Origin: Halieaceae bacterium
Lineage (GTDB): Bacteria; Pseudomonadota; Gammaproteobacteria; Pseudomonadales; Halieaceae
DNA: 64,000 nucleotides
Direction of reading: 5' to 3'
Assembly (NCBI GenBank): GCA_902631395.1
Contig: CACOYM010000005.1
Location: 62,001 to 126,000, forward strand
The number at the start of each line of letters is the position of its first letter. Within the stretch, counting starts at the first letter, position 1. A program made the position numbers and the translations under genes. Below, piece after piece: positions 1-64,000 of this stretch. Below the pieces are notes generated by a model. That model made no database searches. It was not told the DNA's origin and was given only the letters and a program-made list of their open reading frames with translations.

Positions 1-150
1 GATCGCAGCTACATCACCATCGCAATTGGTTGTACGGGTGGACAACACCGGTCGGTTTATCTCGCACAAAAACTTTTCACAGCACTGACAAATGAATTCA
101 ACGGCGTTCAAATACGCCACCGCGATCTGCCCGAGGCGCACAGCCCGTGA
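1..150 (+). CDS. rapZ: RNase adapter protein RapZ, C-terminal end (partial)
   Basis: The first 49 codons of the window, read in frame 1, give the conserved C-terminus of RapZ (YvcJ family), including the stretch [16 protein letters not shown], and end at TGA 148-150. RapZ is a GTP/ATP-binding regulator; in enterics it delivers the GlmZ sRNA to RNase E, and in many gammaproteobacteria it sits beside the nitrogen PTS genes. The start lies outside the window. It overlaps the next gene by 4 bases (GTGA at 147-150), so the two are translationally coupled. The position before ptsO matches the usual ptsN-rapZ-ptsO order. Family assignment is firm; the regulatory target in this organism is not known. 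Confidence 0.93.
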
Positions 151-416
151 ACAGTATTCGAATAACCGTGACCAATCCACTTGGCCTACACGCCAGACCC
201 GCCGCAAAAGTAGTTGATTGTTCGGCGAGATATGCGAGTGATATTCGCATTCAACATAAGGACCAAGCCGTTGATGCGAAGAGCATTATGTCGGTCCTGA
301 TGCTAGCCGCCCCCTGCGGCGCCGAGCTTGAAATCACGGCAACAGGCACGGATGAAGCAGCCGCATTGGATGCACTGAGAACGCTTTTTGAAAACGGTTT
401 CGGTGAGCTGGAATAG
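147..416 (+). CDS. ptsO: HPr-like phosphocarrier protein NPr of the nitrogen PTS
   Basis: A complete 89-residue HPr-fold protein with GTG start inside the rapZ stop. The phosphoacceptor is His15 in GLHARPA, and the regulatory serine position is Ser46 in [11 protein letters not shown]. NPr relays phosphate from EI-Ntr (PtsP) to EIIA-Ntr (PtsN) in the cytoplasm and does not itself carry sugars. The neighbour rapZ favours NPr over a sugar-PTS HPr, as does the VLMLAA stretch. No EI or EIIA gene is in the window. Confidence 0.93.
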
Positions 417-467
417 TTCGCAAAGCGCTGGCATCCGCTAGACCTTTTTGGAGGTGCACGGATAATA

Positions 468-486
468 GGCTCTCCTAGGAGATGCC
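468..486 (+). promoter_or_regulatory. palindrome holding the mgtE ribosome binding site
   Basis: The 12-base perfect palindrome TCTCCTAGGAGA lies at 471-482, flanked by GGC (468-470) and GCC (484-486), which can lengthen the stem with one bulged base. Its right half is the Shine-Dalgarno AGGAGA (477-482), 7 bases before the TTG start at 490. A hairpin here would mask the site. This is seen in sequence; any regulatory role is inference. It is not a recognisable M-box. Confidence 0.35.
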
Positions 487-489
487 ATC

Positions 490-1836
490 TTGAATTCACC
501 TATTGACCCAACAAATAAGACAGAGCGACTTGAGCTAGCGCTGCGCTCCGAAACGCCGGGTGACGCAGTCGCCATCTTAGCTGATATGTCTCCTGGAGAC
601 GCCGCTTATTTGATCGTGTCATCGCCCCCCGATGTACGCAACATTTTGCTGGGGCTTCTAGCTCCCGAACAAGAAGCATTGGTTGTTAATGAGCTTCCGG
701 AAGAGTTAAGAAATGCGGCGCTGATCAACCGAGCACCGGAAGCCTTGGCTAAAATTGTCGGCCAACTCGACGATGATGACAGCGCCGATATCCTGCAAGA
801 ACTCCCCGAGGCTATCACCGGACGCGTCCTCGCGATCTTGGACGAGCAGTACCGCAGCCGATTGCAAACCGTCCTAAGTTTTCCTGAAGATGTCGCTGGC
901 GGATTGATGAGCACCGATACCATCAATGTCCGGGCAGACCTGACGCTCGATGTCGTCTTACGGTACTTGCGGCGTCACTCCGCGCTTCCTCCAAATACCG
1001 ACAACCTGGTCGTGGTCAACCGCAATGATCAATTTTTGGGCTTGCTCCCCATTAGCACGGTATTGGTCTCAGATCCGGCAATCTCTGTCAGAGAAATGAT
1101 GATCACAGACCAGCCGGCGATTCATGCGGAAGTCCCCGCTACCGAGGTGGCCCATCGTTTTGAGCGAAATGATTGGATCTCGGCACCCGTAATCGACGCT
1201 GAAGGCAAACTACTGGGCCGCATCACCATTGACGATGTCGTCGACGTCATAATGGAAGAAGCCGACCATTCGCTGACGTCTTTAGCGGGTCTGGCCGAAG
1301 AGGATTCATTTGCCACGGTGTGGCAGTCCGCGCCGCGGAGAGCCATTTGGCTAGGTATCAATCTGGGAACCGCCCTGCTTGCGTCTTCTGTAATCAATTT
1401 GTTCCAAGACACCATCGAAGAAGTGGTTGCACTAGCCGTGCTGATGCCGATTGTTGCTTCGATGGGCGGTATCGCAGGTACCCAAAGCCTCACTATTCTA
1501 ATCCGCGCTATGGCCATGGGGCACATCACTCATCGCAATCAGCTGTGGTTGGTTGGGCGAGAATTATTACTGAGCGTGCTGAACGGCCTCTTCTGGGCAC
1601 TTGTCATTGCTATAACAACCGCAATCTGGTTTGAAGATCCCACCTTGGGATTCATCATTGCCTGCGCCATGCTGATCAATCTCGTCACCGCGGGCTTGGC
1701 CGGTGCAGGGCTTCCTATTGTTTTACGAGAGCTTAAAATCGACCCAGTTTTGGCGGGTGGCGTAATGGTGACGACCATCACCGATGTGATGGGGTTCTTA
1801 ACATTCCTGGGCCTTGCAGCCCTTTTTTATGGCTGA
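490..1836 (+). CDS. mgtE: MgtE family magnesium transporter
   Basis: This 448-residue protein has the full MgtE architecture: an N-terminal superhelical domain (about 1-125) with MgtE repeats, a pair of CBS domains (about 130-250) and five membrane helices from about 280 to the end, with the conserved GGIAGTQS and TTITDVMGF segments that line the pore. In the family, Mg2+ binding to the N and CBS domains closes the channel when cytoplasmic Mg2+ is high. The start is TTG at 490, chosen because AGGAGA lies 7 bases upstream; the nearby ATG at 482 runs into a stop after three codons. It follows ptsO and precedes darP by 12 bases. Length is normal. Confidence 0.95.
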   Translation: MNSPIDPTNKTERLELALRSETPGDAVAILADMSPGDAAYLIVSSPPDVRNILLGLLAPEQEALVVNELPEELRNAALINRAPEALAKIVGQLDDDDSADILQELPEAITGRVLAILDEQYRSRLQTVLSFPEDVAGGLMSTDTINVRADLTLDVVLRYLRRHSALPPNTDNLVVVNRNDQFLGLLPISTVLVSDPAISVREMMITDQPAIHAEVPATEVAHRFERNDWISAPVIDAEGKLLGRITIDDVVDVIMEEADHSLTSLAGLAEEDSFATVWQSAPRRAIWLGINLGTALLASSVINLFQDTIEEVVALAVLMPIVASMGGIAGTQSLTILIRAMAMGHITHRNQLWLVGRELLLSVLNGLFWALVIAITTAIWFEDPTLGFIIACAMLINLVTAGLAGAGLPIVLRELKIDPVLAGGVMVTTITDVMGFLTFLGLAALFYG

Positions 1837-1848
1837 GCGGCGCCAGCT

Positions 1849-2382
1849 GTGACGGAAAACCAGAACATCAATGAGAAAGAGACTGACATCGAAGTCAGCA
1901 AGAGCGAACGCAAGCGGCAGATGCGCGCACTACAGGGTCTCGGCGAACGACTGGTCGCACTTCCGGCGGCAGAACTGGCGAAAATATCCATCGACGACGA
2001 TCGTCTGCGCGACGCGATCGATACAGCACGACGGATTACGGCGCGAGGTGGACTAAAACGCCAACTGCGGTTCATTGGAAAACTGATGCGCTCGATAGAT
2101 CCCACCCAGATTGCCAATGACCTGGCCGCTTTACAGCAACGCACCGCAGAGCGTGCCGCCACATTTCATCGTATCGAACGAGCGAGGGATAAACTGCGCG
2201 CTGACGGTGACCGCGCGCTTGGAGATATCCTCGCCATATGGCCTCATGCGGAGGCGTCGCTGCTGAGACAGTGGATCCGGCAACATCCTAAAGAGGTAGC
2301 GAGAGGAAACGAGCGCGCTCATTCGCGAAAGTTGTTTCGTTACTTGGTTGAGCTTGATCAATCAGGCGGAGAGGCCTCTTGA
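1849..2382 (+). CDS. darP: Ribosome-associated protein DarP (YjgA, DUF615)
   Basis: The 177-residue protein is highly charged and helical, with the conserved SKSERKRQMRALQGLGERLV start and the central GGLKRQLRFIGKLMR motif of the YjgA/DarP family. DarP binds late 50S assembly intermediates and helps final maturation of the peptidyl transferase centre. Start is GTG. The 3' end overlaps the 3' end of the convergent yhdP gene by 25 bases. In many relatives yjgA lies next to tldD or pmbA; neither is present here. Confidence 0.92.
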   Translation: MTENQNINEKETDIEVSKSERKRQMRALQGLGERLVALPAAELAKISIDDDRLRDAIDTARRITARGGLKRQLRFIGKLMRSIDPTQIANDLAALQQRTAERAATFHRIERARDKLRADGDRALGDILAIWPHAEASLLRQWIRQHPKEVARGNERAHSRKLFRYLVELDQSGGEAS

Positions 2383-5300
2383 GTAGCATAGTCGGTAGGG
2401 CGCACTGCGGCATCAAAGACTCGCTCAAACACGACCTCAGGCTCAGTCAAACTCCCGCTCACCGAGTAGATACCGCTAGAGAGCTGGTTTACCTGATCCT
2501 CAAACAACTTACTGACCAAGTAGGTGCCCGCCGCGACAGGCAAACCTCCTGCCAATGCCGCGACCCAAGGAATGTTCTCTACGAGGGGTAGCGTCACGAC
2601 CAACTCACCATCCAAGGTTTCAGCCACCAGGTCGATATCGCTTGTGAAATTGAAGTATCCGCCGGAACCCTCAATCAAGAGAGCAGGTATTCGCATAGTC
2701 CCGACATCCAACTCGAAATCGCCCTCGGCGCTGTCAAAAGTCACACCTGGATCGAACAATTGATTCATATTGGCGCGACGAAACAGACCAGACAGGTTGA
2801 GAAGACTAAGCAGGCGCATAGCCCCCGTCGCTTCTGCATTAGCCTTCAGGAAAGAACCTGTCCGCATCTCGAGATGAAGATCTCCTGATACAGCATTTAA
2901 GTCGAACTCCGTAGGATTACCCGGCCACTGCCACTGTGCGTCCACTCTGCCACCGCGAGTCTCCAAGATGGGGGCAACGCCGATCAACTGGAGAGACGCC
3001 GCAATATTATTCAGTTGCGCCGAAAGTGTGAGTATTGTCGATTCAGTCTTTCGGTCACGCCACACGATATGGGTGGCAGGCAGCCACTGAATGCCTAAGA
3101 AATTGCCGCTAATGTCCCGAAACTGCCAGCCCTGAGCATCAGCGTAGTCAATCACCAGTCTTACATCACCCAGATCTGTATCGCCCCGTCGAACCTCCCG
3201 GATGGCCACCGGGAGACCGCGAATCCACTGCCCTAACCCTCGATCAGGGTCTGGAGGCGATGGATCGGTTATCTGCTCACCCAGCGTCGGTAAACCATCG
3301 AGGTCAATAAACGCTAGATCCAGATGTCGGTTTAACGCAGCACCTAGCCCGGCACCTGATTCGGTCACTGGTGCCGCTCTGCCCTGCGAGAGGCTACCGC
3401 TCAACCAGGACAGATCAAACTGCGCTGCCAAAGAATCACCGGCACTTTGCAGACTAAGATTAAGCTCTCCCAGCTCTTCCCCTCGCCACAGTAAGCGTCC
3501 GAATTTAAGGTTTTCCAGGCGAAACTCAAAAGGTATCGAGTCTCTATTATAGGCATGCAACCACTGCTGCGATCGCCACTCATCTAGATCAAAGGAGGGG
3601 ACGAAGCCAGTTACTGTAAGCCCCGGCGCCGGGGCGGCGGTAGCCGATTCGGGAGGTCGTGTTCGAGGAGTCACATCCACCAAGGTGGAAAGCTCGCCAA
3701 ACGTGGGCACATCGGCAACGGCGGTCAGTCGCCCAAACCAGAAGACCTGCCAAGCAGCCCAATCCTGGTTCTGCCACACCACCTTAAGAGGTGCTTTAGC
3801 GGCGGCAGATTTTCCCCAGGGCAACGGCAAATCAACCGCCACACCCTGCATGTCTGAGCGAATAACAACAGAAATGTCATTTGCGACATTAACATTGACT
3901 GACACCGCTGCAATCCCATCTGCAGGAATTATCACTGGGATGTCCCGCCACGAAAGCAAATCGGTTACGGCTACCTTGCCCTTTATTTCAGCCGCCAAAA
4001 CCGTATCGGGAGCATTAGCGAGCCACGGTCCCATCGTCACTGCGATGGGTCGTCCAAACACCATGCCATTGAGGCCATCGCTCTCAAATCCGGTCTGGGT
4101 GCGGTAGCGAAGTGTGCCACCCACCTCCGTGGCGGACAGGTCCAACAACTCAGATTCAAGCCGCGCGCCAGACACATCGACGTCGACGGCAAGACTTAGC
4201 GTATCGTTGATATCACGCAAATCAAATGCCATCGCCATCCGGGCGTAAGCGGGTTGATCTCCCACTACCTTAAGATCACGCATGACAGAATCGGCAGCAG
4301 TCAATGCTGGCAACTGCCTGAGCGTGTCAAGCAAAGAGGTAGGCGATCCCGCAGACTGAGCGTTCAATTCAAACCCAAGCTCGCTAGCGCCAATGTGCAG
4401 TTGCACATCCATAGTCTCCACAACGGAGTCTGCGACTTGACCACGCGAAGCCACTGCAAAAAGATCACGGTCGCTCATCAGTAGACGAGCAGCTTCAAAC
4501 CGACCGACCGGCCAACCGGCTTGGTAATCCAACTCCACATCCGAGAGCACTGCAGCGAGCTGCATCGTCTGACTGGGATGACCGAACGGTCTAAAACCGC
4601 CGTGCCACAAAAAGGTCGCTCGCTCGATATTCCCGCCCGGGAGTGCCGATTGTAGCCACCGATAGGCAGGTCTCGGAAGCCGATACGGGATATACGCATC
4701 CCGAGCCGATACTGGCGCGTTATTGACCGCGGCAGCCAGTCGCATTTCGAGGGGAATTAGGGCCGGTTTCGATAATGGTATATCAATTTCAAACTGCACC
4801 ATCGCCTGATGATCGGATGCTGATGCCGAGAACAATCCTTTTTCAAGAAATAAAGCACCTTTGCGCCATCTTCCCGAAAGCTGACCTATGACTTTTTCCA
4901 GATCAATTGACGCGTCATAGACGTTGGGGAGCTGCACCCCAAAGTCGTTCGTCATGACCCATGCTCTAGCCCCGTCTTCACTCGCGGTAATCGAAGCGTC
5001 TACCCCGGAGAGGCCAGGCACTTTGCGAAAAGGTTGCGTCGTTGCGTTTCTCACCACGGCTGCGCTCTCCCACGAAGTCGTCGGATCCTGCAAAGACGCG
5101 ACCGTGAGCATCAAACTCTCGACTGTGCCGGTTGGTGCCAGCGCGGACAGAACATTGCTGACATTGCCCGGCAGTATGCCGCTGCTCGTAATAAACCCGG
5201 CAGCAGCAGCAACATCCCACTCCGTCGTTAGTAAGCGCCAGCCTGTACTGCTTCGACTTAGGTGCATACGTGGTAATTGCAGTACTGTGCCCTCCGTCGA

Positions 5301-6203
5301 TAACAGACCCGGGGAAAACCAAATGTCCGCTGTTTCCAGAGGACCTATGGCCTCAAGCCAAAACTCAATCTGATCAATATTGACTGAGCCTGCGGCTCCT
5401 AACGCCAGCGCATCGACCTGTCCCTGTAAAGTCAGCATCGGTCTGCCGCTGGCCACCGAAAACCAAAATTTAGAGGATCCCTCTACGGCTACATCCTGCC
5501 CCAACCACTGACTCGCGATGGACACGCCCCTGCCGGTTATGTGCCCGTGCGCCTCCCCTGAAAAATCACTAAATTCAAATGGGTTTCCCGTGCCTGACCC
5601 AGCAGCAGACAACACCGAATGTCCCTCATGCTGAACCGATACCGTGACCGTCCGAATGCCTCGATCCCGAATCAAATCCATATCGATCTCGAGCGTGGGG
5701 ATAGCCAGATCAAAGGGGCCTAGTGTTGGCCCCAATACGACTTCAGCGTCGCGAATTTGGAGTCGCGTAAAGCTGTTGAGCAGACCCTGCACCTCGATGG
5801 AGAGTTCTGGCGCATTTTTCTTACCGGGGAGCAACCATTCGATCCTCGGAGCGATCAGAGTCAACTCATCGAAACGCAATGCGCCGCTAATGATCGATTG
5901 CCAGGGGTCAATGCGCACGCTGACCTCAGGAAGACGGATCCAGTCCTGATTGGCCTCGTTTTGCAAAGCAACTTCGGTGAGGCGCAACCGGGGAGAGAAC
6001 CTATCCATACTTCCACTGACTCGCTCCACGCTTACTCGCCCGGGAATCCTCTGTGACAGCAGATCTTCAATCTCATCCTGGAACTGCGGCAGCGCGCCCA
6101 ACAATAATCGACCGCCGCTTACATAAATCGCAAGCACCACCAGCGCTGATACCATAACCGGCCACGCCGCCTGACCCAATCTGTGTGACAAAGCGCTAAC
6201 CAT
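2358..6203 (-). CDS. yhdP: YhdP/AsmA-like envelope phospholipid transport protein
   Basis: A very large (1281-residue) protein with one N-terminal membrane helix (about residues 13-33, VMVSALVVLAIYVSG) followed by a long beta-rich periplasmic region and an AsmA-like C-terminal part. This is the YhdP layout; the size matches the family (about 1250-1300). In E. coli YhdP, with TamB and YdbH, bridges inner and outer membrane and supports phospholipid flow to the outer membrane. ATG start. It overlaps the end of maf by 8 bases and is the last gene of mreBCD-maf-yhdP. The rng (cafA) gene that normally lies between maf and yhdP is missing. Confidence 0.9.
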   Translation of the reverse strand: MVSALSHRLGQAAWPVMVSALVVLAIYVSGGRLLLGALPQFQDEIEDLLSQRIPGRVSVERVSGSMDRFSPRLRLTEVALQNEANQDWIRLPEVSVRIDPWQSIISGALRFDELTLIAPRIEWLLPGKKNAPELSIEVQGLLNSFTRLQIRDAEVVLGPTLGPFDLAIPTLEIDMDLIRDRGIRTVTVSVQHEGHSVLSAAGSGTGNPFEFSDFSGEAHGHITGRGVSIASQWLGQDVAVEGSSKFWFSVASGRPMLTLQGQVDALALGAAGSVNIDQIEFWLEAIGPLETADIWFSPGLLSTEGTVLQLPRMHLSRSSTGWRLLTTEWDVAAAAGFITSSGILPGNVSNVLSALAPTGTVESLMLTVASLQDPTTSWESAAVVRNATTQPFRKVPGLSGVDASITASEDGARAWVMTNDFGVQLPNVYDASIDLEKVIGQLSGRWRKGALFLEKGLFSASASDHQAMVQFEIDIPLSKPALIPLEMRLAAAVNNAPVSARDAYIPYRLPRPAYRWLQSALPGGNIERATFLWHGGFRPFGHPSQTMQLAAVLSDVELDYQAGWPVGRFEAARLLMSDRDLFAVASRGQVADSVVETMDVQLHIGASELGFELNAQSAGSPTSLLDTLRQLPALTAADSVMRDLKVVGDQPAYARMAMAFDLRDINDTLSLAVDVDVSGARLESELLDLSATEVGGTLRYRTQTGFESDGLNGMVFGRPIAVTMGPWLANAPDTVLAAEIKGKVAVTDLLSWRDIPVIIPADGIAAVSVNVNVANDISVVIRSDMQGVAVDLPLPWGKSAAAKAPLKVVWQNQDWAAWQVFWFGRLTAVADVPTFGELSTLVDVTPRTRPPESATAAPAPGLTVTGFVPSFDLDEWRSQQWLHAYNRDSIPFEFRLENLKFGRLLWRGEELGELNLSLQSAGDSLAAQFDLSWLSGSLSQGRAAPVTESGAGLGAALNRHLDLAFIDLDGLPTLGEQITDPSPPDPDRGLGQWIRGLPVAIREVRRGDTDLGDVRLVIDYADAQGWQFRDISGNFLGIQWLPATHIVWRDRKTESTILTLSAQLNNIAASLQLIGVAPILETRGGRVDAQWQWPGNPTEFDLNAVSGDLHLEMRTGSFLKANAEATGAMRLLSLLNLSGLFRRANMNQLFDPGVTFDSAEGDFELDVGTMRIPALLIEGSGGYFNFTSDIDLVAETLDGELVVTLPLVENIPWVAALAGGLPVAAGTYLVSKLFEDQVNQLSSGIYSVSGSLTEPEVVFERVFDAAVRPTDYATQEASPPD

Positions 6204-6762
6204 GTCGCAAAGTCACACCGGCCTCGGCCAGTAACTGACGCGTCTCGTAAAGCGGTAAACCCACAACACCGGAATAACTCCCCTCGATTCTCTCGACGAA
6301 AGCGCCTGCGTAACCCTGAATGCCGTAGGCTCCCGCTTTGTCCCGCGCTTCGTCTGTCTGAAGGTACTCTTCGATGGTCTTGGGCAACAGGCGAGCAAAT
6401 GTCACCCTTGTGACGGTGAGCCGAGAGGTGATCTGGCTACCGACCGCCAGTCCGACTCCAGTCAGCACCATATGTGTGTTACCCGACAACTGCTCGAGCA
6501 AACTTCGCGCCGCGCCGATATCAGCTGGTTTCCCTAGTATCTGTCCCTCGCAGACAACCGTCGTGTCGGCGCCTAAACTGATACTGCCATCACCAGCACA
6601 CGATCTCGCTTTTTCCTTAGCCAACCGCATGACATAGTGATCAGGCGACTCTCCATGCTTGGGAGTTTCGTCAATATCGGGATTAGCCACCTCGAAGTGA
6701 GACAACAATATTGACAACAGTTCGCGTCTGCGAGGACTAGAAGATGCTAACGTCAGCGGCAT
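6196..6762 (-). CDS. maf: Maf-like nucleoside triphosphate pyrophosphatase (YhdE type)
   Basis: This 188-residue protein starts with the Maf signature LASSSPRRRELL and has the conserved ADTTVVCEG, LGKP and DKAGAYGIQG motifs. YhdE-type Maf proteins hydrolyse dTTP/UTP and modified pyrimidine triphosphates to monophosphates, a housecleaning role linked to septum formation. The start is ATG at 6762, which overlaps the mreD stop as TGATG; a TTG one codon upstream is less likely. Its place after mreD is typical. Confidence 0.94.
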   Translation of the reverse strand: MPLTLASSSPRRRELLSILLSHFEVANPDIDETPKHGESPDHYVMRLAKEKARSCAGDGSISLGADTTVVCEGQILGKPADIGAARSLLEQLSGNTHMVLTGVGLAVGSQITSRLTVTRVTFARLLPKTIEEYLQTDEARDKAGAYGIQGYAGAFVERIEGSYSGVVGLPLYETRQLLAEAGVTLRHG

Positions 6763-7244
6763 CAATGAACCTCGTAATACCGTCTGAAACGCCTCAAAAC
6801 GTTTCTAATAGGCACCCAGCAAAAAACCGAGAGAAGCAACCCAAGAACGGCACCACTTGGTGCCAACGGGACTTCAATTCCGCTTCGGAGCCACTGTTCA
6901 ATGCCAGCGCTTAGGCTCAACAAGGTGAGTATCACCAAGCATTGCAAGAGCAGGTCGTATTGACGGACACGTTGGTAATTCAAAAGCAAAAATAAAGTCG
7001 CAAGCATCAAGCCTGGTGAAGAGAGACCTAGCGGGGAGCCCTCGATCAAGTCCTGCAAAAGACCGACACAAAAAGCGGTAACAATACCCGCCCGGTGCGG
7101 CAATGCCATAACCCAGTAAAAAAGTATTAACCCAACAGCATCAGGCCTTATGACTCGCCATTCCGTGGGAAGTGGTATCAACATGGAGATCAGACCCACA
7201 AAAAACGTAACGTAAATCACCCACAGAGCCTGCGCCTTAATCAT
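6762..7244 (-). CDS. mreD: Rod shape-determining protein MreD
   Basis: This 160-residue, almost wholly hydrophobic protein has about five membrane helices and an arginine-rich C-terminal tail, as in MreD. MreD is the integral membrane part of the elongasome (MreB, MreC, MreD, RodA, PBP2) that guides lateral wall growth. ATG start, overlapping the mreC stop by 4 bases (ATGA). Sequence conservation in MreD is low, so the call leans on position between mreC and maf as well as topology. Confidence 0.92.
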   Translation of the reverse strand: MIKAQALWVIYVTFFVGLISMLIPLPTEWRVIRPDAVGLILFYWVMALPHRAGIVTAFCVGLLQDLIEGSPLGLSSPGLMLATLFLLLNYQRVRQYDLLLQCLVILTLLSLSAGIEQWLRSGIEVPLAPSGAVLGLLLSVFCWVPIRNVLRRFRRYYEVH

Positions 7245-8083
7245 GCCTCGGGCTCCGGCAAGTCATCTGATTCGCGCACAACAACTAGCACATGACGACC
7301 CCTATCAAGCGCAGAGGTCGGCGCGGCTTGCACAAGAGCAAACGCAGCACCTGGTGACACCGTCACATCCGTTACACGCGCCACGGGATAGCCATGCGGG
7401 AAACGCCCACCAAGCCCTGAACTCACCAATAGATCCCCCACACGGATGTCTGTGGCGGAGGGCAGGTGCTTGATAACTAGCCTATTGATATCGCCCGTGC
7501 CTTCAGCGACTGCGCGTAGGCCTGACCGATTCACTTCAACAGGCAAAGCATGAGCGCCATCCGTGATAAGGATTGCCGCACTACTTCGCTCCCCAACTAA
7601 TACTAGCTGGCCCATTAGCCCCTCTGCGCTTAACACTGGCTGGCCTTCCCGCAAACCATCAGATGTGCCTTTGTCTAAGATAATTGAGTGCCGCGCAGCA
7701 TCAGGTGAAAGCGCGGTGATGCGAGCAACAACTGGTTCAGCTTCAACATCTCGAACCGAGTTAAGCAGCGTCCTGTATCGCGCAACTTCAGCAAGCGCAG
7801 ACGAAAGCCTCTGAGCCTGTCCTTTAAGCACAAGGTTTTCTTGTCGCAGTTGCAGGATTTCATCTTGTAATGCTGATCTAGATTGAAATGCTCTGGAGAG
7901 GTCACCCCAAGCTTCTATTGGTGCTAACACAATAGCAGCCAGAGAACCCACCGCATCTACCGATCCCCGTTGTACAGCTATCAAACGCGGGTGGTCGCGA
8001 AAAAGAAAAAGTAATCCGCAAACAAGGGAGAGCAAAATGAACTTTGCACCTATGCTGTTTCGCTTAAGAAAAAGCGGTTTGAT
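7241..8083 (-). CDS. mreC: Rod shape-determining protein MreC, apparent ATC start
   Basis: MreC has one membrane helix, a coiled coil (about residues 65-100) and a periplasmic beta-barrel domain that binds PBP2; all are visible. The first standard start codon in frame is TTG at 8035, but that cuts the membrane helix in half. The reading frame stays open upstream to the TGA at 8108-8110 and encodes the usual N-terminus, IKPLFLKRNSIGAKFILL, before LSLVCGLLFLF. AGGGG (8091-8095) stands 7 bases before the ATC at 8081-8083, exactly where ATG would be expected. I therefore place the start at ATC, giving 280 residues. A base error in an ATG codon is an equal possibility. Confidence 0.9.
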   Translation of the reverse strand: MKPLFLKRNSIGAKFILLSLVCGLLFLFRDHPRLIAVQRGSVDAVGSLAAIVLAPIEAWGDLSRAFQSRSALQDEILQLRQENLVLKGQAQRLSSALAEVARYRTLLNSVRDVEAEPVVARITALSPDAARHSIILDKGTSDGLREGQPVLSAEGLMGQLVLVGERSSAAILITDGAHALPVEVNRSGLRAVAEGTGDINRLVIKHLPSATDIRVGDLLVSSGLGGRFPHGYPVARVTDVTVSPGAAFALVQAAPTSALDRGRHVLVVVRESDDLPEPEA

Positions 8084-8107
8084 GACGCTGCCCCTGAAAG
8101 CCTGAGA

Positions 8108-9145
8108 TCACTCGGTGGATAATAAATCCAAAACGTGCCGGTCCATAAGCTCGAGGGCCTTGCCTCCCCCGCGGGCCACACAAGTCAGAGGATCTTCAGC
8201 GATGACTACAGGTAGGCCAGTTTCACTTGAGATGCGCTTGTCGAGATCGGTCAGAAGCGCTCCCCCACCTGTTAATACGATACCGGACTCCGCAATATCC
8301 GCTGCAAGTTCGGGAGGAGATTGCTCGAGGGCTAGTTTGATGGATCGCATCATAGCGTCTAAGGGTTCCTCGAGTGCTGCGAGGATCTCGTCGTTTGTCA
8401 GCGTAAAACTTCGGGGGACACCTTCAGCGAGGTGACGCCCGCGCACATCAATTTCCCTCAAGTCATCTGATTTGTGGCCGCAGCCAATCTCTTGTTTGAT
8501 GCGTTCAGCCGTCGAATCGCCGATTAGGCTTCCGTACTTGCGACGAACATAAGACACTATTGCCTCGTCGAACCGATCACCACCGACACGAATAGAATCT
8601 CTGTACACCACGCCATTCAAAGAGATTATGGCAATCTCAGTAGTGCCCCCACCGATGTCCACCACCATGCATCCAGACGCTTCCTCCACCTGTAATCCTG
8701 CACCAATCGCAGCAGCCATCGGCTCCTCAATGAGCTTGACCTCCCTCGCGCCAGCGCTCAGTGCCGATTCTCGGATGGCACGCCGTTCAACCTGCGTCGA
8801 CGTACAGGGGACACAAATCAAAACTCTTGGGCTTGGCCTAATAAATTTTGTCTCATGAACTTTTGCGATAAAATGCTGCAGCATTTTTTCAGTCACTTGA
8901 AAATCGGCGATGACACCATCTTTCAAGGGACGGATAGCTTGAATGTTACCCGGAGTTCTACCCAACATTCGCTTGGCTTCTTTTCCTACAGCCTCGATCG
9001 ACTTTTGGCCATTGTGAACCCGAATTGCGACTACTGACGGCTCGTCAAGAATAATCCCACGCTCCCTGACGTAAATCAGGGTATTAGCAGTGCCAAGGTC
9101 GATCGACATGTCGGTGGAGAACAACCCTGCGAGCCGCTTGAGCAT
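8108..9145 (-). CDS. mreB: Rod shape-determining protein MreB (bacterial actin)
   Basis: A 345-residue actin-fold ATPase of standard length. The phosphate-binding loop is [12 protein letters not shown] (from residue 15), the second is [12 protein letters not shown], and the adenosine motif is VLTGGGALL near the C-terminus. An amphipathic N-terminal stretch (MLKRLAGLF) is the membrane anchor of gammaproteobacterial MreB. ATG start after AGGAAAC. It is the first gene of the minus-strand mreBCD-maf-yhdP operon and is divergent from gatC; the 203-base spacer must hold both promoters, but I could not define either. Confidence 0.97.
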
Positions 9146-9348
9146 TTTAGTTTCCTGACTGTTAGAAGTTTTTAAGGAACAGTCGGCTAACGCACCGAGA
9201 TGCCGAAATAACTGCTAGCATCGCTCGCAGCGCGAATCCCCAGATCGGACGCTCGCGGCGTCGAATCATCCACGAATGTAGCAACGCGGGGGTTTTTGGG
9301 CAAGCCGCAACTATGTTAGTTTTCGCGGCTTTCGACGAGGAATCTTCC

Positions 9349-9636
9349 ATGTCCGTCACATCCCGCGATCTTGAGAAGATGGCTCTGCTCGCTCGCCTTG
9401 AGATTACCGAAACCGACCTGCCCGACGTTACGGAGCGTTTCTCGCGTGTTCTCTCGCTGGTGAACGAACTGAACACGATCGATACGGACGGCGTTATACC
9501 GATGTCAAATCCCCATGACATGGAGCAGCGACTTCGTGAGGACAGTATTGCACATCCGAGTGACCGGGAAGCGCTCATGGCGTCGGCCCCGGCGCAGCAA
9601 GACGGCTACTTTCTTGTACCGAAGGTGATTGATTGA
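9349..9636 (+). CDS. gatC: Asp-tRNA(Asn)/Glu-tRNA(Gln) amidotransferase subunit C
   Basis: The 95-residue protein starts [19 protein letters not shown], the standard GatC N-terminus, and ends YFLVPKVID, the conserved C-terminal tail. The ATG at 9349 is chosen over an upstream TTG at 9313 because GAGGAA precedes it and family length fits. GatC bridges and stabilises GatA and GatB in the complex that amidates Glu-tRNA(Gln) or Asp-tRNA(Asn). It heads gatCAB and overlaps gatA by one base (TGATG). Confidence 0.95.
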
Positions 9637-11114
9637 TGGCAGAGGATAGCGTTTTGGGGATGTCTGTAAGCGCGCTTCAGATGATGTTGCGAAAGCGATC
9701 AGTGTCGAGCGTCGAGCTGACAGAGGCGTTTATCGGGCGAATTGCCGCTGCAAATGAGTCCTTGAATGCAGTAGTCACTGTATGTGCCGAGCAGGCGCTG
9801 GAGCAGGCGCAAGAAGCCGATGCAGCATTGGGCCGAGGTGAATATCGATCCCTGACCGGCATGCCGATCCTGCACAAAGACATTTTTTGCACCCGTGGCG
9901 TGCGCACCACGTGCGGCTCCAAAATGCTCGAGGATTTCGTTCCCGCCTACGACGCAACGGTCGTCACCAAGATGAAGGCCGAGGGCGCCATCATGCTAGG
10001 GAAATGCAACATGGACGAATTCGCCATGGGCTCCTCCAATGAGACCAGCTACTTTGGCACCGTGAAAAATCCGTGGAACCTAGACTGCGTCCCGGGCGGG
10101 AGCTCAGGAGGATCTGCCGCAGCGATTGCCGCTGGCATGGCGCCGCTGGTGACAGGCACCGATACAGGCGGCTCCATCCGACAGCCGGCATCTCTGTGCG
10201 GCCTGACAGGACTTAAACCCACATATGGACGTGTCTCACGCTTGGGTATTATTGCCTTCGCCTCTTCGTTGGACCAAGCCGGCCCCATGGCACACACGGC
10301 TGAAGACTGCGCCATAGCACTAACAGCCATGTCCGGCATCGACCCCGGTGATTCCACCTCGGCGGACATACCGGTTTCGGACTTCCATGGTGCGCTGGAT
10401 ACTCAGATCGACGGCTTGCGCATCGGCCTGCCCCGAGAATATTTTAACGACAGCCTTGATAACGCCGTACGCGAGCGCGTGATGGCTGCACTCGCTGAAC
10501 TCGAGAAAGCAGGCGCCGTTCTTGTGGACATTGACCTCCCCCACAGCCACTACGCGATTGCAACCTACTACGTGATCGCGCCTGCGGAGGCGTCTGCCAA
10601 CCTGGCGCGCTATGACGGCGTGCGATTTGGCTATCGCTGTGAGGCGCCTCAGGATCTCGAAGATCTTTATCGTCGCTCGCGTAGCGAAGGGTTTGGTGAA
10701 GAGGTACAGCGACGTATTCTTGTCGGCACTTACGCGCTGTCTGCAGGCTTTTACGATGCCTACTTTAATAAAGCTCAACAGGTGCGTCGGATCATCACAG
10801 AAGATTTTCACCACGCATTCGAACAGGTCGACATCATAGCAGGCCCTTCTGCACCTGGGGTGGCATTTCCTTTCGGCACGAAACAGACCGATCCCGTTGC
10901 GATGTATATGGAAGACATCTACACACTAGCCGTAAATTTGGCTGGACTACCGGGCTTGTCGGCCCCGGCCGGGTTCATTGATGGCATGCCTATCGGCATT
11001 CAGCTGATCGGCAAACCCTTCGACGAACAGACCATCCTCAATACCGCGCATCGCCTACAAACTGATACGGATTTCCATATGGCCCGCCCCACGCTGCAGG
11101 GGTTGGCATCATGA
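9636..11114 (+). CDS. gatA: Asp-tRNA(Asn)/Glu-tRNA(Gln) amidotransferase subunit A
   Basis: A 492-residue amidase-signature enzyme. The Ser-cis-Ser-Lys triad can be placed on the Lys of LHKDIFC, the serine-rich [14 protein letters not shown] loop and [12 protein letters not shown]. GatA frees ammonia from glutamine or asparagine for transfer to the activated tRNA. ATG at 9636 overlaps the gatC stop; it overlaps gatB by 4 bases (ATGA). Gammaproteobacteria with gatCAB often use it mainly for Asn-tRNA or as a second route beside GlnRS/AsnRS; which applies here cannot be told from the window. Confidence 0.97.
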
Positions 11115-12562
11115 GCTGGGAAATCGTGATGGGCCTGGAGGTGCATCTGCAGCTTGCCACGCAATCGAAAATCTTCTCGGGATCCGCAACGCAGTTTGGC
11201 GCCGCACCTAATCAACAGGCCGATGCCGTCGATCTCGGTATGCCCGGCATGCTGCCCGTCCTCAACGAGGAAGCTGTCCGCCACGCCGTGAAATTCGGTT
11301 TGGGTATCGGCGCGCGTATTGGCAAGCGCTCAGTATTTGATCGTAAAAACTACTTCTACCCGGACTTGCCCAAAGGCTATCAGGTCAGTCAATTTTTCTC
11401 GCCAATCGTATGTGAAGGGGTCTTCGACGTACCGCTCGAGGATGGCAGCTTGTATCCGATCCGCATCACGCGGGCGCATCTTGAGGAAGATGCGGGTAAG
11501 TCAGTTCATGACATTTTTGGCCACGAGACTGGCATTGATCTGAATCGCGCGGGAACGCCCCTGCTGGAAATCGTAACAGAGCCGGATTTTCGGTCTGCTG
11601 AGCAAGCGGTCGCCTACCTGAAGGCCCTTCACTCATTGGTAACCTATTTGGGTATATCGGATGGAAACATGGCCGAGGGCTCCATGCGTTGCGATATCAA
11701 CATCTCACTGCGAGAGAAGGGCTCTGACGAACTCGGTACACGCACGGAAATCAAGAACGTCAATTCTTTCCGTTTCGTTGAGAGAGCGATTCATTATGAG
11801 TACGAACGTCAGGCAGACATTCTGGATGGTGGCGGGTGTATCACTCAGGAAACGCGCCTGTACGACGCTGAGCAAAATACAACCCGCTCGATGCGCTCCA
11901 AGGAAGTGGCGAACGATTACCGCTACTTCCCCGAGCCCGATCTGTTGCCGATCGTCATAGACGACTCGTATATCGATACGGTCCGACAAAACTTGCCCGA
12001 GTTGCCCGCCGCAAAAAGGGCACGCTTCCTTGCCGAATACGGCCTTACCGAATACGACACCAATTTGTTAGTGCCCAATCATGCCATAGCCGACTATTTT
12101 GAAGCGGTTGCAGAGTCTTCCGGCGCGCCTAAGCTCGCGGCCAACTGGATCCTAGGTGATCTCTCAGCGGCGCTGAATCGGTCTGAGCTGTCGATCGAAG
12201 CTAACCCTATTTCAGCAGAGCTTCTGGCCGGACTAGTCAGCAGAATCAATGACGGCACATTGTCCAGCAAGCTCGCGAAGCAGGTCTTTGAAGCTCTGTG
12301 GAACGAAGAAGGTGATACCGACGAGATCATTGCTGCGCGGGGGCTCAAACAGGTCAGTGATTCGGGCGCGCTAGAGTATATGGTCGACGACGTCATCGCC
12401 AATAATCCGGACCAGGTGGCGCAATACATTGCCGCCGACGATGCCAAGCGTAAGAAATTAAGCGGCTTTTTTGTGGGGCAAATCATGAAGGCCTCAAAAG
12501 GTCAGGCCAACCCGCAAATGCTAAATGAATTACTTCTAAAAAAACTTGAGGATCAGTCCTGA
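11111..12562 (+). CDS. gatB: Asp-tRNA(Asn)/Glu-tRNA(Gln) amidotransferase subunit B
   Basis: This 483-residue protein opens with the GatB signature [13 protein letters not shown] and has [16 protein letters not shown], the kinase-like cradle that binds and phosphorylates the misacylated tRNA 3' end, then a helical domain and a YqeY-like tail from about residue 330. It forms the GatCAB amidotransferase with the two preceding genes. ATG start. Its 3' end overlaps the 3' end of the convergent smrA gene by 10 bases. Confidence 0.97.
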
Positions 12563-13140
12563 ACCCTCCCCTTCAGGTATTGCAGGCGATTTTCTCGTTT
12601 TTGCTCGGCACTTTTCTTCAGGAGCACATACACCGCCCCGGTACCACCATGTTGTGGCTGCGCTGAATGAAATGCCTGCACCAGATCGAGATGCTGCAGC
12701 CAGTGATTCACGTAACCCTTTAACACCGCAGTCTGATCGCCCTGGCTTTTAGACTGACCCTTACCATGCACAATCAGCAAAGTGCGAAGCCCGAGGCGAG
12801 TGGCCTCTCGTATAAACGAGAAAACCTCCTCTCGCGCTCGTTTGACCACCATTCTGTGAAGGTCCAAACGCGCGTCCACTTGATAATGACCGAGGCGCAG
12901 TTTGCGATACACGCCGTTCTGGATCCCCGGGCGCTTGAATTCTAAGATAAACCAGGCATCCAGCGGTGAGACGCCCTCGTCTGCCAGCGGATTAATCACC
13001 TGATCTTCGCCCTGCGCGGCACGACGGCGGTCCTGCTGCTGGTCCTCCGACAGACGTTCTTTCACCAAACGCACCCTGGCGTCGCGGCCAAGCGGCTTAA
13101 CGCCAGCCATCTCCTCGGCAAAAAGGTCGTCGTCATTCAC
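12553..13140 (-). CDS. smrA: Smr-domain protein, SmrA-like
   Basis: This 195-residue protein has a charged N-terminal part and a C-terminal Smr domain from about residue 90, with the DLHRM motif and the IVHGKGQ motif that defines the fold. Stand-alone Smr proteins of this type (E. coli SmrA/YdaL, SmrB/YfcN) are single-strand or mismatch nucleases; SmrB cuts mRNA at collided ribosomes. Length and the N-terminal [14 protein letters not shown]-type segment suit the SmrA/SmrB pair; which of the two it matches best was not resolved. GTG start; no ATG alternative. Divergent from cysZ. Confidence 0.83.
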
Positions 13141-13205
13141 CGGTGATTGCGCTCTAGTCGAAGATTGCGACAGTATAGTCGGACATTTTCATCACAGCGA
13201 ATTTC

Positions 13206-13943
13206 ATGACAGGCAATCTCTTTACCGGGATGGGTTATTTCTTCAGGGGCTTGGCAATGACACTCGAGCCGGGCTTGAGGCGATTCGTGCTGATCCCGCT
13301 TGCTGCCAATATCGTTTTGTTCAGCCTGATAGGCTGGCTTCTGTTTGAGCTCATCAACGACTTCTACAAAGCGGCGATGTTAATTGTTCCCGAGTGGCTC
13401 CAGTTCCTCTCGTGGATCATTACACCGCTCCTTTGGTTGATTAGCGGGCTGATGACCGGATACCTGTCGACGTTTGCGGTGCTAATGCTGACCTCGCCAT
13501 TCCATGCTCTGCTAGCCGAGAGGGTCGAAGAAGGCATCACAGGTGAACCCTTACCTGCTCTGGATGGAATTGGAGTGGCGCTGCTTGAAGTACCACGAGC
13601 GTTATTTCGTGAAATCAGAAAGGTGCTCTACTATGTGCCCATGGCGCTGGGGGTGCTCCTGCTGACTGTCATTCCCGTCTTCAACGCCTTCGCTCCGCTT
13701 GCCTGGTTCCTGCTTGGAGCGTGGATGATGAGCCTACAATTTGTGGACTACCCGATGGAAAACCACAGGCTGCCCTTTCGTGACGTGCGAGAGGCATGCG
13801 CCGCAAGACGCTTGTCGACCATGGGCTTCGGTGGCATCGTAGCTTTTTTTACGGGCATTCCCCTGATTAATTTGGTCGTAATACCCGCCGCAGTGATTGG
13901 TGCGACGCTGCTGTGGTGTGAGGAACTGAGGCCTCAGAGTTAG
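13206..13943 (+). CDS. cysZ: Sulfate transporter CysZ
   Basis: A 245-residue membrane protein with about four to six hydrophobic segments and the conserved GMGYFFRGLAMTLEPGLRRFVLIPL start and YPMENHRLPFRDVR motif of CysZ/EI24. CysZ is a high-affinity sulfate uptake protein of the inner membrane that feeds cysteine synthesis. ATG start. It overlaps the convergent rhlB gene by 4 bases. No other sulfate assimilation gene is nearby. Confidence 0.92.
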   Translation: MTGNLFTGMGYFFRGLAMTLEPGLRRFVLIPLAANIVLFSLIGWLLFELINDFYKAAMLIVPEWLQFLSWIITPLLWLISGLMTGYLSTFAVLMLTSPFHALLAERVEEGITGEPLPALDGIGVALLEVPRALFREIRKVLYYVPMALGVLLLTVIPVFNAFAPLAWFLLGAWMMSLQFVDYPMENHRLPFRDVREACAARRLSTMGFGGIVAFFTGIPLINLVVIPAAVIGATLLWCEELRPQS

Positions 13944-15157
13944 TGACTCTCTGGAGGCGCCATACAAGCCAGAGAGTGGCCGAGAAGCGCCTCGATATCA
14001 GGCAAAAGAAAGGCATCGTCCTCACTGGCAAAACTAATGCTTACGCCACTCGCACCGGCTCGACCCGTGCGTCCTATCCGATGCACGTAGTCCTCTGGAT
14101 CCTCGGGAAGGTTATAGTTGACCACATGAGAGATCCCCTCCACATGGATTCCCCGTCCGGCAACATCCGTAGCGACAAGCACCTTTGAGCGACCCGTCTT
14201 GAAGTTATGTAGTGTCTTGGTGCGTTTTGCCTGGGTAATTTCTCCGGACAACATGCCACACTGCACCCCTTCGTTGCGCAGCTTTTCGTAGAGCCTCCGC
14301 ACCTGGTCGCGGCGATTGGCAAAAATAATGACGCTCTCTACCGAGGAATCATTCAGGATATTCATCAACACAGGGAAGCGCTCCCTGCTGGAAACCAAGT
14401 ACACGCGTTGATCGACCGAAGCGGTGGCGACCCGCTCCGGCTCGATTTCAACGGTGATGGGCTCGAAGGTCCACTGTTTCGCCAAATTCATTATGTCCTG
14501 AGTGAACGTAGCCGAGAACAGCAGCGTTTGCCGATCCTCTTTTCTCGGCGTAGCTCGCACGATACGTTTGACCTGCGGAATAAACCCCATGTCCAACATG
14601 CGATCTGCTTCATCCAGCACTAAGATTTCAACTCGGTCCAAAGCTAGATCGCGCCGCTCCATGAAATCAATCAGTCGTCCCGGGGTCGCTACGATAAGGT
14701 CCACGGGAGAGCGATTCACCTGATTGAGCTGTTTCTGGTAATCCGCACCACCAATCAGCGTCACGGTTCGGAGGCCGGTAAAACGACCTAGCTCCTGCGC
14801 ATCCGAAGCAATCTGCATTACCAGTTCTCGGGTAGGTGCAGTGATCACTGCGCGCGGCTCCCCAAGGTAACGTTCGCCCTCAACCGCATGACTGAGCAGG
14901 TCGTTAAAGATGGTAATGAGGAAGGCGGCGGTCTTCCCTGTGCCGGTTTGCGCCTTACCGATCGCGTCGTTGCCGCCCAACGTATGGGGCAAAATGCGCT
15001 CCTGAATAGGTGAGCAGTGTTCAAAACCTAGGGCGTCTATACCCTGCTGCACCGAAGCGTCTAGATTTAGTGTGTCGAACTTGACTTGCACGACAGGAAC
15101 GGTGTCTAACAGAGTATCTGACGATACCTCGTCGGCAGTATGAGGGCCCTTGGGCAT
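13940..15157 (-). CDS. rhlB: ATP-dependent DEAD-box RNA helicase RhlB
   Basis: All DEAD-box motifs are present in order: Q motif SPIQERILP, motif I AQTGTGKT, Ia PTRELV, motif II DEAD, motif III FSATF, and motif VI HRIGRTGRAG. The stretch GGNDAIGKAQTGTGKTAAFL matches RhlB, the degradosome helicase that unwinds RNA for RNase E and PNPase. The frame is open to a TTG at 15202, but the ATG at 15157 has a G-rich Shine-Dalgarno-like stretch and no such signal precedes the TTG, so I start at 15157 (405 residues). The N-terminal 20 residues are acidic and not conserved. Confidence 0.92.
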   Translation of the reverse strand: MPKGPHTADEVSSDTLLDTVPVVQVKFDTLNLDASVQQGIDALGFEHCSPIQERILPHTLGGNDAIGKAQTGTGKTAAFLITIFNDLLSHAVEGERYLGEPRAVITAPTRELVMQIASDAQELGRFTGLRTVTLIGGADYQKQLNQVNRSPVDLIVATPGRLIDFMERRDLALDRVEILVLDEADRMLDMGFIPQVKRIVRATPRKEDRQTLLFSATFTQDIMNLAKQWTFEPITVEIEPERVATASVDQRVYLVSSRERFPVLMNILNDSSVESVIIFANRRDQVRRLYEKLRNEGVQCGMLSGEITQAKRTKTLHNFKTGRSKVLVATDVAGRGIHVEGISHVVNYNLPEDPEDYVHRIGRTGRAGASGVSISFASEDDAFLLPDIEALLGHSLACMAPPESH

Positions 15158-15276
15158 ATCGACCCCGGCTTCAGCTTCGTCTTGCACAGTAATGGCCGGC
15201 AAAAATACGCGCGAAGTCTAGCATAGGGAAGCAGGTTAAACTGTGCACGCACCATAGCGCGTGAGAGCCAGAACCG

Positions 15277-16653
15277 TTGCCTGATCTGACAACATCTTTT
15301 CGCCAAGTTATGTCTCAGATGCTGACCGAGTTGGGTCCTCTGTGGCGTATCGCCTGGCCGTTGCTGATTGCTCAAACCGCACAGATTGGCACAGGTGTTG
15401 TCGATACTCTGATGGCAGGTAACTACAGTGATGTAGACCTTGCGGCGATCGCCGTGGGGTTCAATATCTGGCTGCCGCTCTATCTCATCATTCTGGGCAC
15501 GCTTTTCGCCTGTTCGGCGATCGTGGCGCAGGACTTTGGCGCCGGCCACATCGAGCAAGTAAAAAGCTTCCTGCCTCAAGGTCTTTGGGTAGCGGTGGCG
15601 CTGAGTGCAGTAATGACACCTCTGTGCTTAAACAGTGGCGAAGTGATTGATCTCTTAGGCCTACCCACAGAAACGGCGGCAAAAACGACAGCCTACGTAA
15701 GCCGGGTTGGTCTTGGCTTCCCCGCACTCGGCATCTTCATGGCGCTGCGCTATCACACCCAAGGGCTCGGTGTGACAGCCCCCTTTGCTATGGCAAGCGT
15801 TATTGGCTTCGTTGCAAATGTGCCACTCAATTACATGCTGATTTTTGGGGCCTGGGGCGCGCCAGAACTCGGGGCTGAGGGCTGTGGATTGGCCACAGCG
15901 ACGTCGATGTGGATTAGCACCACTATCATCGCGATTTATGTGCTGTCGGCCAGTTCCCTTCGCCCTTACCTGCCCGATCGCTGGTTACACCGACCTGACG
16001 GTCGGCGGATTGCCGAAATACTGACCGTGGGATTCCCAGTGGGACTGACTTTTTTTCTGGAAACGGGTGTGTTTTCTGCCATCGCGTTGCTGATCGCCAC
16101 ACTCGGTGATGCAGCCGTTGCCGCTCATCAGATCGCGATCAATGTATGGGACGTGTTCTACATACCTATGGTCAGCATTGGCAGCGCAATGGCAACGCGA
16201 ATGGGTCACGCCATTGGCGCGCAAAATGCTCTCGGGGTCCGCGTGGCATTTCGTGTTGGCGCAGCGCTATCCGCATTGATCGGGCTACTGGCGATGTCGC
16301 TGCTATTGCTATTTCCCGACGCTATTGTCGACGCCTATACGCAGTCGGAGAATATCCAAGATCTGGCCTTCAGGCTACTCCGGCTTGCAGCCCTTTTCAT
16401 TATGATTGATGTGATACAAATCGTGGGCTCATTCGTTCTACGTGCCTATAAAGAGACACGCTTTCCCTTTTTAGTAGTGACTTTTTCATATTGGGGCATC
16501 GCACTACCACTGGGTTACCTGTTAGCCATTCACTGGGGAGACGGCTCATCAGAGGGAACGGTCGGTTTCTGGATCACCACGATTTTAGGCATCGCGGTTG
16601 CCGCAGCGCTGATCAGTTGGCGCGTGCGCCGTATTTTCAAAACGCTGGGCTAA
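15277..16653 (+). CDS. MATE family multidrug efflux transporter (NorM-like)
   Basis: A 458-residue protein with about 12 membrane helices and the MATE pattern WRIAWPLLIAQTAQIGTGVVDTLMAG in helix 1 and PLNYMLIFG in the middle. MATE pumps expel cationic drugs and organic compounds in exchange for Na+ or H+. The start is TTG at 15277; an ATG at 15310 (11 residues on) is possible and would not affect helix 1. Divergent from rhlB with a spacer of about 120 bases. The substrate cannot be read from sequence. Confidence 0.9.
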   Translation: MPDLTTSFRQVMSQMLTELGPLWRIAWPLLIAQTAQIGTGVVDTLMAGNYSDVDLAAIAVGFNIWLPLYLIILGTLFACSAIVAQDFGAGHIEQVKSFLPQGLWVAVALSAVMTPLCLNSGEVIDLLGLPTETAAKTTAYVSRVGLGFPALGIFMALRYHTQGLGVTAPFAMASVIGFVANVPLNYMLIFGAWGAPELGAEGCGLATATSMWISTTIIAIYVLSASSLRPYLPDRWLHRPDGRRIAEILTVGFPVGLTFFLETGVFSAIALLIATLGDAAVAAHQIAINVWDVFYIPMVSIGSAMATRMGHAIGAQNALGVRVAFRVGAALSALIGLLAMSLLLLFPDAIVDAYTQSENIQDLAFRLLRLAALFIMIDVIQIVGSFVLRAYKETRFPFLVVTFSYWGIALPLGYLLAIHWGDGSSEGTVGFWITTILGIAVAAALISWRVRRIFKTLG

Positions 16654-16659
16654 TTTCAC

Positions 16660-17418
16660 TTAACTTTTGGGCTGCTGACACAACGGACAATCAGGCCGAA
16701 TAGAGAGCGCCAGTCGGGCCTGCTCCCCCGACCAAGCGTCCATGACGTAAAGTTTCGCCCAGGGGAGCGCCTGTTGCATGAAGTATTTGATTGCCCACAG
16801 CGCCTGCTGCAGGGACACGAGTGCCACGACGGGTCCCAGGATACCAAGCTCAGCGCAGCTTGTATTCTGCCTACCAAAGGGCTCACTAATCAGACAGTGA
16901 TAACAACCTTGCCGCCTCTGAGCATCGAACGCCGCCCACTGCCCTGAGGTGCGAACCGCCGAACCCATAATCCAGGGAAGCTCGAATTGATGCGTCGCGC
17001 GATCAATATCTTGTCTCGCTTGCAGGGAGTCAGTTGCATCAAGCACCAAAGACACGTTGTCCAAAAGATCAGATGCGCTGTTTGCATCGAAGCGCGCTGC
17101 GTGGGCATCCACCGTGACCTCACTGTTGCCCGCTTTCATCCGCTCCGCCAGTGCGTCAACCTTCAGTCGCCCGACATCTGCCTCCGTGTACGCTACTTGT
17201 CTCGGTAAGTTACTCAAGTTTACTCGATCATCATCGGCGACTCGAATGAACCCCACACCTGCCCCGGCCAAGTACTGTGCCATAGGAATCCCCAAACCAC
17301 CGGCCCCAACAATTAGCACTCGTGCTGACTTTAATATCTGCTGACCCTCTAAATCGATTTGCGGCACGAGCAGTTGCCTGGCGTAACGTTGCAGCTGTGA
17401 ATCCGTCAATTCTGCCAT
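16660..17418 (-). CDS. moeB: Molybdopterin-synthase adenylyltransferase MoeB (ThiF/HesA family)
   Basis: A 252-residue E1-like enzyme with the ATP-binding GAGGLGIPMAQYLAGAGV loop, the DDDRVNLSNLPRQ motif and two zinc-binding CxxC pairs (CYHC about residue 175, CPLC near the end). MoeB adenylates the C-terminal Gly of MoaD to start sulfur transfer in molybdopterin synthesis. The close relative ThiF acts on ThiS; location after hemA-prfA-prmC is the classical place for moeB (formerly hemC-linked hesA), which favours MoeB. ATG start; overlaps prmC by 13 bases. Confidence 0.9.
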   Translation of the reverse strand: MAELTDSQLQRYARQLLVPQIDLEGQQILKSARVLIVGAGGLGIPMAQYLAGAGVGFIRVADDDRVNLSNLPRQVAYTEADVGRLKVDALAERMKAGNSEVTVDAHAARFDANSASDLLDNVSLVLDATDSLQARQDIDRATHQFELPWIMGSAVRTSGQWAAFDAQRRQGCYHCLISEPFGRQNTSCAELGILGPVVALVSLQQALWAIKYFMQQALPWAKLYVMDAWSGEQARLALSIRPDCPLCQQPKS

Positions 17419-18215
17419 TGGCCACCAGATACCCGAGGCTGACCCGACCAGTCTGCGCGCGTGGCAACATTTGAGAAGCCGCGTTCAGTGAGCAGTGTTC
17501 TCACCTCTTCACCCTGATCAAAACCATGTTCAAGCAGTAACCATCCATACGGACGCAGATGCCCGGGGGCCTCAGTCACAATGTGCTCGAGCATTTCGAG
17601 GCCTGTCTCACCACCTATCAACGCGCTCTCGGGTTCCGCAGGGAGATCGCCCTGAACCAGGTGCTCGTCGCTAGCAGCGATGTAGGGTGGGTTACTGACC
17701 ACCATGTCCCAGTCCCTTGCATCAACGGGCTCGAACCAACTGCCCCGCTTCCAGCGCACCTCTAACCCCAAAGCCTCACTGTTTCGCTGCGCACACGCCA
17801 AGGCTTCCTCACTTTGATCTGTGCCCGTCACAGATAGCTCAGGCCGTTCCGACTTGCAGGCAAGGGCGATCGCGCCGCTGCCCGTTCCAAGATCCAGCAC
17901 TTTTTGGTCGCCGGCATCAAGGCACTCAAGCGCCCACTCGACCAGATGCTCTGTCTCTCTTCTGGGAATCAAGACGTGTTGATCTACGATCAAGCGCAAC
18001 GACCAAAAGTCGCGATACCCCATCAGGTAAGCAAGCGGCTCTCCGCTCGCCCTCGCCCGGGCATGCGTCATAAACGCGTGCTCGTCCTCAGTTGACAAGT
18101 CCTCGTCCCCGTGCGACAGCAGCCAACTCCGCTGCACGCCCAGTATATGAGCTAGCAACACCTCTGCTTCGTATTGCTCAATCGGAGAGCGCGCGAGAAG
18201 TTCTTTGGGTGTCAT
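17406..18215 (-). CDS. prmC: Peptide chain release factor N5-glutamine methyltransferase PrmC
   Basis: A 269-residue class I methyltransferase. The SAM-binding motif is [14 protein letters not shown] and the catalytic NPPY motif is VVSNPPYIA. PrmC methylates the Gln of the GGQ motif in RF1 and RF2, raising termination efficiency; its substrate gene prfA lies directly upstream with a 4-base overlap. ATG start, standard length. Confidence 0.96.
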
Positions 18216-19297
18216 TCGTCGGCCATTGCCGCGAGCAGATCAGCTTGATGTTCGTGCCGCAGCGGCACAATCAGTGGATCAAGATCGCCGCTGATAACCT
18301 CAGCCAGTTTATATAAGGTCAGATTAATTCGATGATCCGTGATGCGCCCCTGAGGGAAATTGTAAGTCCTAATTCGCTCTGAACGATCACCGGAACCCAC
18401 CAGTGAGCGACGCTCTGAGGCCTGCGATAAGCGCTGACTCTCTTGCTCTGCGGAGAGAAGCTTTGCCTGCAGCAGTGACATGGCCCGGGCGCGGTTTTTA
18501 TGCTGTGAACGCTCGTCTTGACACTCGACAACAATACCGGTGGGCAAATAAGTCAGACGCACGGCTGAATCCGTAGTGTTAACGTGCTGACCACCCGCGC
18601 CCGATGACCGAAAAGTATCGACCCGTAAATCTTCTTTTCGGATTTCGATGCTGTCGACTTCTTCAATTTCGGGCAACACCGCGACGGTGCACGCAGAAGT
18701 ATGTATCCGTCCCTGCGATTCCGTCTCAGGGACACGCTGAACGCGGTGAGCGCCAGATTCAAACTTGAGATGACTGTAGACGTCATGTCCGACTACTCGG
18801 CTGATCACCTCCCTAAAACCGCCGTGGTCACCCGCCCGCTCCGACAGGACCTCTACGCTCCAGCCCTTCTGCTCAGCGTAGCGGTGATACATACGAAATA
18901 AGTCTCCCGAAAAAATAGCTGCCTCATCTCCACCAGTCCCCGCGCGTATCTCCAGAAATACATTACTGCCGTCACTGGGGTCCTTCGGCAACAGCAGCAC
19001 CTGCAAAGCGGCCTCAACGTCGATCAGTTCGCGTCCCGCTACCGCGATTTCTTCCGTGGCAAGTTCCCTAAGCTCGGCATCGGGGTCATTTAACATTTGC
19101 TGAGCATCGGCCATCGTCTCCTGAAGCTGAGTCCAGCGCTGATGCTGGATGACGACCTCGTTGAGATGCGCAAACTCTCTCGATAAGTCTCTGAATCGAT
19201 TCTGGTCGGCCGCCGTATCAGCGTCACCCAGAAGCACTGATACTTCCTCATGACGGTCGGCCAATGCATCGAGTTTTGTGAGCAGGGAGGTTTTCAA
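18212..19297 (-). CDS. prfA: Peptide chain release factor 1
   Basis: RF1 of standard length (361 residues). The peptidyl-tRNA hydrolysis motif GGQ is in [18 protein letters not shown], and the codon-recognition tripeptide is PET in [15 protein letters not shown], the PxT form that reads UAA and UAG. Start is TTG, giving [12 protein letters not shown]; no nearer ATG fits. It follows hemA by 21 bases in the hemA-prfA-prmC-moeB operon. RF1 does not read UGA, so it is not the factor that would act at the katG TGA. Confidence 0.97.
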
Positions 19298-19318
19298 CGT
19301 CGAGTTACCGAGACGAAC

Positions 19319-20629
19319 TTACTGAAGAGTCGCGCCCTCATCCCGCTCATCGTCAAAATCCGTGAGTCCGAGTATGGCCGCCATTCGGGAAACGTCACGC
19401 TTACCACCTTCTTTGGCCAACTGTCGCAGGCCTGCGGTGGGCGCATGAATCAATTTATTCGTGAGATCCCTAGCCAACCTGCTAAGAACCTCCTCAGGGA
19501 GAGCACCTTTCTCAAGCATCCTGAGGGCTTTCTCGAGCTCAGCTTGCTGTAATGCCAGCGCTGAGTCACGATAGGTTTTTACGACGTCAGCTGATTGTCG
19601 CTCCAAAAGACCATCTTTTAAGACAGCAATACCGGAATCAATAATTTCATCAGCTTTGCTAGCCTCCGATGCACGCAGGCGGAGATTCTCCTCTATGACT
19701 CCTCGCATATCGTCAACGGTGTAGAGATAAATATCGGGCATTTCCGAGACCTGTGGTTCGATGTCTCTCGGCACGGCCAAGTCGATCATCAAGACAGGCC
19801 TCCAGCGACGAGCCTTGACTGCCTCTTCTACGGCACCCTTGCCCAGAATCGGTAACTGACTGCCCGTCGAACTGATCACGATATCGGCATCAGGAAGCCG
19901 CTCGGTTACGTCTGCTAATAAGATCGCTTCTGCGTCAAACTGTGAGGCAAGCTGCTCCGCACGTTCGAGCGTGCGGTTTGCGATGATGAGCTTGCCTAGC
20001 CCGGCATCACGCAAGTGCCTCGCCACGAGCTCAACGGTCTCACCGGCTCCCAGCAACAACGCGGTGCTTTGCTCCATATCGCGGAAAATCTGCCGTGCCA
20101 GATCTACGGCCGCATAGGCCACTGATACTGGGTTCTCACCAATTGCCGTATCAGTGCGAACCTTCTTAGCAATTCTGAAGGCCTCTGGAAAGATTAAGTT
20201 CAGATGAAAACCCACTGCACCTGCTTTCTGCGCCACAGCAAAAGCCGACTTCATTTGCCCAAAAATTTGCGGCTCGCCCAGCACCATAGAATTCAGCCCC
20301 GCCGCAACGCGAACCAGATGAGATGCGGCAGCAATGCTATGGGTCCGGTAAATCGAAGGCAAAAGCTGATTCACATCGATATCGTGATGCTCGGCCAGCC
20401 AATGCGACAACTGATCGCTAGCGGCTACCCCATCGGCATCCTCGGGTAAAACGCCATAAAGCTCGGTACGATTGCAAGTCGACAGGATGACGGCTTCGCT
20501 TACCTGCGTATCCCGGATCAGCGCACTGAGGGATTCTGGCACCTTTTCCGGAGCAAAAGCGATTTGCTCGCGAAGCTCCACCGATGCGGAGTCGTGGTTC
20601 ACGCCAACAACTACCAACTTGCCTAACAT
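19319..20629 (-). CDS. hemA: Glutamyl-tRNA reductase HemA
   Basis: First committed enzyme of C5-pathway tetrapyrrole synthesis, reducing Glu-tRNA to glutamate-1-semialdehyde with NADPH. The catalytic Cys is in ILSTCNRTELYG, the NADPH-binding loop is LLGAGETVELVARHL, and the helical dimerisation domain follows. I start at ATG 20629 (LGKLVVVGVNHDSA), which matches the family; a TTG eight codons upstream is also open. 436 residues. It is divergent from the TPR lipoprotein-lolB-ispE run, with which it shares a roughly 100-base promoter region. Confidence 0.96.
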   Translation of the reverse strand: MLGKLVVVGVNHDSASVELREQIAFAPEKVPESLSALIRDTQVSEAVILSTCNRTELYGVLPEDADGVAASDQLSHWLAEHHDIDVNQLLPSIYRTHSIAAASHLVRVAAGLNSMVLGEPQIFGQMKSAFAVAQKAGAVGFHLNLIFPEAFRIAKKVRTDTAIGENPVSVAYAAVDLARQIFRDMEQSTALLLGAGETVELVARHLRDAGLGKLIIANRTLERAEQLASQFDAEAILLADVTERLPDADIVISSTGSQLPILGKGAVEEAVKARRWRPVLMIDLAVPRDIEPQVSEMPDIYLYTVDDMRGVIEENLRLRASEASKADEIIDSGIAVLKDGLLERQSADVVKTYRDSALALQQAELEKALRMLEKGALPEEVLSRLARDLTNKLIHAPTAGLRQLAKEGGKRDVSRMAAILGLTDFDDERDEGATLQ

Positions 20630-20736
20630 GGTTTGGGTTGAATCCCTCGCCAATCATCACAAGTTGCTATCATAGCACTTACAGCCATCGAACTCGCTGC
20701 CATGCAAAAGGGCGCAGAGGGAAGAGCAGCGCATAT

Positions 20737-22461
20737 ATGAATGCACAGAAACTCCTTGTTGCTCTGTTCGCCTTAATTATGGGCGGTTGCGTGACCGTGC
20801 CATCGGACAGAAGCAGCACAAGCATGGAAAGCCCGCCGCCGGCCGCGGATCAGATCGTGTCAGTCGAGCCGCGGGAGAGGCCTATTCCCCCTGAAAGCTT
20901 GATGCCGCTGCTAGAGGCCGAATTTGCGCTTCGGTACCACAAATACGAGCGAGGGCTAAAAATCTTGGCCGATCAGTCAGCCTCCTTGACGGATCCGGCG
21001 GTCACGCGGCGAGCGTTGAGACTCGCCGAGTTTTTAAAAGACGCAGAGCAGGCGGCAGCACTGTCGGTACGTCTGGTTGAATTGGCGCCTGCCGACGGGG
21101 CCGCGGCTGCGGCTGCATCCGGCTGGCTCACTCGCACTGGGCAGCCGGTAGCAGCACTTCAATACATTAAACTCGCCTATGAGCTCGACCAGCCTGTCAA
21201 TGTGGCGGCCGTTCTGGGCAACTATAAAAAGCTGGACAAAGCATCACGGGCCGCGATAGCGGACGCGATAGTAGCAATCGCAGAAAATTGGCCTGAGGAT
21301 AATGAAGCGGCGATTGCTGCTAGTCTGCTCGCGAGATTGAACGGTGAACTAGAGCTAGCTGCTCGGCTCATTGAACCTTTATTAAATCGCATGCTCGACG
21401 ATACCCGTGCGATTCTGCTTTGGACTCAGATAATGCTGGACACGGGAGACGATGATCCACTCCGACGTCTCGCTGAGACCGTCAAAGATTATCCCGATAA
21501 TCAGGAACTGCGGCTGCAATATGCGCGTCTCCTCGGCTCCGAAAGAGACTACCCCGGCGCGCGGACCCAGTTCGAGATCTTGCTCGAAAAAGACCCAAAC
21601 AACACTGAACTACTTATAACCGCGGCCTTATTGGACTTTGAACTTGGACGTTATGACGCCGCGCTGGAGAGGTTTCGGCGACTCATTTCACTGGGCGAGG
21701 ACCTCGACGAGGCGAATTACTATGTTGGGCGGATTGAAGCCCTGCGCGACCGATATCCGGAAGCGATCAAAGCATTTTCTGCGGTGGGGCCTTCTCGTGA
21801 ATTCCGCGATGCCAAGGCACGAGCAGCACAGCTGCTGGCTGATACTGCATTTGCCAGCGATATCAGGGAATTTTTCAGTGCGCAGCGTCAGGACTATCCA
21901 GGCAATGCTGAACAACTATTCCTGCTGGAAGCCAACGCACTCCGCGACTGGACAGGGGAGTCGCTCAAGGCCTACGACCGCGGTTTGACGGCGTTTCCGA
22001 GGTCCTTTTCACTGCTGTATGGCCGTGCAATGACGCACGAGGCAGAGGGACAGCTTGGCGCAATGGAAGAGGACCTGCGCAGTATTCTTGCGCAGGACCC
22101 TGACCATGCGGCCACATTGAATGCCTTAGGCTACACACTGACCAACCATACACGGCGCTATGAGGAAGCGGCGGATCTGATTGAGCGGGCGCTTGCACTG
22201 TCTCCAGGCGATCCAGCCATCCTCGATAGCTTAGGATGGGTATATTACAAACTCGGCGAATTAGCTCAATCCGAGGCATTACTGCGGCAGGCGCACCGGT
22301 CCTTCCCAGACCCAGAAGTTTCGGCTCACCTCGGAGAGGTGCTTTGGATACAGGGAAAGCAAGTTGAAGCTAGAGACATTTGGCGGGACGGCCTGAGCAA
22401 AGCGCCCGATCACAGCATCATCCTCGAGGCCGTCGAACGCTTGGGCGCCGACTTACCGTGA
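20737..22461 (+). CDS. TPR-repeat lipoprotein of the hemA-lolB region
   Basis: A 574-residue protein with a lipoprotein signal (helix QKLLVALFALIMGGC, lipid Cys at residue 18) followed by many tetratricopeptide repeats, clearest in the C-terminal half (DHAATLNALGYTLTNHTRRYEEA and following). The same gene type stands between hemA and lolB in Pseudomonas. It is predicted to sit in the periplasm, anchored to a membrane, as a protein-binding scaffold; no enzyme motif is seen. ATG at 20737 has GAGGGAAG upstream. The frame is open further 5' but that part overlaps hemA and lacks a signal peptide. It overlaps lolB by 4 bases. Confidence 0.85.
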   Translation: MNAQKLLVALFALIMGGCVTVPSDRSSTSMESPPPAADQIVSVEPRERPIPPESLMPLLEAEFALRYHKYERGLKILADQSASLTDPAVTRRALRLAEFLKDAEQAAALSVRLVELAPADGAAAAAASGWLTRTGQPVAALQYIKLAYELDQPVNVAAVLGNYKKLDKASRAAIADAIVAIAENWPEDNEAAIAASLLARLNGELELAARLIEPLLNRMLDDTRAILLWTQIMLDTGDDDPLRRLAETVKDYPDNQELRLQYARLLGSERDYPGARTQFEILLEKDPNNTELLITAALLDFELGRYDAALERFRRLISLGEDLDEANYYVGRIEALRDRYPEAIKAFSAVGPSREFRDAKARAAQLLADTAFASDIREFFSAQRQDYPGNAEQLFLLEANALRDWTGESLKAYDRGLTAFPRSFSLLYGRAMTHEAEGQLGAMEEDLRSILAQDPDHAATLNALGYTLTNHTRRYEEAADLIERALALSPGDPAILDSLGWVYYKLGELAQSEALLRQAHRSFPDPEVSAHLGEVLWIQGKQVEARDIWRDGLSKAPDHSIILEAVERLGADLP

Positions 22462-23045
22462 GACATTCTGTCCCAGGCGACCCACTTCGACTGCATAGTG
22501 AGGTCTCTCGTAGCGGGACTCGGCTTGGGCCGATCGCATTGATTGCGGTGCTAACTGCCGGATGCACCTATTTCGAACAAGAGCGCGCAGGAGTGCTCCT
22601 CCGCGCGCCCGCTAGCCTTTACTCTTGGGAAGCACGAGGCAAAGTAGCGGTCACAGCCGACACAAGCACGGAGACGGCGAACTTTACATGGCAGCGACAA
22701 AACCCGCATGCAGATATCGTGACATTTTCAGGCCCTCTTGCAATGAAACAGACGACCTTAGAGCGCCAGGGCAACAAACTTTTGCGTAAGGTGGGCGACT
22801 CTCTACGACGCGTTGATTTGGACGCAAGTACTGACCCAATTTCCACAGCGCTCACGATGCTGCCGCCGGAGGCCATTGGCAACTGGTTGTTAGGGTATAC
22901 GTCGGATCGCACTGAATGGCGAGTTGAAGTCTCAGAATGGCACAACTCAGCGCCTTGGCAAGCACCGAAACGGGTTACAATTCGCGGCATAGACATGGAG
23001 ATTAGGGTCATCATTTCGCGATGGGCGTTCGAACCAATCCCGTGA
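22458..23045 (+). CDS. lolB: Outer membrane lipoprotein receptor LolB
   Basis: A 195-residue lipoprotein with signal segment IALIAVLTAGC (lipid Cys about residue 36) and the LolB core WEARGKVAVTA, FTWQRQNPHADI, LGPLA-type loop (FSGPLAMKQTTLE) and WLLGY. LolB takes lipoproteins from LolA and inserts them in the outer membrane. I chose GTG 22458 because it overlaps the upstream stop as GTGA and gives a normal signal length; a longer frame from 22380 is inside the TPR gene. The next gene ispE begins before it ends, as in most gammaproteobacteria. Confidence 0.93.
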   Translation: MRHSVPGDPLRLHSEVSRSGTRLGPIALIAVLTAGCTYFEQERAGVLLRAPASLYSWEARGKVAVTADTSTETANFTWQRQNPHADIVTFSGPLAMKQTTLERQGNKLLRKVGDSLRRVDLDASTDPISTALTMLPPEAIGNWLLGYTSDRTEWRVEVSEWHNSAPWQAPKRVTIRGIDMEIRVIISRWAFEPIP

Positions 23046-23872
23046 AGACTCTCCGCGCACTCTCCCCCGCCAAACTCAATTTATTTTTGCATGTTACAGG
23101 CAGACGCCCGGATGGCTATCACTTGCTGCAAACGGTGTTTCAGTTGCTCAGTTGGGGTGATGATATGCGCTTTGAATGGCGGGATACCCCCGGCGTATCT
23201 CTATCGGGCGATACCGGTGACATTGCACCTGCGGACAACCTGATTCTGAGAGCAGCCAAGCTGATCAGCCCATTGGATCAGGGGGCACACATTTACGTCC
23301 GCAAACGCATACCTCGGGGTGGTGGACTCGGCGGCGGCAGTTCAAACGCTGCGACGACACTAGTTGCACTAAACCAGCTCTGGAAATTGGAATTAGATCG
23401 GGATGAATTGATCCGCATCGGCACGAGCATGGGGGCAGATGTCCCGGTCTTTATCAAGGGCCGAAGCGCTTGGGCCGAGGGCATTGGTGAGAAGCTAACA
23501 CCCATCTCACTTCCGAAGCGGTGGTACGTCGTTGCCCAGCCCGATTGCTTCGTAAGTACTGCTGAAATCTTCGCGGATCCTGAATTGACACTTCAGACCC
23601 CGCCGATTACAGTGCAGGCCTTTTTTTCAGGGGCCGGGCGCAACGATTTGCAGCCCGTCGTGGTTCGTCGATATCCAGAAGTCCAGCGCGCTGTGGAATG
23701 GCTTAGAGAGCGGTCGTTAAACGCAAGAATGACTGGTAGCGGTGCTTGTGTTTTTGCGTCGGTGGAGAGCGAGCAGGAGGCCTACATCATCGCGGAACAG
23801 GCCCCAACAGGGTTGACAGTCGTTGTTGCGGAGGGGCTGGACAAACTTCCTGAGATTCAGGAAGTCACCTGA
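23021..23872 (+). CDS. ispE: 4-diphosphocytidyl-2-C-methyl-D-erythritol kinase IspE
   Basis: GHMP kinase of the MEP isoprenoid pathway. Motif 1 is SPAKLNLFLHVTGRRPDGYH, the ATP-binding loop is PRGGGLGGGSSNAATT, and motif 3 is ARMTGSGACVFAS. 283 residues from ATG 23021. A second candidate start, GTG 23042, overlaps the lolB stop as GTGA and would drop seven non-conserved residues; either is plausible. tRNA-Gln follows the stop by only 11 bases, so transcripts may run from lolB-ispE through the tRNA to prs. Confidence 0.96.
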   Translation: MGVRTNPVKTLRALSPAKLNLFLHVTGRRPDGYHLLQTVFQLLSWGDDMRFEWRDTPGVSLSGDTGDIAPADNLILRAAKLISPLDQGAHIYVRKRIPRGGGLGGGSSNAATTLVALNQLWKLELDRDELIRIGTSMGADVPVFIKGRSAWAEGIGEKLTPISLPKRWYVVAQPDCFVSTAEIFADPELTLQTPPITVQAFFSGAGRNDLQPVVVRRYPEVQRAVEWLRERSLNARMTGSGACVFASVESEQEAYIIAEQAPTGLTVVVAEGLDKLPEIQEVT

Positions 23873-23883
23873 ATAAGTTTGAT

Positions 23884-23958
23884 TGGGGCGTCGCCAAGTG
23901 GCAAGGCAGCGGGTTTTGATCCCGCCATTCGGAGGTTCGAATCCTCCCGCCCCAGCCA
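23884..23958 (+). tRNA. tRNA-Gln (anticodon TTG)
   Basis: A complete 75-base cloverleaf including encoded CCA. The acceptor TGGGGCG pairs with CGCCCCA, the anticodon arm GCGGG/CCCGC encloses TTTTGAT with anticodon TTG, and the T arm has GGTTCGAATC. The U1-A72 acceptor pair is typical of bacterial tRNA-Gln. It is inserted between ispE and prs, the same place as in Pseudomonas. No separate promoter is visible in the 11-base gap, so it is probably processed from a longer transcript. Confidence 0.97.
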
Positions 23959-23983
23959 TTTTTTTGCGGTTTGAGGTAAAGCA

Positions 23984-24937
23984 ATGTCATCTAAAATGAT
24001 GGTCTTTACGGGCAATGCCAACCCTGCACTCGCGCGTAAGGTGGCCGATCGCCTTTATCTGGGAATGGGCAGTGCCGCGGTCAGTAAATTCTCAGACGGC
24101 GAAATCAACGTCGAGTTGGGTGAGAACGTGCGCGGAAAGGACGTGTTCGTCATCCAGAGCACCTGTCACCCTACTAATGACAACATCATCGAGCTGTTAC
24201 TGATGATCGATGCATTGCGGCGCGCCTCGGCAGGCCGTATCACCGCAGTCGTGCCCTACTTCGGCTACGCGAGGCAGGATCGTCGCGTGCGATCTGCCCG
24301 GGTACCGATATCGGCCAAAGTGGTTGCAGACACGATGGTCGCGGTGGGCGTTGACCGCGTTTTGACCTGTGATCTGCATGCCGAGCAGATACAAGGCTTC
24401 TTCACTGTGCCCGTAGACAATGTGTACGCTTCACCTATTCTCAATGCCGATATTGTGAAAACCAGCTATCAAAACTTGATTGTGGTCTCGCCAGACATTG
24501 GCGGCGTGGTGAGAGCTCGCGCGATCGCAAAGCAGTTAGACGACGCCGACCTGGCGATCATCGACAAACGTCGCCCACGCGCAAACGAGGCAGAAGTTAT
24601 GAACCTGATTGGTGATGTCGAAGGACGAACTGCCATTCTGGTAGACGATATGGTCGATACCGCCGGCACGCTCTGCACTGCCGCGAACGCGCTGAAGGAA
24701 CGAGGAGCGTTGAAAGTCGTCGCTTACTGCACCCACGCCGTGCTGTCCGGCGGGGCGCTGGACAATATCAGGAGCTCCCAGTTGGACGAGGTGGTGGTGA
24801 CCGATACGATCCCGCTGTCCGAGGACGCGCAGGGCATTGGCAAAATTCGCCAACTAACCATCGCCGATCTGCTCGCTGAGTCCATCAGACGAGTGAGTAA
24901 CGAAGAATCCATTAGTGCGCTGTTTGATCTGTCGTAA
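23984..24937 (+). CDS. prs: Ribose-phosphate pyrophosphokinase (PRPP synthetase)
   Basis: A 317-residue class I PRPP synthase that makes 5-phosphoribosyl-1-diphosphate from ribose-5-phosphate and ATP for nucleotide, His, Trp and NAD synthesis. Visible motifs are [11 protein letters not shown], the flexible loop [16 protein letters not shown], the metal-binding [11 protein letters not shown] and the PRPP loop [13 protein letters not shown] start preceded by GAGGTAAAG. It lies 25 bases after tRNA-Gln and upstream of rplY. Confidence 0.98.
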
Positions 24938-24954
24938 GCAGCGTTTTACCCACA

Positions 24955-24985
24955 CACCACCGCGTCGGTCGCAGGCAAGGTGGTG
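24955..24985 (+). promoter_or_regulatory. hairpin in the prs-rplY spacer
   Basis: CACCACC (24955-24961) and GGTGGTG (24979-24985) form a perfect 7-base inverted repeat with a 17-base loop, just after the prs stop and 19 bases before the rplY start. There is no T-run, so it is not a standard terminator. It could be an RNA processing or leader element for L25; that is inference. Confidence 0.3.
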
Positions 24986-25004
24986 CTAACAAAGGAGCCA
25001 GACC

Positions 25005-25694
25005 ATGTCTGAAGCTTTTATTGTAGTTGCTGAGGCGCGAGCCGACGAGGGGAAAGGTGCGAGCCGCCGCCTGCGTCGTCTGGAAGGCAAAATGCCTGCA
25101 GTCATTTACGGGGGCGAGAGGCCTGCCCAAAGCCTGACGCTAATCCGCAAGGACTTCGAGCACATTCTCGAAAACGAAGCATGCTATAGCTCGATTATCG
25201 AGGTACATGTGGCAGGCGAGTCGCATAACGCCATTATTAAAGACATCCAACGTCACCCTGCAAAGGGTTTCCCCATGCACGCTGATTTCCTGAGAATCCG
25301 TATGGACCAGGCGATAAAAGTGAACGTCCCGCTGCACTTCGTCAACGAAGAGCGATGTGCGGGCGTCAAACTCGGCGGTGGCATGATTCAAAAACAAGCT
25401 ACCGATATCGAAGTGCAGTGTTTGCCGAAGGATCTACCTGAGTATCTCGAAGTCGATATGCTCGAGGTCGAGCTCGGCGACATTGTTCACCTATCTGATA
25501 TCGCCCTCCCTGATGGCGTCACCTCCACAGCGCTCGAATTGGGCGAAGATCACGATCTTGCAGTCGCTTCAGTAATAGCACCTCGCGGCACCAAGGAGGC
25601 AGATGGCGAAGCTGCGCAAGCAGAAGGCGACGAGGCTGGCAGTGAAAGTGAAGGCGGTGCTGGCGCACCCGCTACAGATGGCGGCGAGGATTGA
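25005..25694 (+). CDS. rplY: 50S ribosomal protein L25 (CTC/TL5 type)
   Basis: This 229-residue protein is the long, two-domain form of L25. Residues 1-90 are the 5S rRNA-binding beta-barrel (GASRRLRRLEGKMPAVIYGG, IIKDIQRHPAKG), and residues 95-190 are the TL5 C-terminal domain. The last 35 residues are Ala/Glu/Gly-rich and disordered. A strong Shine-Dalgarno AAAGGAG precedes ATG 25005. It stands between prs and pth, as in Pseudomonas, where the long form is also found. Confidence 0.96.
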   Translation: MSEAFIVVAEARADEGKGASRRLRRLEGKMPAVIYGGERPAQSLTLIRKDFEHILENEACYSSIIEVHVAGESHNAIIKDIQRHPAKGFPMHADFLRIRMDQAIKVNVPLHFVNEERCAGVKLGGGMIQKQATDIEVQCLPKDLPEYLEVDMLEVELGDIVHLSDIALPDGVTSTALELGEDHDLAVASVIAPRGTKEADGEAAQAEGDEAGSESEGGAGAPATDGGED

Positions 25695-25701
25695 TTAGAC
25701 C

Positions 25702-26301
25702 TTGTCTGCCATCCGACTTATTGTCGGGCTCGGCAACCCCGGCACACGATACGAGGGCACTCGGCATAACGCCGGTGCTTTTTTTGTCCGCCGCCTGGCC
25801 AAGCAATTTGATTTGCCTCTGACGGCTGATAGAAATGCGCTGGGTGAATCGGCGCGAGGCCTGATCGCCGGACACGACTTACGTCTTCTGATACCCGAGA
25901 CGTTCATGAATGAAAGTGGACGGTCGGTAGCGGCCATGTGTCACTATTACCGCATCGACCCCGAGGTGATTCTGATCGCACATGACGAGTTGGATATCCC
26001 TGCGGGCCAATCACGCTTTAAATACGACGGCGGTCACGGGGGTCACAACGGCCTAAGAGATATCATTCCCGCAATGGGGGGGCGTCGTGACTTCTGGCGG
26101 CTACGCATAGGCATCGGTCACCCCGGCGCAGCAAAAAAAGTATCTGGCTGGGTACTCAGTAAAGCCTCACCAGCGGATCAAGCCTCTATCGAGGCAAGCA
26201 CTAGAGCCGCCATTAGCGCCCTGCCGCTTTTGTTTGAGGGTGAGGACATCAAAGCCATGACAGCGCTGCACAGCGAAAGCTTCACCGCCAAGCCAGCTTA
26301 A
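25702..26301 (+). CDS. pth: Peptidyl-tRNA hydrolase
   Basis: A 199-residue bacterial Pth that frees peptides from prematurely dropped peptidyl-tRNA. The N-terminus [22 protein letters not shown] has the catalytic His in [15 protein letters not shown] and [10 protein letters not shown] carry the substrate-binding Asn and Asp; [12 protein letters not shown] is intact. The only usable start is TTG at 25702, 7 bases after the rplY stop. Confidence 0.97.
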
Positions 26302-26315
26302 GAGGATTAATAAGC

Positions 26316-27410
26316 ATGGGAATTAAATGTGGCATCGTCGGTCTACCCAATGTCGGTAAATCCACGCTTTTCAATGCTCTGACTCAAGCGGGTATCGCTG
26401 TGGAGAACTTTCCGTTCTGCACGATTGAACCCAATACCGGTGTGGTGCCTATCCCCGACCCGCGACAGAATCAGATTGCCGATTTGGTCAACCCTGCGCG
26501 TAACATTCCTGCCAACATGGAATTCGTGGATATCGCCGGATTGGTGGCGGGCGCATCGAAAGGAGAAGGTCTCGGCAACCAGTTTTTGGCCAATATCCGT
26601 GAGACAGACGCCATCGCGCACGTTGTGCGTTGCTTCGAGGACCCCAACGTGATTCACGTTGCCAACAAAATCGACCCACTTGCGGATATCGCGACGATCA
26701 ACATCGAGCTCGCTCTCGCGGATCTGGAATCCTGTGAGAAACAGCTTACCAAGGTAGTCCGCATGGCAAAGAGCGGCGAAAAAGAAGCTGTCGCGCTCAA
26801 GGCGCTTCTCGAAGAGAAGCTTTTACCAAAGTTAAATGAAGCACAACCAGTACGTGCATTAATGCTCGATGACAATGAACGTTTGCGGATGAAAAGCCTG
26901 AACCTGCTTACTACCAAGCCCACGATGTACATTGCGAACGTGGCTGAGGACGGATTTGAAAATAACCCCCATCTGGAGGCCGTTAGAGCTCATGCCGCTG
27001 CCGAAAACGCCGTCGTCGTCGTGGTCTGCAACAAGCTCGAGTCCGAGATTATTGAGCTCGACGAGGAAGAAAAAATCGACTTCCTTGCCGAAATGGGCAT
27101 GGAGGAGCCGGGTCTAAACCGAGTCATCCGCGCGGGATACGACTTACTGAATCTGCAAACCTATTTTACAGCAGGACCCAAAGAGGTGCGCGCCTGGACG
27201 GTCCGAGTCGGCGCCACCGCTCCGGAGGCAGCCGCCACCATTCACACCGACTTCCAAAAGGGCTTTATTCGTGCCGAGGTGATTGGCTACGAGGATTACA
27301 TTACCCATAGCGGTGAGCAAGGCGCCAAAGACGCGGGGCGATGGCGACTCGAGGGAAAGGAGTACATTGTGGACGATGGTGACGTAATCCACTTCCGCTT
27401 TAACGTCTGA
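26316..27410 (+). CDS. ychF: Redox-regulated ATPase YchF (OLA1 family)
   Basis: A 364-residue Obg-family P-loop protein: G1 [10 protein letters not shown]3 [17 protein letters not shown], helical insert, and C-terminal TGS domain from about residue 280. The G4 motif CNKLE lacks the usual NKxD; YchF proteins prefer ATP to GTP. It interacts with ribosomes and affects stress responses. ATG after AGAGGA. The pth-ychF pair is conserved. It ends 3 bases from the convergent carboxyltransferase gene, with no terminator between. Confidence 0.97.
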
Positions 27411-27413
27411 TTA

Positions 27414-28943
27414 TTAGCCCGTGAGGGCGCGACTGATCACCCCACGCGTTTCACTCGGCTGGATGACAGCGTCAATCTCGAGATAGCTCGCGGCCTCTAC
27501 CGCGCGTCCTCTGTCGTACATCTCAGTTAGTAACTTATCGTATAAGGCCTGGCGGGCTTCCTCATCGGGCGCGGCAGCAAGCTCCTGCCGAAAGCCCAGG
27601 TGAACGGCTCCCTCCAAACCCATGGCACCAAACTCACCGTGTGGCCAACTGGCGGCATATCGGGGCACTCCAAAAGAACCCCCTGTCATTGCCATTGCGC
27701 CCAAGCCGTAAGCGCGCCGCAAAAAGATAGCGACAATCGGTTGAGAAAGCGCTGCACCCGCAATGAAAAGATCTGACATCAAGCGCGGTGCACCGGCAGC
27801 CTCACTGTCGGGACCTACCATAAACCCGGGCGTATCGATCAACGAGACCACGGGCAAACCCCAACGCTCTGCAAGCTGATATAACGCCGTAGCCTTGGTA
27901 GCAGATTCCCCATCAATAGCGCCGCCGAGGTGACGGCAGTCACTGGCGAGTACCGCAACGGCACGGCCTTCTACGCGCGCAAAACCCGTTACCACCGCAC
28001 GCCCCGCGTCGGGTCGTGTCTCGATGAAAGACTCTGCATCGAGGAGACGCCGGATAATCTTGCGCACATCGAACGCATAGCGCCGGTTAATCGGCATTAG
28101 CGCGTCCAGCTCTGACTGATCAGCTGCATGCCAATCCGTTGTAGAGCCTTGCACGCAGGCGAGCACACGTTTGGCAACCTCGGTTGCCTCGGCTTCGTCG
28201 GCGACGACGATATCTACTACTCCGTTTTCGCGGTGCACCGAGACCGGACCTATATCCTGCGGCTGCCATTTCCCAAGGCCACCTCCCTCGATCATCGCCG
28301 GCCCGGCCATACCGATACAGCTAGCCTCTGAGGCAATGCGGACATCCGCAGCACCAAAGAGCGCCGCATTACCGGCGAAGCAGTAGCCATGATTCACCGC
28401 AATCCGTGGGACCCGTCCGGCAAGCGCCGCCCATCGATGAAAGGTGGGCACGTTCAACCCCGCCATCGATACCAATACATCGGTATCACCTGGCCGACCG
28501 CCGCCCCCTTCGGTATACATTACGATAGGCAAGCTATCCCGCTCGGCTACCTCCAGAATCCGATCAATTTTGCGGTGATGGAAGTATCCCTGTGTGCCCG
28601 CTAGCACGGTGTAATCGTTGATGATCAGCGCGGTCTGACTTTGCTTGGCGTGAAAAATATCGCCGTTAACCGGGCCCACTGCCGTGATAACCGCGTCGGC
28701 TGCAGTATCAACATACAACGAGTCTCCCTCACGTCGCGTGCGCTGTGCCGCAACCGCTAGCTGGCCATACTCCGAGACCGCTGCCCCGTCAGTCAAATCA
28801 GCCAGGTTTTCGCGTGCAGTGCGACCTCCACGCGCGCGGCGCTTGGCCACAGCTTCCGCGCGCGCTTCATCTGTAGTTTTCGCAAGCCTGTCCGCCAACC
28901 AGGCATAAGAGTCGTTTTGCTCTTCAGTCATGGGTGGGCCCAT
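27414..28943 (-). CDS. Acyl-CoA carboxylase carboxyltransferase subunit (PccB/MmdA type)
   Basis: A 509-residue biotin-dependent carboxyltransferase with the two crotonase-fold halves: N half with VLAGTQGYFHHRKIDR and IVMYTEGGGGRPGD, C half with DTPGFMVGPDSEAAG and AYGLGAMAMTGG. These enzymes move CO2 from carboxybiotin to acetyl-, propionyl- or a similar acyl-CoA. No biotin carboxylase or biotin carrier gene is nearby, so the partner must lie elsewhere. ATG at 28943 or at 28931 (four residues later) could be the start; neither has a clear Shine-Dalgarno. It stands between ychF and tRNA-Met. The acyl-CoA used cannot be told from sequence. Confidence 0.82.
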   Translation of the reverse strand: MGPPMTEEQNDSYAWLADRLAKTTDEARAEAVAKRRARGGRTARENLADLTDGAAVSEYGQLAVAAQRTRREGDSLYVDTAADAVITAVGPVNGDIFHAKQSQTALIINDYTVLAGTQGYFHHRKIDRILEVAERDSLPIVMYTEGGGGRPGDTDVLVSMAGLNVPTFHRWAALAGRVPRIAVNHGYCFAGNAALFGAADVRIASEASCIGMAGPAMIEGGGLGKWQPQDIGPVSVHRENGVVDIVVADEAEATEVAKRVLACVQGSTTDWHAADQSELDALMPINRRYAFDVRKIIRRLLDAESFIETRPDAGRAVVTGFARVEGRAVAVLASDCRHLGGAIDGESATKATALYQLAERWGLPVVSLIDTPGFMVGPDSEAAGAPRLMSDLFIAGAALSQPIVAIFLRRAYGLGAMAMTGGSFGVPRYAASWPHGEFGAMGLEGAVHLGFRQELAAAPDEEARQALYDKLLTEMYDRGRAVEAASYLEIDAVIQPSETRGVISRALTG

Positions 28944-28999
28944 TTAGCTGGTGAGTGAACGGTTTTAATCAACGAGCACAAGGGGCAGTGCCCAGCTGG

Positions 29000-29028
29000 T
29001 TGACTTCAATCTCGGAGTTTTGCAGAAT
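29000..29028 (+). promoter_or_regulatory. sigma-70 promoter candidate for tRNA-Met
   Basis: TTGACT (29000-29005) and CAGAAT (29023-29028) are separated by 17 bases. The predicted start near 29035 lies about 20 bases before the tRNA. The -35 box is near consensus and the -10 box matches four of six positions. No other gene starts downstream on this strand, so the tRNA is the likely target. Confidence 0.5.
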
Positions 29029-29054
29029 CCCGCGCCTTAAACCTTCCCTTACGT

Positions 29055-29131
29055 GGCTACGTAGCTCAGCTGGTTAGAGCACAGCATTCATAATGCTGGG
29101 GTCGGTGGTTCAAGTCCACCCGTAGCTACCA
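29055..29131 (+). tRNA. tRNA-Met (anticodon CAT)
   Basis: A 77-base cloverleaf with encoded CCA. Acceptor GGCTACG pairs with CGTAGCT (one G-U at the end), the D arm has AGCTCAGCTGGTTAGAGC, the anticodon stem CAGCA/TGCTG encloses TTCATAA with anticodon CAT, and the T arm has GGTTCAAGTCC. It looks like elongator tRNA-Met, not the initiator, which needs an unpaired position 1-72 and GGG/CCC in the anticodon stem. An Ile2 tRNA with lysidine is less likely. It marks the left edge of the accessory block, and a decayed copy of its 3' half is found at 32741-32783. Confidence 0.95.
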
Positions 29132-29356
29132 CTTCTCCTTTGTTTTTCAATACCTTGCGAGCCAGCGAAAAATTCGGCAGCGACAACAAGATTGCTTTGC
29201 GGGGATTTTGTGAGGCCCTCGCGGTTACAAGCACTTAACAGCATTGATAAGCTCTGGATTCCGGGTTCTATAATCCACAGCACTAACTCCCCTCCCCCAA
29301 TGCCCCTGAAAATCTCCTACGGTGACCGCAGAAACGCCCGCATACCGCAGTCGCTC

Positions 29357-31006
29357 TCAATTCAAAGCCTTACCGACTTGATATCCTGAACCTCCACCCA
29401 AGCCGGGGCCAGGATGAGTCGACGCGCCAATATGGTGAAGATTTTTTATTGGAGTCTCGTGATTCCGCGTAGCCCTCAAAGGTCTCCACAATAAGTTTTG
29501 ATCTAACTTACAATCGCCTGAATAAGGATCACCTCCAACCAGATTCATATTAAGCTTCTCAAGGTCTGCAGGGGATAAAACAACCCTCTTCAAGGTGCGC
29601 TCTGATAGCCCAGGAAGGACTTGAGAAAGCCTTTCCATTATTCGGTCGGCGTAAGCCTCTCTCAAAGCCTCAGTCCATTCCCCGGATTCGGGGACGCTAA
29701 TAATGTTTGCCTCGTCTCCAAGTACTTGCCGGGGCAGTTCTTGGAGTTGCAACCAAAGAATCCATTTGCCCTCAGGCACGCGACTGATATCAAGTGCCGC
29801 CGGCTGACCGACCACAATCGTGGGGCGTCGCGGTAGATATCCAGCGTCTGCCGAATTTATCGATTCGCATATGCTATTGACGCCCTCGGTAACGTGGATC
29901 ATGGGTACATCGTCTAACTGTCGATCAACCCATTCGGGCTTCGAATCAAGCGCAAGATGGATTTGCATGTTGGAACGGCCGTATCGGAACTGACTGGCCG
30001 CTTTACTGACCTGTTCTGGGATAGGTGTGTTTCTAAGTAATCTTTGGTAGAGCTGGGTAGGGGTAACATTCGCGATAACCGCTTTGCTCGCCCGCAGTTC
30101 CTGGCCACTCGTCAAAATTACCCCTTTGGCCTTTTTCTCGGAAACTACGATCTCGTCTACGTCAGTTCCGCACCGAATAGCACCCCCGTTATCTTCGATC
30201 AGGCTGCTGAATGCCCTTACTAGGTTGGCGGAACCACCCTTGACAACGGGCATACCCGCTGTCTCGAGTGAAAAAGCTATTAGCTTCCCCATGTGCCCAG
30301 ATAGGGCGTCCTTAGGCGATAATCCAGTGTGTAATATCCATGGGGCGTACAAGCTACGCGCCAGTGGTGAGGCGAAACTCGACTCCAGCCAATCTGCGCA
30401 GGTTCCTAGCGCTTGTCCAAAAAATTTTACTGTGTTTGCGATTCCTCGCTTTCTAACTTGATTTAACAAAAACATTGCTGTGCTGAATTTACGAAGCTCA
30501 GAATTTAGCAGCCCAAACGTCAAATCAGCCGATTCCTCAATTGATTTAACCGCATTCAGGTAACCATCACCATTTGATGCGCCCAAAGCGTTGAAAGTTT
30601 GCAAATTCAACTCGCGATCAGTAGACAAAATCAGGCTGTCGCCAGTAGGCGTAACTACTCCAGTCGGCTTGTCAGTATTGCAATAAGAAAGGCCTCTGGC
30701 GTGAAGTTCCTCCGCTAATTCTTCATATGCGGGCGACAAAACAAACAGCGGATGCCAACCAGACAGCACATCATGCTTAAAGCCTGGTAGCGTTAACTCT
30801 TCAGTGCGGATACATCCACCAGGCTGATCACTACGCTCTAAAAGTAAAACTCTCGCGCCGGATCGTGAGAGCACTGCGCCACACACCAGTGAATTAATCC
30901 CTGTACCAACCAAGATATAGTCATAGGCAGCGTCAGTGTCGTCTTTCAACTTGAATTCCCCCACAAAAAGGCCATCCGCAGACTTTAAACTATCTGATCC
31001 CGCCAT
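29357..31006 (-). CDS. FAD-dependent oxidoreductase, phytoene-desaturase-like (PYROXD2 type)
   Basis: A 549-residue flavoprotein. The FAD-binding Rossmann motif is YILVGTGINSLVCGAVLSRSG (residues about 30-50), followed by LLERSDQPGGCIRTEE, and the C-terminus has the family signature GASTHPGPGLGGGSGYQ. It belongs to the CrtI/COG1233 group, but no carotenoid gene is near, and the closest described type is PYROXD2-like proteins of unknown substrate. ATG start. Base composition is more A/T-rich than in the core genes. It is the first gene after tRNA-Met and faces it tail to tail. About 297 bases separate it from the next gene upstream. Confidence 0.82.
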   Translation of the reverse strand: MAGSDSLKSADGLFVGEFKLKDDTDAAYDYILVGTGINSLVCGAVLSRSGARVLLLERSDQPGGCIRTEELTLPGFKHDVLSGWHPLFVLSPAYEELAEELHARGLSYCNTDKPTGVVTPTGDSLILSTDRELNLQTFNALGASNGDGYLNAVKSIEESADLTFGLLNSELRKFSTAMFLLNQVRKRGIANTVKFFGQALGTCADWLESSFASPLARSLYAPWILHTGLSPKDALSGHMGKLIAFSLETAGMPVVKGGSANLVRAFSSLIEDNGGAIRCGTDVDEIVVSEKKAKGVILTSGQELRASKAVIANVTPTQLYQRLLRNTPIPEQVSKAASQFRYGRSNMQIHLALDSKPEWVDRQLDDVPMIHVTEGVNSICESINSADAGYLPRRPTIVVGQPAALDISRVPEGKWILWLQLQELPRQVLGDEANIISVPESGEWTEALREAYADRIMERLSQVLPGLSERTLKRVVLSPADLEKLNMNLVGGDPYSGDCKLDQNLLWRPLRATRNHETPIKNLHHIGASTHPGPGLGGGSGYQVGKALN

Positions 31007-31302
31007 CCAAAAAGTCGAGGCATGCCATATCTACTCCGACGTAAGCATTGACCTTATATAGGCTGGCGGAATTGCTGTGTGCTCAAGCAAGCTAAAAGCT
31101 CTCCTCTCGTGCGATAGCTAGAATCTAAACGTAGCCGTTCTGACTAAAGAGCGTCAGAGCAGTGTCAGCAAGATCTCGCCCATAGAATGCTTGGCCGCCC
31201 CTACAGCTCTTCAGCCTAACTCAATAGCATGGCCCACACCTTGTGTGAGTGAGCGGTAATATCCCCATCCCTGTGCGCCATAAGTTGACGACAAAAGCTT
31301 CA
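31007..31302. other. non-coding spacer inside the accessory block
   Basis: No convincing gene, RNA or repeat is seen in these 296 bases. It must hold the promoter of the oxidoreductase gene and the end of the transcript from the saccharopine-dehydrogenase-like gene. A small inverted repeat, CACAC-CTT-GTGTG (about 31232-31244), is too short to call a terminator. Confidence 0.5.
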
Positions 31303-32496
31303 TCAGCAGTATGCAAAAGAGATTTTTATATGGTCGGCCAAATCAGGAGAGGATAGCCTTCCAAGTCCTGCCAGTTGCGCAAATACTTCGGCCAAAAATT
31401 CTTGAGGATCGATATGACCTGCTTCGGGCGAAAATACTCCGGTTGCCTCTATGTGCCCTTCTGACAGAAATTTAACGCCGCAGGCCAATGGTATGCCGGT
31501 CGCCGCGCCCATACTTATGCGCGACTCATTGCCGGCTTCTGTCGCTTCACCGACCCAAGACACACCGACAGAAGCCGGTTGAGAATTTTTGCGGCCAACA
31601 GCCAAGCCGTACATGACAGGAGGCGCTGCGCCATCTGTTTCCTTCGGCGGCAATGTCCTCTGACCCTCAAACCAAGTTAGCAGGCCTGCTGCACGCGACC
31701 GGCTGACAAGCCGCCAATTGACGAGACCTAGAATACCTTTAAGTATCAACGAATCGATGTCGCCGCCATGCGCCAAGTTAATGGCTTCCTGCAATTGCGG
31801 ATAATTACGGGGAAAAGTGACGGCCTCAGGATGACCAAAAATGTGCCCAGTGAATGCTGGCAAACCCGGAAATTGCACCGGCACTGGAGCGAGGGGTTTG
31901 ACCAACTCTGGCGCACCATTCCGATAGATTTCAACCATACCGGTCATTTGTTCAATGCCATGCAGCATTGCAGCATTGAGCCCCTCCTGTAACGACTGGT
32001 CCTCAGGCGTGGCGCCGCCCAAATCCCAGCCCGTGTATAAAGTCGACACCGAGTCAAGGTTTCGCAAAGCCATCAACGCCAACATATTAGATATGCCAGG
32101 ACTCGCACCCAGTCCAACAATGGCGCATATACCGGCGGCTTTGGCTGATGCGTCCAGTTCCAGCATTTTTAGTGTCGGTGCCCAATCATCACAAATGTCG
32201 ATGTACTGGCAATTTGTGTCAATTGCGGCTTGCAATATAGACACGCCAAAACGGTAGAAAGGCCCCGCCGTGTTTACCACTAAATCAGCGTCCGTCATCG
32301 CTTCGCGCATCGCCGTGGTATCACTGATGTCTAACCCGATTGCACTCACTTTGTCGCTCAATTCCGCCACAAATCCTCGGGCACTGTCAGCATTTCGATC
32401 TGCAACAACGATCCGCTCCACCGTGTCGAAATCTTGCATCGTGGCCACCGCATATCGACCCATCCCGCCACTTCCACCTATTGCTAGAACTCTCAT
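31303..32496 (-). CDS. Saccharopine dehydrogenase-like NAD(P)-binding protein
   Basis: A 397-residue protein with an N-terminal Rossmann motif GGSGGMGRYAVATMQ and the following VVADRN acidic strand end, then VVNTAGPFYRFG, all typical of the saccharopine dehydrogenase/LYS9 superfamily. The rest (GASPGISNMLA, then a substrate domain) fits this broad family, whose members include lysine catabolism, carboxynorspermidine and trans-acting enoyl reductase enzymes. The true substrate is not predictable. ATG start with GGAA upstream. It shares strand and A/T bias with its neighbours. Confidence 0.8.
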   Translation of the reverse strand: MRVLAIGGSGGMGRYAVATMQDFDTVERIVVADRNADSARGFVAELSDKVSAIGLDISDTTAMREAMTDADLVVNTAGPFYRFGVSILQAAIDTNCQYIDICDDWAPTLKMLELDASAKAAGICAIVGLGASPGISNMLALMALRNLDSVSTLYTGWDLGGATPEDQSLQEGLNAAMLHGIEQMTGMVEIYRNGAPELVKPLAPVPVQFPGLPAFTGHIFGHPEAVTFPRNYPQLQEAINLAHGGDIDSLILKGILGLVNWRLVSRSRAAGLLTWFEGQRTLPPKETDGAAPPVMYGLAVGRKNSQPASVGVSWVGEATEAGNESRISMGAATGIPLACGVKFLSEGHIEATGVFSPEAGHIDPQEFLAEVFAQLAGLGRLSSPDLADHIKISFAYC

Positions 32497-32574
32497 TAAG
32501 TTTTTTCCGTTCGGATATCGCCAATAAGCCTCTATGCCCGCGATTTATGCTGCAACCTGCATGCCAGGACCTCT

Positions 32575-32590
32575 CATAGCCTTGGCTATG
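32575..32590. promoter_or_regulatory. inverted repeat upstream of the saccharopine-dehydrogenase-like gene
   Basis: CATAGCC-TT-GGCTATG is a perfect 7-base inverted repeat with a 2-base centre, about 80 bases before the ATG at 32496. The symmetric form and position fit a regulator binding site. No matching regulator was identified. Confidence 0.3.
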
Positions 32591-32740
32591 GTCAGAATTT
32601 CTAGCTCCCTGCGCGGCTCTGAGGAACTTTTGTGGAGATCTGTTGAAACTTTGCGGGGCTTTCTAAGCTTTTTAGGTGCACTTAGCGTTTATTAAAGCAA
32701 GGTGAATTAAATCAGTCACGTAGGCTTTCAATCTTCGCAC

Positions 32741-32783
32741 TCACAATGCAGCAGTGGGGCTCAAAGTCCACCCGTGGCTAACA
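32741..32783 (+). pseudogene. decayed copy of the 3' half of tRNA-Met (att-like)
   Basis: This stretch resembles the tRNA-Met 3' half at 29087-29131. CACAATGC answers CATAATGC of the anticodon arm, AAGTCCACCCGT (32764-32775) is an exact 12-base match to the T arm and acceptor, and GGCTAACA answers AGCTACCA. Weaker likeness runs 5' to about 32717. It is on the same strand and in the same order as the tRNA, as expected for a direct repeat left by integration at a tRNA 3' end. It cannot fold as a working tRNA. Duplication of a tRNA followed by decay is another explanation. Confidence 0.55.
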
Positions 32784-32856
32784 TATTCCATATTCCTTCA
32801 ACGTCTCAGACCCCCAGTTATATCCTAAAACACCCTGAAGTCTTCATTGCGGGGGT

Positions 32857-34140
32857 TTACTCGATTATCGGGTCCACAAGGCCTAGCCAACCGGAATCCG
32901 GCCCTTCTAAAAGTACCCTCAATTTCTTAATAAACAGGGCAGCCTGGTAGCCATCAATTATTCGGTGGTCGAAGGAAGCTGACACATTCATCATCTTTCG
33001 AATAACAATCTCTCCGTCGAGCACGACTGGACGTTCGATTATTTTATTGGGAGCAAGGATTGCCACTTCTGGATAATTTATGACGGGTGTGGAGGTTATG
33101 CCACCTAATAATCCAAGACTAGTGATTGTAATGGTGGATCCTTTAAATCTATTAACAGTGGCTCTGTTACTTCTAACTGAATTTGTTATTTCGCTCAGTT
33201 CACTTGCACACTCCCGCAGACCAAGCCTTTGGGAGTCAAAAATAACGGGCACTAGGAGGCCATGGTCAGTTTGCGTTGCGATGCCTATATGGATCCCTTC
33301 GTACATCCGCAATGTTTTCTCGCTGTCATCATAACGAGCATTAAAAATCGGAAATTCAGGAAGCAACTCTGCCAGTGCGCGCATGAAGAAAGGCAACAAA
33401 GTTACTTTTGTTTGCTGCTGGGAACTGGAAACGTTCATTCGAGCGCGAGTTGCCTCTAGTTCAGTCAAATCAAATTCTTCAACGTAAGAGAAGTGCGGAA
33501 TTTTAGTTTTCGCCTCTGCAACTTTTTCAGCGGTCTTTCCTCGGACACCAGAAATTTTCAGTTCAGTACATTTTCCAAGGTCGATAACCTGCGCTTCCGA
33601 TGACTCACTATCGCGACGTGAAGTGATGTCCTCTAGGTCTCTCGAAGTAATAATGCCCCCGGGGCCAGTTCCATTTATATTTTCTAGAGCTACACCAAGC
33701 TCTGAGGCCTGGCGCCGAATCGCAGGAGCAGCTAAAACTTTTTTCTTGGTATCACTCGACCTTGCTGATTGCTCCAGTTGATCTGACTCACTCAGGGTTT
33801 CCTCTGGAGGGTATGAGTATGAGGAAGCGGCTTTACTGTGCTCGATTGAGGTCTCATTGTTAGAATCAGGCATTGCCTCACTTTTTTTATCGCTATCGCC
33901 GTGATCGATAGAAACAAGCAAACTTCCAACTACGACGACGTCGCCATCTTGAACTTTTACCTCTCTTACGACCCCATTTACCGGCGAGGGAATTTCGATT
34001 GTGACTTTTTCAGTCATTATTTCGATTAAAACCTGGTCCTCAGATACTGATTCACCTGGTTTTACTAAGACAGCTGCAACTTCCGCTTCTACGATGCCCT
34101 CTCCGACATCGCTCAACTTAACTTTATGCTCCTCCCCCAT
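32857..34140 (-). CDS. bkdB: Branched-chain 2-oxoacid dehydrogenase E2 (lipoamide acyltransferase)
   Basis: A 427-residue E2 with one N-terminal lipoyl domain (1-80; lipoyl Lys in IEIMTEKVTIEI), a Ser/Glu-rich linker, a peripheral subunit-binding domain (about 132-170, LAAPAIRRQASELGV with GTGPGGIITSRDL) and a C-terminal acyltransferase domain with the catalytic HRIIDG motif in SFDHRIIDGYQAA. It transfers branched acyl groups from E1 to CoA. Layout E1a-E1b-E2 behind a divergent Lrp regulator matches the Pseudomonas bkd operon, which favours branched-chain over pyruvate substrates. It lies one base after the E1-beta stop. Unlike the Pseudomonas operon, no lpdV (E3) gene follows. Confidence 0.9.
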   Translation of the reverse strand: MGEEHKVKLSDVGEGIVEAEVAAVLVKPGESVSEDQVLIEIMTEKVTIEIPSPVNGVVREVKVQDGDVVVVGSLLVSIDHGDSDKKSEAMPDSNNETSIEHSKAASSYSYPPEETLSESDQLEQSARSSDTKKKVLAAPAIRRQASELGVALENINGTGPGGIITSRDLEDITSRRDSESSEAQVIDLGKCTELKISGVRGKTAEKVAEAKTKIPHFSYVEEFDLTELEATRARMNVSSSQQQTKVTLLPFFMRALAELLPEFPIFNARYDDSEKTLRMYEGIHIGIATQTDHGLLVPVIFDSQRLGLRECASELSEITNSVRSNRATVNRFKGSTITITSLGLLGGITSTPVINYPEVAILAPNKIIERPVVLDGEIVIRKMMNVSASFDHRIIDGYQAALFIKKLRVLLEGPDSGWLGLVDPIIE

Positions 34141-34141
34141 A

Positions 34142-35146
34142 TTAATGTGCTGCTAGAGATTGGAGAGCAGTGACCACTCTAGCCGGCGAAGGGAAATAAT
34201 CCCACTCAAAAGCATGCGGGTAAGGAATATCCCATCCAGCTACTCGCTGGGTCGGCGCCAGCAGGTGATAAAAGCAGCGTTCGGTTATCAGTGCGGACAG
34301 CTCTGCCCCAAAGCCAGCAAATTTCGAGGCCTCGTGCAGTATTAAACACCGTCCAGTTTTCTTGACTGACTCCTCAACAGTGCTGATATCTAGAGGCACG
34401 ATAGATCTAAGATCAATCAGTTCGGCGTCCACTCCGCTCTCTTTGATTCCCGCCTGCGCTACGTGGACCATAGTGCCGTAAGCAAGCACTGTTGCCTCGC
34501 TTCCCGAGCGTATAATCTGTGCTTTACCCAGCGGCACAGAATAATATCCGGCAGGCACATCGCTGCCATATTGCTCCGACCAAGGTTCCAGAGGCTTATC
34601 GTAGTGTCCGTCAAATGGCCCGTTATAAAGCCGTTTAGGTTCTAAGAAAATGACGGGGTCATCACACTCTATTGCAGAAATTAGCAGTCCCTTGGCGTCG
34701 TAGGGGTTTGAGGGTATGACCGTCTTGAGTCCCGTGACGTGTGCAAAAATTGCTTCTGGTGATTGGCTGTGAGTCTGCCCACCAAATATTCCTCCGCCGT
34801 AAGGTGCTCTAACGGTGATAGGTGCCTGAAAGTCGTTATTTGAGCGGTATCTCAATCGAGCCGCTTCTGATACCAATTGGTCATAAGCTGGGAGAATGTA
34901 ATCGGCGAATTGAATTTCTGCCACTGGCCGAAGTCCTTCTGCAGCCATACCAATCCCAGTAGCGATAATTCCTCCTTCCGACAGCGGTGTATCAAAACAG
35001 CGATGTCGACCATGTTTTTCCTGTAAACCATCAGTGACTCGAAAAACACCGCCAAAAAATCCAACATCCTCCCCGAATATCAATACGTCGGGGTCTCTCT
35101 CCATCATCACATCGAGCGCGCTATTTAACGCGTGAACGAGACTCAT
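34142..35146 (-). CDS. bkdA2: Branched-chain 2-oxoacid dehydrogenase E1 beta subunit
   Basis: A 334-residue transketolase-like E1-beta. It holds FGEDVGFFGGVFRVTDGLQ, the Glu-containing thiamine-diphosphate contact PLSEGGIIATGIG, GIFGGQTHSQSPEA and FLEPKRLYNGPFDG, all close to Pseudomonas BkdA2 as I recall it, with the same C-terminal end region (GWDIPYPHAFEWDYFPSP). I start at ATG 35146 (SLVHALNSALDV); a TTG three codons upstream abuts the E1-alpha stop. It pairs with BkdA1 to form the decarboxylating E1 heterotetramer. Confidence 0.92.
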   Translation of the reverse strand: MSLVHALNSALDVMMERDPDVLIFGEDVGFFGGVFRVTDGLQEKHGRHRCFDTPLSEGGIIATGIGMAAEGLRPVAEIQFADYILPAYDQLVSEAARLRYRSNNDFQAPITVRAPYGGGIFGGQTHSQSPEAIFAHVTGLKTVIPSNPYDAKGLLISAIECDDPVIFLEPKRLYNGPFDGHYDKPLEPWSEQYGSDVPAGYYSVPLGKAQIIRSGSEATVLAYGTMVHVAQAGIKESGVDAELIDLRSIVPLDISTVEESVKKTGRCLILHEASKFAGFGAELSALITERCFYHLLAPTQRVAGWDIPYPHAFEWDYFPSPARVVTALQSLAAH

Positions 35147-35155
35147 AGCCACCAA

Positions 35156-36388
35156 TCAAATGCCCAATTCTTTCAATTGTTCAACATTCCGCCAATCAGG
35201 CTCGCTAAATACCCCATCAAACATACTGGCAACAGGAGGCTTTGATTTGCCCAGTACACCTATCGCCTCCGCTTCCTTAATCGATTCCGAGACCGAACTA
35301 TGAATCGCTTTTGTCATTTTTTCGTGCTGATCAGCAGACCACTCACCCGCTTTAATAAGATAGTTTTTCAGCCTATCTATCGGGTCACCCAAAGGCCAAC
35401 TCGTTGGCTCTTCTGCTGGCCTATAACGCTTAGGATCATCACTGGATGAATGTGCTCCAGCCCTATAAGTAAAAAATTCTATTAGTGTCGCACCAAAGCC
35501 AGCTCGTGCCCTTTCGGCTGCCCAATCGAGTACCGAAAATACCGCCAGCACATCGTTGCCATCTACACGTATGCCTGGAATACCGTAAGCGATGCCTTTA
35601 GCGGCTATGGTTGTATGCTCGCTAGAGGCGATACCGGAGAATGTTGAAATTGCCCATTGGTTGTTTGTGACTCCTAGAATAACTGGCGCGTTGTATACGC
35701 TGGCAAAAGTAAGAGCCTCGTGAAAAGCGCCCTCGGCGGTGCTGCCATCGCCTATGAATCCTATCGCGATGTCCGGCTTACCTCGATAGGCCTTCGCCAT
35801 TGCCCAACCAACTGAATGACCAAATCTAGTTCCAACATTTCCGGATAGTGAATAAAATCCAAATTCTTTTGCGGAGTACAGCACTGGAAGCTGCTTGCCG
35901 GCGAGTGGGTCCTCGCGATTATTGAAGATCTGATTAACAAGTTTTAAAAGAGGATAATCCCTAGCGATTAGCCAACCGACCTGCCTGTAAGTTGGGAAAC
36001 ACATGTCGCCGTCTCGCAATGCCAAAGACGGAACAACTCCGAGTGCCTCTTCGCCTCGGCTAGTAAGGAAAAAACTCGTCTTCCCTTGGCGCTGTATTCT
36101 GAGCAGTTTTTCGTCGAAAACTCTGGTTATTGTCATGTACTCGAGAGCCTTCCTATACACAGAGGCGCTCAGTCCAGGTATCCAATCTCCCTCTGCGACA
36201 TCGTCATCAGTCAATGTGCGCACAAGGTGGAAGGGTAACTGGCGGAGATTCTCTGACGGTTCGGAGATCTCTGGTTTCGCCACTGGAGCGAATTTGAGGA
36301 GTTCAATCTCACTAAAGTCGGGAGAATCCCCCGGTCTAGTTTTAGGTTCGGGAACATGCAATCCGTTTTTTTTTGTTTTACGAGACAA
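35156..36388 (-). CDS. bkdA1: Branched-chain 2-oxoacid dehydrogenase E1 alpha subunit
   Basis: A 410-residue E1-alpha. The thiamine-diphosphate motif runs from GFIGDGSTAEGAFHEA to GVTNNQWAIST, and the phosphorylation-loop region is YRAGAHSSSDDPKRYR. The family N-terminus LHVPEP and MCFPTYRQ are present. It decarboxylates the 2-oxoacids from Val, Leu and Ile. Start is TTG at 36388; there is no ATG or GTG in frame upstream and no clear Shine-Dalgarno. It is the first gene of bkdA1-A2-B and faces the Lrp-type regulator across 155 very A/T-rich bases. Confidence 0.92.
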   Translation of the reverse strand: MSRKTKKNGLHVPEPKTRPGDSPDFSEIELLKFAPVAKPEISEPSENLRQLPFHLVRTLTDDDVAEGDWIPGLSASVYRKALEYMTITRVFDEKLLRIQRQGKTSFFLTSRGEEALGVVPSLALRDGDMCFPTYRQVGWLIARDYPLLKLVNQIFNNREDPLAGKQLPVLYSAKEFGFYSLSGNVGTRFGHSVGWAMAKAYRGKPDIAIGFIGDGSTAEGAFHEALTFASVYNAPVILGVTNNQWAISTFSGIASSEHTTIAAKGIAYGIPGIRVDGNDVLAVFSVLDWAAERARAGFGATLIEFFTYRAGAHSSSDDPKRYRPAEEPTSWPLGDPIDRLKNYLIKAGEWSADQHEKMTKAIHSSVSESIKEAEAIGVLGKSKPPVASMFDGVFSEPDWRNVEQLKELGI

Positions 36389-36429
36389 TTTATGTTTTCT
36401 GCAATTGAGCCAGTGTTTTCACCACTCAG

Positions 36430-36435
36430 TTTATA
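36430..36435 (-). promoter_or_regulatory. -10 box candidate for the bkd operon
   Basis: Minus-strand TATAAA (plus TTTATA at 36430-36435) is a good -10 box about 42 bases before the bkdA1 start. No good -35 box exists 16-18 bases upstream; instead the palindrome at 36440-36463 lies there. This is the arrangement expected for a promoter that needs an activator, as BkdR activates bkd in Pseudomonas putida. Inference. Confidence 0.4.
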
Positions 36436-36439
36436 CTTG

Positions 36440-36480
36440 AATAAGAAAGATAATTTTCTTATTTTTTACTAAATAAGAAA
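36440..36480. promoter_or_regulatory. palindromic operator candidate between bkdA1 and bkdR
   Basis: AATAAGAAA (36440-36448) and TTTCTTATT (36455-36463) form a perfect 9-base inverted repeat with a 6-base spacer, and the half-site AATAAGAAA recurs at 36472-36480. Three copies of the same 9-mer in 41 bases, midway between divergent genes, strongly suggest a site for the adjacent Lrp-type regulator. Lrp-family proteins bind several A/T-rich sites as oligomers, which fits. Confidence 0.6.
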
Positions 36481-36487
36481 TTAATTT

Positions 36488-36516
36488 TTTACAAAATAAT
36501 AAAAATGAAATAATAT
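36488..36516 (+). promoter_or_regulatory. sigma-70 promoter candidate for the Lrp-type regulator
   Basis: TTTACA (36488-36493), a 17-base spacer and TAATAT (36511-36516) give a near-consensus promoter, predicted start about 36523, 21 bases before ATG 36544. The third operator half-site ends 8 bases upstream of the -35 box, so self-regulation is plausible. Confidence 0.6.
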
Positions 36517-36543
36517 TTCCATTACTTCGATTTTTAGAAAAAT

Positions 36544-36993
36544 ATGGAAGATCACCTCCAAATTTTAAGGCTATATCAACTGCACCCAGATTTATCGCGA
36601 GCAGAGTTAGCAGAGAAGATAGGTATGTCGCACTCTGCCCTTTGGAAGCGCCTAAAAAAACTGGAAGCCTTAGGCTTAATAGAAGGGCGTCAGAATGTCC
36701 TTAATCAGGATGCCCTCGGCCTAAAAGTAACCGTAATAGCCGAGGTGAAGTTGTCGAAAAATACGACCCAGGTCTTGGGTGAGTTTGAGTCAGCCGTGCG
36801 CAAGCACTCAAAAATACAATCGTGTTACGCCATGAGTGGTGACAGCGACTACTTACTAAAAATTATCGATAAAGACATAAAGAACTATGAAGAGTTTCTT
36901 AGGGAAACTTTGGCAAATCTCCCACACGTGTCCTCGCTTAAATCAAGCTTCGCTTTGAAGTGCGTGAAGAACTCCACAGTTCTGCCAATTTGA
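36544..36993 (+). CDS. bkdR: Lrp/AsnC family regulator, BkdR-like
   Basis: A 149-residue Lrp/AsnC protein with an N-terminal winged helix-turn-helix (about 1-60, LSRAELAEKIGMSHSALWKRLKKLEALGLIEGR) and a C-terminal RAM ligand-binding domain (about 65-145, YAMSGDSDYLLKI). Divergent placement next to bkdA1 is that of Pseudomonas bkdR, which activates bkd in response to branched-chain amino acids. ATG at 36544; no clear Shine-Dalgarno precedes it. The assignment as the bkd regulator rests on family and position. Confidence 0.85.
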   Translation: MEDHLQILRLYQLHPDLSRAELAEKIGMSHSALWKRLKKLEALGLIEGRQNVLNQDALGLKVTVIAEVKLSKNTTQVLGEFESAVRKHSKIQSCYAMSGDSDYLLKIIDKDIKNYEEFLRETLANLPHVSSLKSSFALKCVKNSTVLPI

Positions 36994-37753
36994 TTGTGCT
37001 ACGTAACCTCTAGCGCCTCTCGTCATGCGGGCTAACGGTAGTCAGTGGAGAGTAGATTTCACGTCTACAAAAGCAAACACGCAAATAACATCTCTATTAG
37101 AACATCGCATCTCTCCGCGGACCCCATTAGCGATCTTGATCGGAGCATTTCGCGCCTTGGGAAACAGCCTATACCAGAGCAGTTTTTTATGGCTCAGCCA
37201 GGCAGCACACGTACCTCGCCCTTAGACGATACCAGCGAGCGGCTGGCAGATTCTAAGTCTTCTGCGCCCCACTCTCTCAGTCTTTCATAAGCTAGCATCA
37301 CGATGCATAGCATAGAAATTTAGCCATTCTTGCCGGGTTAGGGTCGGATAGAGTATCAGTGCCCTCGTAAGGAACTTATCACTGCAACGCTCAAGTGAAG
37401 GGCGAACTGACACTGTGATTGCGCCAGTATCCAGCCAGTTGCGATCATTAAAAGTCGATAGAGTGACGTCTGCTCACTACCGAGCATGTTGAGTTCCCTC
37501 CGCAAGCAATCACATAGAGAGCGCACCTGAACTAATCAAATCCAATTTGCGGGGCTGCCTGCGGACGGCGGAAGTAAAAGCAAAGCGACAAATAATGATC
37601 GCGTGATTATTAATTTCTCCCACTTGCTTTTGCGGAATTAAATCTTGAACCTAAACACTACAGTCATGCAGTCTAGAGACACCGTTGCGGAAGTAATAAA
37701 AGTGATGTCGCTGAAGTTCCTGGGGAACAGATTAAAATTCCGGTTCTAAGATA
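36994..37753. other. 760-base region without a recognisable gene
   Basis: Only short open frames exist here (longest about 81 codons at 37045-37290), with no Shine-Dalgarno, no family likeness and no codon pattern like the neighbours. No tRNA, terminator or clear repeat was found. It is long for so compact a genome and may be the remains of a lost gene, or a leader region of the MFS gene. Confidence 0.5.
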
Positions 37754-39445
37754 ATGTCCGAACTGCTATCTAAGGAAAGAATAACAGCACCGCCAGACTA
37801 CAATCGTTGGCGTGTTGCAGTTGCGTCAATTGCGATTCACCTTTGCATTGGATCAGTTTATGCGTGGAGCATTTTTAATCCAGCGCTGACAAAGATAAGA
37901 GGGGTAGTTGCCCCGTCAGGTGATGATTGGACCTTAGGCCAAGTGGTATGGATTTTTACAGTCGCAATCGTTTTTCTTGGCCTGGCCGCAGCTTTAGCCG
38001 GGAAGTGGCTAGAGGAAGTAGGCCCTCGAAAAGTCGGTGTGTTAGCTGCTTGTTGCTGGGGTGGGGGCTACATCATTGGTTCACTTGGCATTTACACACA
38101 TCAACTTTGGTTAATTTACTTTGGATATGGGGTCATTGGCGGATGTGGACTTGGTTTAGGTTACGTATCGCCGGTCAGCACTCTGATTCGGTGGTTTCCA
38201 GATCGTCGTGGGATGGCCTCTGGTCTCGCGATCATGGGATTTGGCGGGGGCGCGATAATTGGCGCACCGATCAAAGCGAAACTGCTGGAGATATTTTATC
38301 GGCAACCTGATTTTTTAGGCTCTGTTTCACAAGTTGATGTAGTCACAAGCAATGGCAGGCGATTCGCTGATGTACAGGGCGACAAGATAGAGGTTGTAAT
38401 CTGGGGTGCCCAAGGCGTGAAAGATATATCGACGGCCGGATTTGAGGGCGTCTATGTGGTGAACTCGGGCGCTACCGGAGCCGCAGAGACCTTCGCTGTA
38501 TTGGGGTTGATGTATTTGGCCGTGATGTTGGCGGCGGCTTTTTCGTATCGGATACCAGCAGCTGACTGGCAGCCACCAACGTCGGCGCCTGTTCTCCATA
38601 AAAAAAACAATGACATGATTTCATCAGAGGATGTTCTAATGACAGACGCATTGAGAACACCCCAGTTTTATCAGTTGTGGTTAATGCTTTGCCTAAACGT
38701 CACAGCTGGCATAGGTGTACTCGGGGTTGCGAAGACCATGATCACAGAAATTTTCGGCTCAAGTCTGCCCTCAGTGGTTGACGCGACCTTTGCTGCCACC
38801 TACGTAGTTATGATTGGCGTTTTTAATATGGCAGGAAGATTTTTTTGGGCAACCACTTCTGACTTCATTGGAAGGAAGACAACTTACTGGTGCTTTTTCC
38901 TCATCGGAATAGTTTTGTACGTATCGATTCCCATTACAGCGCGTCAGATGACGGTGAACCCATCAATCATTTTTCTCGTCTATTTCTACGCAGCTACAAT
39001 GATTATTTTTTCAATGTATGGCGGAGCTTTTGCCACTATCCCTGCCTACTTGGCTGATGTGTTCGGTACGAAGCATGTTGGGGCAATCCACGGTCGGCTT
39101 TTGACTGCGTGGGCGACTGCGGGGGTGTTGGGACCACTGGCAATCACTTCCTTACGCCAAAGTTCTGTGAGTGAGGCGATCCGTAACCTGGCTAGCAGTG
39201 TCGATCCCGCAAAATTTGAGAGTAAGTTTGGAGCGCCAATTTCTCAATTAGAGCTTTTAGTCGAACAAAAAACTGTGACCATTGCTAATCTTCTGAAAAT
39301 TGCCCCATTGGACACAGTGGACCCAACCAGCACCATCTACAATTCAACGATGTATTTGATGGCCGGCCTTTTAGTTATCGCGTTAATCAGTAACGCCCTG
39401 ATGAGACCAGTGAGTCCTAGATACCATTCGAATTGGTCGACTTAA
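37754..39445 (+). CDS. MFS transporter of the OFA (oxalate/formate antiporter) family
   Basis: A 563-residue major facilitator with 12 or so membrane helices. The N-terminal HLCIGSVYAWSIFNPAL, GGCGLGLGYVSPVSTLIRWFPDRRGMASGLAIMGFGGGA and C-terminal IPAYLADVFGTKHVGAIHGR segments are typical of the OFA group, which exchanges small carboxylates. A soluble insert of about 60 residues lies after helix 6 (about 185-250), larger than in OxlT. ATG start, poor Shine-Dalgarno. Because it lies beside a branched-chain oxoacid operon, a monocarboxylate or oxoacid substrate is possible but unproven. A/T-rich like the rest of the block. Confidence 0.87.
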   Translation: MSELLSKERITAPPDYNRWRVAVASIAIHLCIGSVYAWSIFNPALTKIRGVVAPSGDDWTLGQVVWIFTVAIVFLGLAAALAGKWLEEVGPRKVGVLAACCWGGGYIIGSLGIYTHQLWLIYFGYGVIGGCGLGLGYVSPVSTLIRWFPDRRGMASGLAIMGFGGGAIIGAPIKAKLLEIFYRQPDFLGSVSQVDVVTSNGRRFADVQGDKIEVVIWGAQGVKDISTAGFEGVYVVNSGATGAAETFAVLGLMYLAVMLAAAFSYRIPAADWQPPTSAPVLHKKNNDMISSEDVLMTDALRTPQFYQLWLMLCLNVTAGIGVLGVAKTMITEIFGSSLPSVVDATFAATYVVMIGVFNMAGRFFWATTSDFIGRKTTYWCFFLIGIVLYVSIPITARQMTVNPSIIFLVYFYAATMIIFSMYGGAFATIPAYLADVFGTKHVGAIHGRLLTAWATAGVLGPLAITSLRQSSVSEAIRNLASSVDPAKFESKFGAPISQLELLVEQKTVTIANLLKIAPLDTVDPTSTIYNSTMYLMAGLLVIALISNALMRPVSPRYHSNWST

Positions 39446-39605
39446 ATACAAATTCTGGTGGGAGTCTGCCTAACATTGACGTGCCATGTTACAGAGTGTG
39501 GCTGAAGCATACGAAGCTTCCACCTTTCCGCCTGAGTTACTCTCGGCCCTAGGTACAGTGATGCTGCAAATAACATAGCATCGGTAAAAAAATAGGAGGC
39601 AAATA

Positions 39606-39965
39606 ATGGCGCGAGTAGTGGTGGCAGGTATCGTGGAGTTGCCGTCTGACGTTAGAGATGAAGCGCTGATAAAAGGTAAGGAACTCATTGAGGGTGCCTA
39701 CACAGAAAAAGGCTGCATTCACTACTTGTGGACAGCTGACCTGAACCATATCGGCCGCATCGTAATCTACGAAGAGTGGGAGAGCGAGGCCGACCTTGAG
39801 GCGCACTTGCGAGGCAAGTGGTACATAAACATGCACAGTCATCTATCGCAGTACAATCTTATCCATGCGGAAACGAATAAGTTCCGTGTCGACCTGAAAG
39901 AGCCCGTTTACGGGGAGGATGGAGTCGCAACAGGGTTTTTCTCAGACGAGAATAAGAATATTTAG
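39606..39965 (+). CDS. ABM-domain protein (putative quinol monooxygenase, YgiN-like)
   Basis: A 119-residue protein with a dimeric alpha/beta-barrel ABM fold pattern: first strand ARVVVAGIVELP, helix with EGAYTEKGCIHYLWTADL, and WESEADLEAHLRGKW. ABM proteins include YgiN-type quinol monooxygenases, heme-degrading enzymes and members with no known role. A strong Shine-Dalgarno AGGAGG (39592-39597) precedes ATG 39606, so high expression is likely. It is the last gene of the accessory block. The C-terminal 20 residues are polar and not part of the fold. Confidence 0.75.
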   Translation: MARVVVAGIVELPSDVRDEALIKGKELIEGAYTEKGCIHYLWTADLNHIGRIVIYEEWESEADLEAHLRGKWYINMHSHLSQYNLIHAETNKFRVDLKEPVYGEDGVATGFFSDENKNI

Positions 39966-40028
39966 GCATCGCTCAGTCAAATCGTGGCCGCATGTTACGA
40001 GAAGTAAGGGCGGCCGCGCCCAGTCCGT

Positions 40029-40054
40029 AGCCTGCAGATCCTCAAAGGCAGGCT
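40029..40054. terminator. hairpin between the convergent ABM and ctaA genes
   Basis: AGCCTGC (40029-40035) and GCAGGCT (40048-40054) form a perfect 7-base stem with a 12-base loop in the 128-base convergent spacer. A second stem, CCCCTG/CAGGGG (40086-40091, 40099-40104), overlaps the ctaA stop codon. Neither has a T-run, so these are at best weak terminators. Confidence 0.3.
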
Positions 40055-40093
40055 GTCGGCTCGTATGCGTAATCGAGGCCCGCCTCCCCTGTA

Positions 40094-41137
40094 TCAGGCA
40101 GGGGTTACCAGCTTTTCATCCGACTGGGCGTGAATCCAATACAGTACCGCAGTCAGTAACAAGACCGCACCTAACTGATGAGTTGCCGCAACGGGAATCG
40201 CGACCTGCGTCAGGACAGTCCCTATACCCAAAGCCAACTGGAAGGTAAGTGCTAACAACATCAAACCCGCGCCTCGCCGCACCCCTGGTCGATCACTGTT
40301 GCGCAGCGATCGCACGCTGAGCACCACGACCAACAGAGCCATACCGTAGGCAAGCATGCGATGGTTGAAGTGGATCGTCGGCACGCCCTCAAAGGTGTCC
40401 ACCCAGCCCTGTGAGTAGTAACCCATAGGAACAAAGGTCTCGCCCATCATAGGCCAGGTTGGATAGGCAAAGCCCGCGTCGGTGCCCGCCATAAAGCCGC
40501 CGGAGAGAATCAGTGTATATACACCAAGCACGAGCACCCAGCCCCAACCACTCACATGCTTCAAGGCAGGAGACAATCCAGCGCTCACTCTGAGCACCAG
40601 CCACATCATTAGGGCGTAGATTGCGACAGCCACGCCAAGGTGTGCTGTCAGTCGATATTGGGAAACCGAGGGCCTATCCACGAGCCCGCTCTTCACCATG
40701 TACCAGCCGAGCAGTCCCTGCGCCGCTCCCAGCGTCAGTAATACAATAAGTGTTGGTAGCAGTTGCGGCGTGATCATTCTGCGTAGCGCGAATACCACCA
40801 GCGGGACGAAATACATCAGGCCAATTAATCGACCCAAAATGCGATGCAGATATTCGAACAAGAAAATCTGCTTGAATCCATCCAGGTCCATACCTTGGTT
40901 GATCTTTTGGTACTCGGGGTATTGCTGATAAGCCGCAAAAGTTTCTAACCACTGTGCTTCGGTGAGTGGCGGTATCACGCCCATTATCGGTCGCCAGTCA
41001 ACCATTGAGAGACCTGACTCAGTGAGCCGAGTGACGCCGCCCAACAGAATCATTCCAAAGATCGTGGCTGCACATACCGCCAGCCAGAGCGCTATCCAGC
41101 GCGCACTGTCCTGCGCGTCTACTGTCGCTGTTGTCAT
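40094..41137 (-). CDS. ctaA: Heme A synthase (CtaA/Cox15)
   Basis: A 347-residue, eight-helix membrane enzyme that oxidises heme O to heme A for aa3-type oxidase. Typical Cox15-type motifs are GGVTRLTESGLSMVDWRPI and EYLHRILGR with the heme-binding His; later His residues occur in HFNHRMLAYG and ATHQLGAVL. I start at ATG 41137 (TTATVDAQD) with GGTGAG upstream; the frame is open further but overlaps uup. No ctaB or oxidase gene is in the window. Its presence implies a heme A-containing terminal oxidase elsewhere in the genome. Confidence 0.92.
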   Translation of the reverse strand: MTTATVDAQDSARWIALWLAVCAATIFGMILLGGVTRLTESGLSMVDWRPIMGVIPPLTEAQWLETFAAYQQYPEYQKINQGMDLDGFKQIFLFEYLHRILGRLIGLMYFVPLVVFALRRMITPQLLPTLIVLLTLGAAQGLLGWYMVKSGLVDRPSVSQYRLTAHLGVAVAIYALMMWLVLRVSAGLSPALKHVSGWGWVLVLGVYTLILSGGFMAGTDAGFAYPTWPMMGETFVPMGYYSQGWVDTFEGVPTIHFNHRMLAYGMALLVVVLSVRSLRNSDRPGVRRGAGLMLLALTFQLALGIGTVLTQVAIPVAATHQLGAVLLLTAVLYWIHAQSDEKLVTPA

Positions 41138-41224
41138 ATTCTCACCCCCCAGGGTTCGCATTCTACCTAAATCCGCGCAAAAGTTATTTTCTGTCCTACA
41201 CTGGCGAAGTTCAGGAGAATGTCC

Positions 41225-43159
41225 ATGCCCTACATCCGCCTCGATCGGATCGAATTCAGTATCGGGAACCAAATCTTACTGGATAAAGTGAACCTCACTC
41301 TGGATAAGGGTGAGCGGATGGGCCTGCTTGGCAGAAACGGCGCGGGAAAATCAACGCTAATGCGCATTCTCTCGGGTGAGCTGAACCAGGAGGATGGCAA
41401 ACGCTGGATCGATCCCAATATCACGGTTGCCCGGCTGGAACAGGCGCTACCTGAGAATCTGGAGACAACAGTATTCGACTACATTGCGACGGGGTTAGCC
41501 AAAACAGGTGCTCTTTTGTCCCGATACCAAACACTCATATCGGATACCTCAGGACAGAATCTAGATGAGTTGAGTCAGATCCAGTCAGAGCTGGAGCACC
41601 TTGACGGCTGGTCGATGGCGCAACGCATCGAGAAAATACTGCAGCAGCTTAACCTTCATGCCGATGAGCGACTTGCGACCCTGTCGGGTGGATGGCGTCG
41701 GCGCGCCGCGCTTGCGCGCGCGTTGGTCAAAGAGCCCGACGTCTTACTGCTCGATGAGCCGACCAACCACCTCGATATTCCCTCCATTGACTGGCTGGAG
41801 CAACAGGTCGATGCATTCGAGGGCGCCATCGTGCTGATCACCCACGACCGACGTTTTCTACAAAGAGTCTGCAATCGTATTGGTGAGCTCGATCGGGGTC
41901 ATCTGTCGCTGTGGCAAGCAGATTACGCCAAGTTTCGAATGCTACGGGAACAGCAGGCCGAGGCTAAGGCGAGGCAGGAAGCACTTTTTGACAAAAAGCT
42001 TGCGCAGGAAGAAACCTGGATCCGACAAGGTATTAAAGCCAGGCGCACGCGCAATGAAGGTCGCGTTAGGGCGCTAGAAGTCATGCGCGAGGAGCGTGCG
42101 CAACGGCGTGTGGCACTGGGCAAAGGGAGTTTTGCACTCGAAGAGGCCAACCGCTCGGGACGTCGCGTTGCCGAGGCACGGGGCATCTCGTTCCGCTACG
42201 ACAACGAGCCGGTGGTCAACGAATTCTCCACCGTCATTCAAAGGGGCGACCGTATTGGCATCGTGGGTAGCAACGGCGTCGGAAAAACCACCGTCATCAA
42301 ATTGCTGCTGGGTGAGCTCACACCTGATAAAGGCGATGTGCTGCTTGGCACTCAACTAGAAATCGCCTATTCAGATCAACTGCGAGATGAACTCGATCCC
42401 AATAAAAATCTGATCGATAACGTCTGTGGAGGGCAAGAATTTATCGAAATCAACGGCCAGCGTCGTCACGCCATCAGCTACCTGAGCGACTTCCTGTTTG
42501 CCCCCGATCGCATCCGTACACCCGTCAAGGCCCTATCCGGAGGCGAAATCAACCGGGCGATCCTGGCACGCTTGTTCACACGACCTGCCAACGTGCTCAT
42601 TCTCGACGAACCAACCAACGATCTAGATCTCGAAACCCTCGAGCTACTGGAAGAAATTCTGCTCGAATTTAAAGGTACCATTATTCTGGTGAGCCACGAC
42701 CGTCATTTTCTAGACAAAGTGGTCACCAGCTTGCTGGTGATGAGCGGTAACGGCAACATCGAAGAGCAAACAGGCAGCTACTCGGACTGGGAAGCCCGAG
42801 GTGGACGACTTGAGGCGCCTAAAGGCGCGTCAATGAACACTTCGGCAGCTGCCAATCCTGCAGACGCTGCCACCGATGAGAGCGAGGCGCCGCTAAAATT
42901 GATACCTAACGACGGAATCGACAGCACACCCCTAAGGCAGAAAACCAAATTGAGTTACAAGGAGCAGCGGGAGCTGGACGCACTACCCGCTGAGATCAAG
43001 TCACTAGAGACGCATCACGCGGACCTACTCGCACTCATCGCTCAGCCAGACTTTTATGAGCGGTCACCTGAAGATGTGGCAACCACGCTCACCGCCATCA
43101 CGGAATCGGAGGAGGCGCTCGATCGTGCTCTCGAGCGCTTGGTTGAACTTGAGGGATAA
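41225..43159 (+). CDS. uup: ABC-F family ATPase Uup
   Basis: A 644-residue soluble ABC-F protein with two ATP-binding cassettes. First: GRNGAGKST, signature LSGGWRRRAALARAL, DEPTNHLDI. Second: GSNGVGKTT, signature LSGGEINRAILARL, DEPTNDLDL. A charged linker and a C-terminal coiled coil (about 575-644) complete the Uup layout. Uup acts on ribosomes and branched DNA and limits precise transposon excision. ATG 41225 is preferred to ATG 41219 because AGGAG (41213-41217) is 7 bases away. Divergent from ctaA with about 90 bases between starts. Confidence 0.94.
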   Translation: MPYIRLDRIEFSIGNQILLDKVNLTLDKGERMGLLGRNGAGKSTLMRILSGELNQEDGKRWIDPNITVARLEQALPENLETTVFDYIATGLAKTGALLSRYQTLISDTSGQNLDELSQIQSELEHLDGWSMAQRIEKILQQLNLHADERLATLSGGWRRRAALARALVKEPDVLLLDEPTNHLDIPSIDWLEQQVDAFEGAIVLITHDRRFLQRVCNRIGELDRGHLSLWQADYAKFRMLREQQAEAKARQEALFDKKLAQEETWIRQGIKARRTRNEGRVRALEVMREERAQRRVALGKGSFALEEANRSGRRVAEARGISFRYDNEPVVNEFSTVIQRGDRIGIVGSNGVGKTTVIKLLLGELTPDKGDVLLGTQLEIAYSDQLRDELDPNKNLIDNVCGGQEFIEINGQRRHAISYLSDFLFAPDRIRTPVKALSGGEINRAILARLFTRPANVLILDEPTNDLDLETLELLEEILLEFKGTIILVSHDRHFLDKVVTSLLVMSGNGNIEEQTGSYSDWEARGGRLEAPKGASMNTSAAANPADAATDESEAPLKLIPNDGIDSTPLRQKTKLSYKEQRELDALPAEIKSLETHHADLLALIAQPDFYERSPEDVATTLTAITESEEALDRALERLVELEG

Positions 43160-43179
43160 GCCAGACGATACGAAACACT

Positions 43180-44367
43180 TTAGATGACTGAGGCAACCGC
43201 CTCGACTACCCGCCCGAGGTTGTTCGCGTTGAGCCCGGCAATGTTGATGCGGGATGAGTCCAACAGATAAACGGACTGCTCCTCTCTCAAGCGCTGGGCC
43301 TGCTCAACGCCGAGCCCGAGAAACGAAAACATACCGTGCTCGGTGCCTATAAAACCGAAGTCTTGCCCGGTCGCAGTTGTCAAAGCTTCCTGAAACTTGC
43401 CTCGCAGGTCGTTAATCCGCCCACAAATATGGCCCAGCTCCGTCTCCCATGATGATCGCAATGCGGGCGAAGAAAGTACCCGGCCCGCCAATAGCGCACC
43501 GTGTGCAGGCGGCATCGAATATACGCGACGCGCGGCTGATACGGCCTGACTGGCCATTGCTTCGGCCGCACGCGCATCGCCACCCACGAACACTACGGCT
43601 CCCGCACGCTCTCGATACAAGCCAATATTTTTTGACGACGATACGGCGATAATCATCTCAGGAACACGCTCAAGTACCGCGCGAATACCAGCGGCATCCT
43701 CCTCAAGACCTGCCCCCATCCCCTGATAAGCAAAATCAATCATCGGGAGCAGTTGCCGCTGGGCCAGCAAAGCACCCAGCGACCCCCACTGTTCCAAGCT
43801 AGGATCGACGCCACTTGGGTTGTGGCAGCAACCATGAAGCAACACAACATCACCGGCCTGCGCACTCTCCAGATCCGCCAACATTGCCTCAAAATCAAGG
43901 CCTTTCATCTCTGAGGAATAGTAGCGATACGTTTTGAATTGCAGTCCGACCGAACCCATCAGCGGGATGTGCACAGGCCAGGTTGGATCGCTGACCCAGA
44001 CTGTCGCCTTCGGCGCGGCCGCATTAAGCACCTCTGCGCCCAAGCGAACCGCGCCACAACCTCCGGGGGTCTGCACCGCCGAGGTCCGATCACCAAGCGC
44101 AGCCAGGTCAGACTCTCCGAATACCAGTGAGCGGACGCCATTCAAGTAGTCAGGGTCACCCTGTGGTGGCATGTAGACTTTAGTTCGCTCCTCGCTTACC
44201 AGCGCCTGCTGCGCTTGCTGCACCGCCTCAAACACGGGGCATAGGCCGGTTTCATCCATGTAAACTCCCAGCGTTAAATCCACCTTGTTGGGGTTAGGAT
44301 CAGCGCGACAAGCCGCCGCAAGGCCTAGAATGGAATCAGGTGGAAGCACAGGGAGAGAGTCAAACAT
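43180..44367 (-). CDS. tyrB: Aromatic-amino-acid/aspartate aminotransferase (TyrB/AspC type)
   Basis: A 395-residue fold-type I PLP enzyme of subgroup I-alpha. The N-terminus MFDSLPVLPPDSILGL and VDLTLGVYMDETG are typical, and the PLP Lys is in SSSKNIGLYRERAG. It transfers amino groups between aromatic amino acids or aspartate and 2-oxoglutarate. TyrB and AspC cannot be separated with certainty by eye. I start at ATG 44367; a longer frame exists upstream. Divergent from cmoA and convergent with uup. Confidence 0.88.
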   Translation of the reverse strand: MFDSLPVLPPDSILGLAAACRADPNPNKVDLTLGVYMDETGLCPVFEAVQQAQQALVSEERTKVYMPPQGDPDYLNGVRSLVFGESDLAALGDRTSAVQTPGGCGAVRLGAEVLNAAAPKATVWVSDPTWPVHIPLMGSVGLQFKTYRYYSSEMKGLDFEAMLADLESAQAGDVVLLHGCCHNPSGVDPSLEQWGSLGALLAQRQLLPMIDFAYQGMGAGLEEDAAGIRAVLERVPEMIIAVSSSKNIGLYRERAGAVVFVGGDARAAEAMASQAVSAARRVYSMPPAHGALLAGRVLSSPALRSSWETELGHICGRINDLRGKFQEALTTATGQDFGFIGTEHGMFSFLGLGVEQAQRLREEQSVYLLDSSRINIAGLNANNLGRVVEAVASVI

Positions 44368-44523
44368 GAGGAACACTCGGAAACGTAAGATCAGGGATAG
44401 CGCGAGAGTATGCGCGACGAACCGAGGCGCCCACAAGCCCTGTTATCCTCTGTCCTCCGCCTTCAATCGCTCACTTTTTCTCTGCCCCACAAACAACCAC
44501 CTCATCCACATCTCTATGCCGTC

Positions 44524-45294
44524 ATGACAACCTCCACAAAAGGTACATCGCCGCCAACCACCTCACTTGGCCGCCGCGATGAGCTTTTCTCCTCACCCTT
44601 GTCTGACCCCGGTCTGTTTCGTTTCGACGCTTCAGTCGCCTCGGTCTTCCCGGATATGATCAATCGCTCAGTGCCGGGATATGCGACGGTAGTGGGCATG
44701 ACGGGCACTCTGGCCGCGAAACATGCTCGCCCGGGCTCAAAAATCTATGATCTGGGGTGCTCCTGGGGGGCATCGCTGCTGTCAGTAGCGCGGGAGGCGA
44801 CCTGTAAGCAATGCCAGCTTATTGGCGTCGATAATTCGGAAGCTATGCTCTCGCAGGCAAGCGCTCACCTCGCGCAATTTCCGGAGGCCAGCCGCATAGA
44901 ACTACTTCATGCTGATATCTTGGAAACCTCCCTCGAAGATGCCAGTGTGGTGATCATGAACTACACACTCCAGTTCATAGCTGTCGAAGAGCGCGCATCC
45001 TTACTTCGCCGCATTCGCGCGGCAATGCGGCCAGGGGATGTGCTGATCCTCTCGGAGAAGCTGGCCCTGCCAGATCAGCAGCTCAACGAATACCTGATCG
45101 ACCTTCACCATGACTTCAAGCGCCAACAGGGTTACAGCGATCTCCAGATCGCTCAGAAACGACAGGCGCTGGAGGACGTTTTGGTGCCCGAGACACGCCA
45201 AGTTCACGTAGCACGTCTGCAAGAAGTGGGTTTCGACCGCTGCGACATCTGGTTTCAGTGTCTAAACTTTGGCTCGCTCATCGCGATTGCATGA
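44524..45294 (+). CDS. cmoA: Carboxy-S-adenosyl-L-methionine synthase CmoA
   Basis: A 256-residue methyltransferase-fold protein that makes carboxy-SAM from SAM and prephenate. The SAM loop is IYDLGCSWGASLLSV (usual DLGCSLGA), and FPDMINRSVPGY, MNYTLQFI and HHDFKRQQGYS are CmoA hallmarks. ATG 44524 starts the conserved region; the frame is open back to 44410 but that lies in the tyrB promoter area. It overlaps cmoB by 4 bases (ATGA), so the two steps of cmo5U34 tRNA modification are coupled. Confidence 0.95.
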   Translation: MTTSTKGTSPPTTSLGRRDELFSSPLSDPGLFRFDASVASVFPDMINRSVPGYATVVGMTGTLAAKHARPGSKIYDLGCSWGASLLSVAREATCKQCQLIGVDNSEAMLSQASAHLAQFPEASRIELLHADILETSLEDASVVIMNYTLQFIAVEERASLLRRIRAAMRPGDVLILSEKLALPDQQLNEYLIDLHHDFKRQQGYSDLQIAQKRQALEDVLVPETRQVHVARLQEVGFDRCDIWFQCLNFGSLIAIA

Positions 45295-46304
45295 TCACGT
45301 CAGTCATACCGGAACAGACGCTACCTCCGGAGCTCGAGAGCGATTGGAAAGCGCTGCGCTCACGTTGGCAAAAGAGCCCACTGAATGAGTGGGTTAATGT
45401 GCTCCCAGAGCAGTTCAGTATTGGCTTGTCTGAGACGCGTTACGGCGACCTGAGACGCTGGCGGAGAGCGCTGGCGAGTCTGCCAGCCATTACAGCTGAT
45501 GAAGTTCAGCTGAATGCTTGGCGAGTCGGATTTTCGGGGACCGTTTCCGATGACACAAGGACGACACTGCAAACCGCCCTGATGGGCCTTCATCCGTGGC
45601 GGAAAGGCCCTTTTGACCTGTGTGGAGTACATGTGGACACCGAGTGGCGATCCGACTGGAAGTGGAACCGCCTGGCAGATGCCATCGCACCCTTAGCAGG
45701 CCGCCGGGTGCTCGATGTGGGCTGCGGCAACGGCTATCACTGTTGGCGTATGTTGGGTGCAGGTGCTGCAGAGGTCATTGGCGTCGACCCTACACCGCTA
45801 TTTGTTCTGCAATTCAAAGCACTCCAACACTATCTGCAAAAACCGGGCATTCACGTCTTACCGATGACGCTCGAAGCCATGCAAGAGCACTTACCTGTGT
45901 TCGACACGGTTTTTTCAATGGGAGTGCTGTATCACCGTCGTGATCCAATGGAGCACCTAATGGGCCTGAAACACAAACTGGCGCCCGAAGGTCAGTTGGT
46001 GCTAGAAACGTTAGTCATCGAAGGGGACGATGACGCCCTGCTGGAGCCCAATGGTCGTTATGCGTGCATGGGCAATGTCTGGAAACTGCCGAGTCCCGGC
46101 CTCGCCGTTCGCTGGCTCAATCAGGCGGGCTTTGATGAGATCCGGATCATCGACGTTGGCGCGACGTCACTGGACGAACAGCGCCGCACGGCCTGGATGA
46201 CGTTTCACTCACTCGAAGAGTTTCTTGACCCCAACGACCTCAGCCTCACGATTGAAGGCTTCCCGGCTCCCCGCCGAGCCATCCTCACAGCCCACAGACC
46301 CTGA
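45291..46304 (+). CDS. cmoB: tRNA U34 carboxymethyltransferase CmoB
   Basis: A 337-residue enzyme that uses carboxy-SAM to turn ho5U34 into cmo5U34 in several tRNAs, widening wobble reading. Motifs include KGPFDLCGVHVDTEWRSDWKW, the SAM loop VLDVGCGNGYHCWRM and GVDPTPLFVLQF, and MGVLYHRRDPMEHL. ATG at 45291 overlaps the cmoA stop. A further upstream ATG at 45258 lies inside cmoA and adds no conserved residues. Converges with lon. Confidence 0.96.
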   Translation: MITSVIPEQTLPPELESDWKALRSRWQKSPLNEWVNVLPEQFSIGLSETRYGDLRRWRRALASLPAITADEVQLNAWRVGFSGTVSDDTRTTLQTALMGLHPWRKGPFDLCGVHVDTEWRSDWKWNRLADAIAPLAGRRVLDVGCGNGYHCWRMLGAGAAEVIGVDPTPLFVLQFKALQHYLQKPGIHVLPMTLEAMQEHLPVFDTVFSMGVLYHRRDPMEHLMGLKHKLAPEGQLVLETLVIEGDDDALLEPNGRYACMGNVWKLPSPGLAVRWLNQAGFDEIRIIDVGATSLDEQRRTAWMTFHSLEEFLDPNDLSLTIEGFPAPRRAILTAHRP

Positions 46305-46375
46305 CACCTTCGATCTCACGCTCGACGCTCCATCCGCGCTACTCAGGAGCGGGCTTGCGGTGATACCGTTCAAAC

Positions 46376-48805
46376 TTAGTGGAGTTGCTCTCGCTCTGAC
46401 GATGCGTTGAACACTATATCAAAGACCTCGCGGAAACCTCGCACACAGTGCACCGTGATGCCTTCGCGCAAGTAATCGGGGAGTGCCTCGTAATCGCCCT
46501 TATTGGCAAACGGCAAGATAATCTCCTTCACCCGGACGCGTCGCGCCGCGATCACTTTCTCACGAATGCCACCCACTGCGAGCACCTGCCCAGTCAGCGT
46601 CAACTCTCCGGTCATCGCCAGGGGTCGCGGCAAGCGCTCACCGCGTGCTAACGATACCAGTGCCGTTGCCATGGTAATCCCCGCGCTTGGACCATCCTTG
46701 GGGGTTGCCCCCTCGGGCACGTGGAGATGAACCATCGACATGTCAAAAAAGTCCGTCTCGCAACCAAACTCCCGAAGGTGCGCCAAGACGTAACTCTGAG
46801 CGATCTCAGCGCTCTCCTTCATCACATCACCCAACTGACCCGTGAGCTTGAAGCCCCGGTTGAGGGTGTGGATCTTGGAAGACTCGATACTGAGAGTCAC
46901 ACCACCCATCGCCGTCCAGGCAAGCCCCGTCACCACGCCCCTTCCACGCTGAACCCGCTCAGGCTTGAATCGAGCCTGACCAAGGATAGCTTCTACCTCT
47001 CGCTTGCCGATGCGCTCCCGCTTGGTGTCTTCCTCGACCATCTTTAGAATAGACGCCCTCACCAGCGAACCGAGCTGCTTCTCCAACCCCCTCACGCCAG
47101 CCTCGCGACTGTAGGCATCTATCACCAATCGAATCGCCGCGTCATTAATACGGATCTGGCTGGGCGCGGCGCCATGGCGTTCCAGTAGCTTTGGCCACAA
47201 ATGATTTTTGGCAATTGCCAGCTTTTCCTCTGCGATGTACCCGGATAAACGGATCTCTTCCATGCGATCGAGCAGTGGTCCCGGAATAGTGTCGAGCTGA
47301 TTCGCGGTACAAACGAATAACACTCTCGACAGGTCGATGCGCAGGTCGAGATAATGATCCAAAAACTCACAGTTCTGCTCAGGATCGAGCACTTCCAGTA
47401 ACGCGGAGGCGGGATCGCCTTGAAAAGATGTGCCGATCTTGTCGATCTCGTCGAGCATAATGACCGGATTCTCAAACTCAACCTCTTTCAGTGCCTGCAC
47501 CAATTTCCCAGGCATAGCCCCAACGTAGGTGCGCCTGTGTCCCCTAATTTCCGCCTCATCCCGCATACCACCCACACTGAACCGATAAAATTTTCGATTC
47601 AGCGCGGCGGCAATAGATTTGCCTATGCTGGTCTTACCCACACCCGGTGGCCCGACCAGTAACAAGATGGAGCCATCGATACTGCCTTTGAAGGCGCCGA
47701 CAGCCAAAAACTCCGTAATACGGGCTTTAACGTCATCTAGCCCATCGTGGTGCGTTTCGAGCGCAACGCGCGCTTGCTTCAAATCAAGATTATCTTCTGA
47801 ATAGATACCCCAGGGAACGGAGGTTGCCCAATCCAGATAATTGCGGGTTACTCCGTACTCTGGCGAGCCCGATTCGAGCACCTTCAGCTTGTCGAATTCT
47901 TCCTCGATACGATCACGCACCTTTTGCGGCGGATGCAGGTTTTCGAGCCGTTGCTGGAAACGCTCTAAATCAGAAGTGTTATCGTCTTTGGAGATCCCGA
48001 GTTCTTTCTCAATCACCTTCATCTGCTCACGCAGAAAAAATTCGCGCTGATTGGCCAGCACCTTCTCATTCACCTGCGTAGTGATTTGTCCTTGCAGGGT
48101 GGCCACTTCTTTTTCACGCTTCAGGAGCTCCAGTGCTTTTGTCATGCGTTGGGCCAGAGGCAAAGTCTCTAGTACCTCCTGTAATTGAGTGCCACTCGCG
48201 GTTGTAAGCGCCGCCGCAAAGTCAGCCAACAAACTGGGCTGGTTAGGATTGAACTGCCCGATGTGCTGCTTGAGCTCCTCGCTATACAACGGATTTAGGG
48301 GTAACAGCTCCTTTATGGCTGCAATAATGGCCATGGCGTAGGCTTTAATCTCATCGCTTTCTCGATCACCTTGGCTCCGAGGGTAGTCAACCTGTGCAAC
48401 CAGCGGACCGTTTTTATTCAGCCAGCGCAATATGCGAAAACGGCGCAATCCTTGCGCTAAGAATTGCCCGTTGTGCTCAGCCATCGAGGGACGATGTAAG
48501 CGCACGACACACCCTGTAGTGGGGAATTGCTCAGCCATCGCCCGACTTGGATCGGATTCGTCAACAAAAGCCAAGCCCAACAAATCTGAGCCCTGCTGGG
48601 CAATCGCGTCCAGAGTCGCCTGCCAATTCTCCGGATTAAACGCCACAGGCTGAACTTGACCCGGAAAGAACGGGCGCCCCGGTAACGGCAACAGCACCAA
48701 TGTGTCAGGCAGTACTTCATCTGCAAGCACAGGCGTCGTAACGTCTTCACCTGTTTCAGGTGGCAATACCTCTGGGTCGCGTTGAATTTCGTCTTGCTGA
48801 TCCAC
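46376..48805 (-). CDS. lon: ATP-dependent protease Lon (LonA type)
   Basis: An 809-residue LonA: substrate-binding LON domain (about 35-230), helical region, AAA+ module with Walker [10 protein letters not shown] and Walker B VIMLDEID, and C-terminal protease with catalytic Ser in [11 protein letters not shown] and Lys in [12 protein letters not shown]. It degrades misfolded and regulatory proteins in the cytoplasm. I start at GTG 48805, 8 bases after GGAG, giving an acidic N-terminal leader; a TTG at 48907 would add 34 unlikely residues. The gene is not next to clpX, and the extended acidic N-terminus suggests the second Lon found in pseudomonads (AsrA-like), though this is uncertain. Confidence 0.95.
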
Positions 48806-48971
48806 GATACTGTCTCCACTGGGGCTCGCTTTTTGGCAGCCTCGTATAGTGACATGGGGATCTATGAGTGGTTTTTCAAGTCGGCTTTCTGCTCCAGCGG
48901 CCCTCAAAGGAGGAGGGAAGCGCTTTTCATAGAGCGGCTATCAGCACCCTGCGGCCATGATGAGTGCGTAA

Positions 48972-49310
48972 TCAGTCGTCAGCAGAGGATGGCGTTGCGC
49001 CCTTCGGCATTACTGGAAATGGCGCAATCTTTGCGCTGCCACCATCAGAAATGCGGGCTGCGCCTTCCTTTTCGACTTCATCAATTCTGACTATGGATTG
49101 AAGGGGAATGTAGCTCCGCTTAACCCCCGAAAACTCACTTTTTAACTTTTCTTCACCAGGATCGACCAATATTTGCGATTTCTCGCCGAACACGAGTTCC
49201 TCAATCTCAACAAAGCCCCACATGTCGCTTTGATAGATCTGACGAGCAAACACCTCATAAACCTGACCACCGTTGTGAAAAATGACTTTGTAAATGGGCT
49301 GCGATGCCAT
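48972..49310 (-). CDS. DUF1820 family protein
   Basis: A 112-residue conserved protein of unknown role. The N-terminal 75 residues (YKVIFHNGGQVYEVFARQIYQSDMWGFVEIEELVFG) match DUF1820, found in gammaproteobacteria beside miaB, as here. The tail is Ala/Pro-rich and unstructured. ATG start at 49310. Divergent from miaB. No motif suggests an enzyme. Confidence 0.85.
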   Translation of the reverse strand: MASQPIYKVIFHNGGQVYEVFARQIYQSDMWGFVEIEELVFGEKSQILVDPGEEKLKSEFSGVKRSYIPLQSIVRIDEVEKEGAARISDGGSAKIAPFPVMPKGATPSSADD

Positions 49311-49482
49311 GGGATCTCCAGCGAGCCGGGCATAATATTAAGAAGGGAGGTTGCATGGTAACACTTTGCGAATAAAGCTCCAGCACCGCGTCGAATTTTT
49401 GTCACCAGACGCTATACTCCGCGACCGAGACATCACAGAGCACAGCCTGAAATGGCTGAGTGCTCGCGTAAATGGACGCTAC

Positions 49483-50829
49483 ATGACTGACGCCAGTCCC
49501 AAAAAGCTGTTTGTTGAGACGCACGGTTGCCAGATGAACGAGTACGACTCGACTCGAATGGCAGACCTACTGAACCTCAGCCACGGGCTTGAGCCAACAG
49601 ACTCAGCCGACGAGGCTGATGTGTTGCTCCTGAACACTTGCTCAATCCGGGAGAAAGCACAGGAAAAAGTGTTCCATCAATTGGGCCGGTGGAAGCACCT
49701 TAAGAAAAAGAATCCTGATCTGATAATCGGTGTAGGTGGCTGTGTCGCGAGTCAGGAAGGCGCCGAGATCGGCAAACGCGCACCCTATGTTGATCTGATA
49801 TTCGGTCCCCAAACCTTGCATCGACTGCCCGAGATGATCGATGACCGTAAGAACGGCGAGCCAGTGGTCGTCGACGTAAGCTTCCCCGAGGTTGAAAAAT
49901 TTGATCGACTACCAGAACCCAGTGTCAAGGGCCCGACAGCTTTCGTTTCGATCATGGAAGGTTGCAGCAAATATTGCACCTTCTGCGTCGTGCCCTATAC
50001 CCGCGGGGAGGAAGTGTCGCGTCACGTAGATGACGTGATTGCCGAGATCGATAGCCTCGCGGACCGCGGCGTCAAAGAAGTGAACCTGCTGGGTCAGAAC
50101 GTGAATGCCTACCGCGGCCATAACCAACTGGGCGAGATAGTGGATTTTGCCGATTTGCTTCACCTAGTCAGTCTGGTGCCGGGCATTGAACGCATTCGTT
50201 ACACCACATCTCATCCCGTCGAGTTCAGTGATGCCATTGTCGCCTGCTACGCAGACATTCCAGCGTTGGTCGACCACCTGCACCTACCGGTGCAAAGCGG
50301 ATCTGATCGCGTTCTGATGGCCATGAAACGCGGCCATACCGCACTTGAATACAAAGCAACTATTCGCGCGCTCCGCAGAATCCGGCCCAATATTTCGCTG
50401 TCGTCGGACTTCATTATCGGCTTCCCCGGCGAGACAGAGGCGGACTTCGCAGCCACGATGAAGTTGATTGAGGACATTGGCTTTGATACGTCTTTCAGTT
50501 TTATCTACAGCGCTCGACCAGGTACACCAGCCGCTGATCTCGCCGATGAAGTGCCCGAGTCGGTCAAAAAGCAGCGTTTGAAAATTTTGCAGGCCCGCAT
50601 CGCCCAACAAGCGCAGAGCATTTCTGCGGCAATGGTGGGCACCACGCAGCGGATTTTGGTCACCGGTTTTGCGAAGCGGGACCCAGGCCAATTATCGGGT
50701 CGAACCGAGAACAACCGCGTGGTGAATTTTTCTAGCCAAAATACCGATCTGATCGGCACATTTATTGAGGTTGAGATCACGACAGCGTACGCCAACTCAT
50801 TATTGGGCCGACTGGCAGGTACGCCCTAA
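49483..50829 (+). CDS. miaB: tRNA-2-methylthio-N6-isopentenyladenosine37 methylthiotransferase MiaB
   Basis: A 448-residue radical SAM enzyme. The N-terminal cluster Cys residues are in [20 protein letters not shown] and [10 protein letters not shown]; the radical SAM cluster is [17 protein letters not shown]; a TRAM domain ends the protein. It adds a methylthio group to i6A37 in tRNAs that read U-starting codons. ATG 49483 starts the family N-terminus; an upstream frame to 49351 is not conserved. It heads the miaB-phoH-ybeY-corC-lnt cluster. Confidence 0.96.
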
Positions 50830-50908
50830 TACCTATTGCAGGAGTTGACTCCACCCATGAGGCGAGTATCTTTTCTATCCCGTTGTGAAAGAGGCGGCTT
50901 GAAAACCG

Positions 50909-51949
50909 TTGAACACAGACCAGTCGGCGCCCGAAGCACCCCCTCCGGGTGTAGCCTCACGCACATTTTCTTTAGAACCCAACGATGCTCGCAATCTGGC
51001 GGCCCTTTGCGGTCAGCTGGACATCCATCTGCGCCAAATAGAAAAACGCCTCGACATTTCAATTTACAATCGAGGTAACCAGTTCGAGCTACGGGGCCAG
51101 CAGGACCGCTGTGAAATGGCAGCAATCCTGCTGTCATCTCTCTACCGGGACGTCACTCATGGCGCTCAACTAAGCCCTGAGACAATTCACCTGCGTCTGC
51201 AAGACGCCGATCTGGAAATGCTGAATTCTGCTGATCAGATCGATACAACGCAGGACACCGTGAGTCTGATCCGCACCAAGCGATTATCGGTGAGGCCGAG
51301 AGGGCAGAACCAACTCCAGTATGTGGCCGCGATCAATCAGCACGACATCAACTTTGGTATTGGCCCTGCAGGCACAGGTAAAACATACCTCGCAGTCGCT
51401 TGTGCCGTTCGTGCCCTGCTGAATGAGCAGGTGAAGCGTATTTTGCTCGTCCGCCCTGCAGTGGAGGCAGGTGAGCGTCTCGGATTCCTGCCCGGGGATT
51501 TGTCACAGAAGGTGGATCCCTACCTAAGGCCGCTATATGACGCTCTCTACGAAATGCTCGGTTTCGAGACCGTTAACAAATACATGAACCGACACATTAT
51601 TGAGGTAGCGCCACTCGCGTTCATGCGCGGCCGAACGCTGAATCACGCCTTCATCATCCTCGATGAAGCGCAAAATACGACGCGGGAACAAATGAAAATG
51701 TTCCTGACGCGAATAGGCTTTGGATCGACCGCTGTCGTCACCGGAGATACCAGCCAGATTGATCTGCCCAAAGGGACGCAGAGCGGCCTGACTCACGCTG
51801 CGGCCGTGCTAGAGAGCGTGGCCGGCATCGCCTTCACTAAATTTGATAACAAGGACGTGGTGAGACACCCGCTTGTGCAGCGAGTGGTCAGTGCCTACGA
51901 CGCTCATGAGCAGAGAGCTGCTTCCGCGCGCAGCGAGGATCATCCGTGA
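50909..51949 (+). CDS. ybeZ: PhoH-like ATPase YbeZ
   Basis: A 346-residue PhoH family protein with an N-terminal KH-like segment (about 20-100) and a P-loop domain: Walker A GPAGTGKTYLA, GERLGFLPGDLSQKVDPYLRPLYDAL and Walker B FIILDEAQNTT. YbeZ works with YbeY in rRNA processing and ribosome quality control. The start is TTG at 50909, 80 bases after miaB. It overlaps ybeY by 4 bases (GTGA). Confidence 0.94.
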   Translation: MNTDQSAPEAPPPGVASRTFSLEPNDARNLAALCGQLDIHLRQIEKRLDISIYNRGNQFELRGQQDRCEMAAILLSSLYRDVTHGAQLSPETIHLRLQDADLEMLNSADQIDTTQDTVSLIRTKRLSVRPRGQNQLQYVAAINQHDINFGIGPAGTGKTYLAVACAVRALLNEQVKRILLVRPAVEAGERLGFLPGDLSQKVDPYLRPLYDALYEMLGFETVNKYMNRHIIEVAPLAFMRGRTLNHAFIILDEAQNTTREQMKMFLTRIGFGSTAVVTGDTSQIDLPKGTQSGLTHAAAVLESVAGIAFTKFDNKDVVRHPLVQRVVSAYDAHEQRAASARSEDHP

Positions 51950-52434
51950 ACCTGTTGCTCTCCGTGGATCGCGAAGTTTCACTGCAGTCCCCCGATGACG
52001 AAGCCATCGGGCATTGGGTTGTTTCAGCGTTAAGCCGATTACACACTCCCCTCTCGCCTGTTCCCGAACTATCGATTCGTATCACCGATCGCGAAGACGC
52101 TGCTCAATTCAATCACACCTACCGCGCCAAGCCGGGTGCGACTAATGTGCTGTCCTTTCCCGCCGACCCACCGGTTGAATCGCAGTCTGGCCTGCTGGGT
52201 GACCTTGTGATCTGCGCACCACTGGTAAAACAAGAGGCTTCCGAGCAAAACAAAAGCGAAGAGGCGCACTGGGCCCATCTGATTATCCATGGCGTCCTGC
52301 ATTTACTGGGTCATGATCACCAATTGACAGCCGAAGCCGAGCAAATGGAAGCACTTGAAATCGCCCTTCTGAGTGAACTCGGCTTCCCGAACCCTTACCA
52401 ACATGAAACGCCCTCGGAGGGCAAACAACCGTGA
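51946..52434 (+). CDS. ybeY: Endoribonuclease YbeY
   Basis: A 162-residue zinc metalloenzyme with the HxxxHxxxxxH motif in IHGVLHLLGHDH and the conserved NHTYRAKPGATNVLSFP. YbeY helps 16S rRNA 3' maturation and clears defective 70S ribosomes. GTG start overlapping ybeZ; 4-base overlap with corC. Standard length and order. Confidence 0.96.
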   Translation: MNLLLSVDREVSLQSPDDEAIGHWVVSALSRLHTPLSPVPELSIRITDREDAAQFNHTYRAKPGATNVLSFPADPPVESQSGLLGDLVICAPLVKQEASEQNKSEEAHWAHLIIHGVLHLLGHDHQLTAEAEQMEALEIALLSELGFPNPYQHETPSEGKQP

Positions 52435-53282
52435 ATGACGAGCGCGCGCTTGAGACAGAGGATCGATCCTGGCTGGACCGACTAACGCACTTCATAAGTG
52501 GAGAGCCGCAGAATAAATCGGACCTCGAGGGCGTGCTCTCGCTCGCCGAGGAGCATGAGATTATCGACGAGGACGCCCGAAAGATTATGGAAGGTGCGCT
52601 GTCGGTAAGCGATATGCAAGTGCGGGATATAATGATTCCACGCGCGCAAATGGTCGTGATCGACTCCGATCAACCACTGCAGGAGGCGCTAGCCAAAATC
52701 CTGCAGTCAGGCCACTCCCGCTACCCTGTAATCGGCGAAGGTATCGACGATGTCATCGGAATTTTGTTGGCGAAAGATTTGTTACCCTTGATCCAAGCCG
52801 ATAACGACGTCCCCAGCATCAGTAACTTGATGCGTCCGGTGAAGGCAGTACCGGAAAGCAAGCGGCTCAACGTGCTTTTGCGAGAGTTCCGTCAAAACCG
52901 CAATCACATGGCCATCGTGATTGATGAATATGGCGGCATTGCAGGTCTCATCACAATTGAAGATGTGCTGGAAGAAATCGTCGGAGAGATTGAGGACGAG
53001 ACGGACGTTGATGAAGGTCAGTTGATCCGCCCTATTAATGACAATTCGTTCCTGATCGAGGCATTAACACCCATTGAGGACTTCAATGAATACTTTGGCA
53101 CCAGCTTTAGTGACGAGGAGTTCGACACCATCGGCGGATTGGTCATTAATGCCTTCGGCCAGTTGCCAACCCGAAATCAGACGATTCGGCTCGATCAGTT
53201 TGAGTTCAAGGTGATTCATGCCGACGAGCGTCGATTGACTCGTCTGCGCGTAATCCGAGGCGTAACCGAATCAGAGGGGTAA
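52431..53282 (+). CDS. ybeX: CBS/CorC-HlyC domain protein YbeX (CorC)
   Basis: A 283-residue cytosolic protein with two CBS domains (about 65-190, SVSDMQVRDIMIPRAQMV, GGIAGLITIEDVLEEIVGEIEDE) and a C-terminal CorC/HlyC domain (about 200-280, FDTIGGLVINAFGQLP). Linked to Mg2+/Co2+ efflux and, in E. coli, to ribosome metabolism with YbeYZ. GTG start inside the ybeY stop. The lnt coding region begins within about 10 bases of its stop. Confidence 0.94.
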   Translation: MNDERALETEDRSWLDRLTHFISGEPQNKSDLEGVLSLAEEHEIIDEDARKIMEGALSVSDMQVRDIMIPRAQMVVIDSDQPLQEALAKILQSGHSRYPVIGEGIDDVIGILLAKDLLPLIQADNDVPSISNLMRPVKAVPESKRLNVLLREFRQNRNHMAIVIDEYGGIAGLITIEDVLEEIVGEIEDETDVDEGQLIRPINDNSFLIEALTPIEDFNEYFGTSFSDEEFDTIGGLVINAFGQLPTRNQTIRLDQFEFKVIHADERRLTRLRVIRGVTESEG

Positions 53283-53368
53283 CCCACTCCAATGCATCAC
53301 GCTGGGGCCTAGCATTTCTCGCGGGATGCGCGTTCGCGCTGGGTTTAGCGCCCTATAGTCTGTGGCCT

Positions 53369-54754
53369 GTGATACCCCTGAGCGCGGGGGTGCTATTTAT
53401 CCTATTACGCGACAATCCGTCCGCGACACCCTGGCGAACTGGCCTAGCCTACGGCCTCGGGTTTTTTGGTGTCAGCGTCTCGTGGGTCTATGTCAGCGTA
53501 CATATTTATGGCCCCACACCGGTCGGGCTCGCGGCATTAATTACCGCTATGTTTTGCGGCGGGTTGGCCTTGCTTCATGGATTTCAGGCATCACTCTTCT
53601 ATTGGCTTGGCAGCCGTCACCTAAGTTGGCGTCTCATCCAGTTCGCATCGATCTGGGTTCTATTTGAGTGGCTGCGAAGCTGGCTCCTGACGGGATTCCC
53701 CTGGGCCTACGCAGGTTACAGCGCGCTAAACAGCCCACTTCATGGCTGGATACCGGTGATTGGAATCTATGGCTGCTCGTGGCTTGTCATTAGCCTTGGC
53801 TGCCTTTGGACAGCGTCGCTTCGCGACCCGCGGGTGAAATCACGATGGTTCGCGACTGCGGCTTACACCGGCCTGTTATGGGTATGCGCGTCGCTCTGGT
53901 CTGGAATGACCTGGACAACAGCGATCGGCGAACCCATCAAGGTCGCTGCGGTGCAACCCAATATCCCACTGGCAGAAAAATGGGCGCCGCGACATCGACA
54001 ACCGATACTGCAGGCAATTGAAGACACCTCATCCATGCTGATCGGGCAGCATGACTTGATCGTGTGGCCCGAGTCGGCACTGCCCGGCTACCGCGATCAG
54101 TTTCAGGCGGAAATCAATCGTCTCGGGGAAACCGCCGCGTCACAGGGCACAGCGCTTATTATAGGCGTCCCCACCCGGGACAGCACCGGGCGATTTAACA
54201 GTATTGTGGCCATCGGCAACGGGTACGGCGAATACCGAAAACAAAAGCTGGTCCCGTTCGGCGAATATGTGCCTCTGGAACGCTGGCTCCGTGGCGTCAT
54301 CGCCTTTTTCGACCTGCCCATGTCTCAGTTCACAGAGGGCCGGGCCGATCAGCCACTGCTGACAGCCGGGGACATCAAAGTCGCACCTTTTATATGTTAC
54401 GAGGTGGTCTACCCCGATTTTGTCCGCGCCAACATGCGCGATGCAGCACTAATGGTCACGATCAGCAACGATACCTGGTTCGGCGCCAGCACAGGCCCCT
54501 GGCAGCACTTTCAGATGGCAAAGTTTCGGGCGGTTGAGCTCGGGCGCGACCTGGTGCGGAGCACCAATGATGGCGTCAGCGCGCTGATTCAAGCTGACGG
54601 GCAGATCCTCGCTACTACCCCACAGTTCACACAATCGGTGGTCACAGGCACGCTGCAGCCGCGCTCGGGGCAAACGCCCTTCGCGATAACTGGCAGTCTA
54701 CCCATCTGGGTTTTCGCCTTAATCACACTGGTATTGGGTCGGGACCGACCATAA
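53369..54754 (+). CDS. lnt: Apolipoprotein N-acyltransferase Lnt, 5' end abnormal
   Basis: Lnt adds the third acyl chain to lipoproteins in the inner membrane. Catalytic residues are visible: Glu in VWPESALPGY, Lys in KLVPFGEYVP, Cys in FICYEVVYPD, after about six helices. The first standard start in frame is GTG 53369, but homologous sequence clearly continues upstream: codons 53306-53368 encode GLAFLAGCAFALGLAPYSLWP, the first Lnt helix. No ATG, GTG or TTG occurs in this frame back to the TGA at 53201. ATG 53292, 12 bases after AGAGGGG, is one frame off and stops after six codons (MHHAGA); one extra G in GGGG (53304-53307) would join it to lnt as MHHAGGLAFLAG. The natural gene probably starts at 53292. 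Confidence 0.88.
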   Translation: MIPLSAGVLFILLRDNPSATPWRTGLAYGLGFFGVSVSWVYVSVHIYGPTPVGLAALITAMFCGGLALLHGFQASLFYWLGSRHLSWRLIQFASIWVLFEWLRSWLLTGFPWAYAGYSALNSPLHGWIPVIGIYGCSWLVISLGCLWTASLRDPRVKSRWFATAAYTGLLWVCASLWSGMTWTTAIGEPIKVAAVQPNIPLAEKWAPRHRQPILQAIEDTSSMLIGQHDLIVWPESALPGYRDQFQAEINRLGETAASQGTALIIGVPTRDSTGRFNSIVAIGNGYGEYRKQKLVPFGEYVPLERWLRGVIAFFDLPMSQFTEGRADQPLLTAGDIKVAPFICYEVVYPDFVRANMRDAALMVTISNDTWFGASTGPWQHFQMAKFRAVELGRDLVRSTNDGVSALIQADGQILATTPQFTQSVVTGTLQPRSGQTPFAITGSLPIWVFALITLVLGRDRP

Positions 54755-54869
54755 TACTGGTAAACTTTGCGCCACTAGCAGCGGGATCATCTGACTGCCC
54801 GCTCCCAGCAGCGTGACGGTCACCCGATCACAAGCCCGCCGGGTACCCAGCAATCGATTTAGAGCGACC

Positions 54870-57320
54870 ATGACTAAGGACTACAGCCCGCAAACCTTGG
54901 AACTGTCACTGCAAGCCGAGTGGGCTGAGTCCAGTCGTTTCGCCGTCCATTCCGACGAGTCGCGAGAGAAGTTTTACTGCCTCGCCATGTTTCCCTACCC
55001 CAGCGGGAGGCTTCACATGGGCCACGTGCGTAACTACACGATCGCTGACGTGATCGCGCGATATCAACGCATGCAGGGTAAAAACGTGCTGCAACCCATG
55101 GGATGGGACGCATTTGGCCTGCCGGCCGAGAACGCAGCCATCGCCAACAAGGTAGCGCCCGCCGCGTGGACTCGGGAAAACATCGACCACATGCGTGCCC
55201 AATTACAGCGGTTGGGATATGCCTACGACTGGGACCGAGAAATCGCGACCTGCGACCCGCAGTACTACCAATGGGAACAGTGGTTCTTCACCCAACTTTA
55301 CGAACGCGGCCTCGTCTACAAAAAAATGGCCACAGTGAACTGGGATCCTGTGGATCAGACCGTGCTGGCCAACGAGCAGGTCATCGACGGACGCGGATGG
55401 CGCTCCGGTGCCGTCGTAGAGCGGCGCGAAATTCCACAATGGTTTATTCGCATTACTGCCTATGCAGAAGAATTGCTCGAAGGCTTGGACACACTGGACG
55501 GCTGGCCAGAGGCCGTCCGCACCATGCAGCGCAACTGGATCGGGAAAAGCCGTGGCGTGGAGCTGGCGTTCGGGCTGAACGAGCCACTGGCGGGTCTCGA
55601 TCGTATCGAGGTGTACACCACCCGGCCCGATACGCTCTACGGCGTGACCTATATTAGCCTCGCTGCGGAACATCCGATCACGCTGGCACTGGCTGATGCC
55701 AATGATGCGCTCGCCGCGTTCGTCGCCAATTGTAAGCAGACTTCCGTCGCTGAGGCCGATATAGCTCAGGCCGAAAAGCTTGGCATGGATACAGGCCTGC
55801 GTGCCACACACCCACTAACGGGTGAGGCAATCCCCGTCTGGGTGGCAAACTACGTCCTGATGGACTACGGCTCAGGCGCGGTCATGGCTGTGCCCGCACA
55901 TGACGAGCGGGATTGGGAGTTTGCTCGCAAGTACTCGCTGCCAATGAAAATCGTCGTCTGCGATGGAGAAGGCAAACCTGCTGTCACCACAGACAATGCC
56001 TATACAGAGCGCGGCGTGCTGACCGGGTCGGCAGAATTTGATGGCTGCGATTTTGATGAGGCCTTTGAAGGCATTGCTGCGCGCCTCGAGGCCGCGGGGA
56101 TGGGTCAGATCACGACCCAATTTCGATTGAGGGATTGGGGCGTCTCGCGCCAACGCTATTGGGCAACGCCGATCCCTATGCTGAATCTGGGCGACGGACA
56201 AGACATCCCCATTCCAGCCAATCGGTTGCCCTCGCTGCTGCCCGAAGACGTGGCCATGGATGGCGTGACGTCGCCTATCAAAGCCGATCCACAGTGGCGC
56301 CAGTTCGAATTTGAGGGCCAGCCCTGCGAGCGTGAAACCGATACCTTTGATACCTTCGTGCAGTCATCGTGGTACTACGCGCGCTTCACCTGTCCACATT
56401 ACACAGACGGCATGATCGACAGCGCCGAGGCAAATTATTGGCTACCGGTAGATCAGTATGTCGGCGGCATCGAACACGCCATTTTGCATCTCCTGTATTC
56501 GCGCTTCTTCCATAAGCTGATGCGAGACGCAGGATTGGTCAGCAGCGATGAACCCTTTGAGCGATTGCTCACACAGGGCATGGTGCTCAAAGACGGCGCC
56601 AAGATGTCGAAGTCCAAAGGCAACACGGTTGACCCGCAAGAATTGATTGATCGTTACGGCGCCGACACGGTGCGCTTGTTCAGCATGTTTGCCGCACCGC
56701 CAGAACAATCACTCGAGTGGTCGGATTCCGGTGTCGAGGGCGCGCATCGGTTCATCAAACGTCTTTGGAGACTGATCCACGATTTCGGCCGAAATGCCTC
56801 TGCAGATGTTCCCAATACACTTTCGACTGCGCAAAAGGATCTGCGACGTAAAGTGCACGAAACAATCGCCAAAGTGACTGATGACTACGGTCGTCGACAA
56901 ACATTTAATACTGCGGTGGCCGCAATCATGGAGCTGTGCAACGAGCTCAGCCGATACTCCGCCGACACTGAAGATGACCGCAAAGTGGTCGATGAGGGAC
57001 TGCGGGCGACGCTGCGTATGCTGTGGCCGATTACACCGCATCTCACCGAGTCTCTGTGGCACACCCTGACAGACGAAGGGTTCACTGAAAGCGAGTGGCC
57101 TAAGGTAGACGACTCTGCTCTGAGTCGTGATGAACTCGAAATCGTGGTTCAGGTAAATGGTAAGGTGCGGGGCAAGATCACCGTGCCCGCTTCGGCTGAC
57201 AAAGCTGCCATTGAGGCGATGGCGAAGGAACAGGACAATGTTCAACGCTATCTGGCAGACGCGACCATTAAAAAAGTGATTGTTGTGCCAGACAAACTCG
57301 TGAATATCGTCGCACAATGA
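54870..57320 (+). CDS. leuS: Leucyl-tRNA synthetase
   Basis: An 816-residue class I synthetase. HIGH motif is HMGH in [15 protein letters not shown], the CP1 editing domain (about 220-415) has the [12 protein letters not shown] motif, and KMSKS is in [13 protein letters not shown] 54870 starts the conserved N-terminus ([14 protein letters not shown]); a frame open from 54813 is less likely. It is followed by lptE with an ATGA overlap, the usual leuS-lptE-holA arrangement. Confidence 0.97.
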
Positions 57321-57838
57321 ACCGGCGACTGACTCAATGTGGTGCGCTGCGAGGACTGGGCATGCTTTCCGTCGTTGCCCTGATGACGCTGACCGGCTGT
57401 GGCTTTCAGTTGAAAGGCACCGGATCCAACACTACCCAATTGCAGGGATTAACAATCCGCTTGGTCAGCGGCCAACCTCGCGCAGAACTCACGCGGGAGG
57501 TCACGCGCGAATTGACGGCGAATGGATTGGTATTGCGTGATGATCCCGACACTGATTTATCTCTCCGCTTGAAGCCAGAGCAGTTTACTCAGCGCAACGT
57601 CTCTCTCACCGCGCAAGCACGGGCCGCGGAACTTGAACTTACATTGTCAGCGGCCTTTAGCTTCGCAAGGTCAGATCAGGAACCCATTAGTGCACGTGCG
57701 AGCGTCAACCGACAAATGCTCAACGACCCACGCAACGTAGTGGGCAAGACAGAGGAACTGCGGTTGTTACGAGAGGAGATGCGCCGGGATCTGGCCGCGC
57801 AAATCGTTCGCCGAGTGAGTCACAGTTTGACCAACTGA
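57317..57838 (+). CDS. lptE: LPS-assembly lipoprotein LptE
   Basis: A 173-residue lipoprotein with signal segment [14 protein letters not shown] and the typical CGFQLKG start of mature LptE. LptE plugs the LptD barrel in the outer membrane and guides lipopolysaccharide export. ATG start overlaps the leuS stop; TGATG joins it to holA. The body is poorly conserved, so the call uses lipobox, size and position together. Confidence 0.93.
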
Positions 57839-58872
57839 TGCAGCTTAAACCCGCGCAACTGGACACCCATCTCGCTCAGCATCTGGCGCCCTGCTATTTG
57901 ATCTCTGGCGACGAACCGCTACTGGTTCAGGAATGCGCCGATGCAATACGCCGCGCAGCGCGCGCCGGGGGCTGCACCGAAAGACAGCGCCTCCACATCT
58001 CCGGAAAAGACGATTGGCTGGAGCTGTGGCATGCCACCGGATCGCTATCTTTATTCGCAGAGCGCAGACTGATTGAGGTGCAGCTGCCGAATGGCAAGCC
58101 CGGCACCGAGGGCAGTAAAGCGATACAGGAGTATCTGGCAAGTTCTCCCGAAGATGTGCTGCTGATTGTTAGCGGCCGAATCGACAAGCAGTCCCAGAAG
58201 AGCAAGTGGTACCTGGCGCTGGATCAAGCGGGTGTAGTCATGCCTATTTGGCCTGTCGCGCCCGCAGAGCTACCGCGCTGGATAGCGGACCGCATGAGTG
58301 CGCTGGGGCTGACCGCTGAGCCCGACGCGATCACGCTCCTGGCCGAGCGACTAGAGGGCAATTTACTCGCCGCCAAGCAGGAAATAGAAAAATTAAAGCT
58401 CCTGCATGGTTATGAAACCATTACCGCTACGATGGTGGCCGACACCGTGTCTGACAATGCGCGCTACGATGCTTTTCGGTTAGTCGATGTCGCCCTGTCG
58501 GGTGATGCTCGCGGCGCAGTCAGAACGCTGCGTGGACTCAAGGGTGAGTCGGTACAGCCACCAGTGCTGCTGTGGGCGGTGGCGCGTGAAGTGCGCTTGC
58601 TCGCTGATCTCAAGCGAGACGTAGCGGCAGGCGCTAGTATTGATCGTGCCATGCAGCAAAAGGGCGTCTGGCGTAATCGACAAGGCCTCGTCAGAACGGC
58701 CCTTAACCGTCTTAGCGGCCGCGATCTCGCAGAGATGCAAACACTCAGCTTTCAAGCAGATGGCAGCAGCAAGGGATTCCTTCTGGGGGAACCTTGGAGC
58801 CTGCTTGAGCGCCTGCTAATCGTCCTCGCTCAGGGACTTCCGGCGGACAGCACGCACTCACGCTTCGCGTAA
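57838..58872 (+). CDS. holA: DNA polymerase III delta subunit HolA
   Basis: A 344-residue clamp-loader subunit with the conserved YLISGDEPLLVQECADAIRRAA start, LIEVQLPNGKPG and EIEKLKLLHG. Delta opens the beta sliding clamp. ATG at 57838. Its last 43 bases overlap the 3' end of the convergent MFS gene, a fairly long coding overlap. Confidence 0.95.
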   Translation: MQLKPAQLDTHLAQHLAPCYLISGDEPLLVQECADAIRRAARAGGCTERQRLHISGKDDWLELWHATGSLSLFAERRLIEVQLPNGKPGTEGSKAIQEYLASSPEDVLLIVSGRIDKQSQKSKWYLALDQAGVVMPIWPVAPAELPRWIADRMSALGLTAEPDAITLLAERLEGNLLAAKQEIEKLKLLHGYETITATMVADTVSDNARYDAFRLVDVALSGDARGAVRTLRGLKGESVQPPVLLWAVAREVRLLADLKRDVAAGASIDRAMQQKGVWRNRQGLVRTALNRLSGRDLAEMQTLSFQADGSSKGFLLGEPWSLLERLLIVLAQGLPADSTHSRFA

Positions 58873-60092
58873 CACAACACAATCAGCATCAGTCCCGCCG
58901 CGCCCGTCAGCAAAGCGACTCGGGCGAAACCCAAGCTATCCGCCCCTATACCCAACAGCGCCGCGCCTAATGCCGGCGCACCCAGTGTCAGCATAGTCCA
59001 AATACTCATCACGCGACCCCGATAACCAGTATCGGCAATGAGCTGTATCAGGGTTTGCGAGCCGGTGCCCGCCAGCGTCGTGACAACGCTCAAACAAACG
59101 ACCCAGCACGCAAGGCCCGTCATACCCGAGAACCACTGTAAACTCATGAGGTTCAGCGCGGCCAGGGCGATGGCCGCGCACACCAGCATTAAGAGCCGCT
59201 CGAGATCCGCTGATTGGCGGCTTACCAGAAGTCCGCCAAGGACAGACCCCAAACCCGCCATCGCGACAAGGGTTGCCAGATCAGTGGAATCACCCATCAG
59301 TAACTGGCCCGACAAAGCGGGCAGCAACTCGATCAGTGTGCGGCCCAACAAACCGTTCAAAGTCGCCAAAGCGAGTAGCAATCGGAGATCTACTCGGCGC
59401 AATAAATACTGGTAACCGTCCTGAAACTGCCGCCACAACGAGGTCGACGTCTGTTCCGGTTTCTGGTGCATGACACGGAGCAGCGACAAGCCAAGGAAGG
59501 AAGCGGTGAACATCATCGCGGCCATCACCCACGCGGCGGCCACGCTGACTTGAGCCACCAGCGCCGCGCCCAAAGCCGGACCGATCATCCGCGCAGTGTT
59601 AAACGACATCGCCGAGTAACCGACTGCACTCGGAAGTGCCTCGCGATTGACCAATAGTGTTACCAGCGCCAGGCGCATGGGGGAATGCAATGAGGTTGCC
59701 ACACCGAGGATAGCCGCCAAACAGGCTAACACCGCGGGGTCATTGGCCCCTGTCCAGGTCGCGACAGCACCCAGTATGGCGATGCTGCTGTGCAACACCA
59801 TCGACAAACGTAGCCCCTGGCGCGGATTGACCCTGTCAGAAAGAATGCCGAACCAAGGCGATAACAATAGCGCCGGGGCCAACATCAAGGCACTGACCAA
59901 TCCCACCCAGGTCGCTGAGTGGGTGAGATCCCAAGCGCTCCATCCGAGCAAAAACCGCAGTAACCACGCCCCTAAACTGGAAAACCAACTGGCGGGGTAA
60001 TAACGACGAAAACGCGGGTCTGACAGCGCAGAACGATGCACCTGTCGTGTTTCACGACACTCCAAAAAATGCTCACTTGCTTTTTCAGTCAT
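58830..60092 (-). CDS. MFS transporter, EntS-like
   Basis: A 420-residue major facilitator with 10-12 helices and a WFSSLGAWLLRFLLGWSAWDLT N-terminal segment, the DRVNPRQGLRLS loop 2-3 motif, and ALPSAVGYSAMSFNTARMIGPALGAAL, as in the EntS/transmembrane-effector group (PF05977 type). Members export siderophores and other small molecules; the cargo here is unknown. ATG 60092 is preferred to a TTG 14 codons upstream, which would overlap the LexA box. The LexA box at 60100-60119 is only 8 bases before this ATG, so SOS control is possible. Confidence 0.82.
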   Translation of the reverse strand: MTEKASEHFLECRETRQVHRSALSDPRFRRYYPASWFSSLGAWLLRFLLGWSAWDLTHSATWVGLVSALMLAPALLLSPWFGILSDRVNPRQGLRLSMVLHSSIAILGAVATWTGANDPAVLACLAAILGVATSLHSPMRLALVTLLVNREALPSAVGYSAMSFNTARMIGPALGAALVAQVSVAAAWVMAAMMFTASFLGLSLLRVMHQKPEQTSTSLWRQFQDGYQYLLRRVDLRLLLALATLNGLLGRTLIELLPALSGQLLMGDSTDLATLVAMAGLGSVLGGLLVSRQSADLERLLMLVCAAIALAALNLMSLQWFSGMTGLACWVVCLSVVTTLAGTGSQTLIQLIADTGYRGRVMSIWTMLTLGAPALGAALLGIGADSLGFARVALLTGAAGLMLIVLCYAKRECVLSAGSP

Positions 60093-60105
60093 GCTCAAAT
60101 ACTGT
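60077..60105 (+). promoter_or_regulatory. promoter candidate for imuA overlapping the LexA box
   Basis: TTGCTT (60077-60082) and TACTGT (60100-60105) are 17 bases apart; the -10 box lies in the left half of the LexA box, so bound LexA would block it. Predicted start about 60112. This leaves a leader of about 140 bases before the imuA ATG. Confidence 0.45.
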
Positions 60106-60119
60106 CTATTTATACAGTA
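60100..60119. promoter_or_regulatory. LexA (SOS) box
   Basis: TACTG-TCTATTTATA-CAGTA fits the gammaproteobacterial LexA consensus TACTG-N10-CAGTA exactly in both outer pentamers, extended to ATACTGT/ACAGTAT. It lies between the divergent MFS and imuA genes. A functional LexA-like repressor is thus implied in the genome; the lexA gene is not in the window. Confidence 0.85.
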
Positions 60120-60250
60120 TTTTTGTTGTTGCAATGAAAGCTCTCACCCATAGTCGGGTAGGAGCGGAGATTCGGCGCGGCAGTACAGAAAAAAATGCAA
60201 AAAAGAGCACAAAAGCGAATGCAGGAAAAAGGTCAGAAAAGGAGTGCATC

Positions 60251-61027
60251 ATGAATTATCTACTTGAAGATGTTTTCCGTCGCGCAGATACCTGGCGAGG
60301 TATGGGCCAATACAGTATGGATGTGTCTGGAAACGGTCAACAATCCCAGCTTTTTCCACACCCAGAAAATGATGCGGCCAATGGCGATAGACACTCCTTT
60401 TCCGGTGTCAGAACGGGTTTCGACATGCTGGATGCGCAACTTTATAACAGGGGCTGGCCATCTGGAGGATGCATTGAAGTCGTCAGCGACCAGTGTGGCC
60501 TGGACGCAATGGGCATTTTCATGCCTCTGATGAAAAGTCTGTCAGGACAAGAACGATGGCAGGTATTTATTAACCCGCCTTACACCCCTTATTCGCCGCT
60601 CCTTGCCAAAGAAGGTATCGATCTCCGAGAAGTTATGCTGGTGCATCCTAAGAGCAAAGACGAAGTCCTTTGGTCAACCGAGCAGGCATTACGTAGCAAT
60701 ACCTGTAGTGCGGTCTTTGCCTGGTTAGGTGCAATCGAATACCGCTATGCCGAGCTCAGAAAAATTCAGCTGGCTGCAGCCAGTCACGGCACGCCTGCCA
60801 TTCTGTTTAGATCCTCCGGAGCACTGGAACAAGCTTCACCGGCCAGCCTGAAAATCCAAATCAACGGCTATCGCCAGGTCAAAATCCTTAAACAACGCGG
60901 CGGTCGAGAAAGCTCGACCATCCCTTTGCCCGCGGATGAAACGTTGCCCGATACAAGCTTCACCTGGGCATCATTGGAACGGCCCATGGCATCACCCGAT
61001 CACATCGATTATCAACCCTCTGCCTAA
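60251..61027 (+). CDS. imuA: SOS-linked ImuA/SulA-like protein (RecA-related, no P-loop)
   Basis: A 258-residue protein with the ImuA pattern: GFDMLDAQLYNRGWPSGGCIEVV, then RWQVFINPPYTPYSPLLAKEGIDL, VLWSTEQALRSNTCSAVFAWLG and ILKQRGGRESS near the end. ImuA is a RecA-like accessory factor of the ImuB-DnaE2 mutagenic translesion polymerase. ATG 60251 has AGGAG 6 bases upstream. An in-frame ATG at 60134 would add 39 Lys/Arg-rich residues but has no Shine-Dalgarno. The LexA box upstream fits SOS control. Unlike the usual operon, imuB and dnaE2 do not follow; OsmC and katG do. A SulA-like division inhibitor is the other reading, less favoured by length and motifs. Confidence 0.82.
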   Translation: MNYLLEDVFRRADTWRGMGQYSMDVSGNGQQSQLFPHPENDAANGDRHSFSGVRTGFDMLDAQLYNRGWPSGGCIEVVSDQCGLDAMGIFMPLMKSLSGQERWQVFINPPYTPYSPLLAKEGIDLREVMLVHPKSKDEVLWSTEQALRSNTCSAVFAWLGAIEYRYAELRKIQLAAASHGTPAILFRSSGALEQASPASLKIQINGYRQVKILKQRGGRESSTIPLPADETLPDTSFTWASLERPMASPDHIDYQPSA

Positions 61028-61132
61028 ACACTATCAGGCGATGTACCGCTATCACCGGGATATGCTACCGCGCTGGCGTCATACCGGCAGAGCAGCTATC
61101 CTTTCGCCCGATTTTAACCAGACAAAATAGCC

Positions 61133-61570
61133 ATGCAGGATTTCCCCCATCATTATCGCTGTGTCGCAACCGCCAACGCAGATCAATCCCGCGTCCGCGT
61201 CTCTAGTCAAGGATTGGAGGATCTGACCACCGACGTACCTCGCGAATTCGGCGGACCGGGCGATCAGTGGTCCCCCGAAGCGCTCTTGATTGCAGCAGTT
61301 GCAGATTGTTTTGTGCTGACTTTTAGAGCCATGGCAGCGCCCTCACAGATAGCTTGGCATGCGCTCGACTGCGACGCAACGGGCACATTGGAGCGCGTCA
61401 ACCGCACCACCCAATTTACTACAATCCAATTGGCTATACGCATCAGCGTGCCCGATGAAATTGAAGAAGAGAAGGTCCTGCGCGTGCTGAGAAAAGCCGA
61501 GGAAACCTGCCTCATCACCAACTCACTGACCGCAACCGTAACCCTGACAGTGGAAATCACCCGCCAATAA
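61133..61570 (+). CDS. OsmC/Ohr family protein
   Basis: A 145-residue OsmC-fold protein. SPEALLIAAVADCFVLTF carries the first reactive Cys and ETCLITNSL the second, the pair that reduces organic hydroperoxides in OsmC and Ohr enzymes. ATG at 61133, 105 bases after imuA on the same strand. It belongs to the YhfA-like/OsmC subgroup, where peroxide activity is not always shown. With katG next door it suggests an oxidative-stress neighbourhood. Confidence 0.82.
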   Translation: MQDFPHHYRCVATANADQSRVRVSSQGLEDLTTDVPREFGGPGDQWSPEALLIAAVADCFVLTFRAMAAPSQIAWHALDCDATGTLERVNRTTQFTTIQLAIRISVPDEIEEEKVLRVLRKAEETCLITNSLTATVTLTVEITRQ

Positions 61571-61590
61571 AATTTCAAAAAACGCACCAC

Positions 61591-61612
61591 AAAAAACCCC
61601 GCTAAGGCGGGG
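61591..61612 (-). terminator. rho-independent terminator of katG
   Basis: Read on the minus strand: a GC-only stem CCCCGC/GCGGGG (61597-61602 with 61607-61612) around a 4-base loop, followed by TTTTTT (61596-61591). It lies 24 bases after the katG stop. On the plus strand, the osmC transcript would form the same stem but without a T-run, so it is mainly a katG terminator. Confidence 0.85.
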
Positions 61613-61635
61613 CTCTTGAATGCGCAATGCTTCGA

Positions 61636-63897
61636 TTATTGAGCAACACTCACAACCACATTGCCGGAGTCTTCGATATCAAATCGATCCGCGTCCATTA
61701 CTTTGGTCCACGCGCTCGCGAAGTCCTCAATAAATCGCTGACGGCTCTCATCAAACGCGTAGAACTCTACGACTGCTCGCAGCTCTGAGTTAGAGCCAAA
61801 AACCAGATCGAACTCCGTTGCAGTCCACCTCAAATCGCCCGTAAGACGATCTCTGCCCTCGAATACGTAAGCTTCAGAGGAGGGTACCCAAACAGTATTC
61901 ATGTCGAGCAGATTTACGAAGAAGTCATTGCTCAGTACACCGGGGCGATCTGTCAAAACGCCTCTATCGCTGCCATAAGCGTTCGCATTCATGGCACGCA
62001 TGCCACCCAACAGCACAGTCATTTCTGACACTGACAGATTGAGCATGTCGGCCTTGTCAATGAGCGCCTGCGAAGGCGACATGAAGCCGAGGTCAGCCAT
62101 GTAATTCCGGAAGCCATCATGGCGCGGCTCCATAACTGACCATGACGCTGCATTCACTGAGCCTTCAATCGCGTCAACACGCCCTGGCGTAAAGGGGATA
62201 GATACTTCGACACCAAACTCCTCAGCCGCCTGCTCAACACCCACATTGCCTGCTAAGACGACCACATCAGCGAGTGATACTTGCTTGCCACGTGACGATC
62301 CGCTGTTGAAATCGTCCTGCACTTCTTCCAGCGCAGTGATGACCGCTAACAACGCCTCGGGATGATTGATCGCCCACTGATTCTGCGGTGCAAGGCGAAT
62401 GCGCGCGCCGTTGGCACCACCACGCATATCCGTGCCGCGGTAAGTCGAAGCCGATGCCCAAGCCGTGCTGACCAGCTGCGTGTTGCTCAGACCACTACCA
62501 GAGATCGCTGTCTTCAGCTCGCGAATATCCTGATCACTGACTAGATTGTAGTCGCGCTCTGGGAGCGAATCTTGCCATGCCAGTGCTTCCGCGGGCACGT
62601 CATCGCCCAGGTATCGGATCTTGGGTCCCATATCTCGGTGAGTTAGCTTGAACCAGGCTTTTGCAAACGCCAGCTCGAATTCTTCCGGTTTCGCGAGGAA
62701 ACGCTGGGAAATTTCGCGATAGCTTGGGTCGAACTTCAACGACAGGTCAGTGGTAAACATAACGGGTGCATGGCTCACCCCCTTTAGGTGCGCGTCGGGC
62801 ACCGTGCCCGCTGCCGCGCCGTCCTTGGGCTGCCACTGTAGTGCGCCTGCCGGGCTGCGGGTCTGCTCCCACTCGTAAGCAAATAGATTGGCCAGGTACA
62901 TCATCGACCATTGCGCTGGCGTCGACGTCCAGGCTCCTTCCAGACCGGATGTCACCGTATCCTCAGCATTGCCCTTGCCACAGATGTTCTTCCAACCGAA
63001 ACCCTGCTCGACAATCGCTTCACCGGTCGGCTCGGAACCAACACAATCCTCGGGCTTGTGCGCGCCATGAGCTTTGCCGAAAGAGTGCCCGCCTGCGATG
63101 AGCGCAACGGTCTCTTCATCATTCATCGCCATACGACCGAAGGTCTCGCGAATATCATGCGCCGCCAGCACAGGATCAGGGTTCCCGTTCGGGCCCTCAG
63201 GGTTCACGTAAATTAGTCCCATCTGCACCGCCGCAAGACCCGAACGCAGTTTACGACCCTCAGCGTAGCGCTCGTCAGCGAGCATCTTCGCCTCTGGACC
63301 CCAGTAGACCCACTCGGGCTCCCAGTCGTCAGTGCGGCCACCGGCGAAGCCAAATGTCTTGAACCCCATATTTTCCATGGCCACGTTACCCGCGAGTACC
63401 AAGAGGTCGGCCCAGGAAATCTGGTTGCCATACTTCTGTTTGATCGGCCAAAGCAATCGTCGCGCCTTGTCCAGATTGCCATTATCAGGCCAGCTGTTCA
63501 GTGGCTCAAAGCGCTGTTGCCCGCCGTCTGCCCCGCCGCGGCCGTCAGAAGTGCGATACGTGCCAGCACTGTGCCACGCCATGCGAACGAAGAAAGGCCC
63601 GTAGTTACCATAATCCGCTGGCCATCAAGGCTGAGAAGTCGTCAGCGTGTCATTGATATCTATCTTTAAGGCCTCAAGATCAAGTCGAGCAAAATCAGCA
63701 GCGTAATCAAAATCTGCGCCCAATGGGTTAGTGCCGCGCTCGTTCTGCCGCAGCGGTGTCAGATCAAGACTGGTCGGCCACCAAGCTTGTGTGCTCTTTG
63801 GCGTACTGCGCGCGATCGAATCCGCAACAGGGAGTGCGACCAGAGTTAGTGTCAGTGCGGTGTGGGCAAACGCCGTTTTCATTATCGTCATTTTCAT
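61636..63897 (-). pseudogene. katG: Periplasmic catalase-peroxidase KatG, interrupted by in-frame TGA
   Basis: The 754-codon frame has a signal peptide (residues about 1-28), then [11 protein letters not shown], the catalytic [11 protein letters not shown] (distal Arg, Trp, His), Tyr in [11 protein letters not shown], Met in GRMAMNDEE, proximal His in [10 protein letters not shown], and the complete second domain. Codon 91 (63627-63625) is TGA. The sequence reads [15 protein letters not shown], where family members have SQPWWPADYG, so TGG has become TGA by one base; nothing else is damaged and no frame shift is needed. Start ATG 63897 has GAGGA 7 bases upstream. Downstream of the stop, ATG 63582 could restart translation, but without the signal peptide. 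A sequence error, a fresh nonsense mutation or read-through cannot be told apart here. Confidence 0.85.
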
Positions 63898-64000
63898 CAC
63901 GTTGTCCTCAAAAATTACTTCCTCGACGGATAAAGTAACGTACCCAGCTATTCAATGAAAAGGTGATTGTTTAGAAAATAACGATCGGAATTTTCAATCA

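Follow-up and report, generated by a model that had tools for sequence, protein, structure and literature searches.

A lone in-frame TGA in an otherwise conserved katG of one draft Halieaceae genome

We found that the katG gene for catalase-peroxidase in the analysed stretch of a Halieaceae draft genome (64,000 nucleotides, hereafter the window) is interrupted by an in-frame TGA at codon 91. This is very probably a single-base nonsense change that is confined to this draft genome and lies in an otherwise normal, strongly conserved katG. The base would be either not real, as a consensus or assembly error, or very young, as a strain-level null allele. If it is real, translation would end at codon 91 and give a fragment of 90 residues that lacks the heme-site motifs, and probably no useful quantity of full-length KatG would be made. 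The original prediction had offered three readings: a fresh break, mis-sequencing and UGA read-through. The first two stand, and we lean slightly towards an error over a fresh mutation, given how strongly the genus retains katG. Read-through has the least in its favour, because the tRNA-Trp, the other located tRNAs, prfB and TGA usage are all ordinary and the stop is not shared.

The katG frame, on the minus strand, consists of 754 codons, of which 752 are sense codons, one is the TGA and the last is a terminal TAA (coordinates are given in Table 1). The frame is identical on both sides of the TGA, and the 648 codons that follow contain neither a second stop nor a frameshift. The translation of this downstream part alone scored 1060.1 bits against the NCBIfam profile PRK15061 (cut-off 981) and 945.5 bits against TIGR00198 (cut-off 770.25). 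It thus resembles bacterial KatG in exceeding both curated cut-offs and in the RMAWH and GGHSFGK motifs, which both occur in the katG translation, RMAWH lying 3' of the TGA. It differs in that, among the genomes searched, only the window's genome has a TGA at codon 91, where it breaks the open reading frame of the whole protein. The frame and the relatives agree with the earlier description of a katG complete but for one TGA at a conserved Trp, with both flanks in one frame. That description also held all heme-site residues to be preserved, which was borne out for RMAWH and GGHSFGK, the motifs looked at. Judged from its sequence, the locus is a katG gene or allele, and a full-length KatG product is only hypothetical. 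The hydrophobic N-terminus is common to the relatives; the first 90 codons may therefore include a signal peptide, and a periplasmic KatG would plausibly fit.

Table 1. Features of the katG locus, with positions in the window
Feature	Position	Strand	Basis
katG, catalase-peroxidase, interrupted at codon 91	61636..63897	-	Frame reading and KatG profile matches
In-frame TGA, codon 91, Trp in relatives	63625..63627	-	Sequence and comparison with relatives
First 90 codons: hydrophobic N-terminus and N-terminal part of KatG, ahead of RMAWH	63628..63897	-	
Open frame of 648 amino acids beyond the TGA, from the Met of RMAWH onwards	61636..63582	-	
G+C-rich inverted repeat with a T run after it, 3' of the katG stop	61591..61613	-	By eye
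Gene for an OsmC-family protein, convergent with katG	61133..61570	+	Family match

To place codon 91 among relatives, 57 genomes of the genus, including the window's own (G000), were searched with the full-length KatG of a relative (G023). A KatG match was found in 52 of the 57 genomes, and 51 rows in 50 genomes spanned codon 91 (table counted by hand); in two further genomes (G075 and G064), the match stopped short of this codon. Only one of the 50 genomes, the window's own, had a stop at codon 91, so that the same stop was not seen in two or more related genomes, as would be expected of a conserved programmed in-frame stop. The five genomes in which no KatG match was found (G020, G061, G014, G013 and G033) were each less than 90% complete, whereas KatG was present in all 17 genomes with completeness of at least 90% and contamination of at most 5%.

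Codon 91 was also read directly in 109 loci. Trp was found in 107 of these, the window had TGA, and the remaining locus (L024) was missed by the search pattern; it reads WWPPDYG and thus has the Trp intact. This conservation exceeds chance. Four contig-end fragments (G026, the second copy in G011, G071 and G028) likewise have Trp at codon 91; they share 73–79% DNA identity with the window, and none is close to it. The original prediction that relatives carry Trp at this position was confirmed by this comparison with the relatives read, in which Trp was found throughout and TGA in the window's genome alone. Internal stops flagged in the KatG of G053 and G045 were natural C-terminal stops. One further locus (L108), from a record titled Bordetella parapertussis MAG, had a katG with just 59% identity to the query; it was the one locus of 110 that was set aside, and it enters none of the counts. 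A viral contig (L111) matched the 18 bases around the stop exactly. We took this match as chance, because it lies antisense to a long frame, which by eye resembles a phage DNA polymerase, and because just 19 bases in 10.9 kb of the contig match the window.

We then examined how strongly katG has been constrained, using pairwise dN/dS counts with the stop codon masked. Between the window's gene and the nearer KatGs, dN was 0.048–0.061, with dS at least 2.1 or beyond correction; against the nearest fragment (G026), dN was 0.050 and dS 1.57 over 196 codons. The mean dN/dS was 0.023 for the 11 of 18 pairs with the window's gene that were computable; the 103 pairs that did not include this gene averaged 0.030. 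Measured against four outgroup sequences, the window's gene had a mean dN of 0.0886, compared with 0.0664–0.0992 for the 14 other taxa, of which three were partial. This value was the third highest, above 12 of the 14 other taxa, and lies inside the range of the stop-free genes; being on the high side, it leaves room for a slight relaxation on this katG. A three-point estimate, made by hand from these values, put the branch leading to the window's gene at about 0.03 nonsynonymous changes per site. Assuming synonymous change near 1 for this branch, a value we infer because dS is saturated, katG would have been unconstrained over no more than a few per cent of it. Synonymous dating failed, as dS was saturated or almost saturated for all relatives compared.

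These estimates exclude an old decay of katG, because dN to near relatives is about 0.05 where dS is about 1.6 or more. The presence of one internal stop is what an old pseudogene would share with this locus, but such a reading has next to no probability given 648 clean downstream codons and a downstream part that keeps 93% identity to the KatG of G023 despite saturated synonymous divergence. The earlier view that the lesion is very recent or not real is supported by the low dN and by the 648 open codons downstream.

A real and very recent nonsense mutation, by which the strain would have lost its only detected catalase-peroxidase, as models of leaky functions in peroxide defence would allow, is a serious possibility, with a likelihood somewhat under even. 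The intact downstream codons are how a young null allele would look. In PMC10924460, some marine organisms are described as having no katG and depending on the KatG of helpers, a parallel that would apply if this organism is marine. The strong conservation of the gene, seen in the mean dN/dS of the window's pairs, argues against this reading, as does the lack of any sign of recurrent katG loss in the genus, where the genomes without a match are all among the less complete ones. Were the mutation real, the first start codon past the TGA would be the ATG of RMAWH, 15 codons on. The Arg before this Met is the distal heme arginine of KatG. A product restarted at this Met is expected to be inactive, because it would have neither the N-terminus nor that Arg. 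Ordinary leakage at UGA would yield a little full-length KatG. The locus would then be a conserved peroxide-defence gene with a null allele that has not yet decayed, and of modest value for work on leaky functions.

That the stop is instead a consensus or assembly error in the draft, with living cells of the species carrying an intact katG, is a reading to which we give an even chance. The draft genome comprises 2.30 Mb in 60 contigs and is 88.8% complete. In this 88.8% complete draft, neither a second KatG nor a heme catalase (PF00199) was found, so that the interrupted gene is the sole catalase-type gene detected, in a genus whose more complete genomes all have KatG. Errors elsewhere in the assembly were sought by scanning 414,922 bp (about 18% of the draft) for stops lying between coding-like stretches of one frame. 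Among the 21 stops found, 18 had a start within 8 codons, as between neighbouring genes. Two of the remaining three (C5b 49911 and C1 46051), for which the next start was distant, were set aside as they lie antisense to long frames; the third was the katG stop. Within the 415 kb sampled, katG is thus the only gene credibly interrupted by a single stop.

The window's genes were also compared with syntenic stretches of G024 and G011, covering those stretches with a counterpart there; shadow frames, whether antisense or out of frame, were discounted by eye, as were start-site extensions. No other internal stop or frame break was found in the genes compared. A possible frame break at position 41200 of the window proved to be antisense of a COX15-type gene and outside the ABC protein. 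The assembly is not generally noisy, which weakens the error reading but does not remove it; in our judgement, one wrong base per 415 kb is not rare in a draft. If the stop is such an error, it merely warns against calling gene loss from one draft.

To obtain a wider base rate of katG stops, 390 genomes of the order were searched for KatG (E up to 1e-50), and 272 of them gave a match. Among the matches listed, 67 rows besides the window's genome were flagged as containing a stop, and all 67 were read. The flags mostly reflected alignments that overran the natural end of the gene: 66 of the 67 rows had Trp at the codon-91 position and stops only at the natural C-terminal end. The stop scan ran from 50 codons ahead of the site onwards in 65 rows; another row (L258), which was off-pattern, was read separately and is intact as far as its terminal stop. 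The exception was a katG (L236, G147:C225:5081-7521) in which Trp is kept at the codon-91 position but one internal TAG replaces another conserved Trp. As in the window's gene, one conserved Trp codon is replaced by a stop and the genome is incomplete (79% complete, compared with 88.8%), but the Trp, the stop codon and the family of the order are all different. This only other internal katG stop met is likewise a lone one, which favours an error. Among the matches listed, codon 91 is not a recurrent stop site.

Finally, we asked whether UGA might be read as sense in this organism. Gene calls with a stop in the 414,922-base genome sample numbered 343, of which 185 ended in TGA, 94 in TAA and 64 in TAG. 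This differs from the many in-frame TGA codons and few TGA stops expected if UGA were read as Trp. The prfB gene keeps its usual in-frame UGA frameshift site, AGGGGGTATCTTTGAC, which is regulatory and presupposes that RF2 reads UGA. No UCA anticodon was present among the 34 tRNAs located (32 plus two in the window) in the 88.8% complete genome. The single tRNA-Trp found has the anticodon CCA, A9, G24 and a 5-bp anticodon stem. In PMC13092985, UGA reading is linked with A9C, G24A or an anticodon stem of 4 bp in tRNA-Trp; this tRNA-Trp has none of these. On these features, the organism uses UGA as a normal stop codon, and recoding or special decoding of the katG UGA finds no support here.

In a functional read-through, a near-cognate tRNA-Trp would place Trp at the UGA, and some full-length KatG would be made, perhaps more under stress. 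We consider this improbable. The residue at the site is Trp, the one inserted by leaky UGA reading in E. coli. PMC7918605, which describes TGA as leaky and this insertion as very infrequent, reports bacterial genes that contain in-frame stops and have dN/dS below 1; it also cites a TGA of B. subtilis that was read through at 6% with a normal prfB. The window's katG resembles those cases in having one in-frame stop with both sides under constraint. However, to guard against sequencing errors, that study kept only stops shared by at least two genomes, and the window's stop, seen in one genome and in no other genus relative spanning the codon, would not have counted there. The make-up of the tRNA-Trp and the lack of a UCA anticodon among the located tRNAs also speak against read-through. 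Still more doubtful is the further proposal that the TGA is real and fixed in the species, with katG expressed at a low, stress-sensitive level through UGA read as Trp, so that peroxide defence would be dialled by translational fidelity. The locus would be of wide interest only if read-through were proven. The matches listed by a literature search for KatG and UGA readthrough were mycobacterial surveys, in which UGA often meant Uganda, and a search on periplasmic KatG in marine bacteria contributed nothing; we make no claim that such a case is absent from print.

Selenocysteine insertion or A-to-I editing of the mRNA at the UGA has hardly any probability. All that would suit these mechanisms is that the stop is a UGA and that inosine is read as G. 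Against them, the best hits for SelB (103.4 bits, cut-off 242.25) and tRNA-Sec (38.3, cut-off 47) fell below the cut-offs in the 88.8% complete genome. Editing by TadA mostly needs UACG, as stated in PMC12255301, but the katG UGA has GAUG in the same register. The local RNA fold at the stop was not notable (z −1.29).

The inverted repeat 3' of katG is likely an intrinsic terminator. The OsmC gene, katG and a DUF885 gene are flanked by imuA on one side and on the other by an impB/mucB-type gene, after which comes a DNA polymerase III alpha-type gene (window 60047-64000 and L157 3081-10578). From this gene order, the arrangement looks like peroxide-defence genes inside a split mutagenesis cassette. 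Elsewhere in the window, a region of about 10.4 kb (29133-39606) that follows a tRNA-Met gene (29055-29131) has no counterpart in G011, where its flanks are about 120 bp apart; at the same place, G024 carries about 18.6 kb in which no long match to the window occurs. The region contains genes for an amine oxidase, a saccharopine-dehydrogenase-like protein, an Lrp/AsnC-type regulator and an MFS transporter, together with keto-acid dehydrogenase genes of the E1 alpha, E1 beta and E2 types, and may be an insertion hotspot.
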